From an uncultured Eubacteriales bacterium (lineage in GTDB: Bacteria; Bacillota; Clostridia; Oscillospirales; Acutalibacteraceae), in NCBI GenBank assembly GCA_900315195.1, contig OMYD01000029.1:1-36164 (forward strand): DNA of 36,164 bases, read 5' to 3'. Positions 1-36,164 of the stretch are shown here, in pieces. The position numbers and the translations under genes are program-made. The notes under the pieces are model-generated. The model worked only from the letters and a program-made list of their open reading frames with translations, was not told where the DNA came from and did not search any database. Numbering within the stretch: position 1 is the first letter of the stretch; each line of letters begins with the position of its first letter.

Positions 1-11
1 AACAAGCTGAA

Positions 12-64
12 GGGCTTGGCTCAAAACTCGAGATTGAGATTATGAGTCAAGCCCCTGATTTTTT
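12..64 (+). terminator. Rho-independent terminator of a gene left of the window
   Basis: A 12-bp stem (12-23 with 43-54, one G.T pair) encloses a 19-nt loop. It is followed by CTGATTTTTTC on the plus strand. The T-run is only on the plus side, so this probably ends a plus-strand transcript whose gene lies outside the window. No coding sequence for it is visible here. Confidence 0.7.
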
Positions 65-69
65 CTTTA

Positions 70-158
70 ATTGTAGGGTCAGGTCTTGACCTGACCGCAG
101 AGTAAAATCAAACCCTTTATTCTAAATCTGCGGCACGGTCAAGACCGTGCCTTACAAT
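70..158. repeat. Palindromic element with two 32-bp terminal inverted repeats
   Basis: The ends are ATTGTAGGG and (reverse complement) ATTGTAAGG. Each terminal arm of about 32 bp contains its own perfect 9-bp hairpin: 77-85/88-96 on the left and 132-140/143-151 on the right. CCGCAGA (95-101) pairs with TCTGCGG (127-133), so the whole element can fold as a three-armed cruciform. The arms differ at several positions, but both sides of each hairpin changed together. There is no coding capacity. It lies downstream of caxA, whose transcript would run into it. I see it as a MITE-like intergenic repeat; the family name is unknown to me. Confidence 0.7.
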
Positions 159-181
159 ATCTATAACTATTTTACATTTAT

Positions 182-1168
182 TTAACAATAGTTTCTTGCA
201 ATCGCAAAGCCCACGGTAGCTAAATACATGAGTACCATTGCCGCGCCCTCTGCCCTGCTGATTTTCTTTGTCAGCGAGAACACAAGCGTCACAACCGACA
301 CAACAAGCAGTATTCCCAAATCGATTACCGAGGCGTAGTTTACGGCTATCGGATGAATTGTACCCGAAACGCCTAAAATAAGCAGCAGGTTAAACAGGTT
401 TGAGCCTACCACGTTGCCAACAGCCAGTCCGTTTTCGCCCTTATGCGAGGCGACTATTGAGGTTACAAGCTCAGGCAGCGAGGTACCCAGAGCCACAACA
501 GTAAGGCCGATTAAGGTCTCCGACATTCCGAAAGCTGCCGCGATGTCGCGGGCGTTATTGACTACAAGCTGTCCTCCAAGAATAATGCACGCCACGCCGA
601 CTACGATAAGAATCAGGCTTTTCCATACAGCCATAGGTTTTTCATCAGATTCATCGGTTCGGTTTTTTCGAGCCAAAATAATCAACAGCGCCATATACGC
701 GACGAACACCAAAAGCAGCGCTATACCGAACGGGCGGCTGATTTCGCCTATATTATCTGTAAGCGGCGAATCAAACGGCACAGCGCCCGTAATAAGGTTA
801 ATTCCCACCGCGGCAAGCACCGCCAGCGTTACCGCTATTGAAAACGGAAAGTCGCGCTTTACTATTCCCCTGTCAATGGGAATCGGGCGGATAATTGCGC
901 ATAGGCCAAGCACGGCAAGCAGGTTAAAGATATTTGAGCCCGTTACGTTGCTTATCGCGATCTCATTAGAACCCTCAAGCGCCGCCGATGTACTTACCGC
1001 AAGCTCGGGTGCGCTTGTGCCCATTGCTACAATGGTAAGGCCTATAATAACGCCCGGCACCTTAAAGGTTCGCGCCAGAGCCGCGCTTCCGTCTACAAAA
1101 AAGTCCGCGCCCTTTATCAGCGCTATGAAGCCGACAACAAGCAGCAGCATGTTTAAGAATATATTCAC
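182..1168 (-). CDS. Calcium/sodium antiporter (CaCA family, YrbG/CaxA-like)
   Basis: Inner-membrane cation/Ca2+ exchanger of about 328 residues with roughly ten hydrophobic segments. The two inverted alpha repeats that form the ion site are clear: the first has GTSAPE followed by GSNIFN, the second GTSLPE followed by GSNLFN. Both are signatures of the K+-dependent Na+/Ca2+ exchanger-related family. I chose the GTG start at 1168 because a GGAGG lies 7 nt before it; an ATG 27 nt further upstream would place this site inside the gene. It has its own promoter (1198-1227) and no operon partner. The family call is firm. The physiological ion pair (Na+ or H+ against Ca2+) cannot be told from sequence. 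Confidence 0.9.
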   Translation of the reverse strand: MNIFLNMLLLVVGFIALIKGADFFVDGSAALARTFKVPGVIIGLTIVAMGTSAPELAVSTSAALEGSNEIAISNVTGSNIFNLLAVLGLCAIIRPIPIDRGIVKRDFPFSIAVTLAVLAAVGINLITGAVPFDSPLTDNIGEISRPFGIALLLVFVAYMALLIILARKNRTDESDEKPMAVWKSLILIVVGVACIILGGQLVVNNARDIAAAFGMSETLIGLTVVALGTSLPELVTSIVASHKGENGLAVGNVVGSNLFNLLLILGVSGTIHPIAVNYASVIDLGILLVVSVVTLVFSLTKKISRAEGAAMVLMYLATVGFAIARNYC

Positions 1169-1197
1169 TTTAATTCCTCCGTAATTATGCTGCATAT

Positions 1198-1227
1198 ATC
1201 ATATCACATTATTAAGTTATACGTCAA
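1198..1227 (-). promoter_or_regulatory. Sigma-A-type promoter of the antiporter gene
   Basis: On the minus strand TTGACG (1222-1227) and TATGAT (1198-1203) are separated by 18 bp, about 30 nt before the GTG start. The boxes are good and the spacer is one base longer than ideal. Confidence 0.55.
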
Positions 1228-1260
1228 GGATATGCGGTGGCAAACTCTCTGCAAAAATAA

Positions 1261-1360
1261 TTCCGAATTCACAATCTGCGCCGTTATACCGAGGCTTCCG
1301 TCAAAATCGATTTCTCCAAAGGCGCGCCGGATGGATCGTCACGTTCCCGCGTGGCAACGG
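1261..1360 (-). repeat. Dispersed AscI-containing repeat, diverged copy A
   Basis: Read on the minus strand, this segment carries GGCGCGCCTTTGGAGAAAT (1310-1328). That string is identical to part of two other intergenic copies at 6081-6120 and 10286-10325. The similarity continues downstream (CGGTATAACGGCGCA and GAATTCGGAATT are shared with the 10.3-kb copy). Upstream similarity is weaker. The plus-strand open frame across it (1187-1426) is a by-product of the repeat and not a gene. Confidence 0.75.
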
Positions 1361-1362
1361 GT

Positions 1363-1404
1363 AACAGACAGCGGCACCCGACAATACCGGGTGCCGCTGC
1401 TGTT
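1363..1404 (-). terminator. Long stem-loop downstream of htrA, probable terminator
   Basis: A perfect 12-bp stem (1369-1380 with 1388-1399) is extended by AACAG/CTGTT around one bulged A, with a 7-nt loop. It is the first strong hairpin after the htrA stop codon. Neither strand has a good T-run after it, so it may act as a transcript end-protector or weak terminator. Confidence 0.45.
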
Positions 1405-1455
1405 TATAAGGAGATCATTTATCTGAAATCAGGGAGAAATCTAAATTAATTGGTC

Positions 1456-3147
1456 TTACCAGTTGAAAAGACGGTCCCAAAGGTTGTCGTCTGACTGGAA
1501 ATCATCCTGCTTTTCATTTGTGTTAGGCTTTGCCGAGGGAATATATTCGGTAAGCTCAAGTGAGATATCCTGAGTTTTTCCTGATCTGGAAACCGAAAAA
1601 TTAACCGTATCGCCTACTGATTTATTTTTAAGAGCCTTGTTGATATCCGCCGTGCTCGAAACCTCGGTTCCGTTAACCGCGGTAATCAAGTCGCCTGAAT
1701 GGAAACCTGCCTCCTCGGCTTTTGAGCCTTTATCAACTGAGAGAACATATACGCCGAGCTTATTTACGTTGTAATAGAACGCGGTATCATAGGAATTAAT
1801 GTCTACAAACTTCATGCCTGTGTCGATTTTATCTCTGCTGTAGCCGTATTCCTTGAGGTCTTTGATAATATTCGAAACGGTATTTATAGGGATAGCAAAC
1901 GCGATACCTTCAACCTCGGTCGCGCTGTCCTTTGCGTTTACAATACCAACCAGCTTTCCCTCAGCGTTGAACAGACCGCCACCAGAGTTGCCGGGGCTGA
2001 TCTGAGCGTTTGTCTGGAGTAGGGTAAGGTTCTTGTTCTCAATAGTAACCTCACGGGCAAGAGCGCTTATAATGCCGTCGGTTACGGTGCCGCCCAAAGT
2101 TCCCAGCGGGTTGCCGATTGCGATTACATAGTCGCCTACTACAAGGTTGCTGCTGTTGCCGATTTCCGCCGCGGTAAGTCCCTTGGCGTCTATTTTCAGA
2201 AGCGCGATATCATTGTCCTCGTCGCTGCCTATAAGCTTTGCGTCATATGAGGTTGTGCCGTCGCGCAGTGTTACGGTGATTTTATTAGCGTTCTCAATAA
2301 CGTGATAGTTTGTAATTATATAGCCGTCATCCGAGATAATAACACCTGAGCCCGCGCCCTTTGCCGCGTAGCGCTGTGAGAAACCTCCCGAAACGGTTGC
2401 CTCGGTAACGATTTCAACAACGCTGTTGGCCGTCTTTTTAACGATGTCTGAGGTGCTGAGCGCCGACGTTTTAGTGGAGGCGTTTGTAATGTTATTGCCG
2501 GAAGTGCCTGAAGTTGTTTCCTGAGTTGAGGAGGAGCTGTCGGAGCTGTCAGAGCCGTTAAGCTTACCGGCCATTATTCCGCCGCCGAAGCCAAGCGCTG
2601 TTGAACCCAGCATAGCGATTGCAAGCGCTGCCGCTACAAAACCCTTTGAAGCCGATTTTTTCTCTTTTTTAGGCTTCTTAGCCGCATTGACTACCTTATG
2701 CGAATTGTAAACGGTGCCTGCGCTGTAAGCATTTTCTCCGTTTGAGTAATCGGCGTATTGACCTGCGTAAGGATTAGCGCTATGACTGTCTGAGTATACG
2801 TCATCGGCAGTTGTGTTTTGGCGCGCGCTGCTTGAATAAGCGTCATCGTAGTTATTGGGATTGTGTTCGGCGTTAGCGTTGTTGCCGTTTATATATGAAT
2901 AGTGGTACTCTCCGTCTGAGTAATTGCGGTCGGAGTTCCACTCGTAAGAGCTTTCCTGAACAGGCTCGCTTGCCTGCGTAACCTGAGTTTGCTCGGTTTG
3001 ATAATCATATCCGTCAAAATTATCGCGGGTTTTTTCAAATCCGCTTAAATCCTCGTGAGCGACGGGCGCTTCGTCAAAGCCACTGTTAGGTTGGTTTGTA
3101 CCGGGGGTTTCATCATAGCTGTTGTTTTCATAAAAATTGTCTGACAT
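1456..3147 (-). CDS. htrA: HtrA/DegP-type membrane serine protease with PDZ domain
   Basis: Surface protein-quality protease, 563 residues. Order: a hydrophilic cytoplasmic region rich in Asp, Asn, Tyr and Ser (1-155), a Lys-rich stretch, one membrane segment (about 169-193), a Ser/Thr-rich linker, a trypsin-like domain with catalytic His282, Asp313 and Ser388 (in PGNSGG), and one PDZ domain (about 445-535) with GVYVLSV and GDLITAVNG. The start is fixed by GGAGG 7 nt upstream. A TATAAT at 3188-3193 (minus strand) is a possible -10 box, but no good -35 is seen. It is probably monocistronic, and a long stem-loop follows. The large disordered N-terminus is longer than in Bacillus HtrA but is seen in many Clostridia. 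The catalytic set is complete, so it should be active outside the membrane. Confidence 0.95.
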   Translation of the reverse strand: MSDNFYENNSYDETPGTNQPNSGFDEAPVAHEDLSGFEKTRDNFDGYDYQTEQTQVTQASEPVQESSYEWNSDRNYSDGEYHYSYINGNNANAEHNPNNYDDAYSSSARQNTTADDVYSDSHSANPYAGQYADYSNGENAYSAGTVYNSHKVVNAAKKPKKEKKSASKGFVAAALAIAMLGSTALGFGGGIMAGKLNGSDSSDSSSSTQETTSGTSGNNITNASTKTSALSTSDIVKKTANSVVEIVTEATVSGGFSQRYAAKGAGSGVIISDDGYIITNYHVIENANKITVTLRDGTTSYDAKLIGSDEDNDIALLKIDAKGLTAAEIGNSSNLVVGDYVIAIGNPLGTLGGTVTDGIISALAREVTIENKNLTLLQTNAQISPGNSGGGLFNAEGKLVGIVNAKDSATEVEGIAFAIPINTVSNIIKDLKEYGYSRDKIDTGMKFVDINSYDTAFYYNVNKLGVYVLSVDKGSKAEEAGFHSGDLITAVNGTEVSSTADINKALKNKSVGDTVNFSVSRSGKTQDISLELTEYIPSAKPNTNEKQDDFQSDDNLWDRLFNW

Positions 3148-3231
3148 AAGGGGTCCTCCGTAAAGCGTAATAATTTTTTATGTTGTCATTATAATAATCC
3201 CCTAAAGTGAAAACTATATGAAATAAAATTG

Positions 3232-3269
3232 AAAAAATCAAGGAATGTTTGTGATTCCCTGATTTTTTT
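3232..3269 (-). terminator. Terminator of the typA-exonuclease operon
   Basis: The arms AAAAAATCA-GGAAT and ATTCC-TGATTTTTT pair around a 7-nt loop with a single A/C mismatch. T-rich tracts follow on both strands. It lies 8 bp after the exonuclease stop codon on the minus strand. Confidence 0.75.
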
Positions 3270-3276
3270 CGAAAAA

Positions 3277-4128
3277 CTATTCTTTTTTCTCTGTCTTTGG
3301 AACTATTCGCTTATTGACTTTGATTCCGTCAAAGCGCTTTTTGAACGATACCCTGCCCGTAAACTTCTCGTCGCAGTTTTTGCAGTAGAAATCCGCGTTG
3401 AAGTTTTTGTTGCGCAGCTTCCAGCGCTTAACTCTTCGCGCCTGATTTCCGCACTGCTCACAGAAGAATTTAAGCTGCTCACGGTCTATTTCGGGAGAGC
3501 TGATGTCGGTGATAAAGAAGTTTTTAAAGAGCATACGGTCATAGAATTCCTCGCAGGCGGCGTCCATAACGCACTTTTCAAGAGGATAGCCGCCTATCAC
3601 CTTTTTAAGGTTTTTAAGGCTTAGATACGCGTCGGCTGCGGCCCGGTGCTGCTCCTCCTCGGAAAACTTGACTCCGATCATCTCGGCAAAGCGCCCCAGA
3701 CCTATCTGATTGCCCTCGTCATACTGCCCTATCGCCTTTTCGCAGTACTCCTGCAAATCGCAGTAGCTCCTTAAAAACGGAATGCGCCTGTTTTTTGTGT
3801 AGAGCAGAAAATTGTCAATAAGCGCGTGGATGTCGCCAGTGCCCCATGTCATAATCACGGAATCTCCGACAAACCCCGCAAACTCATCGGTGACCGTCAG
3901 GAAATCGCCGCCGTCGGCTAAGTCCTCGTTTGTCAGGTGAGTAAGCTGCTTTACCCTGCCGTTGAGCTTCTTTTTAACTCTTGGGGTGATAAGGCGCGAG
4001 AACGAGCCGATTTCATTCAAATCGCCGTCAACCTTGACCGCGCCGAACTCGATAATCTCATTTACAAAGCGGTGAGCGGATTTGCTGTAGGCGCTGTTCC
4101 ACTCTAAATCTAAAATAACAAAATTCAT
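3277..4128 (-). CDS. DEDDh 3'-5' exonuclease (KapD/ERI-1-like) with C-terminal zinc ribbon
   Basis: Nuclease of 283 residues. The RNase T/DnaQ-like fold shows Exo I (Asp7, Glu9 in LDLEW), Exo II (Asp99 in TWGTGD) and Exo III of the DEDDh type (His161, Asp166), so two-metal catalysis looks intact. The C-terminal 65 residues carry Cys223-x2-Cys226 and Cys249-x2-Cys252, a likely four-cysteine zinc ribbon in a basic segment that could bind nucleic acid. The start codon lies 2 nt after the typA stop codon and has only a poor ribosome site, so translation is probably coupled to typA. The same transcript ends at 3232-3269. Substrate (RNA or DNA) cannot be told from the sequence; resemblance to KapD suggests small RNA or single-strand ends. 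Confidence 0.8.
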   Translation of the reverse strand: MNFVILDLEWNSAYSKSAHRFVNEIIEFGAVKVDGDLNEIGSFSRLITPRVKKKLNGRVKQLTHLTNEDLADGGDFLTVTDEFAGFVGDSVIMTWGTGDIHALIDNFLLYTKNRRIPFLRSYCDLQEYCEKAIGQYDEGNQIGLGRFAEMIGVKFSEEEQHRAAADAYLSLKNLKKVIGGYPLEKCVMDAACEEFYDRMLFKNFFITDISSPEIDREQLKFFCEQCGNQARRVKRWKLRNKNFNADFYCKNCDEKFTGRVSFKKRFDGIKVNKRIVPKTEKKE

Positions 4129-4130
4129 AC

Positions 4131-5957
4131 TCAGGACTTTTTATTGCGGAATTGCTGCTTCATGCGCTGTTCCTTTGAGAGGATTCTTTTGCGCATACGG
4201 ATATTTTCGGGAGTAACCTCAACAAGCTCGTCGTCGGCAATAAACTCAAGGCACTGCTCAAGCGACATAATAGTAGGAGGCGTAAGTTTTAGAGCGTCGT
4301 CAGAACCCGAGGCGCGCGTGTTGGTGATGTGCTTTTTCTTGCAGACGTTAACGGTGATGTCGTCTGACTTGGGGCTGGCGCCGACGATCATGCCCTCGTA
4401 CACGGGAACGCCCGCGCCGATAAACAGCCTGCCCCTCTCCTGAGCGGCATACAGACCGTAGGTTACGGAATCGCCCGTTTCAAAGGCGATGAGCGAGCCC
4501 TGGTGACGGGTGACTATTTCGCCCTTAAACGGCTCGTAGCCGTCGAAAACGTGGTTCATAATGCCGTTGCCGTTGGTGTCGGTCAAAAACTCGGGACGGT
4601 AGCCCATAAGGCCTCTGGCGGGGATTCTGAACTCAATGTGGGTAACTCCGCCGTCACGGGTGCCCATGTTGATAAGCTCAGCCTTGCGTGAGCCGAGCTT
4701 TTCCATTACCGCGCCGACGTATGAATCGGGGACCTCAACGATAAGGTACTCCATAGGCTCGCAAAGCTTGCCGTCAATTGTCTTGGTGATGACCTCGGGG
4801 CGCGATACCTGGAACTCATAGTTCTGGCGGCGCATTGTTTCAATCAGAATTGAAAGGTGAAGCTCGCCGCGTCCGGATACCTTGAAGGTGTCGGCGCTGT
4901 CGGTCTCCTCAACCCTGAGGGCGATGTTTGTCTCGGTCTCTTTAAACAGCCTGTCGCGGATGTTTCTCGATGTGACGTACTTGCCCTCTCTGCCCGCAAA
5001 GGGTGAGTTGTTTACGATGAAGTTCATCGTAACGGTGGGCTCGTCTATCTTAACGAAGGGAAGCGGCTCAACGCAGTCGTTTGAGCAGAGCGTTTCGCCT
5101 ATATTAATATCCTGAACGCCGCTTATGCATACGATGTCGCCGATTGAAGCCGAGTCGCACTCGGTGCGTTTTAGCCCCTCAAACTGATAGAGCTTGCCGA
5201 TTTTTACGACCTTTGTTGTGCCGTCGGCGTGGCAGAGAGTGACGGACTGACCGTTCTTTACCGAGCCGCGCTCAACTCTTCCGACTCCGATTCTGCCGAC
5301 AAAGTTATCGGCGTCGATATTTGAAATCAGGATTTGCAGACCGCCGTCGAGCTCGCCCTTAGGCGCGGGAATCTCGTTTACGATCGCCTCAAAGAGCGGC
5401 GTCATGTCGGTGCCCTGATTGTTATAATCGTCTGTAGCGTAGCCGTCGCGGGCCGAAGCGTAGATTACGGGGAACTCAAGCTGCTCGTCGTCGGCGCCCA
5501 GCTCGATAAACAGATCGAGGACTTCGTCTACGACCTCCTCGGGGCGCGCGCCCGGACGGTCGATTTTATTGAGCACTACTAGCGGCTTTTTGCCGAGCCC
5601 CAGAGCCTTTTTAAGCACAAAGCGGGTCTGTGGCATACAGCCCTCAAAAGCGTCTACAAGCAGAACTACGCCGTCTACCATTTGCAGAATACGCTCAACC
5701 TCGCCGCCGAAATCGGCGTGTCCGGGGGTGTCTACGATATTGATTTTGATGTCCTTATACATAACCGCCGTGGGTTTTGAAAGGATTGTAATGCCGCGCT
5801 CGCGCTCCAGGTCGTTTGAGTCCATAACGCGCTCCTCAACAGCCTCGTTCTCGCGGAAAACGCCGCTCTGACGGAGAAGCTGGTCGACAAGGGTCGTTTT
5901 GCCGTGGTCGACGTGCGCGATAATTGCTATATTTCTGAGGTTTTCTCTGGTATCCAT
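4131..5957 (-). CDS. typA: Ribosome-associated GTPase TypA/BipA
   Basis: Translational GTPase of 608 residues, the usual family length. It is related to EF-G/LepA and helps 50S assembly and stress or cold adaptation. G1 is AHVDHGKT (residues 14-21), followed by the RGITI effector region, DTPGH (G3), NKID (G4) and SAR (G5). Then come the beta-barrel domain II, the EF-G-like domains III and V, and the TypA-specific C-terminal domain ending in basic residues. GGAG lies 8 nt before the ATG. A strong promoter (5993-6021) precedes it, and the exonuclease gene follows in the same operon. Confidence 0.97.
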
Positions 5958-5992
5958 ATACTATACTCCGATTCTTATAATATTACCTATAT

Positions 5993-6021
5993 ATTATAGC
6001 ACCGCGGGGCTTACAATTCAA
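5993..6021 (-). promoter_or_regulatory. Sigma-A promoter of typA
   Basis: Minus strand TTGAAT (6016-6021), 17-bp spacer, TATAAT (5993-5998), giving a leader of about 30 nt before typA. Confidence 0.75.
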
Positions 6022-6080
6022 TTTGTAAAAATACATCACATTTCACCGACTGAAGCGGTTTTTTTGCGAAAATTGCCAAT

Positions 6081-6185
6081 CGGCAGCGTGACGCTGCACC
6101 CGGCGCGCCTTTGGAGAAATTGTAATAACAAAAAGGTTTCTGCAACGGCGCGTCATAAATCGCGGGAACGGAAGTTTTGTTTACT
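6081..6185 (+). repeat. Dispersed AscI-containing repeat, copy B
   Basis: Bases 6081-6120 are identical over 40 bp to 10286-10325. They include the palindromic CAGCGTGACGCTG, an AscI site GGCGCGCC, and CTTTGGAGAAAT. Weaker similarity continues to about 6185 (an AACGGCGC block, then ACGGAAGTTTTG). It sits in the gap between typA and rex, and no gene is visible between 6022 and 6381. Confidence 0.8.
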
Positions 6186-6236
6186 GCAAACGTCTGATTC
6201 GCGTATTGGGTATTGAGGTACGCTTGCCGTTTCATT

Positions 6237-6268
6237 CGTAGGGGCGCACCCATGTGTGCGCCACTACG
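6237..6268. repeat. Palindromic GTAGGGGCGCAC hairpin repeat
   Basis: CGTAG-GGCGCAC pairs with GTGCGCC-CTACG, 12 bp with one G/A mismatch and a 6-nt loop. The GTAGGG end resembles the end of the element at 70-158. Similar GC-rich palindromes are common between genes in Ruminococcaceae. No T-run follows, so it is not a typical terminator. Confidence 0.55.
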
Positions 6269-6344
6269 ACATTAACGGATAAGTTTTATTGACAGGGTTT
6301 GACACGCCGTTAACAAAACCCTTTCCGCAACAGCAGCGTCCGAA

Positions 6345-6372
6345 TATAAAAGGCGCGCGGAAACCGCACGCC
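6345..6372 (-). terminator. Terminator of the acn-icd-rex operon
   Basis: On the minus strand a 9-bp GC-rich stem (6364-6372 with 6352-6360, one T.G pair) and a 3-nt loop are followed by TTTTATATT. It begins 10 bp after the rex stop codon. Confidence 0.85.
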
Positions 6373-6381
6373 TTAACAGAA

Positions 6382-7023
6382 TTATTTACTTTCCATGTTT
6401 GTCATTCGGTAGCACAGGGTCATCAGGTTGTCGCTGAGGTGAACGTTTTCAACGACCGTGTCGCTGTATTTTGCGCTGATGTCGAAGTGGCTGAAATTCC
6501 AGTAGCATTTTATGCCCAGCTTATAAAGCCGCTCAAGCGTCTGCTCAACATTCTGGCGAGGAATACACATAAACGCCGCGTCAACGTGCTGAGCGCTGCA
6601 AAAATCCTCGAGCTCGGATTCATCGCGGATGACGATATCGCCCAGCATTCCGCCGATTTTATCGCGGTCGATTTCAAAGCCGCCCACAAGCTCAAAGCCC
6701 AGCTTGTTGAAGTCGAGGTGCTTGGAAACGGCGGTGCCGAAGTTGCCCGCGCCGATAAGAATAGCTTTAAAGCTGTTGTCAAGCCCCAGAATATGCCTTA
6801 TTTCATTTTTAAGCTGGCTTACGCTGTAGCCGTAGCCCTGCTGACCAAAGCCGCCGAAGCAGTTTAAATCCTGCCTTACCTGAGAGGCGGTGACGTTCAT
6901 AATCTGAGCCAGCTTGGTTGATGAAATGCGCTCTACGCGCTGCTCGTCCAGCTCGGACAGAAAGCGGTAATACCTTGGAAGCCGCCTGATTACCGACATC
7001 GAAATACTGTCGCTTTTTGACAT
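6382..7023 (-). CDS. rex: Redox-sensing transcriptional repressor Rex
   Basis: Repressor of 213 residues that senses the NADH/NAD+ ratio. The N-terminal winged helix carries the family signature SQVRQDLNCFGGFGQQGYGY (residues 47-66). The Rossmann domain begins with GAGNFG (91-96), and a C-terminal swapped helix ends the protein. AAAGGAG lies 11 nt before the ATG. It is the last gene after icd, with a 34-bp gap and no terminator between. A Rex-type operator overlaps the promoter of the operon (10243-10260), so autoregulation together with acn and icd is likely. Rex is widespread in Firmicutes, but I do not know of this exact gene partnership as a common arrangement. Confidence 0.96.
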   Translation of the reverse strand: MSKSDSISMSVIRRLPRYYRFLSELDEQRVERISSTKLAQIMNVTASQVRQDLNCFGGFGQQGYGYSVSQLKNEIRHILGLDNSFKAILIGAGNFGTAVSKHLDFNKLGFELVGGFEIDRDKIGGMLGDIVIRDESELEDFCSAQHVDAAFMCIPRQNVEQTLERLYKLGIKCYWNFSHFDISAKYSDTVVENVHLSDNLMTLCYRMTNMESK

Positions 7024-7057
7024 TTAGCAGTAAACTCCTTTTATTGTAGGTGTTGCC

Positions 7058-8266
7058 TTACAGAGAAGCCGCGAGACGCTCGTTGATCGCCTTTAAGAAC
7101 TCCTCTGTATTCACCTTCCGCTTGTTGGGAAGAGTTGAAATAAGATAGAGGTCGCCTGTCATAACGCCGTCCTCAATTGTCTTGATTGTAGCGGCCTCAA
7201 GCTTGTCGGCAAAGTTCATGAGCTCGGGCAGCTTATCAAGCTCGCCGCGCTTTCTGAGAGCGCCTGTCCAGGCAAATATTGTAGCTACTGAGTTTGTAGA
7301 AGTCTCCTCGCCCTTTAAGTACTTGTAGTAGTGGCGCTGAACGGTTCCGTGAGCCGCCTCGTACTCGTAAATGCCGTCGGGAGATACCAGAACGCTTGTC
7401 ATCATAGCAAGCGAGCCGAAGGCTGTGGCTATCATATCGCTCATTACGTCGCCGTCGTAGTTCTTGCAGGCCCACATATAGCCGCCCTCGCTGCGGATCA
7501 CGCGCGCTACGGCGTCGTCGATAAGGGTGTAGAAGAACTCTATACCCGCCTCGTCAAACTTATCCTTGTACTCGTTCTCGAAGATTTCGGCAAAGATATC
7601 CTTAAAGCGGTGGTCGTAGATTTTGCTGATGGTGTCCTTTGTGGCAAACCACACGTCGAGCTTCTGGTCGAGAGCGTAGTTAAAGCAGCTTCTCGCGAAA
7701 GATGAAATGCTCTTGTCGAGGTTGTGCATACCCTGGATAACGCCGTCGGTGGTGAAGTCGAAGATGGTGCTGCGCTCCTCGGTTCCGTCGGGCTTTGTTA
7801 CGCAGAGCTCAGCCTTGCTGCCTGCCTCAACGCGCATTTCGGTGTTCTTGTAAACGTCGCCGTAAGCGTGACGGGCAATGCAGATGGGCTTTTTCCATGT
7901 GGGAATGTATGGTGTAATACCCTTTACAAGAATGGGGCTGCGGAAAACGGTGCCGTCCAGAATAGCGCGGATTGTGCCGTTAGGCGACTTCCACATGCTC
8001 TTTAAGTTATACTCGGTCATTCTCGCAGCGTTGGGAGTGATTGTAGCGCACTTTACCGCTACGCCGTACTTCTTTGTGGCGTTGGCGCTGTCGATAGTTA
8101 CCTGGTCGTCGGTCTCGTTGCGCTTTTTAAGTCCGAGGTCATAGTACTCGGTCTTGAGGTCAACATAGGGTGTGATCAAAATATCTTTTAGCTGCTGCCA
8201 GATAACTCTGGTCATTTCGTCGCCGTCCATCTCAACGAGCGGCGTTTTCATCTGAATCTTATTCAT
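7058..8266 (-). CDS. icd: NADP-dependent isocitrate dehydrogenase, eukaryote-like type
   Basis: Oxidative decarboxylation of isocitrate to 2-oxoglutarate, 402 residues. The sequence resembles the dimeric NADP enzyme of eukaryotic cytosol and mitochondria: [15 protein letters not shown] at the N-terminus, [25 protein letters not shown] and [13 protein letters not shown]. It does not resemble the E. coli or Bacillus Icd type. Its ATG overlaps the acn stop codon by one base (TAATG), so the two are translationally coupled. Together with aconitase it makes 2-oxoglutarate for glutamate synthesis. No citrate synthase gene is in the window. Confidence 0.95.
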
Positions 8267-10197
8267 TAGCTGTTCTCCTTTGTATAGTCAAGCAGTCCGC
8301 CCGCGATGATAATAGCTCTTGTTCTGTCGGACAGCTCACATTCGGCTTTAACAGTCTCGCCGTTTGTCTTGTTTACTACGGTAATATCCGAAGCCGCGGC
8401 GATTTCCGCCTTGACATCGGGGAGCTCAAGCATATCGCCGAGCTTGATTTTGTCATAATCGGAAGCGTCCTTGAAGGTTAGGGGCAGGATACCCGCGTTG
8501 ATGAGATTGCTCTTGTGAATACGCGCGAAGCTCTTGACCAGCACAGCCTTTACGCCGAGGTACAGAGGCGCCAGAGCCGCGTGCTCACGCGATGAGCCCT
8601 GACCGTAGTTTTCGCCGCCGACAATAATGCTCTTGCCCAGAGTCTTTGCTCTTGCGGGGAACTCCTTGTCACATACGGTGAAGCAGTGCTCGGAGATTTT
8701 CGGGATATTTGAGCGCAGGGGCAGAATCTTAGCGCCCGCGGGCATGATGTGGTCGGTGGTGATATTGTCGCCGACCTTGAGCGAGCACGAAGCCTCGATG
8801 CTGTCGGTGAGGGGACTTGTCTTTGGGTATTCCTTGATGTTGGGACCGCGCAGGATCTCAACGCTGTCCATCTCCTCAACGGGAGCAGGGTCGATAACCA
8901 TGTTGTCGTTGATGAGGAACTTCTCGGGCATTTCGATTTCAGCCGCCGCGCCCAGGCTTCTGGGGTCGGTAAACACGCCCGCAAGAGCCGAAACCGCCGC
9001 TGTCTCGGGAGATACCAGATAAATCTGACCGTCGGCTGTGCCGCTTCTGCCCTCAAAGTTGCGGTTGAAGGTTCTCAGCGATACGCCCTTGCTGTTGGGC
9101 GACTGACCCATGCCGATGCAGGGGCCGCACGCGCTTTCAAGGATTCTAGCGCCTGCCGCGATCATGTCGCCGAGAGCGCCGTTGAGAGCCAGCATATTGA
9201 ACACCTGCTTGCTTCCGGGAGCGATCGCCAGAGAAACGTTGTCGGCAACCTTTTTGCCCTTGAGGATGTGCGCAACGCGCATCATATCGAGATAGCTTGA
9301 GTTGGTGCAGGAACCGATGCATACCTGGTCTACGGTCTTGCCCTCAAGCTCTTTGATAGTCTTGATGTTGTCGGGAGAGTGCGGGCACGCCGCGAGCGGC
9401 TCAAGCTCGCTGAGGTTTATTTCGATAACCTCGTCATAAACCGCGTCATTATCAGCGCTCAGCTCAACGTAGTCCTCTTCCCTGCCCTGAGCCTTCAGGA
9501 AAGCTCTGGTGATTTCGTCAGAGGGGAATACCGAGGTGGTAGCGCCAAGCTCCGCTCCCATGTTTGTGATGGTAGCGCGCTCGGGAACGGTAAGAGTCTT
9601 AACGCCCTCGCCGCCGTACTCAACGATTTTGCCTACGCCGCCCTTAACGCTCATAACGCGCAGAACAGCCAGAATGATGTCCTTGGCGGAAACCCAGGGA
9701 CTGAGCTTGCCCGTCAGGTTTACTCTTACCATTTTAGGCATTGTGATGTAGTAAGCGCCGCCGCCCATTGCTACGGCTACGTCAAGGCCGCCCGCGCCGA
9801 TAGCTAGCATGCCGATACCGCCGCCTGTGGGAGTGTGGCTGTCAGAGCCTATTAAGGTCTTGCCGGGCTTGCCGAAACGCTCCAGATGTACCTGGTGGCA
9901 GATTCCGTTGCCGGGACGTGAAAAATAAATGCCGTGCTTTTTGCACACCGACTGAATAAAGCGGTGGTCGTCGGCGTTTTCAAAGCCTGTCTGTAATGTA
10001 TTGTGGTCGATGTAAGCGACGCTCTTCTCCGTCTTTACGCGCGGAATGCCCATCGCCTCGTATTCGATATAAGCCATTGTGCCCGTAGCGTCCTGAGTCA
10101 GCGTCTGGTCTATTTTAAGACCGATGTCGTTGCCGACTGCCATTTCACCCGATACAATGTGCTCTTTGATTATCTTTTGCGCAATCGTGTATCCCAT
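8266..10197 (-). CDS. acnA: Aconitate hydratase (short, Aquifex/Clostridia type)
   Basis: Isomerises citrate to isocitrate, 643 residues. This is shorter than E. coli AcnA and matches the short single-chain type found in Clostridia. The 4Fe-4S ligands are Cys297 (CIGSC), Cys357 and Cys360 (CGPC). The [12 protein letters not shown] substrate loop is at about residues 116-127. The C-terminal swivel domain has [12 protein letters not shown], then [20 protein letters not shown] lies 7 nt before the ATG. It is the first gene of acn-icd-rex, under a near-consensus promoter overlapped by a Rex box. Confidence 0.95.
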
Positions 10198-10242
10198 GTT
10201 TTAACCTCCAAATTATTATTTTGATTTAATAAAAATGCTATC

Positions 10243-10260
10243 CTGTTAATTATATAACAA
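10243..10260 (-). promoter_or_regulatory. Probable Rex operator
   Basis: On the minus strand the site reads TTGTTATATAATTAACAG. It agrees with the Firmicutes Rex consensus TTGTTAANNNNTTAACAA at 12 of 14 defined positions. It covers the whole -10 box (10249-10254) of the acn promoter, where a bound repressor would block RNA polymerase. The rex gene is the third gene of the same operon. Confidence 0.75.
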
Positions 10261-10277
10261 TCCCCCAAAAAAGTCAA
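10249..10277 (-). promoter_or_regulatory. Sigma-A promoter of acn-icd-rex
   Basis: Minus strand TTGACT (10272-10277), 17-bp spacer, TATAAT (10249-10254). The leader is about 45 nt. The -10 lies inside the Rex-like operator. Confidence 0.85.
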
Positions 10278-10285
10278 CGCCCCCA

Positions 10286-10389
10286 CGGCAGCGTGACGCT
10301 GCACCCGGCGCGCCTTTGGAGAAATCGGTTTACGGGAAAGGTCGGTATAACGGCGCAACTGAAGAATGCGGAATTCGGAATTCCGCATT
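10286..10389 (+). repeat. Dispersed AscI-containing repeat, copy C
   Basis: Bases 10286-10325 are identical over 40 bp to copy B. The downstream part (GGTCGGTATAACGGCGCA, then GAATTCGGAATT) matches the reverse complement of copy A. It ends in a perfect 11-bp hairpin, 10365-10375 with 10379-10389 and loop CGG. It lies between the acn promoter and the plsY terminator. Confidence 0.8.
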
Positions 10390-10417
10390 AAAAAAGCGCC
10401 CTTATGACAAGAGCGCT
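10389..10417 (-). terminator. Terminator of der-plsY
   Basis: On the minus strand a 9-bp stem AGCGCTCTT/AAGGGCGCT (one T.G pair) with a 5-nt loop is followed by TTTTTT. It begins 6 bp after the plsY stop codon. Confidence 0.85.
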
Positions 10418-10423
10418 CTAAAA

Positions 10424-11146
10424 CTATTTCTTTGCGTGGATTCTTTTTTCCTCGCCCCTTCTCAGGCGTTTTATGTTCTCCTTGTGCATAACCGTTGCGA
10501 AAATGCCGATTACAAGCGCGCAGAACGTTGACACAAGCACATACCACAGACAGTTTTGGGTGAGCAGGTGGTCAAAAATAAACGTCACCGCAAAAGTGTA
10601 CGGCGCGTACATTACAGCGCCCGTAATGCTACCGAGGGAAATGATTTTGCTGATGATAAATACAATAAGGAAGGTTCCCAGAACAAGCAGGAACACGCGC
10701 CAGTCGGACGCCAGCATAAGCGCCGCCGCCGTAACGATTCCCTTGCCGCCCTTAAAGTGGAAGTATAGCGGAAAGCAGTGTCCCAGAATACAGAACACGC
10801 CCGCGAAATACTTTACGCATTTCAAAAAGCAGCTTTTAAACCATTCGTCGCCGCCCGTAATGCCTGCGAACCATACAAAAATGAAATATGCGATAAACAC
10901 CGCCGCAATGCACTTTAACGCGTCGCATACGATTGTAATAATCGCGGGGCCCTTGCCCACCGAGCGCAAAACGTTTGTAAAGCCCGCGTTTCCGCTGCCC
11001 ATATCGCGGATATCAGCCTTGCCCTTTGTGGCGATTTTAGTGACGATAACCGCTGGGTTAATGCTGCCGATAAGGTAAGAAATAACCGCGCAAATCAGGA
11101 AAAGATACCAGTTATTGACAAAGTTTTCGGTTACTATTTTGAGCAT
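10424..11146 (-). CDS. plsY: Glycerol-3-phosphate acyltransferase PlsY
   Basis: Membrane enzyme that transfers the acyl group from acyl-phosphate to glycerol-3-phosphate, the first step of phospholipid synthesis. It has 240 residues and about five to six membrane segments. Conserved loops are SYLIGSINPAVIV, IRDMGSGNAGFTNVLR, and GHCFPLYFHFKGGKG, which contains the phosphate and acyl-phosphate binding residues. It is slightly longer than the usual 200-220 because of an extended loop and a basic C-terminal tail. Its ATG overlaps the der stop codon by one base (TAATG). The der-plsY pairing is common in Firmicutes. Confidence 0.95.
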   Translation of the reverse strand: MLKIVTENFVNNWYLFLICAVISYLIGSINPAVIVTKIATKGKADIRDMGSGNAGFTNVLRSVGKGPAIITIVCDALKCIAAVFIAYFIFVWFAGITGGDEWFKSCFLKCVKYFAGVFCILGHCFPLYFHFKGGKGIVTAAALMLASDWRVFLLVLGTFLIVFIISKIISLGSITGAVMYAPYTFAVTFIFDHLLTQNCLWYVLVSTFCALVIGIFATVMHKENIKRLRRGEEKRIHAKK

Positions 11147-12468
11147 TATTTATCTCCCCTCTCGCGTATGATGATTTTCACGGGTGTTCCCTCAAGCCCG
11201 AACGCCTCTCTTATGCGGTTTTCAAGATAGCGCTGATACGAAAAGTGGAACAGCTCCTTATCGTTGCAGAAGAACACGAATGTCGGCGGCTTTACGCCCG
11301 CCTGAGTCATATAGAATATTTTAAGGCGCTTGCCCTTGTCTGACGGCGGCTGAACTCGGGTTGTTGCCTGTGCCAGCAGCTCGTTGAGCATGCCTGTTGT
11401 AATGCGGCGGTTGGTGTTTTCAAAGCACATCACAATGCTCTCAAAAAGCTTGTCAACGCGCTGACCTGTTTTCGCTGAGATAAATACCTGAGGCGCGTAG
11501 GACATGAACGCGAAATCAGTATCAAGCTTCTTTTTGAACTCCTGCATGGTTTTGTCGTTCTTTTCAACCGCGTCCCACTTGTTGACGGCGAGAATACACG
11601 CGCGCCCCGCGTCATGGGCAAGTCCCGCCACCTTGGTGTCCTGCTCGGTAATGCCCTCGGTAGCGTCAATCATGATAACGCAGACGTCGCTGCGCTCAAT
11701 AGCCATTTTAGCGCGGAGAATGCTGTACTTTTCGATGTCGTCATATATTTTGCTCTGGCGGCGCAGTCCCGCCGTATCGGTAAAGTTGAATTTGCCGAAG
11801 CGGTTCTCAACCAGAGTGTCGATCGTATCGCGCGTTGTGCCCGCTATGTCGGACACAATACAGCGCTCCTCGTCGGTGATTTTATTTATAAGCGAGGATT
11901 TGCCCGCGTTAGGCTTGCCTATAACGGCTACATTTATTACGGAGTCGTCATCGCCCTCCTCGTCGGAAAAGCTGAGGAACTCAAACACGCGGTCAAGCAA
12001 ATCACCCGTGCCGTGGCCGTGAACAGCCGAAACCTGAACGGGATCGCCCAGGCCGAGGTTATAAAACTCATAAAACTCCATAGGCGGGTCGCCTACGGAA
12101 TCGCATTTATTTACGCAGAGCACAACGGGCTTGCCCGACTTCTGAAGCATTTGAGCGACTTCAACATCGGTCGCTACCATGCCGCTTTTGAGGTCGGTTA
12201 CAAGGATGATCGCCGAGGCGGTGTCGATTGCGAGCTGAGCCTGACGGCGCATTTGTGAAAGGATAATATCGTCGCTTTTAGGCTCGATTCCGCCCGTGTC
12301 AACCACCATGACAGACCTGCCGCACCACTCAATTTCGCCGTAAATACGGTCGCGGGTAACGCCGGGAGTGTCATCGACGATAGACAGCCGCTGCCCGATA
12401 AGCTTATTAAACAGAGTGCTTTTGCCGACATTAGGCCTGCCGACAATAGCGATAACGGGTTTGCTCAT
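11146..12468 (-). CDS. der: Ribosome-assembly GTPase Der (EngA)
   Basis: Essential double GTPase for 50S maturation, 440 residues, the usual length. The first G domain begins with GRPNVGKS (10-17), DTGG and NKCD. The second begins with GKPNAGKS (184-191), DTAG and NKWD. A KH-like domain (about 355-440) closes the protein. The ribosome site is GGGGG 6 nt before the ATG. The upstream leader holds the hairpin array at 12488-12690, and no clear promoter is seen. The gene may be transcribed from inside the array or by read-through from rpmF. Confidence 0.97.
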   Translation of the reverse strand: MSKPVIAIVGRPNVGKSTLFNKLIGQRLSIVDDTPGVTRDRIYGEIEWCGRSVMVVDTGGIEPKSDDIILSQMRRQAQLAIDTASAIILVTDLKSGMVATDVEVAQMLQKSGKPVVLCVNKCDSVGDPPMEFYEFYNLGLGDPVQVSAVHGHGTGDLLDRVFEFLSFSDEEGDDDSVINVAVIGKPNAGKSSLINKITDEERCIVSDIAGTTRDTIDTLVENRFGKFNFTDTAGLRRQSKIYDDIEKYSILRAKMAIERSDVCVIMIDATEGITEQDTKVAGLAHDAGRACILAVNKWDAVEKNDKTMQEFKKKLDTDFAFMSYAPQVFISAKTGQRVDKLFESIVMCFENTNRRITTGMLNELLAQATTRVQPPSDKGKRLKIFYMTQAGVKPPTFVFFCNDKELFHFSYQRYLENRIREAFGLEGTPVKIIIRERGDK

Positions 12469-12487
12469 TTTTTACCCCCTTAACAAT

Positions 12488-12690
12488 GATTTGCAAGGCA
12501 GATCAATTCATTTGCCGCAGGCAAAATTCATGGCAAAGCCAATTCATGAACCGTCAGGTTCAATTCATTCTTGGCAGAAACGTTTATGATATATAAACCT
12601 TATATGCAGGAATTAATTGTTGCTTACGCAACATGAATTTACTTCGTAATGAATTGCCGCAAGCGGCATGAACTGACAGCTTTGCTGTCA
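12488..12690. repeat. Array of short variable hairpins with AATTCAT/ATGAATT linkers
   Basis: Hairpins in order: 12488-12504 (7 bp), 12511-12525 (6 bp), 12531-12541 (4 bp), 12547-12562 (6 bp), 12568-12579 (4 bp), central 12582-12598 (6 bp), 12618-12633 (6 bp), 12639-12649 (4 bp), 12655-12668 (6 bp), 12674-12690 (7 bp). Stems differ in sequence, while the 7-nt linkers stay nearly constant. They read AATTCAT in the left half and ATGAATT or ATGAACT in the right half, so the array as a whole is an inverted repeat about a centre near 12590. It fills the gap between the rpmF terminator and der and has no coding potential. The family name is unknown to me. Confidence 0.85.
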
Positions 12691-12696
12691 TTAAAA

Positions 12697-12729
12697 ATGA
12701 AAACAGGGCGAGCAGAAAGCCTGCCGCCC
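12697..12729 (-). terminator. Terminator of yceD-rpmF
   Basis: On the minus strand GGGCG-GCAG pairs with CTGC-CGCCC with one bulged T and a short loop. It is followed by TGTTTTCATTTTT. It begins 20 bp after the rpmF stop codon. Confidence 0.75.
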
Positions 12730-12749
12730 GTTTAGTTCACATAAAATAA

Positions 12750-12935
12750 TTAAGCGTCTTTCTTAACGACAACCTGTCTGCCCTTATACATACCGCAGTT
12801 TGTGCATGCCTTGTGAGCAGCGGTAAGCTCGCCGCAGTTGGGGCAGGTTACGAGTGTGGGAGCGCTGAGCTTCCAAACTGATGAACGTCTTGAGCTTTTT
12901 CTCGCGTGTGAAGTTTTTCTGGTGGGTACTGCCAT
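12750..12935 (-). CDS. rpmF: 50S ribosomal protein L32
   Basis: Large-subunit protein of 61 residues. The basic N-terminus MAVPTRKTSHARKSSRR is the family hallmark. The zinc ribbon keeps all four cysteines (31, 34, 44, 47), so this is the zinc-binding form. AAGGAGGT lies 7 nt before the ATG. It follows yceD by 24 bp in the conserved yceD-rpmF pair, sharing the promoter at 13501-13529, and a terminator follows. Confidence 0.97.
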   Translation of the reverse strand: MAVPTRKTSHARKSSRRSSVWKLSAPTLVTCPNCGELTAAHKACTNCGMYKGRQVVVKKDA

Positions 12936-12959
12936 GACAAAGACCTCCTTATATGTGTA

Positions 12960-13454
12960 TTAATCCATAAGCTGTTTTAGAATTTCGAGCCTGGGGTCAA
13001 CGGTTTTGCCCTCGCATTCGCATTTGCCGCTGTTAAGGTTCTGTCCGCAAGCGGGACACAAGCCCTTGCAGTCGCTTCTGCACAGGTTTTTCTGCGGCAA
13101 ATTAAGCAGAATGTCCGAGATAACAACCTCGTCCAGCTCTACGGTAAAATCGGGTGTTTCAATATAATCGTCATTGCCCTCGTCAACCAAGGTCTGAGCC
13201 AGCCTGTGAACAAAGGTCTTTTGCTCGCGGCGTACAAACTGCTCGGTGCATCGGTCGCAGCTTCGTGAATAGTCGTAGCTGCAGTCGATCGTGAGCGTTA
13301 CCAGACTTGCGCGGTTGCGTGCGGTAGCGGTGACAGTAACGGGAGAAGTGAATGGAAAAACTCCGTCAACGTCAATGTCAGCGATATCAAGCTCGTATGT
13401 GAGCTGTTGTTCGCAGTCCTCGTTGAGGAACACGGATTTGAGTTCAAAAAGCAT
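12960..13454 (-). CDS. YceD family protein (DUF177), rRNA accumulation factor
   Basis: Protein of 164 residues of the YceD/DUF177 family, linked in other bacteria and plants to 23S rRNA accumulation. The C-terminal part has the typical cysteine cluster (CRSDCKGLCPACGQ, then CEC) and the end motif DPRLEILKQL. GAGGTG lies 5 nt before the ATG. Its position directly before rpmF is the classic arrangement, and the promoter upstream is a perfect consensus, as expected for a ribosome-related operon. Confidence 0.9.
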   Translation of the reverse strand: MLFELKSVFLNEDCEQQLTYELDIADIDVDGVFPFTSPVTVTATARNRASLVTLTIDCSYDYSRSCDRCTEQFVRREQKTFVHRLAQTLVDEGNDDYIETPDFTVELDEVVISDILLNLPQKNLCRSDCKGLCPACGQNLNSGKCECEGKTVDPRLEILKQLMD

Positions 13455-13500
13455 GATAGCACCTCGGACATTATGAACGCATATTAAAACGCTGTCTTAT

Positions 13501-13529
13501 ATTATACAAAACGAAATCCCCTTTGTCAA
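13501..13529 (-). promoter_or_regulatory. Consensus sigma-A promoter of yceD-rpmF
   Basis: Minus strand TTGACA (13524-13529), exactly 17 bp, TATAAT (13501-13506). Both boxes are a perfect match. The leader is about 40 nt. Confidence 0.9.
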
Positions 13530-13618
13530 CAATAAAAACCGATATTCTAAGCAGATTTTTTTATTTGTTTGGCGGATTTTGTTTTATAATTCTAATTTGG
13601 AATTATCATTTGGCTGTA

Positions 13619-15424
13619 TTATTGCAGCTGAGCGGTATATTCAGCCAGATAGCGCTGAATTACCGTGGCGTCCTCAACATCGGCCTTGCCGTTATGTGTC
13701 ATGTCGATATTGACAATTGCCTGCGGACTGAGTTTCTGATACTCGGACACGGCGCGCTGAATGGCAGTCACGTCGCGGATAGTAACAAAGCCGTCGAAGT
13801 TTGCGTCGCCGCGGACATCGGTAATAGCTGTAAACAGCCAGCCGTTATCTAAGGCGTACTTTTCGGCTGTGCTGCCCGTAAAGCCGTACATAACGCGCGT
13901 TTTATTGCCGTAGCCGAAGGAATTCTGGAACACCTGCTCATACTCCAAATCGGGGTTAAGGACGGTAAAGCTGTTGACATTATTTGTATCCATAAATGCG
14001 TAATCGCCTACATACTTCACGCTTTTCGGAATAACGATATCGCCCTCAAGCGCGGTGCAGTTCCAGAAGCAGTTGGTGGGAATACTTGTCAGGCTTTCGC
14101 TTAGCTCAAGGCTTTTGAGCGAGGTGCAGTTCATAAAGCATGAGTTGCCAAGCTCGGTAACGCTCGACCTGATAACAAGCGAAGAAAGCGAGGTGCAACT
14201 GTAAAACGCCTTTTCGCCTATAGACTTTATGTTTCTGGGAAGGCGCATTGTTGAAAGGTTGGAGCATTTGCAAAAGGCGTTCTTTCCGATATTTGTAACG
14301 GTTGATGGGAACGTAACGCTTTTAAGCGTGGTGCTGTTTTCAAAAGCGCCGCCGCCAATGCCCAGCGTGCCCGATTTGAAGGTAACGGACTGAGGAACAT
14401 CTCCCTTGTATTTATATGCCACGTTGCCCGCGTAAACCATGCCGTCTGGCTGCCTTTCAAGCCAGGGCGTACCGAAAAACGCGTCATAGCCTACGCTCTC
14501 AAGCGAATCGGGAAAGCTGAATGATGAGATCTGAACGTTGCTGAAGGCGTAGTCGCCGATTTTCTTCAGACCGGAAGGAAAGTTGACAGACGTAAGATAA
14601 TCATGGCTTGAAAACGCTTCCCCGCCGATCTCGGTAACGGTTGAGGGAATGTTTGCGTAAAAGCTGGTGTCGCCGCCCAAGTAATAATGCACCTTTGTTT
14701 TGTCCTTGCTGAGCAAAAACGAGCCGCTCATTGTGAGGTGCTGATTTGATGATGACACGGTCATATTCGATACCGGGCAACCGTCAAACGCGTCGCCTAT
14801 AGACTTTATGCTGCTGCCGAGATATACGTCGGTAATCTTTTCGCAGTCGCGGAAAGCGCCGTCAATCGAAGCCGAGCAGCCGTCGGGAACTTTTACCGAA
14901 TTAAGGCTTTTGCAGTCGGAGAACGCCGCAGCCGACACATTGGTAACAGAGAGCGGCAGCGCGACCGAAGTGAGCGCCGTATTTGAAAAGGCGTGGCTGC
15001 CGATAGTTTTAAGCGGAGGATTAAGGTTAGCTGCAGACAGCTTTGAGCAGTATTCAAATGCGCCGTAGCCGATGTGGGCGATATTTCCGATGAATTTTAC
15101 GGTAGTCAGCTCGGTGCACTTTCTGAAAGCGTCCTGAGAAACAGTCGTTACGCCCTTGCCGAAAGTAATCGTTTTGATTTTTGAGCGCAGGCTGTACCAC
15201 GGAAGCTGAGTATCGTCGGGATAGTAACCCATTCTTCCGTCGCCTGTGCCCGTAATTGTCATATTACCCGTTGAGCTGTCAAAGCTCCATGTGCAGTCGC
15301 CCGTTGTGCCGCTTGAAGCGGAAACAGAGCTGTCCGCGATAACGACAGCTAAAGCGGAGGGCGCCGCGGCAGCAAGCGAAATAAGTATCATTGCCGACAG
15401 AATTACAGAAATAAGCCTTTTCAT
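13619..15424 (-). CDS. Secreted BspA-type leucine-rich-repeat protein with C-terminal dockerin
   Basis: Extracellular protein of about 601 residues. It begins with a signal peptide (KRLISVILSAMILISLAAAAPSALA), then has LRR_5/BspA-like repeats (many ...IGxxAFxxCxxLxxVxxP units) over most of its length. The last 70 residues form a type I dockerin with two Ca2+-binding repeats (GDANFDGFVTIRDVTAIQR and NIDMTHNGKADVEDATVIQR). A dockerin docks onto cohesins of a cellulosome-like scaffold, so this protein is probably displayed on one. The ligand of the repeats is unknown. The second ATG (15424) was chosen because AGGAGG is 6 nt upstream of it and only 3 nt from the first. It has its own promoter (15452-15480). 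No clear terminator is seen after it. Confidence 0.88.
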   Translation of the reverse strand: MKRLISVILSAMILISLAAAAPSALAVVIADSSVSASSGTTGDCTWSFDSSTGNMTITGTGDGRMGYYPDDTQLPWYSLRSKIKTITFGKGVTTVSQDAFRKCTELTTVKFIGNIAHIGYGAFEYCSKLSAANLNPPLKTIGSHAFSNTALTSVALPLSVTNVSAAAFSDCKSLNSVKVPDGCSASIDGAFRDCEKITDVYLGSSIKSIGDAFDGCPVSNMTVSSSNQHLTMSGSFLLSKDKTKVHYYLGGDTSFYANIPSTVTEIGGEAFSSHDYLTSVNFPSGLKKIGDYAFSNVQISSFSFPDSLESVGYDAFFGTPWLERQPDGMVYAGNVAYKYKGDVPQSVTFKSGTLGIGGGAFENSTTLKSVTFPSTVTNIGKNAFCKCSNLSTMRLPRNIKSIGEKAFYSCTSLSSLVIRSSVTELGNSCFMNCTSLKSLELSESLTSIPTNCFWNCTALEGDIVIPKSVKYVGDYAFMDTNNVNSFTVLNPDLEYEQVFQNSFGYGNKTRVMYGFTGSTAEKYALDNGWLFTAITDVRGDANFDGFVTIRDVTAIQRAVSEYQKLSPQAIVNIDMTHNGKADVEDATVIQRYLAEYTAQLQ

Positions 15425-15451
15425 CATAATCCTCCTATTTGTGCTGATACT

Positions 15452-15480
15452 ATTATAAGAAATATTTGCCGCTGTTTCAA
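15452..15480 (-). promoter_or_regulatory. Sigma-A promoter of the dockerin/LRR gene
   Basis: Minus strand TTGAAA (15475-15480), 17-bp spacer, TATAAT (15452-15457), about 20 nt before the ribosome site. Confidence 0.8.
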
Positions 15481-15539
15481 TTGACAAACCCTCAAAAATC
15501 AAGCCGTTTCCGCCCGTATTTTTCAAATATTTTGTTAAA

Positions 15540-15565
15540 ACAAAAAGGGCGGCACAAAGCCGCCC
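15540..15565 (-). terminator. Terminator of the pgi operon
   Basis: On the minus strand GGGCGGC-TTTGT-GCCGCCC is followed by TTTTTGTTTT, 20 bp after the stop codon of the small P-loop gene. Confidence 0.9.
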
Positions 15566-15585
15566 AAATTAATCTTGAATTATAA

Positions 15586-16002
15586 TCAAACCTTTTCGCA
15601 AACCGCGTTGATTGATGCGGGAACATCCGCCTCGTCAGCCGAAATCAGCAGAACGATGCTTGTTGAGCAGGTTTCGCTGAGGGCCTGGAGCTTCTTTGTG
15701 AACTCCTCAAGACCCGCGATACCTTCCTTGCAGATTTTAAACGTAGAGTCTACCAGAATATCGGTAACGTCGTAGTTGCCCGCGCAGATACCGCTGATAA
15801 AACCGTAGAGCATATCGTAGCCCGAGATTGCGTACTGATCGGTGTCGATAAGTCTTGCCTTGTGAGTAACGTCGTATGTGAGCTTGGCGCCCTTTTCAAT
15901 TACAACAACATTGCCCGATGAAGTCTTAACAGCCTCGTTAGCGCGCGCAATGAGCTTTTTTGTTTTTCCTGTGCCTTTTTTTCCGATAAGTAAAGTAACC
16001 AT
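15586..16002 (-). CDS. Small P-loop ATPase-like protein of unknown function
   Basis: Protein of 138 residues beginning with a perfect Walker A motif, LLIGKKGTGKTKKL (residues 4-17). A possible Walker B strand is ITDILVDSTF-like (around 78-88), ending without a clear catalytic Glu. A later strand is SIVLLISADE. There is no signal peptide or membrane segment, so it is cytoplasmic. AGGAGG lies 8 nt before the ATG. It follows pgi by 30 bp with no terminator between, so it is co-transcribed with glycolytic pgi. I do not recognise the family beyond P-loop NTPase. It is too short for a typical motor and could be a nucleotide sensor or kinase-like remnant. Confidence 0.75.
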   Translation of the reverse strand: MVTLLIGKKGTGKTKKLIARANEAVKTSSGNVVVIEKGAKLTYDVTHKARLIDTDQYAISGYDMLYGFISGICAGNYDVTDILVDSTFKICKEGIAGLEEFTKKLQALSETCSTSIVLLISADEADVPASINAVCEKV

Positions 16003-16032
16003 TTTAAATTCCTCCTGTGTTTCGTAGTGAAG

Positions 16033-17370
16033 TTATCCCAGTCTTGCCTCAAGAGCCGCCTTCTGGCTTTCGTAACCGGGCTTGCCGAGCAGAGCGAACA
16101 TATTCTTCTTGTAGCTTTCTACGCCGGGCTGGTTGAAGGGATTAACACCCAGCATGTAGCCTGAAATAGCGCAAGCCTTCTCGAAGAAGTAAATAAGATA
16201 TCCGAGCTCTTTTTCGTTCATCTCGGGAACGTTGATAACAACGTTGGGAACGCCGCCGTCGTTGTGCGCCAGAACCGTGCCCTCAAACGCCTTCTGATTG
16301 ACAAAGCCCATGGTCTTGCCCGCAAGGAAGTTCAGGCCGTCAACATTGGTCGGATCGGTGCCAAGGGTAACCTCTTTTTTACATTTATCAAAGAGGACAA
16401 CAGTTTCAAACATCGTGCGTCTGCCGTCCTGAATATACTGTCCGAGAGAGTGCAGGTCGGTTGAGAAGATAACGCTCGCGGGGAAAATGCCCTTGTTATC
16501 TTTGCCCTCGCTCTCGCCGTAAAGCTGCTTGAACCATTCAGCCATCATGGTGTAGGCGGGCTCGTAGGAAACCATGATCTCCATGGTCTTGCCCTTGCGG
16601 TAGAGAATATTGCGGATAGCTGCGTACTTGTAGCAGTCGTTTGTCATAAGGTCGTCGTTGTCGAAGTCCTTCTGAGCAGCCTGAGCGCCCTGCATAAGAG
16701 CGTCGATGTCAGCGCCGGAAACGGCGATGGGAAGCAGACCTACCGCTGTAAGCACGGAGAAACGTCCGCCGACGTCATCGGGTACTACGAATGTCTCGTA
16801 GCCCTCTTTGTCCGCAAGCTCCTTCAGTGTGCCGCGCGCCTTGTCGGTGGTGCAGTAAATTCTTTCCTTAGCGCCCTCCTTGCCGTACTTGTTCTCAAGC
16901 ATTTCACGGAATACGCGGAAAGCGATAGCGGGCTCGGTGGTGGTGCCCGACTTTGAAATCATATTAACGGAAACGTCCTTGCCCTCGCAAAGCTCCATGA
17001 TCTCGGCAAGAGCCGATGAACTGATTGAGTTGCCGGTGAAGAAAATCTGAGGAGTGTCCTTGCAGGTAAGGTTGTAGTTCTGAGAAGTCAGAAACTCGAT
17101 CGCCGCGCGGGCGCCCAGATATGAGCCGCCGATACCGATAACAACGAACACGTCGGTGTCCTTTTTGATTTTCTCGGCAGCCGCCTTGATGCGCGCGAAT
17201 TCCTCTTTATCATAGTTGGTGGGTAAATCAAGCCAGCCGATGAAGTCGTTGCCCAGACCTGTGCCGCTGTGAAGCGCCTTGTGAGCCGCCTTTACCTCCT
17301 CGGCAACGCCGGAAAATTCATGCTCGGCAACAAAGCCCTGTAAATACTTGTCGTTTAATTTTGTAGCCAT
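16033..17370 (-). CDS. pgi: Glucose-6-phosphate isomerase
   Basis: Interconverts glucose-6-phosphate and fructose-6-phosphate, 445 residues, the compact Firmicutes form. Visible signatures are [19 protein letters not shown] (sugar-phosphate site), [14 protein letters not shown] with the catalytic-region Glu, and the C-terminal [17 protein letters not shown], which holds the conserved Lys. The ATG at 17370 was chosen because GGAGG lies 8 nt upstream; an ATG 15 nt earlier overlaps that site. The promoter is at 17403-17431. The small P-loop gene shares the transcript. Confidence 0.97.
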
Positions 17371-17402
17371 ATAGTAATCCTCCATAAAATACTATTTGTT
17401 TT

Positions 17403-17431
17403 ATTATACAATAAGACAAGCTTTTTTGCAA
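17403..17431 (-). promoter_or_regulatory. Sigma-A promoter of pgi
   Basis: Minus strand TTGCAA (17426-17431), 17-bp spacer, TATAAT (17403-17408). It begins only 18 bp after the end of the carboxypeptidase gene, which has no clear terminator. Confidence 0.8.
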
Positions 17432-17448
17432 GGCATTCCCCAATTTTT

Positions 17449-18585
17449 TTATAATGCTAATAAAGAATGAAACAGTCTGCCGAATACCAAGCCGAAAGAG
17501 GTCTTTTCAACCTCCTCGGTCGACACCACGTCAAAGCTCTTTGTATCGCCGCCTATTTTATATATTACGCTGCCCGCCTTTTCGCCCTCAAGCACGGGAG
17601 CCTCAAGCGAATCGGGCAAGGCTATATCGTACTGTACCTCGTCGGCGCTCGCCCTGTTTACAACCACTCCGCCGTTTATTTCGCAGTTAAGCTTCGCGGT
17701 TTTTTTCATGCCGCCCTCAACCGCTATTTCGTCAGGCAAATCCTCGGGAAGTTTTAATTCTTTTAAAGCATAATTAGCGAATCCGTAGTTTAAAAGCGCC
17801 GCGGCGTCGGCAAACCGCTGTTTTCCCGTGTCCGCCCCCAAAACAACGCCGATAAGTGACATTCCGTCGCGCTCAGCCGTAGCCGAAATGCAGCAGCCTG
17901 CGTCGTCGGTAGTGCCTGTTTTAAGGCCTGTTATGCCCTTGTAAGTTTTCAGCAGCTTGTTGGTGTTTACAATCTGGGTCTCGCCGCCGCGAAGAGTGTC
18001 AAGCCAGATTGAAGTGTAGTCGAAGATTTTCTTGTGCTTCATAAGCTCGCGCGACATAACCGCGACGTCGTAAGCCGAGGTCACATGACCGTCCTCGTCA
18101 AGCCCGTTGCAGTTTTTAAATACGGTTTCCTTCATCCCCAGCTGAGAAGCGCGCTCGTTCATCTGAGCAACAAAGGCGTCCTCGCTGCCGCTGATATGCT
18201 CGGCAAGGGCGACCGCCGCGTCGTTCGCGCTGGCCACTACCGTCGCCTTTATCATGTCGTCGGCGCTCATCTTCTCCCCTGTTTCAAGCCAGATGTCGCT
18301 GCCGCCCATCGACGAGGCGTGCTCCGAGGCTGTAATGGTATCGCCAAGCTTCAGCTTGCCGCTGTCCATAGCCTCAAAAACCAGAAGCAGAGTCATAACC
18401 TTTGTGATTGACGCACACGGCCGCTGTTCATGCGAATTTTTCTCATAAAGAATTTTACCCGTAGACGCTTCCATCAAAACACCCGACGGGGCGGAGATAA
18501 GCTCCTTTTCCCCGGCGGCGGCAGCCACCACCGAGCATGAGAGCAGCGTAAGCGCCAACACAATTGAAATTAATTTTCGTAACAT
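17449..18585 (-). CDS. D-alanyl-D-alanine carboxypeptidase (DacF/DacB-like, PBP5 family)
   Basis: Penicillin-binding protein of 378 residues that trims the terminal D-Ala of peptidoglycan stem peptides. A signal peptide (residues 1-24) is followed by the S11 peptidase domain with SITK (Ser59, Lys62), SAN (119-121) and KTG (222-224), all three catalytic motifs. A beta-rich C-terminal domain and an amphipathic end helix probably anchor it on the outer face of the membrane. I placed the start at 18585, so that the signal peptide begins at once. Its ribosome site GAGGTG lies in the 3' arm of a terminator hairpin. A sigma-E-like -10 (CATACATT) lies in the loop, which points to use in sporulation (cortex or germ-cell wall), as with Bacillus dacB or dacF. 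Confidence 0.92.
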   Translation of the reverse strand: MLRKLISIVLALTLLSCSVVAAAAGEKELISAPSGVLMEASTGKILYEKNSHEQRPCASITKVMTLLLVFEAMDSGKLKLGDTITASEHASSMGGSDIWLETGEKMSADDMIKATVVASANDAAVALAEHISGSEDAFVAQMNERASQLGMKETVFKNCNGLDEDGHVTSAYDVAVMSRELMKHKKIFDYTSIWLDTLRGGETQIVNTNKLLKTYKGITGLKTGTTDDAGCCISATAERDGMSLIGVVLGADTGKQRFADAAALLNYGFANYALKELKLPEDLPDEIAVEGGMKKTAKLNCEINGGVVVNRASADEVQYDIALPDSLEAPVLEGEKAGSVIYKIGGDTKSFDVVSTEEVEKTSFGLVFGRLFHSLLAL

Positions 18586-18620
18586 AAAAAAACACCTCGC
18601 CCAAATGTATGAGCGAGGTA
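18586..18620 (-). terminator. Terminator of metY-ispD-ispF, ending at the carboxypeptidase start codon
   Basis: On the minus strand ACCTCGCTC pairs with GGGCGAGGT (9 bp, one T.G) around ATACATTT. It is followed by G and seven T, then directly the ATG at 18585. The 3' arm contains the only possible Shine-Dalgarno of that gene. Confidence 0.8.
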
Positions 18621-18632
18621 TATAACATATGT
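18604..18632 (-). promoter_or_regulatory. Candidate sigma-E promoter of the carboxypeptidase gene
   Basis: Minus strand ACATATG (18626-18632), 14-bp spacer, CATACATT (18604-18611). The -10 matches the Bacillus sigma-E consensus CATACAHT exactly, and the -35 keeps the ATAT core. The predicted start point lies at about 18597, at or inside the hairpin's 3' arm. Confidence 0.5.
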
Positions 18633-18650
18633 ATATGGATTTCCCGAAAA

Positions 18651-19124
18651 TCAGGAGTTTATGACACAAACCGCGTGGGCGGAAATGCCCTCAAGCCTGC
18701 CCGTAAAGCCGAGCTTTTCCTCGGTGGTCGCCTTTACGCTGACCTGAGAAATGTCGATTCCGCAGCTTTCGGCAATAGTTTGCCGCATGTTGACTATATA
18801 ATCCTTGAGCTTGGGCTTCTGCGCGATAACGGTTGAGTCGATGTTGCCGATTGAATATCCGTTTTCCGAGAGGATTCCGCAAACCTCCCTTAGCAGGAGC
18901 ATGCTGTCGGCGCCGCTGTACATCTCGTCGGTGTCGGGAAAATGCTGCCCGATGTCGCCCAAAGCGGCGGCACCGAGGAGCGCGTCCATTATGGCGTGAG
19001 CCAGCACGTCGGCGTCAGAGTGACCTAAAAGCCCGTACTCGTACGGAATCTCAACTCCGCCGAGAATCAGCTTTCTGTTTTCGGCAAAGCGGTGCACATC
19101 GTAGCCGTGCCCTATTCTGATCAT
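18651..19124 (-). CDS. ispF: 2-C-methyl-D-erythritol 2,4-cyclodiphosphate synthase
   Basis: Step five of the MEP isoprenoid pathway, releasing CMP and forming the cyclic diphosphate. It has 157 residues, the normal length. Zinc ligands are Asp9 and His11 (GYDVHRF) and the His of [23 protein letters not shown] contributes the CDP-binding Thr and the trimer core. It overlaps ispD by 4 nt (ATGA), so the two consecutive MEP genes are coupled, as in many Firmicutes. Confidence 0.97.
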
Positions 19125-19816
19125 GACTGTAACCTCTTGCTTAAAATGCTCTCGGCGATAAGCACGTCGATCGGCGTGGTGAGCTTGATGTTCTCACGAC
19201 TGCCTTCAACGATAAGAACCTCGCCGCCCATCTTCTCAATAAGCGAGCAGTCGTCGGTAACGCTGTCGAGGCTTTCGGCGTCGTTAATGGCAAAGGTGTA
19301 CAGCTCCTTTTCAAACACCTGAGGAGTCTGCACAGCCCTGAGAGACGCGCGGTCGGGTGTGTTGACGATATAGCTGTTCTCGTCGGCGATTTTGATCGTA
19401 TCGGTAACGGCGGTGCCTACTGTAGCGGCTCCCGTCTCAAACGCCGCCTCAACAACCGCGGTTATTTCATCGGTGGTAATAAGCGGACGCGCGCCGTCGT
19501 GAATCGCGAAATACTCAGCCTGAGCGTCAGCGGCGAGAATGCCGTTCTTTACGCTTTCGGCGCGGCACGAGCCGCCCTCAACAACAGCGCTTACCTTGTC
19601 AAAGCCCTCTGACTGAGCCAGCTCGAAGATGCGGTTGATGTCCCGGGCGCGGCTTACAACAACAATTTCGCTGATAAGAGCGCACTTTTGAAAGGCGCTG
19701 AGCGTGTATGAAATGGCGGGCTTTCCAAGAAGCGGAATAAACTGCTTGCTGTCGGATATGCCCATGCGGGTTGAGCCTCCCGCGGCTACAATAATAGCTG
19801 AAACAAAAGCGGACAT
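19121..19816 (-). CDS. ispD: 2-C-methyl-D-erythritol 4-phosphate cytidylyltransferase
   Basis: Transfers CMP from CTP to MEP in isoprenoid synthesis, 231 residues. The nucleotidyltransferase loop is [16 protein letters not shown] near the N-terminus, followed by the substrate motifs HDGARPLI and TPQVF, and DDCSLIE late in the protein. GGAGG lies 7 nt upstream of the ATG. The start codon lies 31 nt inside the end of metY. The DACF-side partner ispF follows with a 4-nt overlap. Confidence 0.97.
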
Positions 19817-21057
19817 CGCGCACCTCCGTATATTATTACAAGACCTACCGAAAGGCGGATAAGGTCGGGAGCTATGCCTGCCTCACGGAGCTGTTCGTCG
19901 CTGAGCTGACGGTGAGTGTGGCTCGCGGGATGAAGCAGACAGGTTCTCGCGTCGGCAACATGGGTGGCGATAATCATCAGCTTGAGGCTGTCCATAAAGG
20001 CGATCGCCTTATCTCTGCCGCCCTTGACCGCGAACGCCATTACGCCGCAGGAGCCGTTGGGAAGGTACTTCTGAGCAAGCTCGTAGTTTTCGTCGCCCTC
20101 AAGGCTCGGATAATGGATCCACGCGACCTTGTCCTGAGATTTGAGGAACTGAGCGATTTTAAGCGCGTTTTCGCAGTGGCGGTTCATTCTTACATGCAGG
20201 CTTTCAAGGCCGTTGTTGAGATAGAACGCGTTCATCGGCGACTGAATTGAGCCGAGGTCGCGCATGAGCTGAGATGTGGCCTTGGTGATGTAGCCGAGCT
20301 TGCCGAACTTTTCGGCGTAAACAAGTCCGTGATAGCTTTCGTCTGGAGTAGTAAGCCCGGGGAACTTGTCGGCATGAGCCATCCAGTCAAAGTTGCCGCT
20401 GTCGACAATAACGCCGCCTACGCTAATAGCGTGGCCGTCCATGTACTTTGTGGTGGAGTGGGTAACGATGTCCGCGCCGAACTCGATCGGGCGGCAGTTA
20501 ACGGGAGTGGCAAAGGTGTTGTCAACAATGAGCGGCACGCCGTGAGAGTGAGCAAGGCGAGCGAATTTTTCGATATCAAGCACCGAAACGGTGGGGTTAG
20601 TAATAGTCTCGCCGAATACCGCGCGGGTGTTGGGGCGGAACTCCTTGGCAAGCTCCTCCTCGGAGAGCGTCTGGTCAACAAAGGTGACGTCGATGCCCAT
20701 CTTCTTCATTGTTACGCCGAGCAGGTTATATGTACCGCCGTAAATCGCTGACGAAGCTATGATATGGCTTCCTGTTTCACAGATATTGAACAGCGCGAAG
20801 AAGTTGGCGGCCTGTCCGCTCGATGTAAGCATTCCGGCTACGCCGCCCTCGAGAGCCGCGATTTTTGCCGCGACCGCGTCATTTGTGGGGTTCTGCAGAC
20901 GGGTGTAAAAATATCCGCTGGCTTCCAAATCAAACAGCTTGCCCATATCGTCGGATGAAGCGTACTTCCAAGTGGTGCTCTGGTAAATGGGGAGCTGTCT
21001 GGGCTCGCCGTTCTGAGGCTCATAGCCCGCGTGCAGGCATTTTGTTTCAACGTTCAT
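19786..21057 (-). CDS. metY: O-acetylhomoserine sulfhydrylase with altered C-terminus
   Basis: PLP enzyme of the Cys/Met metabolism family, making homocysteine from O-acetylhomoserine and sulfide, 423 residues. SGQAA (80-84), VDNTFATP (178-185), the PLP lysine 204 in HSTTKYMDGH, and HPASHTHRQLS near the end are all present. The expected end, RLSVGIE followed by about 15 residues (EDIIADIEAAL-like), is replaced after SVG (residue 405) by [18 protein letters not shown], which is just read-through into the ispD ribosome site and first codons. The last helix therefore appears lost. The start at 21057 was chosen because GGAG lies 10 nt upstream. It follows the DUF2007-like gene by 44 bp. Confidence 0.9.
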   Translation of the reverse strand: MNVETKCLHAGYEPQNGEPRQLPIYQSTTWKYASSDDMGKLFDLEASGYFYTRLQNPTNDAVAAKIAALEGGVAGMLTSSGQAANFFALFNICETGSHIIASSAIYGGTYNLLGVTMKKMGIDVTFVDQTLSEEELAKEFRPNTRAVFGETITNPTVSVLDIEKFARLAHSHGVPLIVDNTFATPVNCRPIEFGADIVTHSTTKYMDGHAISVGGVIVDSGNFDWMAHADKFPGLTTPDESYHGLVYAEKFGKLGYITKATSQLMRDLGSIQSPMNAFYLNNGLESLHVRMNRHCENALKIAQFLKSQDKVAWIHYPSLEGDENYELAQKYLPNGSCGVMAFAVKGGRDKAIAFMDSLKLMIIATHVADARTCLLHPASHTHRQLSDEQLREAGIAPDLIRLSVGLVIIYGGARCPLLFQLLL

Positions 21058-21101
21058 AAATATCAATCTCCTTTAAGGTTTTTTACTTTGCAAATAATTT
21101 A

Positions 21102-21494
21102 CTAGTCGGTGCCGAAAATAACCGCCGCAACGATTAGAATAAAAAGTATAACCGAAATAATGCGCACGGCCTTGCGCTTGCCGTCGGGCATTTCCTCGTA
21201 TTCATCATCGGCAAAAGCCTCTGCCCCGTCGGCGCCGTCGCTTATAATCTCCTCCTCGCCCTCAAGCTTTATCGCGCCGATTCCGACGCAGAGGTCATAA
21301 GCCTTGTCATAATCATCGGCGGCAACATAAATGTCCTGAACCGAGTTATCAACGCCCGTTACCGCCTTGGCGGAAAAATTGCGCTTCTGCGGCCTGCTGT
21401 CGTTAGGGATTCCGTTATCCGTCAGCGCTGTGCGGATCCGCTCAAGCTCAAAGCCCGACGCGGTTATCAAAAATTTTAAAGTTTTTTCTTCCAT
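21102..21494 (-). CDS. Small DUF2007-like protein with C-terminal membrane anchor
   Basis: Protein of 130 residues. The N-terminal 75 residues resemble DUF2007 (putative signal-transducing, ferredoxin-like fold), with LITASGFELERIRTALTDNGIP and DIYVAADDYDKAYDLCVG. An acidic linker (about 78-103) is followed by a basic patch and one membrane segment (IISVILFILIVAAVIFG). GGAG lies 6 nt before the chosen ATG; the longer open frame upstream has no ribosome site. It is first in the transcript leading to metY and has its own promoter. The function is unknown. Confidence 0.75.
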   Translation of the reverse strand: MEEKTLKFLITASGFELERIRTALTDNGIPNDSRPQKRNFSAKAVTGVDNSVQDIYVAADDYDKAYDLCVGIGAIKLEGEEEIISDGADGAEAFADDEYEEMPDGKRKAVRIISVILFILIVAAVIFGTD

Positions 21495-21525
21495 AGTTTT
21501 CTCCTGTTTCCAATAATACATCATC

Positions 21526-21554
21526 ATTCTAGCACAAAAAGCGCCAAGGGGCAA
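21526..21554 (-). promoter_or_regulatory. Sigma-A promoter of the DUF2007-metY-ispDF operon
   Basis: Minus strand TTGCCC (21549-21554), 17-bp spacer, TAGAAT (21526-21531), about 25 nt before the ribosome site. Confidence 0.6.
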
Positions 21555-21574
21555 TAGCTTATTGCAATTTTATA

Positions 21575-21602
21575 GCCGGACAAACAACTCAGTCTGTCCG
21601 GC
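21575..21602 (-). terminator. Stem-loop downstream of spoVFB, probable terminator
   Basis: GCCGGACAGAC pairs with GTTTGTCCGGC (11 bp, one G.T) around a 6-nt loop, 37 bp after the spoVFB stop codon. The minus strand has no T-run after it. On the plus strand ATACCTTTTTG follows. Confidence 0.5.
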
Positions 21603-21639
21603 ATACCTTTTTGCTATGCATAAAGCGGCTTTGTGATTT

Positions 21640-22212
21640 TCAGAATAAAACGGGCTGAACCTGCCGCCCCTCTAAAGCCGCAGCGGCGCACTCGGGTATT
21701 CGGTTGAAATCCGCCACAAGCGAATTCGGTTTTTTAACAGGATCGTCCTGACGCAGCGGAACAAAGTAGATGTTTTTGGTGTTCATTAATCTGCCGATGT
21801 TCTGCGCGGACGCGCCCAGAGCGTCGTTTGTAGCGGCGCAAATCAGCACAGGCCTTAATACGCGCAGGTGAGATTTTGCCGCCATTGTGACAGAGGTGTC
21901 CGTTATGCCGAGCGAGAGCTTGGCAAGCGTATTGCCCGTGCACGGCGCGATAATCAGCAGGTCGCACATCTGCTTGGGGCCGATAGGCTCGGTTTCTACC
22001 GACGTACTCAGCACCCTGTTCCCCGTTATCAGCTCGGCTCGTTTTACCATGTCCTCAGCAGCGCCGAAGCGTGTGTCGGTGGTAAAGGCGTTCTGCGACA
22101 TTATCGGAATAACCTCGTAACCCTCGCGCACCAGCGCGCTCATCTGTTCAAATGCCTTTGAAAAGGTGCAAAAGGAACCGCACATGGCAAATCCTATGGT
22201 TGCTTTTGTCAC
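21640..22212 (-). CDS. spoVFB: Dipicolinate synthase subunit B
   Basis: Flavoprotein-type subunit of the enzyme that makes dipicolinic acid, the Ca2+ chelator of the spore core. It acts in the mother cell and has 190 residues. TKATIGFAMCGSFCTFSKA is the typical start, followed by IPIMSQNA, IGPKQMCDLLIIAPCTGNTLAKL and TDTSVTMAAKSHLR, which match the phosphopantothenoylcysteine-decarboxylase-like fold. The GTG start is set by AGGAGG 7 nt upstream and overlaps the spoVFA stop codon by 4 nt (GTGA). It is translated with spoVFA. Confidence 0.95.
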   Translation of the reverse strand: MTKATIGFAMCGSFCTFSKAFEQMSALVREGYEVIPIMSQNAFTTDTRFGAAEDMVKRAELITGNRVLSTSVETEPIGPKQMCDLLIIAPCTGNTLAKLSLGITDTSVTMAAKSHLRVLRPVLICAATNDALGASAQNIGRLMNTKNIYFVPLRQDDPVKKPNSLVADFNRIPECAAAALEGRQVQPVLF

Positions 22213-23078
22213 CGATTTACCTCCTCGATAATTGAAAAAACTGTTTTTTTGATTATTTCTCCCGCGGATTTCGGAGAGCATTTTCCCGGAAGTCCCGGAG
22301 CGCTGTGAGCGTCTATACCCAGCCTGCGCGCGCTCTCAAAATCCACTCCCCCGGGAAGGGAGGCAAGGTCTATCAAAAGCGCGGTTCTGTCGGTGTTTTC
22401 AAGCAGATTTTCGTCAAATATCATCGACGGCACGGTGTTGAAAATAAGCTCGTATCCCTTTGCCGACTTCATACTTTCGGTATTTACGGCGCGGTAGCCA
22501 AGCGCCTGAATATAAGCCAGGTCCGACAGTTTGCGCGCGCTTACGGTAACGTCGCTTCCAAGCGACCTGAGCATCCGCGCAAGCAGCTTTCCTATTCTGC
22601 CGAAGCCCGTTACAAGCGAGCGGCTGCCGAAAATTGTGCCCTCGTACTCGCGCATGGCTATTTCAATAGCTCCCTCAGCGGTAGGAACCGCGTTAAGGAT
22701 CGCAAAATCATCGCGCTCGGCATAATCGTACACTAAGGCATTGGCAAGCTTTGGATATACGCGCAGCAGCCGCCCGCGCATACCCGTAAATACGGGCTTT
22801 TGGCTAAGCGCCTCAAGCTCGTCGTCCGAAAAGTAAATATTTTGTAAGGCAAAGGGCGCGTTTATGCTTTTGTCGGTGCGTACGCATGGAAGCGGCAAAA
22901 TGACCGCATCGCTGAAAAGCGCCGCAGCCCTTACGTCGGATAAATTGTTAAAGCCCTGACCCTTTAGCTTGTCAAAGCCCGCAAGGATAACTCCGTAACC
23001 GTCCCTTAAAAGCGACTCGGCAAGAAAAAGCTGCCGTTTGTCGCCGCCGATTATACCAAAGATTTTAATGCTGTTCAT
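22209..23078 (-). CDS. spoVFA: Dipicolinate synthase subunit A
   Basis: NAD(P)-dependent subunit of dipicolinate synthase, 289 residues. The N-terminal IIGGDKRQ and AGFDKL, the Rossmann loop GFGRIG (158-163), INTVPSMIF-like and ASLPGGVDFE, and APGLPGKCSPKSAG are all family marks. Translation begins directly after a run of seven T. The only Shine-Dalgarno is GGGTG, in the 3' arm of a terminator-type hairpin. A sigma-K-like promoter lies in the 5' arm (23113-23139), fitting mother-cell expression as in Bacillus. The usual lysine-pathway neighbours (asd, dapA) are not present here. Confidence 0.95.
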   Translation of the reverse strand: MNSIKIFGIIGGDKRQLFLAESLLRDGYGVILAGFDKLKGQGFNNLSDVRAAALFSDAVILPLPCVRTDKSINAPFALQNIYFSDDELEALSQKPVFTGMRGRLLRVYPKLANALVYDYAERDDFAILNAVPTAEGAIEIAMREYEGTIFGSRSLVTGFGRIGKLLARMLRSLGSDVTVSARKLSDLAYIQALGYRAVNTESMKSAKGYELIFNTVPSMIFDENLLENTDRTALLIDLASLPGGVDFESARRLGIDAHSAPGLPGKCSPKSAGEIIKKTVFSIIEEVNR

Positions 23079-23125
23079 AAAAAAACACCCGCACTTGATA
23101 GTCTTGATACTCTATCCTATGCGGG
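23079..23125 (-). terminator. Terminator hairpin abutting the spoVFA start codon
   Basis: On the minus strand CCCGCA (23120-23125) pairs with TGCGGG (23088-23093). Inside it GATAG pairs with CTATC. TG and seven T follow, then the ATG at once. The 3' arm includes the gene's only Shine-Dalgarno-like bases. Confidence 0.75.
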
Positions 23126-23139
23126 ACTGAATTATTTGT
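23113..23139 (-). promoter_or_regulatory. Candidate sigma-K promoter of spoVFAB
   Basis: The minus-strand -10 CATAGGATA (23113-23121) fits the Bacillus sigma-K consensus CATANNNTA. AC (23138-23139) lies 16 bp upstream as the minimal -35. In Bacillus the spoVF operon is read by sigma-K. The predicted start point at about 23106 leaves out the hairpin's 5' arm. Confidence 0.5.
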
Positions 23140-23296
23140 TAAACGCAGAACAGGCCGCCTGTAGGCAGCCTGTTCCACGATTGTGTGTTTTATGAAAATG
23201 AATGCTCCAGAACGCAATTCATTTTGCCTGATTAACAGGAAGAAGGCATAAAAGCGCCAATCACAACATGTTGTGATTATCCTTCCGTTTATGTAT

Positions 23297-23325
23297 ATTA
23301 TACTGTTTTTTAGCCTATTTTTCAA
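23297..23325 (-). promoter_or_regulatory. Sigma-A promoter of the candidate small RNA
   Basis: Minus strand TTGAAA (23320-23325), 17-bp spacer, TATAAT (23297-23302). It is a near-perfect vegetative promoter 220 bp before spoVFA. Confidence 0.8.
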
Positions 23326-23749
23326 GGGTTAAAAATTGAATTTGTCCTATCTCAACAGGCAAAATGACAATTTGCACAATAAACGCACATGAAGTTTGTG
23401 CACTATTTTTTGATATTCCGAGGAATTCAAATATTACGGTTTATTATTTTTTTATTAATCGGCAAAGTCTACAAAAATTTCATTCCTGTTTCGGCAAGAA
23501 TTATAATGATTATATATTGGCTGCTTGTGATTTTTTGTGGTAAGAATACCGATTTCGGCAGAAACAGTGAATTATCGGCAGATTTTGCTAAATGAGAGGC
23601 AGATATTTATTCTTTGCTGATTATTAACCTGTTTCCCAATTATTTCACCCGTTTTAGTTCTAAAAGAGAATAATAAACACCTTATTATCCAAGCAAAGTC
23701 CTGACAATGACACAGTAAGCACTAATTTATCATATTTTCGAACATCCGT
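23326..23749. other. AT-rich stretch without a recognisable gene
   Basis: No reading frame here has a ribosome site and a protein-like composition. A plus-strand hairpin, TGCACAA (23373-23379) with TTGTGCA (23396-23402), is followed by CTATTTTTTG and could be a terminator, but no gene precedes it. The rest shows nothing that I can name and may be decayed sequence. Confidence 0.5.
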
Positions 23750-23778
23750 TTGCACATCTCTTAAAAACGTGCTATAAT
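23750..23778 (+). promoter_or_regulatory. Sigma-A promoter of the small coiled protein/HTH pair
   Basis: TTGCAC (23750-23755), 17-bp spacer, TATAAT (23773-23778). It would give an unusually long leader of about 230 nt, containing the 160-bp structured element. Confidence 0.8.
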
Positions 23779-23791
23779 TAAATCAGGAAGT

Positions 23792-23951
23792 TATACTAAA
23801 TCCTGATAGAAAGCTGACTTTGATTTGGGAGGATATTTTTCGCAAGACGAGGCGAAGGACGCCGCAAGGCTGGCGCCTTGCAAGGGCGACAACAAAGTAT
23901 TGCGGAAAACAGACCGCAAAGCCTGTCCGCTTTTTATTAGGTATCAGTATT
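23792..23951 (+). mobile_element. MITE-like structured element, copy 2 (160 bp)
   Basis: Its inverted ends (ATACTAAATCC and, reversed, AATACTGATACCTAATAAAA) and its core match the element at 27382-27542. Shared core blocks are CGCARGACRAGGCGRAGGACGC and GACAAC...TGCGGA. A central hairpin GCAAGGC-TGGC-GCCTTGC (23864-23881) occupies the same offset (72 nt) as GGAATCC-TGAC-GGATTCC in the other copy. There is no transposase. It lies in the transcribed leader of the following gene pair. Confidence 0.75.
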
Positions 23952-24017
23952 TTTTCCCGCGAGGTCAGCCCCACCTCGGCAAGAACATTTAACCTAACGA
24001 ATAAGAAAGGATCGCAA

Positions 24018-24224
24018 ATGAACTATTTTGAATGGTCGCAGGAATACGAACAAACCGCAAGGGAGCTTGACAAGGTAATAACGCGCTTAAAAAAGCAGCG
24101 TATCGGCAAGCGCGAGGGCGAAAAAAAGGAGCTTTCGGACAGAATCGCGCTTTACAAATCATATCGAAACGAGTGCGTGTATATAGCAAACCATCTTTTG
24201 CAGCGTCATTTGGGGGTGGCGTAA
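24018..24224 (+). CDS. Small charged helical protein of unknown function
   Basis: Protein of 68 residues, almost wholly predicted helical and very rich in Lys, Arg and Glu. A possible coiled coil spans residues 8-50 (EYEQTARELDKVITRLKKQR). It has no signal peptide or membrane segment. AAAGGAT lies 5 nt before the ATG. Its stop codon is directly followed by the ATG of the HTH protein (TAA-ATG), so both are made together, perhaps as partners. I do not recognise a family. A longer upstream frame in the same phase runs through the repeat element and is not used. Confidence 0.7.
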   Translation: MNYFEWSQEYEQTARELDKVITRLKKQRIGKREGEKKELSDRIALYKSYRNECVYIANHLLQRHLGVA

Positions 24225-24518
24225 ATGCGGGCGCAGCAATTTAGGCTTAACGTTAAGAACCAGGATTTTTTCAACTATTACATTCACAACAAAGGAAGCT
24301 CAAACAGCGATGAGATCGCGCGCAAAAAAGAGTTTCTGACAGAGGCAATAATTGAGGATCTGACTCCTATGCAGCGCTACTGCCTGACAGAGTATCATTT
24401 AAACGGCGTCAAGCAAAAGGATATTGCCGCAAAGCTTGGTATAAACAGCTCAACCGTTTCGCGTCATATCGCGGCGGCGACAAAAAAGCTGAGAAGAACA
24501 GCGCGGTTATACAGGTAA
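24225..24518 (+). CDS. Sigma-70 region 4-like helix-turn-helix protein
   Basis: Protein of 97 residues. The C-terminal half (about 45-92) reads like sigma region 4: LTPMQRYCLTEYHLNGVKQKDIAAKLGINSSTVSRHIAAATKKL, with the helix-turn-helix at QKDIAAKLGINSSTVSRHI. The N-terminal 40 residues do not resemble region 2, so it is not a full sigma factor. It may be a stand-alone DNA-binding protein or work with the small partner encoded just upstream. GGGGGTGG lies 5 nt before the ATG. A bidirectional terminator follows. The target is unknown. Confidence 0.8.
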   Translation: MRAQQFRLNVKNQDFFNYYIHNKGSSNSDEIARKKEFLTEAIIEDLTPMQRYCLTEYHLNGVKQKDIAAKLGINSSTVSRHIAAATKKLRRTARLYR

Positions 24519-24520
24519 AA

Positions 24521-24548
24521 AAAGGGATTGGCAAACGCCAATCCCTTT
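24521..24548. terminator. Bidirectional terminator between convergent genes
   Basis: A perfect 12-bp stem AAAGGGATTGGC/GCCAATCCCTTT has loop AAAC. The minus strand continues with more T, giving a run of seven. The plus strand has CCCTTTGTCATATATTTT. It serves the HTH gene (plus) and the DUF3021 gene (minus). Confidence 0.9.
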
Positions 24549-24558
24549 GTCATATATT

Positions 24559-25014
24559 TTATTCCTCGCTGTCGTCCTCATCGTTGTTAAAGTTCTGCAG
24601 AGCTTTGTTGATGTTGACGGCTAAGGTTTTTTCGGAAATATAGCTGAACACCCACACAAGCGCGTAAACCGCTAAAACCATTGCCGCAATTATCAGCATG
24701 TTGCCGAAGGTTGAGTACCATCCGAGGATGCGCCCCTCGATAAGGATTACCGCCTCAATAGCGAAAAAGTGAATTATAACGCGGATATAAAACTGCTTTT
24801 TTGTCGGCTCATTTCTGAAGAAAAACAGCAGTGAAGGCAGGCTGCCCAAAACCCCCGTAAGCATCATAACCCACGGAAACGACGCGTCTATAGGGTAATT
24901 CAAGCCACCCGAAAACAGGGTGTTTGAGGCGGCTATTACAAACATCGCGCAAACGGTAATAATAAAAAACTGCATAATAATCACTCTGGCCATGCTTTTT
25001 ACATTTTCGCTCAT
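24559..25014 (-). CDS. DUF3021 membrane protein, partner of LytTR regulator
   Basis: Protein of 151 residues with four membrane segments (about 10-30, 46-66, 77-97, 105-127) and an acidic tail NNDEDDSEE. The DUF3021 family is almost always next to a LytTR-only regulator. In the LytTR regulatory systems of streptococci, the membrane partner holds the regulator inactive. GAGGTG lies 5 nt before the ATG, and the lytTR stop codon is only 9 bp upstream, so the two genes are one operon. The signal is unknown. Confidence 0.88.
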   Translation of the reverse strand: MSENVKSMARVIIMQFFIITVCAMFVIAASNTLFSGGLNYPIDASFPWVMMLTGVLGSLPSLLFFFRNEPTKKQFYIRVIIHFFAIEAVILIEGRILGWYSTFGNMLIIAAMVLAVYALVWVFSYISEKTLAVNINKALQNFNNDEDDSEE

Positions 25015-25023
25015 AATTGCACC

Positions 25024-25464
25024 TCACATTCCTATCTTCTTTTTAAACGCCGCTACATACTGGCGCGAGATCACAACAACCTCGCCGTTTTGCAGCTTTG
25101 CCTCAAGTCTGCCGTTAACTGATGAAGAAACCGAGCGGATTTTAGCGATATTTACAATCATCGACTTTGAGCAGCGAAACAGCTTTGTGCCCCTGGTCTG
25201 CTCCTCAATTTCATAAAGCTTCAGCTTTGTGTCGAACACGCTCTTTTTAAGGTAAATAAACGTTTTGTTGTCAACAGACTCAATGTAATATATTTCCTTG
25301 GCAGGCACGGGAAAAACCTCGCCGTCACGCGAGGCGAGAATCATCGCTTCGTCGCTTTTTAGCTTTTCAACGACCGAGAGCACTTCCTCGTTGATTTCGT
25401 GGCACTGTACAAGTATTTCTTCCTCCTGAGGAGGGCTGATTTGCTTTATTGATATTTTAAACAT
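25024..25464 (-). CDS. LytTR-domain transcription regulator
   Basis: DNA-binding protein of 146 residues. An N-terminal segment of about 45 residues has no receiver domain. The LytTR domain (about 45-145) is complete: EIYYIESVDNKTFIYL, YEIEEQ, FRCSKSMIVNIAKI and VVISRQYVAAFKKKIG. GGAGG lies 7 nt before the ATG. An inverted repeat GATATA-N6-TATATC (25486-25503) in the leader might be an operator, but it is AT-rich and may be chance. With DUF3021 it forms a two-gene one-component system, probably autoregulated as in related systems. Confidence 0.9.
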   Translation of the reverse strand: MFKISIKQISPPQEEEILVQCHEINEEVLSVVEKLKSDEAMILASRDGEVFPVPAKEIYYIESVDNKTFIYLKKSVFDTKLKLYEIEEQTRGTKLFRCSKSMIVNIAKIRSVSSSVNGRLEAKLQNGEVVVISRQYVAAFKKKIGM

Positions 25465-25523
25465 CGCTTAGCCTCCGTAATTGATGATATAAATAAGTAT
25501 ATCACGGTTTTCAGCAAATGAAA

Positions 25524-25565
25524 AGAAAAAAATCGGACAAACAGCTTTTTTGCTGTCTGTCCGAT
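25524..25565 (-). terminator. Terminator of ilvA-ridA
   Basis: On the minus strand CGGACAGACAGC pairs with GCTGTTTGTCCG (12 bp, one G.T) around AAAAAA and is followed by ATTTTTTTC. It begins 17 bp after the ridA stop codon. Confidence 0.92.
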
Positions 25566-25581
25566 ATCGTTAAGCTAACAA

Positions 25582-25953
25582 TTAAGCCTCGGCGATAACC
25601 TCAACCTCTACCAATACATTCTTGGGAAGGGTTTTAACCGCGACGCATGAGCGCGCGGGCTTGCTTGTGAAGTATGTGCCGTAAACCGCGTTAAACGCCG
25701 CGAAGTCGTTCATGTCGGCAAGGAAGCAAACTGTCTTTACCGCCTTGTCAAGGCTGCTGCCCGCCGCCTCGAGAACGTTTTTGAGGTTTTTGCAAACCTG
25801 CTCGGTCTGAGCCTCGATTGTTGTCGCCTCAACGTCGCCGACAGCGGGGTTGATTGCGATTTGACCGGAGGTAAAAACAAGACCGTTGGCCTTGATTGCC
25901 TGAGAATAAGGTCCGATTGCGTCGGGAGCGTTTTTTGTATATACTTTTTCCAT
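25582..25953 (-). CDS. ridA: 2-iminobutanoate/2-iminopropanoate deaminase RidA
   Basis: Protein of 123 residues that hydrolyses the reactive enamine/imine products of PLP dehydratases. AIGPYSQAI, FTSGQI, the catalytic Arg101 in KPARSCV and the C-terminal VEVEVIA are conserved. It follows ilvA by 40 bp in the same transcript. This fits well because threonine dehydratase releases 2-aminocrotonate, the substrate that RidA clears. Confidence 0.96.
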   Translation of the reverse strand: MEKVYTKNAPDAIGPYSQAIKANGLVFTSGQIAINPAVGDVEATTIEAQTEQVCKNLKNVLEAAGSSLDKAVKTVCFLADMNDFAAFNAVYGTYFTSKPARSCVAVKTLPKNVLVEVEVIAEA

Positions 25954-25993
25954 TGTTATTCCTCCATATAATTTGCGCGCTGCAGCGCTGTTA

Positions 25994-27187
25994 TTAAACT
26001 AATTTGAATCCCGCGCCTGTCAAAGCGTTTGATATATGCTGAACGTGGTCGAAGTTCCTTGTTTCAAGAACAATTCTCAGGTAAGCCGCCGTAACGTCTG
26101 TGCCCTCGCCCGCGCGCTCGTGGTGAACCGAGATAACGTTCGCGCCGAGGTCGGCAATAATCTTCGACACCGCTACAAGCTGACCGGGCTTATCCTGAAG
26201 CTCAATGCAAAGAGTCTGCTGTCTGCCCGAGCGGATGAGTCCGCGCTTGATAACGCGGTTGAGGATTGTAACGTCGATGTTGCCGCCCGAAACAATGCAG
26301 ACGATCTTTTTGCCTTTTACGGGGAGCTTGTTGAACATAACCGCAGCCAAAGGAGCCGCGCCCGCGCCCTCTGCCACCATTTTCTGCGACTCGATCAGCG
26401 CCAGAATTGCAGAAGCGATTTCATCATCGGAAACGGTGACGATGTCATCGACATATTTCTTTATGTACTCAAAGGTGTGTTCGCCCGGCTCCTTAACCTG
26501 GATACCGTCGGCGATAGTAGATACCTTGTCGAGGTGAACGGGCTTGCCCGCCTTGATGGACTCGACCATTGAGGGAGCGCCCTCAGCCTGAACGCCGTAA
26601 ACCTTGATGTTGGGGTTGAGGTTCTTTATAGCGCACGCAACGCCGGAAAGCAGTCCGCCGCCGCCGATTGCGGCAACAACCGCGTCAACGTCGGGCATTT
26701 CGTTGAGAATTTCAAGACCGATTGTGCCCTGACCCGCGATAACGTTTTCGTCGTCAAACGGGTGGATGAATGTATAGTTTTTTTCGTCGCGCAGACGGAG
26801 CGCCTCGTTGTAGGCGTCGTCATAAACGCCTGGCACCATGCAGACGTCGGCGCCGTAGCCCTTTGTGGCCTCAACCTTTGAGATGGGAGCGCCGTCGGGC
26901 AGGCAAATCAAAGACTTGATCCCGTATTTGGTAGCGGCAAGCGCTACGCCCTGAGCGTGGTTGCCCGCGGAGCACGCGATTACGCCGCGTTCCTTCTCCT
27001 CGTCGGAGAGCTGAGAAATCTTGTAGCCTGAGCCTCTGACCTTAAACGAACCCGTAATCTGTAGATTTTCGGGCTTGAGGTAGACCTCACAGTCGTCGGT
27101 GATCGCGGTAGCCTTTACAAGGTGCGTGGGGCGGATAACGTCCTTTAGCACATATGAGGCGTGATAAATTTTGTCAAGTGTTAGCAT
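25994..27187 (-). CDS. ilvA: Threonine ammonia-lyase with C-terminal ACT domain
   Basis: Converts threonine to 2-oxobutanoate and ammonia, 397 residues. The PLP lysine is Lys49 in GSFKVRG. A glycine loop for the PLP phosphate (GGGGLLSG) lies at about 178-185. After the catalytic part, a single ACT domain (about 325-397, LCIELQDKPGQLVAVSKI) could bind a regulatory amino acid. This is the about 400-residue one-ACT form found in Firmicutes, not the long two-ACT E. coli IlvA. GAGGG lies 7 nt before the chosen ATG. No T-box or BCAA leader is seen. Confidence 0.93.
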   Translation of the reverse strand: MLTLDKIYHASYVLKDVIRPTHLVKATAITDDCEVYLKPENLQITGSFKVRGSGYKISQLSDEEKERGVIACSAGNHAQGVALAATKYGIKSLICLPDGAPISKVEATKGYGADVCMVPGVYDDAYNEALRLRDEKNYTFIHPFDDENVIAGQGTIGLEILNEMPDVDAVVAAIGGGGLLSGVACAIKNLNPNIKVYGVQAEGAPSMVESIKAGKPVHLDKVSTIADGIQVKEPGEHTFEYIKKYVDDIVTVSDDEIASAILALIESQKMVAEGAGAAPLAAVMFNKLPVKGKKIVCIVSGGNIDVTILNRVIKRGLIRSGRQQTLCIELQDKPGQLVAVSKIIADLGANVISVHHERAGEGTDVTAAYLRIVLETRNFDHVQHISNALTGAGFKLV

Positions 27188-27253
27188 ATTAATACCCTCT
27201 TTTACCAAGCGCCGCGTGATAAAAACGGTGTTCGGCTTTTTTCATACTTCCAT

Positions 27254-27282
27254 ATTCTATACCAATCCGCCGCAGAAATCAA
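27254..27282 (-). promoter_or_regulatory. Sigma-A promoter of ilvA-ridA
   Basis: Minus strand TTGATT (27277-27282), 17-bp spacer, TAGAAT (27254-27259), with a leader of about 60 nt. Confidence 0.65.
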
Positions 27283-27344
27283 GTATTTCTTGTTTAAAGG
27301 CTCGATATCACGAAAGATATGATAAAAAACGCACAATAAAACTC

Positions 27345-27373
27345 TTGCAAAAACGAAAAATAAGTGATATTAT
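27345..27373 (+). promoter_or_regulatory. Sigma-A promoter of the T-box-pheST transcript
   Basis: TTGCAA (27345-27350), 17-bp spacer, TATTAT (27368-27373), so transcription starts at about 27380. No equally good promoter is found between here and the T-box, so the 161-bp element at 27382-27542 should be transcribed as part of the leader. Confidence 0.75.
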
Positions 27374-27381
27374 ATTCAAGG

Positions 27382-27542
27382 AATACTAATTTCCATTAAA
27401 ACGCTTTTATTCAGATGTTAGCGGAAAACTCCGCAGAACAAGGCGGAAGACGCAGGAATCCTGACGGATTCCGAGGATGACAACGCAGTTATGCGGATTT
27501 TTACGCAACAGATGTTAAAGGGTTTTATTGGATATTAGTATT
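27382..27542 (+). mobile_element. MITE-like structured element, copy 1 (161 bp)
   Basis: Terminal inverted repeats of about 25-38 bp: AATACTAATTTCCATTAAAA on the left and, reversed, AATACTAATATCCAATAAAA on the right. The core is flanked by the direct repeat CAGATGTTA (27412-27420 and 27509-27517). It contains the hairpin GGAATCC-TGAC-GGATTCC (27455-27472) and the closing pair CCGCA/TGCGG. There is no transposase gene. The second full copy is at 23792-23951, and a core-less copy is at 33353-33413. Confidence 0.8.
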
Positions 27543-27789
27543 AAACACAGCGACGGAGAGAGTAGCACAAAATCACTGCCCTGAAAGAGAGACGCGTCGG
27601 CGGCTGAAAGCGCGTTAAGGCGGCTTTGTGTGAAGTTCACTCCCGAGTGGCGCTCCCGAAACAGCAGTAAGGAGCGACGGGCACGCGCCGTTATACGCGT
27701 TGAGAGCTTATCGTCACTGCGCGATAAGAATAAGGGTGGTACCGCGGATTATTTCGTCCCTATGTCATTTTGACACAGGGACTTTTTTT
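27543..27789 (+). promoter_or_regulatory. T-box riboswitch (phenylalanine) of pheST
   Basis: The T-box antiterminator sequence AGGGTGGTACCGCGG is at 27733-27747. The competing terminator is GTCCCT-A-TGTCA paired with TGACA-C-AGGGAC (27756-27782), followed by seven T. The stem I start GAGAGAGTAGCA is visible at about 27556. The likely specifier triplet is TTC (Phe) at 27636-27638 within GAAGTTCACTC, which agrees with the downstream phenylalanyl-tRNA synthetase genes. Uncharged tRNA-Phe should stabilise the antiterminator and switch on pheST. Confidence 0.95.
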
Positions 27790-27860
27790 GCGGTATAAAT
27801 TAATTTATCAAAAATTTGTGTCTGACTTAGGTATACCGAGCGGACACAGTGGAGGTTATT

Positions 27861-28910
27861 ATGGATAAAATCAGTGAATTGCGAGAAGAATTCGAACAAA
27901 AACTGGAACAGACCGCCGACCTTATCAGCCTTGATAAGATCCGCGTGGACTTTCTGGGCAAAAAGGGCAGAATTACCGAGCTGTTAAAGGGCATGAAGTC
28001 GCTTTCAAACGACGAGAAAAAGACCTTCGGCGCCGAGGTAAACAAGCTTAAAGCGGCTGCCGCAAAGAGAATTGAGGAGAGAATCGAGGAGCTTAGAAAG
28101 GCTGAAATCGAAAGCGAAATCGCCGCTATGCCCAAGTTTGACATCACATCTCCCGCTAACCTTGAGCGCGGCTCTTATCACCCCATCACGCTGGTCCAGC
28201 GCCAGTGCGAGGCTATCTTTAAGTCGATGGGCTTTACCGTTGAGGACTACCCCGAGGTAGTTACCGACTACGAGTGCTTTGAGTCGGTAAACATTCCAAA
28301 GCACCATCCCGCCCGCGACATGCAGGATACCTACTACCTGACAAACGGTCAGCTTCTTAAATCCCAGACATCGGCGGCTCAGAACGCCATTTTAAGAAAA
28401 TACGGTAAGAACCTCAAGGAAAACGGCGTTCCTATCAAAGCTATTTTCCCCGGACGCTGCTTCAGAAACGAGGCTACCGACGCCAGCCATGAAAACACCT
28501 TCTTCCAGATGGAAGGCATGATGGTTGACAAGGACATTTCGATTTCAAACCTGATTTTCTTTATGAAAACAATGCTTTCCGAGGTATTTCAGCGCGATGT
28601 AAAGGTTCGTCTGCGCCCCGGCTTCTTCCCCTTCGTTGAACCCGGCTTTGAGCTTGACATCAACTGCCTTATCTGCGGCGGCGAGGGCTGCGCATCATGC
28701 AAGCACAGCGGCTGGCTTGAGCTTTGCCCCTGCGGAATGATCCACCCCAACGTTCTGCGTGAGGGCGGCATCGACCCCGACGAGTACACGGGCTTCGCGT
28801 TCGGACTTGGTCTTACGCGTCTTGCCATGATGAAGTATAAGGTAAAAGACATCCGCGACCTCAACAGCGGCAGCCTGAAGGCTTTGTCGCAGTTTACGGA
28901 CGACGAATAA
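27861..28910 (+). CDS. pheS: Phenylalanyl-tRNA synthetase alpha subunit
   Basis: Catalytic subunit of the alpha2-beta2 enzyme, 349 residues. An N-terminal coiled coil (1-90) binds tRNA. Motif 2 is FPGRCFRNEATDASHENTFFQMEG-like, split here by FRNE and FFQMEG, and motif 3 is GLGLTRLAMMKY. The cysteine-rich loop (CLICGGEGCASCKHSGW, then CPCGM) is normal for this family in Firmicutes. GGAGG lies 5 nt before the ATG at 27861; a start 12 nt earlier would overlap it. The T-box leader controls it, and pheT follows after 16 bp. Confidence 0.97.
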   Translation: MDKISELREEFEQKLEQTADLISLDKIRVDFLGKKGRITELLKGMKSLSNDEKKTFGAEVNKLKAAAAKRIEERIEELRKAEIESEIAAMPKFDITSPANLERGSYHPITLVQRQCEAIFKSMGFTVEDYPEVVTDYECFESVNIPKHHPARDMQDTYYLTNGQLLKSQTSAAQNAILRKYGKNLKENGVPIKAIFPGRCFRNEATDASHENTFFQMEGMMVDKDISISNLIFFMKTMLSEVFQRDVKVRLRPGFFPFVEPGFELDINCLICGGEGCASCKHSGWLELCPCGMIHPNVLREGGIDPDEYTGFAFGLGLTRLAMMKYKVKDIRDLNSGSLKALSQFTDDE

Positions 28911-28926
28911 GAGAGGAGAGTTTGCT

Positions 28927-31293
28927 ATGTTTTTATCTATGAACTGGATTTCCGACTTTGTTGACCTGTCGGGTCTTGACAAGCTGGAGTTGATTCATCA
29001 GTTTTCACTTTCAACTGCCGAGGTTGAAAACGATATTTTCTTTAAAGGCAGCGACATCAGCGGCATTGTAGTCGCTGAAATCAAATCGGTTGAAAATCAT
29101 CCCGAATCAAAAAAGCTTCACCTGCTAAAGGTTGACGCGGGCGACAGCACGCTTACCGACGTTGTATGCGGCGCTCCGAACGTGCGCGTAGGAATGAAAA
29201 CCGCCTTCGCAAAGGTAGGCGCAAAAATCGGTGAAATCACAATCGCGCCCCGCGCTCTGGCGGGCTACACCTCATATGGAATGTGCTGCTCCGAATCCGA
29301 AATCGGAATCAGCGAAGACCACTCGGGCATAATGGAAATCACCGACGACGTCGCAAACGGCACCGACCTTAAAGACATTTACGAAATCGACGACATCGTT
29401 TTTGAGGTTGACAACAAGTCCCTCACCAACCGCCCCGACCTTTGGGGACACTACGGAATCGCGCGTGAGTTCGCGGCTCTTGCGGGCAGACCGTTAAAGC
29501 CCCTTGACGTTGAGGATTTAACCGCATTCGACAATCTCAGCAAGGTTGATTTGAAGATTGAGGACCCGCTGTGCTACCGTTACTCATGCCTGCAGGTTGA
29601 GAACATCAAGCGCTCGGTAAGCCCCGTAAACATGAGAATCCGCCTGTTTTACTGCGGAATGCGCGCTATCAACTTTCTCGCCGACCTCACCAACTACCTC
29701 ATGCTTGAGATGGGTCAGCCCATGCACGCGTTCGATTCCCGCAAGGTAGGAAAAATCCGCATCAAGCGCTTTGACAAGCCCTTTGTTTTCAAGACACTCG
29801 ACGGCGTTGAGCGCAACATCGACGAAAACACCCTGATGATCTGCAACAACAACACTCCCGTCGCTATTGCGGGTATCATGGGCGGCCTTGACTCCGAAAT
29901 TGTTGAGGATACCACTACCCTTACGCTTGAGTCCGCCACCTTTGACGCGGCTTCTATCCGCAAGTCCACCGTAAGGCTTTCACACCGCACCGACGCCTCG
30001 ATGCGCTATGAAAAGAGCCTTGATCCCGAGCTGACGGATGTGGCTATCGCCCGCTTTTTAAATCTTTTAAAGAAATATGATGGTGGCATCAAGGTTGTCT
30101 CCGCCTTGACCGACGAGTACGCCTTCCGCTATGATACGGTTGAGCTGAACTTCACCAAAGCGTTTGTAGACCGCTACACGGGCATTGAAATCGACAACGA
30201 CACCATTGTCAAGACCTTAAAGAGCCTCGGCTTCAAGGTAGCTCTTGACGGCGACACCTTTGACGTTGTTGTACCCTCATGGAGAGCCACAAAGGACGTT
30301 ACCATGAACGCCGACATCATTGAAGAAATCACCCGTATTTACGGCTACGACAATTTTGAGGTTCACACCACACGTTCTCCGCTTTACCCCGTAAGAATGG
30401 ACGAGGTTAAGCGCAACGAGGAAAAAATTAAGGATATCCTTGTAAAGAGATACAACCTTCACGAGCTGCACTCCTATGTTTGGGCATACTACGACGAGCT
30501 AAAAGACCTCGGCATTGAGGTTGAGGACAACATCAAGCTCGCAAACGCCAGCAACCCCAATATCGAGACGATCCGCAACTCGCTTATCCCCACTCAGCTT
30601 TGCCAGGTAAACACCAACGTGGGATACGCTCCCGAGTTCGGCATCTTTGAAATCGGAAGAGCTGTTACAGGCATGACCGACGACAACCTCTGTGTTGAAA
30701 AGAAACTGCTCGCGATTACGCTCTACAGCAAGACTGAGGATGTAAGAGCGCTGTACTTCAAGCTGCGCGACATCCTCGCGGTTCTCGCCGACGACGTAAA
30801 GCACAGACAGCTCGGCTTCACTTCCGTTGAGCCCGCTCACGGCTATGAGCACCCCGTAAACCTCAACAGCATTGAGATGGACGGCAAGACAATCGGTAAA
30901 ATCGGCATTGTACATCCCATAGTCGGCAAAAAGATCGACAAAAAAGCCGCGATTGTATTCGCCGAGGTAGATATGCAGGCGTTTGCCGATATTGACAACG
31001 CCTCAATTGTTTACGATGAGCCGTCAAAGTTCCCGCCGATGGATTACGACATCAGCGTAGTTATCCCCAGGGGCGTTCTGTTTGCCGATATGGCTAAGTG
31101 CTGGGAAAACGAGGGCAACGGAATCCTGAAGTCCGCCAAAATCGTTGACAGCTACGACACCGATTTGTTCCACAGCGAGACAATCCGCTTTATGTTCTCC
31201 TCCAACGAGCGCACACTCTCCTCAGACGAGGTTCAGGAGATAATGAATAAGATTGTAACAAATCTCGGCGAAATCGACGTAAAACTCAGATAA
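28927..31293 (+). CDS. pheT: Phenylalanyl-tRNA synthetase beta subunit
   Basis: Protein of 788 residues, the usual size. Order of domains: an N-terminal tRNA-binding (EMAP-like) domain (about 40-150, with VVCGAPNVRVG), a B3/B4 editing domain (about 200-370, with YLMLEMGQPMHAFD), B5 (about 395-470), a catalytic-like core, and a C-terminal ferredoxin-like anticodon-binding domain (about 695-788, with PSKFPPMDYDIS). GAGGAGAG lies 6 nt before the ATG. It is co-transcribed with pheS and ends at the terminator 31309-31355. Confidence 0.97.
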   Translation: MFLSMNWISDFVDLSGLDKLELIHQFSLSTAEVENDIFFKGSDISGIVVAEIKSVENHPESKKLHLLKVDAGDSTLTDVVCGAPNVRVGMKTAFAKVGAKIGEITIAPRALAGYTSYGMCCSESEIGISEDHSGIMEITDDVANGTDLKDIYEIDDIVFEVDNKSLTNRPDLWGHYGIAREFAALAGRPLKPLDVEDLTAFDNLSKVDLKIEDPLCYRYSCLQVENIKRSVSPVNMRIRLFYCGMRAINFLADLTNYLMLEMGQPMHAFDSRKVGKIRIKRFDKPFVFKTLDGVERNIDENTLMICNNNTPVAIAGIMGGLDSEIVEDTTTLTLESATFDAASIRKSTVRLSHRTDASMRYEKSLDPELTDVAIARFLNLLKKYDGGIKVVSALTDEYAFRYDTVELNFTKAFVDRYTGIEIDNDTIVKTLKSLGFKVALDGDTFDVVVPSWRATKDVTMNADIIEEITRIYGYDNFEVHTTRSPLYPVRMDEVKRNEEKIKDILVKRYNLHELHSYVWAYYDELKDLGIEVEDNIKLANASNPNIETIRNSLIPTQLCQVNTNVGYAPEFGIFEIGRAVTGMTDDNLCVEKKLLAITLYSKTEDVRALYFKLRDILAVLADDVKHRQLGFTSVEPAHGYEHPVNLNSIEMDGKTIGKIGIVHPIVGKKIDKKAAIVFAEVDMQAFADIDNASIVYDEPSKFPPMDYDISVVIPRGVLFADMAKCWENEGNGILKSAKIVDSYDTDLFHSETIRFMFSSNERTLSSDEVQEIMNKIVTNLGEIDVKLR

Positions 31294-31308
31294 ACCCAAA
31301 TAAGTATT

Positions 31309-31355
31309 CGGCGGAAGTCAACCGTTTTTTGCAGGCTGACTTCCGCCGATTTTTT
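31309..31355. terminator. Terminator between convergent pheT and sigG
   Basis: A perfect 12-bp stem CGGCGGAAGTCA/TGACTTCCGCCG with a 16-nt loop is followed by ATTTTTTAC on plus. The loop itself carries TTTTTT. The plus-strand T-run overlaps the sigG stop codon region. It could also end sigG, although the minus strand has only a short T stretch. Confidence 0.85.
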
Positions 31356-32136
31356 ACATATTTTCTTTAATCGCGTCAAGGGCGCTTTTTTCAATGCGGC
31401 TCACCTGAGCCTGAGAGATTCCGATTTCGGCAGCGACCTCCATCTGGGTTTTCCCGCGAAAGAACCTGAGCGTAAGGATCCTTTTTTCACGGTCGCTCAG
31501 GTTTGAAATCGCCTCTTTCAGCGCAAGCTCCTCAAGCCATGTGCGGTCGTCGCTCTTGTCGCCGATCTGATCCATAACATAAACCGTGTCGCTTCCGTCC
31601 GAGAAAACAGGCTCGTAAAGCGAAACAGGCTCAACAACCGCCTCAAGCGCCAGCACAACCGTTTCCTTCGGAACGTCCATTAGCTTGGCTATCTCCTCAA
31701 CCGCCGGCTCACGGTTGTTTTTGGCGGTCAGCTGCTCCTTAATCTGCATCGCCCTGTAGGCGGTGTCCCTCATTGAGCGCGAAACCTTTACGGCGTTGTT
31801 ATCGCGCAAATACCTTCTTATCTCACCGATAATCATCGGAACGCCGTAGGTTGAAAACCTGACGTCAAGCTTGGGGTCAAAGTTATCAATAGCCTTAATC
31901 AGCCCTATAACGCCCACCTGAAACAAATCGTCGGGGCTTTCTCCCCTGCCGACAAACCTCTGGATTACCGACAGCACCAGCCGCAAATTGCCGTTGATCA
32001 TTTCATCGCGGGCGCGTTTTCGCTCGGCAGGGCTTCCGTTTTTTATTGTTTTCAGCAGCTCGCGCTTTTTTTCCTCGCTGAGCAATTTCAACCGTGAGGT
32101 ATTGACGCCGCATATTTCAACTTTTCCGTATTGCAT
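31354..32136 (-). CDS. sigG: Sporulation sigma factor G
   Basis: Late forespore sigma factor, 260 residues. The start KVEICGVNTSRLKLLS is diagnostic for sigma-G. Region 2 contains NLRLVLSVIQRF and DLFQVGVIGLIKAIDNFD, then FSTYGVPMIIGEIRRYLRDNN. Region 3 is about 115-185. Region 4 ends with LTLRFFRGKTQMEVAAEIGISQAQVSRIEK. GGAGG lies 6 nt before the chosen ATG; an in-frame ATG 15 nt upstream overlaps it. The usual sigE/spoIIGA neighbours are absent. Upstream I see no convincing sigma-F/G promoter. Confidence 0.95.
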   Translation of the reverse strand: MQYGKVEICGVNTSRLKLLSEEKKRELLKTIKNGSPAERKRARDEMINGNLRLVLSVIQRFVGRGESPDDLFQVGVIGLIKAIDNFDPKLDVRFSTYGVPMIIGEIRRYLRDNNAVKVSRSMRDTAYRAMQIKEQLTAKNNREPAVEEIAKLMDVPKETVVLALEAVVEPVSLYEPVFSDGSDTVYVMDQIGDKSDDRTWLEELALKEAISNLSDREKRILTLRFFRGKTQMEVAAEIGISQAQVSRIEKSALDAIKENM

Positions 32137-32348
32137 ATAATTCCTCCGCACAATTCATGATATAATTATTGCCTTCAAGCGCGTAATTATTCCGCGGCAG
32201 AGTTTTATTGAAGCTGAAAATCAACAGATTTTTGATTAATTATATATTATTATTGATTATGACAATTCTTTGTGGTATTATAATCTCATATTATAAAAAT
32301 GTGGCATTTTAAGGCATATTACATTGATGAACGTGAGGATATATAACT

Positions 32349-33305
32349 GTGAAAATAAGTGTAATTGTACCTGTTTTCAACTGTGAAAATACTTTAAGAA
32401 CCTGCGTAAACTCTCTGCTTAATCAGAATTTTGACGAATACGAGATTATTCTTGTCGATGACGGAAGCGAGGATAACAGCGGGGCAATCTGTGATGATTA
32501 CGATAAGGAGCATGAAAAGATCCGCGTAGTTCACAAGACAAACGGCGGTGTTTCCTCCGCCTGCAATTTCGGAATTGACTATGCGCGGGGCAAATATATC
32601 ATGTTCTGCGACTCTGACGACTACGCCGAGCCCGATTGGATGAAGCTTTTGTACAACGCTGTTGAAGTCAACCCCGACGACTCGGTTTTCTGCAGCTTTT
32701 ACAAAACCGATACCCGCAAGGACAGGAGCGTGTCGCTTTCGGTCAGCGGAGGACGTTTTGAACTTAGCAAATACTATCTGCTTTATGTCGAGGGCTTTTC
32801 GGCTCCGCGCTGGATCCACATCTACCGGCGCGACTTAATCGGCGACGACCTGCGCTTTGACGAGAGTATAAGCGTCGGCGAGGACGCGCTGTTCAATATC
32901 GGCTACATAAAGCGCTGCAAACACTTTTACTACATTACCTCGCCGCTTTACCACTGGTTTGACAGCGGCGAAACCGGGCTGTCGCACACCTTTAACGCCA
33001 AACAATACGATGAAATCAAGGTGCTGTATTTTCCGCGTCTGGAGGTCATTGACAAAAAGGACAGGCAAAAGTATTATAACCGCAGCCTTTACAATTTTTA
33101 CAAGAGTATCGAAAACGTATTTGACAAGCGCAATGAAATGACATATGAGGAACAGCGCGAATACGCTAAATATATTTTGCACGACGATGTTTTTTCCGAC
33201 GCGCTCAAACACTCAAACTCAAGCTTAAAGGTTCTGCTAAAGCCCAGGAGCCGACGTCTGATTTTAGCGTATATAAAGCTCAGAAAAAAGATAAAAGGAA
33301 AATAA
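32349..33305 (+). CDS. Family 2 glycosyltransferase
   Basis: GT-A fold transferase of 318 residues, probably adding a sugar to a surface polysaccharide or teichoic acid. ISVIVPVFNCENTLRTC starts the fold, LVDDGSEDNSG holds the nucleotide-binding Asp37-Asp38, and CDSDDY has the metal-binding DSD (88-90). WIHIYRRDLI and the later EDALF give the acceptor region. The C-terminal 80 residues are basic and helical with no membrane segment, so it is likely peripheral on the membrane. GTG start, with GAGG 9-10 nt upstream. It stands alone with its own terminator. The substrate is unknown. Confidence 0.9.
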   Translation: MKISVIVPVFNCENTLRTCVNSLLNQNFDEYEIILVDDGSEDNSGAICDDYDKEHEKIRVVHKTNGGVSSACNFGIDYARGKYIMFCDSDDYAEPDWMKLLYNAVEVNPDDSVFCSFYKTDTRKDRSVSLSVSGGRFELSKYYLLYVEGFSAPRWIHIYRRDLIGDDLRFDESISVGEDALFNIGYIKRCKHFYYITSPLYHWFDSGETGLSHTFNAKQYDEIKVLYFPRLEVIDKKDRQKYYNRSLYNFYKSIENVFDKRNEMTYEEQREYAKYILHDDVFSDALKHSNSSLKVLLKPRSRRLILAYIKLRKKIKGK

Positions 33306-33310
33306 CCGCG

Positions 33311-33347
33311 AAAGCGCGCGCACCAAAGTGCGCGCGTTTTCTTTTTT
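33311..33347 (+). terminator. Terminator of the glycosyltransferase gene
   Basis: CGCGCGCAC pairs with GTGCGCGCG (9 bp, loop CAAA), extended by G.T and A-T pairs, and is followed by TTTTCTTTTTT. Confidence 0.95.
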
Positions 33348-33352
33348 GATAT

Positions 33353-33413
33353 AATACTATTATCAAAAAAAACTTTAACATCTGTTTTAAAGCGTTTTAA
33401 TTGAAAATAGCAT
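33353..33413 (+). mobile_element. Core-less copy 3 of the MITE-like element
   Basis: The left half AATACTATTATC...CTTTAACATCTGTT matches the reversed right end of copy 1. The right half AAAGCGTTTTAATTGAAAATAGC matches its reversed left end. The core of about 100 bp is missing, and the join falls exactly at AACATCTG, which is the reversed CAGATGTT direct repeat that flanks the core in copy 1. It looks like a deletion remnant. Confidence 0.7.
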
Positions 33414-33449
33414 GAAATCTCTTAACAATGACTTTTTTCGGCACGGTCA

Positions 33450-33478
33450 TTGCAATGTTTATAAAAATATGTTACAAT
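33450..33478 (+). promoter_or_regulatory. Sigma-A promoter of the membrane protein/nnrD cluster
   Basis: TTGCAA (33450-33455), 17-bp spacer, TACAAT (33473-33478), about 25 nt before the ribosome site of the gene at 33511. Confidence 0.8.
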
Positions 33479-33510
33479 AGCCTTGATATTTTCATTAAGG
33501 AGCTTATTTT

Positions 33511-34065
33511 ATGGACTATTTTCCCGATATGGACATTTTCCCGGAACAGGTGGTTAAGCACGACAAAACCGCCAAAAATCTTTTTATTAAAATACTGTCG
33601 GTAGTATTGCTGTTTTTAGTTCCGCTTTCATGCCTTCTGCTTGCCAGATTCATCGCTTACTTTGCCATGGTTGGCTTTTTTCTGTTTATCGGCGGAATAT
33701 ACATGGTATGGTGGATTTTTAAATCGCAAAAAGTGGAATACGAGTATGCCGTAAGCGGCGACAAACTGAATGTATCAAAAATTATTGCCATGCGCAGAAG
33801 AAAAAAATTATGCTCAATTCCCATCAAGGAAATCTATAGTATGGATACCGGCGATAAAAACGTTAAAAACCGCCGCTTCCGCAAGATGTATTTCGCCGCC
33901 AAAAACGAGCGCGACTTTGACACCAATACCTACGCAGTTTTCAAAAACCCTCTTTACGGCAACTGTCTGCTTGTATTTAACCCCAACGAAAAAATCATCA
34001 CAGCTATGAGACCTCATATGAACCAGGAGCTGGTAAAACAGCTTTATTACATTAACAAACGCTGA
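33511..34065 (+). CDS. Two-helix membrane protein of unknown function (possibly DUF6106)
   Basis: Protein of 184 residues. A short N-terminal cytoplasmic segment is followed by two adjacent membrane helices (about 25-47 and 50-70). The rest is a basic beta-rich soluble domain (about 75-184, VEYEYAVSGDKLNVSKI, LCSIPIKEIYSMD, CLLVFNPNEKII) that reads like the PH-like domain of YcxB/DUF-type proteins. AAGGAG lies 8 nt before the ATG. It is the first gene of the cluster, with nnrD only 3 bp after its stop codon. I recall similar proteins annotated as DUF6106 in Clostridia, but this is unverified. The function is unknown. Confidence 0.8.
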   Translation: MDYFPDMDIFPEQVVKHDKTAKNLFIKILSVVLLFLVPLSCLLLARFIAYFAMVGFFLFIGGIYMVWWIFKSQKVEYEYAVSGDKLNVSKIIAMRRRKKLCSIPIKEIYSMDTGDKNVKNRRFRKMYFAAKNERDFDTNTYAVFKNPLYGNCLLVFNPNEKIITAMRPHMNQELVKQLYYINKR

Positions 34066-34068
34066 GTT

Positions 34069-34935
34069 ATGGAACGCACGGACAAAAACATTGTAAAAAA
34101 AGCCGTCGCGCCGCGCCCCGATGACGCTCACAAAGGCACTATGGGTACGCTGCTCAGCATTTGCGGCAGCTACGGAATGGCGGGCGCGGGCATATTAAGC
34201 GGAACTGCCGCGCTCAGAAGCGGTTTGGGGCTGCTTAAATGCGCCCTGCCAAAGAGTATTTATCCTATTTTGGCGGCAAGACTGCCCGAAAGCGTTTATC
34301 TTCCGCTTGAGGAAAACCCCGACGGAAGAATGTCTGCGCTGAATCTCCCCTATCTGCTTGAACAAAAATCAGACGCCGTGCTGCTGGGCTGCGGGCTCTC
34401 GGTATGCGACGACACCAAAGCGATTGTCGAGGGCTTTATCCGAGGCTGTGAAAAGCCGATGGTGCTCGACGCCGACGCATTAAATTGTATTTCGGATAAT
34501 TCCGCGATTTTAAAGGACGCCAAATCGCCTGTTATTATCACTCCTCACCCCATGGAGATGGCAAGGCTGTGCGGTGTTACCGCTTACGAGATTAATAAAA
34601 ACCGCGAAAAAACCGCGCGGGTATTTGCTGCGCGATACGGCGTTATTACGGTGCTTAAAGGCGCGGGTACGATTATCGCTTCGCCCGACGGCAAGGCAAG
34701 AATAAACATGACGGGCAACAGCGGCATGGCCACAGGCGGCAGCGGCGACGTTCTCGCGGGGATTTGCGCCTCGCTTCTCGCTCAGGGCAAATCCCCGTTT
34801 GACTGCGCCTGCGCGTCGGTTTATCTTCACGGCTTGGCAGGAGATTTCGCTGCAAAGCGGCTCGGAAAGATCTCCATGCTCCCGAGCGACATTATTGACG
34901 AGCTTCCTAACGCGTTTATGGCGTGCGGCTTATAA
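34069..34935 (+). CDS. nnrD: ADP/ATP-dependent NAD(P)H-hydrate dehydratase
   Basis: Repairs hydrated NAD(P)H using ADP or ATP, 288 residues. Only the C-terminal (YjeF-C, ribokinase-like) domain is present; the epimerase domain fused to it in E. coli is missing. KGTMGTLLSICGSYGMAGAG opens the fold, then LDADALNC, TPHPMEMARL (substrate loop) and TGGSGDVLAG (nucleotide and catalytic Asp). The ribosome site is poor and the gene starts 3 nt after the previous stop codon, so it depends on coupling. In Bacillus and Clostridia nnrD often precedes the lipoprotein-alr-endoAI-endoA group, which fits its place here. Confidence 0.93.
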   Translation: MERTDKNIVKKAVAPRPDDAHKGTMGTLLSICGSYGMAGAGILSGTAALRSGLGLLKCALPKSIYPILAARLPESVYLPLEENPDGRMSALNLPYLLEQKSDAVLLGCGLSVCDDTKAIVEGFIRGCEKPMVLDADALNCISDNSAILKDAKSPVIITPHPMEMARLCGVTAYEINKNREKTARVFAARYGVITVLKGAGTIIASPDGKARINMTGNSGMATGGSGDVLAGICASLLAQGKSPFDCACASVYLHGLAGDFAAKRLGKISMLPSDIIDELPNAFMACGL

Positions 34936-34991
34936 TCAGTCATTAAAGAAACATACAGGACATATAATTGTTTAAGAACAGGAGGTGCCTT

Positions 34992-35489
34992 ATGGCTGCC
35001 AGAATTCTTAAACTGTTATGTGTCTTTTTTTCGGTTTTGACCGTTCTGCTTTGCGGCTGCGAGCATGACAAAAACTCAAACGCGGTAAACACGGATTTCA
35101 GCGCGGATTTCCGGGCACAATACCGCGGAATGAAACTGAGCGGAAGCCTTATAAACACACGTCAGGGGTACTGCGCAATTGAGCTGAGCGCTCCGGAAAC
35201 TTTAGATGGGCTTAGTGTAAGCTACAGCGGGAACGAGCTTGCTCTGTCCCGAAACGGCGATAAAGCTACTGCCGATGAAGCGTATTTGCCATCGGACAGC
35301 TTCTGTTCAATTTTACACGATATCCTCAAATCCGCGGCTGACAGCAAGGGCGACAGTCCCATTAAGCTTGAGCTTACGTGCGGCGATGGAGATTTGACTA
35401 TTGACGAAGACGGACTTCCGAAAGAAGCCGTTATTCCAAGCCGTGATTTTTCAATTACATTTTCAAACAGCAAAGCAACAGGCAAATAA
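34992..35489 (+). CDS. Small lipoprotein of unknown function
   Basis: Secreted protein of 165 residues. The signal peptide [20 protein letters not shown] ends in a lipobox with the modified cysteine at residue 23 (LCGC-EHD). The mature part is mostly beta-like with [37 protein letters not shown] and [11 protein letters not shown], recalling LolA/YdcC-type folds of anionic lipid-binding lipoproteins. AGGAGGT lies 5 nt before the chosen ATG. Position between nnrD and endoA equals that of the YdcC-like germination lipoprotein in other Firmicutes, but it is half as long. Homology to YdcC is only an inference from place and shape. Confidence 0.8.
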
Positions 35490-35586
35490 CGAACATTCAC
35501 CGCTCTCAAAAATAATATGTAATAACGGTATAAATTATTGCGGACAGGCAAAAATATTGATAGTAAATTTTTGGAGCGTGAAAGCC

Positions 35587-35931
35587 TTGAACATAAAACG
35601 CGGTGACATATATTACGCCGACCTCAGCCCTGTGGTCGGCTCGGAACAGGGCGGTGTCAGGCCTGTGCTGATTGTGCAGAACAACGTGGGCAACCGTTTC
35701 AGCCCGACGGTAATTGCGGCGGCGATTACAAGCCAGCAGTCAAAAGCAAAGCTGCCCACACACATTCCGCTCTACTCGGGCACCTCTGGACTCACAAAGG
35801 ACAGCGTAGTGCTGCTTGAGCAGGTGCGAACGATCGATAAGCGCAGGCTCAAAGAAAAAATGGGCTCTGTTGACGAAAACGCCATGACGGCAATTGACAA
35901 CGCGATTTCAATATCTTTCGGATTAACTTAA
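35587..35931 (+). CDS. ndoA: Endoribonuclease EndoA (MazF/PemK family), without adjacent antitoxin
   Basis: mRNA interferase of 114 residues, nearly the same length as Bacillus EndoA (116). [66 protein letters not shown] are all strongly conserved. Arg25 and Thr48, the key residues of Bacillus EndoA, are present, so it should be active. The TTG start at 35587 was chosen because GGAG lies 10 nt upstream and the protein then begins as in Bacillus. The antitoxin gene (endoAI) and alr that normally precede it are absent. The 97 bp upstream hold no short gene that I can see. Confidence 0.95.
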
Positions 35932-36012
35932 AAATTTTTTCATAATTCGTTTGCGGAATTAAAAACCCCTCGTAATGGTATAGAATAGCTATGGTAAATT
36001 TCATATCTACGT

Positions 36013-36088
36013 GGGGGTATAGCTCAGATGGTAGAGCGCTTGGTTCGCATTCAAGAGGTCAGGGGTTCGATTCCCCTTATCTCCACCA
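36013..36088 (+). tRNA. tRNA-Ala, anticodon CGC
   Basis: A full cloverleaf of 76 nt with encoded CCA. The acceptor GGGGGTA pairs with TATCTCC and includes the G3.U70 pair that marks alanine tRNA. The anticodon loop is TTCGCAT (anticodon CGC, codon GCG). The T-arm contains GGTTCGATTCC. An extended -10-like TGGTATAGAAT lies about 30 nt upstream. Confidence 0.97.
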
Positions 36089-36090
36089 AA

Positions 36091-36126
36091 ACAAAACGGT
36101 ACGCAAAGCGTGCCGTTTTTGTTTTG
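36091..36126 (+). terminator. Terminator of tRNA-Ala
   Basis: ACAAAACGGTACGC pairs with GCGTGCCGTTTTTGT (one T.G pair), loop AAA, with TTTTTGTTTT in and after the 3' arm. Confidence 0.9.
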
Positions 36127-36164
36127 ATGATAAAGAGATAACGGGATGTGACGGCGAGTGCTCG

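Follow-up and report, generated by a model that had tools for sequence, protein, structure and literature searches.

A hairpin comb between rpmF and der of an uncultured clostridium as a probable geneless copy of a mobile element with an S23P gene

The gap between rpmF and der in the genome of an uncultured Acutalibacteraceae bacterium holds a symmetric array of small hairpins, and the locus raises the question of what kind of element this array is and which gene, if any, belongs to it. The window analysed here is the whole stretch of 36,164 nt of contig OMYD01000029.1. Base-by-base reading bounded the element at positions 12486-12691, with the order AT, four hairpins, centre, four hairpins and AT (Table 1). 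The original prediction had the place of the array right, as about nine hairpins over 203 bp; the reading gave eight linker-bounded hairpins (4+4) around a 43-nt centre over 206 bp. The 7-nt linker inverts at this centre, as had been claimed, with four exact AATTCAT linkers on the left and ATTAATT, two ATGAATT and ATGAACT on the right. Thirteen other copies, a stub among them, and a relic in a sister genome at the site of another copy served to fix the ends of the element. The gene der was located at 11146-12468 on the minus strand and rpmF was also read as minus strand; the element stands behind the rpmF terminator, where it had been said to lie, and 17 bp before the der start codon. Elsewhere in the window, no other 250-nt stretch contained a 7-mer five times or more in a scan by steps of 50 nt that ended about 150 nt before the last position. 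Gathering-score matches to Rfam 15 in the window were a T-box leader (27541-27764, + strand, 123 bits) and a tRNA gene (36013-36085, + strand), with none over the array.

Table 1. Parts of the comb element in the rpmF-der gap (positions in the window).
Feature	Position	Strand	Basis or remark
Whole geneless comb element	12486..12691		206 bp
Hairpin 1, GATTTGC-AAG-GCAGATC	12488..12504	+	sequence reading
Linker AATTCAT	12505..12511	+	exact pattern match
Hairpin 2, C(GCA)G loop	12512..12524	+	reading and pattern
Linker AATTCAT	12525..12531	+	exact pattern match
Hairpin 3, GGC-AAA-GCC	12532..12540	+	reading and pattern
Linker AATTCAT	12541..12547	+	exact pattern match
Hairpin 4, C(GTCA)G loop	12548..12561	+	reading and comparison of copies
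Linker AATTCAT	12562..12568	+	exact pattern match
Variable centre, 43 nt	12569..12611		sequence reading
Linker variant ATTAATT	12612..12618	-	sequence reading
Hairpin 5, C(GTAA)G loop on - strand	12619..12632	-	sequence reading
Linker ATGAATT	12633..12639	-	7-mer scan
Hairpin 6, C(GAA)G loop on - strand	12640..12648	-	sequence reading
Linker ATGAATT	12649..12655	-	7-mer scan
Hairpin 7, GCCGCAAGCGGC	12656..12667	-	sequence reading
Linker variant ATGAACT	12668..12674	-	sequence reading
Hairpin 8, GACAGC-TTT-GCTGTC	12675..12689	-	sequence reading

Folding of the array as a single strand gave -74 kcal/mol compared to -50.5 ± 4.0 kcal/mol in dinucleotide shuffles (z -5.9), and 0 of 200 shuffles folded as well. 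In the source genome, a pattern of three spaced linkers had 23 matches and the reversed pattern, used as a control, had 0. Among 625 inter-linker segments (440 distinct) taken from the fetched loci, 83% had an outer Watson-Crick stem of at least 3 bp compared to 2.5% of shuffled segments, which upholds the claim that the stem sequences vary while pairing is kept. Chance, or the composition of AT-rich intergenic DNA, has nothing in its favour beyond the shortness of the linker and is refuted by these three results.

The source genome (2.1 Mb in 125 contigs) is a draft with 96% completeness and 6.3% contamination, and the comparative evidence overall comes mostly from draft genomes. It produced 28 BLAST matches to the array. 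Fourteen copies were bounded by hand, 13 with a length of 202-229 bp and one 63-bp stub, and additional partial or unbounded copies were present. By eye, 12 of the 13 full copies showed the 4+4 plan while one (L019) was 4+3; the stop codons, the terminators, the repeated tRNA ends described below and the hairpin plan of each copy were all read in this way. Stems differed between copies and linkers were constant, and a GAACC...GGTTC hairpin at the place of hairpin 4 was found again in several copies. The copies sit between protein genes in unrelated operons and several start right after a stop codon or terminator. The suggestion that the array belongs to a repeat family was thus borne out, with such units at other loci and in relatives.

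In the sister genome G006, three of the 14 copy sites were empty, eight were filled otherwise, by other repeats or a RAYT-like gene, and three had no complete site. The rpmA|obgE junction was empty in G024 and G021 too. One empty G006 site keeps a 15-nt relic, ATGATTTGC/CGTCAT, which corresponds to the first 9 and last 6 bases of the element with the two ends joined at a TTTGC repeat; from this relic the ancestor is taken to have had a copy, with the boundary ATG...CAT taken as right. No clear target-site duplication was found in the flanks of the copies or at the empty sites, which have diverged. Transposition, excision and circular forms were not seen in the genomes compared. Comparison of the genomes shows dispersed copies whose sites are empty or differently occupied in sister species, and the element would accordingly be one that either moves or has been lost. 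Another GC-rich palindromic repeat of GGAACGTGACGTTCC type, partly tandem, was seen in G006 (L578, L571, L572, L577 and L575), where it occupies several of the junctions that hold AATTCAT combs in the source genome.

The gap before der was itself variable. G013 has a comb with other stems and G006 has a counterpart of hairpin 1, one base different, followed by another repeat (L578); unrelated repeats were present in G024 and G043, and little or nothing in G002, G021, G046, G053 and G057. A leader specific to der, one of the roles first proposed, does not agree with copies in unrelated operons or with the der gaps of related species, which are short or hold other repeats.

The triple-linker pattern was found in 9 of 98 genomes (source genome included), and 7 of these were comb genomes by reading, from five families of the order. 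The matches in G041 and G055 were not combs by eye and were not counted as comb genomes; in G055 (C14:6511-6601) the linker pattern had picked up a tandem 14-nt repeat, AATTCATAATGCTT, which is two heptamers long. A wider scan of contigs produced at least 119 stretches, of which 80 were listed. Among those 80, most named matches belonged to uncultured Clostridia and Oscillospiraceae, often of ruminant or deer gut origin, and a few records had other names (including Prevotella, Synergistes, a planctomycete and cyanobacteria). In viral contigs, the listed matches to a loose linker pattern (N{6,20}) were judged to be mostly chance, and a stricter pattern gave 10 stretches. The phage contig L117, whose genes include portal- and terminase-like ones by look, has three intergenic combs, at about 221-388, 2872-3030 and 4508-4776.

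A total of 227 half-arrays had at least three exact linkers. Four linkers were present in 146 of them, three in 71 and more than four in 10, and growth of the array by addition of units, which had been proposed, was not seen in this distribution. For the counts of half-arrays and inter-linker segments, only L117 and L157 were taken from the viral loci L069-L188, the chance-like viral loci being dropped. Both arrangements of the comb halves occur.

The loops of the hairpins were biased by strand. On the AATTCAT strand, 185 triloops included 69 GNA and 5 TNC, and 132 tetraloops included 68 GNNA and 1 TNNC, so that GNA and GNNA together made up 137 of 317 loops compared to 6 of the opposite type. 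The loop-closing pair was C-G in 259 loops and G-C in 16. The third base of GNNA showed no purine preference (29 to 39, p 0.27), and there was no TTCG loop among the comb loops counted. Nine other linker types, when pooled, showed the same strand trend (25 GNA to 1 TNC of 46). DNA minihairpins with a GNA or GNNA loop on two or more G-C pairs have been described as extraordinarily stable and resistant to nucleases (PMC4686876). The unbiased third base and the lack of TTCG speak against an RNA rule and, since the bias falls on opposite strands in the two comb halves, no single transcript carries the bias of both. From the loops we infer that the AATTCAT strand works as folded single-stranded DNA.

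These loops bear directly on another early proposal, a transcribed RNA comb, taken here in the wider sense of an RNA that serves the host as a leader, an attenuator or a stabiliser of 3' ends and that selection has spread. Such a comb would fit the strong RNA fold of the array and the intergenic position of the copies, and for published intervening sequences an action at the RNA level with RNase III cleavage is described in the text available (PMC4990558). However, the bias is of the DNA-minihairpin type and lies on opposite strands, Rfam has no gathering-score match over the array, copies are missing at the same junctions in a sister species, and the halves exist in both arrangements. An RNA comb was for these reasons considered unlikely.

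A candidate gene partner emerged from clustering of the ORFs near combs. An S23P gene was present in 9 loci, beside or between comb halves, and was the sole small protein among the top recurrent clusters; an ABC-transporter-like cluster, named by look, was equally frequent (9 loci). The gene-bearing relatives of the comb encode only this four-helix-bundle protein of approximately 118 aa (PF05635/TIGR02436, S23P), with no known transposase inside. Three proteins from comb loci scored 83-92 bits with PF05635 (cut-off 33.8) and 96-103 bits with TIGR02436 (cut-off 24). In L214 the gene lies between the comb halves, and in L355/L476 likewise with the halves the other way round; L476, which is the same place as L355, shares its plan and inner motifs with the geneless combs found in its genome. 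PF05635 was present in 63 of 98 genomes (source genome included). The single PF05635 match of the source genome has inner TAA and another repeat type, and no intact AATTCAT-type S23P gene was found there by the PF05635 search. In a tally compiled by hand, the AATTCAT-clade gene was present in 4 of 7 comb genomes compared to 1 of 91 others; it was not found among the fetched loci of the comb genomes G000, G069 and G075.

A pentameric ring is described for an S23P relative in the accessible text of PMC4990558, and 2RLD was the only solved relative found by sequence. The structure model of S23P showed four helices with a mean pLDDT of 93.9. Five residues, Q37, S44, N48, E51 and E74 (numbered on the first row of the alignment), were invariant across 111 otherwise divergent S23P proteins and could be an active site or a structural core. 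To our knowledge, S23P has no catalytic motif and no catalytic role has been assigned to these five residues.

Another candidate for the moving protein is the Y1 (IS200-like) transposase of REP/RAYT systems, which would move or keep the hairpins. Combs and REP or BIME sequences are alike in being intergenic palindromic hairpin repeats, and REP hairpins are probably recognised as single-stranded DNA. Y1 matches are present in the source genome, Y1 genes occur in the same kind of junction, including the argH|argC gap that carries a comb in G013, and PF01797 matched in 6 of 7 comb genomes compared to 44 of 91 others, the matches in G000, G013 and G079 being weak or fragments. However, those 44 genomes have the domain without combs, G078 has combs and no match, and the comb-rich G079 has a fragment only. 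Y1 loci showed no linker runs, and their array score reached 5 in 1 of 20 loci (10 of 30 loci, shorter than 2500 bases, were dropped). REP hairpins have a GTAG-type foot, whereas the combs have AATTCAT feet, a 7-nt linker, GNA/GNNA loops and usually a 4+4 plan, with no clear Y1 partner; the RAYT-like genes found here have their own (G)TAGGGGCG-type palindromes. A Y1-driven origin of the combs was therefore judged to be very improbable. RAYT-like Y1 genes were also observed inside the arg operon, in L251 (G000:C122) at 6155-6647 and 9232-9633 and in L252 at 5512-6009; one of them stands in the argH|argC gap, and palindromes of the same type lie within their reading frames.

The flanks of S23P genes were repetitive in general. 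At 69 of 110 S23P domains, a 7-mer occurred at least five times in the two 350-nt flanks together, while 41 domains scored under 5, and 73 of 110 beat all 20 flank shuffles. Such a repeated 7-mer was present at 17 of 233 other genes (Fisher 2e-27; S23P contigs and genes within 900 nt of a comb excluded) and at 1 of 20 Y1 loci. The 110 domains came from 106 of 145 PF05635 places, four loci having two fragments each; L214, L215 and L476 (counted as copy L355) belonged to the other set. The repeat unit varied between S23P genes. A tandem stretch was found in 57 of 120 S23P loci, with a period of 7 in 47, of 14 in 10 and no other, compared to 35 of 391 control genes (only S23P contigs excluded), with a period of 7 in 18 and of 6 to 13 in the rest. 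The 18 control stretches with period 7 may be geneless copies. In the other phyla sampled, the period-7 rule held in 7 of 7 loci with a tandem stretch. The comb linkers, too, are 7 nt long. A 7-mer standing at least twice on both flanks was inverted in 38 of 49 cases and direct in 11. Many clostridial versions have a hairpin after each 7-nt unit, which makes the comb, usually with four units per half; tandem units predominate in the remaining versions and among the other phyla sampled.

The linker types were then placed on a protein tree of 111 of the 122 domains, with labels from an author-chosen list of 26 motifs that left 53 of the 122 unlabelled. The 54 labelled rows fell into 14 linker groups and required 16 changes, with a minimum of 13 and a shuffled mean of 39.6 (0 of 200 shuffles as low). 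By this comparison, linker type is clustered on the S23P tree as a whole, with 4 of the 14 groups showing no clustering on their own; 10 of the 12 AATTCAT rows had been found via the linker pattern and two (L518 and L534) otherwise. Co-inheritance alone would also give agreeing linker and protein trees.

S23P relatives were also found in 27 plasmid or phage records. Ten were fetched, from cyanobacteria (five), Bacteroidota, a spirochaete, a clostridium and two phages, and all had such arrays, nine by score (with shuffles of two-base blocks) and the clostridium by eye. An S23P element lies between cas2 and cas1 on an Anabaena cylindrica plasmid (L597) and another between hsdS and hsdR on a Monoglobus plasmid (L591). 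The accessible text of PMC3936711 records 18 S23P genes in cas loci, which could be explained by S23P elements at such sites.

Similarity between loci was used to delimit the gene-bearing unit. Twenty-three pairs of different loci resembled each other over the S23P gene; in 18 of them the likeness ended no more than 245 nt upstream and 47 nt downstream, while the other 5 were alike through both flanks and are probably the same site. Flank-divergent pairs were found across families of the order (L460/L466, L502/L519 and L504/L508/L514) and on one contig (L436/L484), and in some pairs the shared part opens with a terminator-like stem ahead of the comb. As judged by comparison of these loci, comb and gene move as a unit, which recurs with unrelated flanks in different families. 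A same-strand tRNA gene, of many isotypes, was present within 420 nt upstream of 31 of 110 S23P domains compared to 5 of 403 control genes, which were drawn with S23P contigs and comb neighbours included until the sample passed 400. On this comparison, the gene-bearing form prefers the downstream side of tRNA genes. By eye, the tRNA 3' end was repeated around L531 and L536 and a terminator around L459, L460 and L475, as if the target had been duplicated or carried along.

It could be argued that S23P genes and combs are separate hitchhikers that pile up in tolerant junctions, with S23P as no partner of the comb. In sister species, several repeat families are found at the same junctions, 41 of 110 S23P domains have no scored array, and three comb genomes lack a clade gene among the fetched loci. 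However, the S23P gene is found inside comb halves, linker type is clustered on the protein tree, comb and gene recur together with unrelated flanks, and the period of 7 is kept in the other phyla sampled. Independent hitchhiking was on balance regarded as quite improbable.

Overall, the array is probably, with a probability of about 0.78, a MITE-like, geneless derivative of an S23P mobile element, with heptamer ends that function as folded single-stranded DNA. Mobility and the link to S23P rest on comparison of sequences, from which we infer the part of S23P in the movement. In the proposed mechanism, the AATTCAT-type strand would be exposed and would fold as single-stranded DNA, and a ring of S23P would bind the heptamers or hairpins of its own type. 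The five linker positions per half (start half-linker counted) would match one per ring subunit. The complex would then be moved either by S23P itself, through the invariant Q, S, N, E and E, or by a nuclease or replication step of the host, and geneless copies would be mobilised in trans. Since the hairpins would matter only through their pairing and loop, and the linker through its sequence, the stems could drift freely. Alternatively, S23P may be a passenger or have a role at the RNA level.

The proposed S23P element shares with MITEs a length of about 200 bp, inverted ends, multiple copies (13 full copies of 202-229 bp were bounded) and gene-bearing relatives with the same end type. Unlike MITEs, its ends are combs instead of a single inverted repeat, no clear target duplication was seen, and the gene-bearing form has no known transposase. 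We know of no described mobile DNA class with these ends and this gene alone. The nearest known thing is the intervening sequence of 23S rRNA, which is defined by its place inside rRNA and in some cases has an ORF of the same protein family, PF05635. In the accessible text of PMC4990558, such sequences are called selfish, their borders form a stem, and tandem heptamers precede the S23p ORF of one of them. However, intervening sequences are RNA-processed inserts inside rRNA genes, whereas the present elements are intergenic, multicopy hairpin combs with geneless derivatives; this copy lies in the rpmF-der gap and the others between protein genes, and the S23p ORF is absent from the window copy and present in the gene-bearing relatives. 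No report joining the S23P family with heptamers or combs outside rRNA was found in searches of open-access literature on the protein and on intervening sequences.

Heptameric repeats are a further point of likeness. STRR is a heptameric intergenic repeat of cyanobacteria, and the origin of heptameric intergenic repeats has long been open, for STRR since about 1990. STRR, TAACTGA of Beggiatoaceae and GGGAATC of Xanthomonas resemble the S23P arrays in their 7-nt units, intergenic arrays and distant lineages, and all tandem S23P arrays found have the heptameric period or twice it. The accessible parts of two papers on such repeats name no S23P partner (PMC4679880 and PMC4692102), and the former already raises the idea that the mobile element might be a protein that binds the repeats. 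A link of the S23P class to the known heptameric repeats is proposed here. In its widest form, to which we give somewhat less than even odds, S23P genes would be the hallmark of a class of mobile DNA that spans phyla and moves without a known recombinase, in which a pentameric ring recognises, on single-stranded DNA, the 7-nt unit that belongs to its own type; the heptameric intergenic repeats (STRR, TAACTGA, GGGAATC and others) would stem from this class, and 23S rRNA intervening sequences would be its rRNA-resident members.

If true, a large family whose only annotation is 'four helix bundle protein' would acquire a function, and there would be an explanation for why seven-letter tandem repeats are common between bacterial genes, although it may cover only some of them. 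The intervening sequences of 23S rRNA would join a wider class of mobile DNA, with a very small mobile unit that uses 7-nt recognition units and no known transposase.
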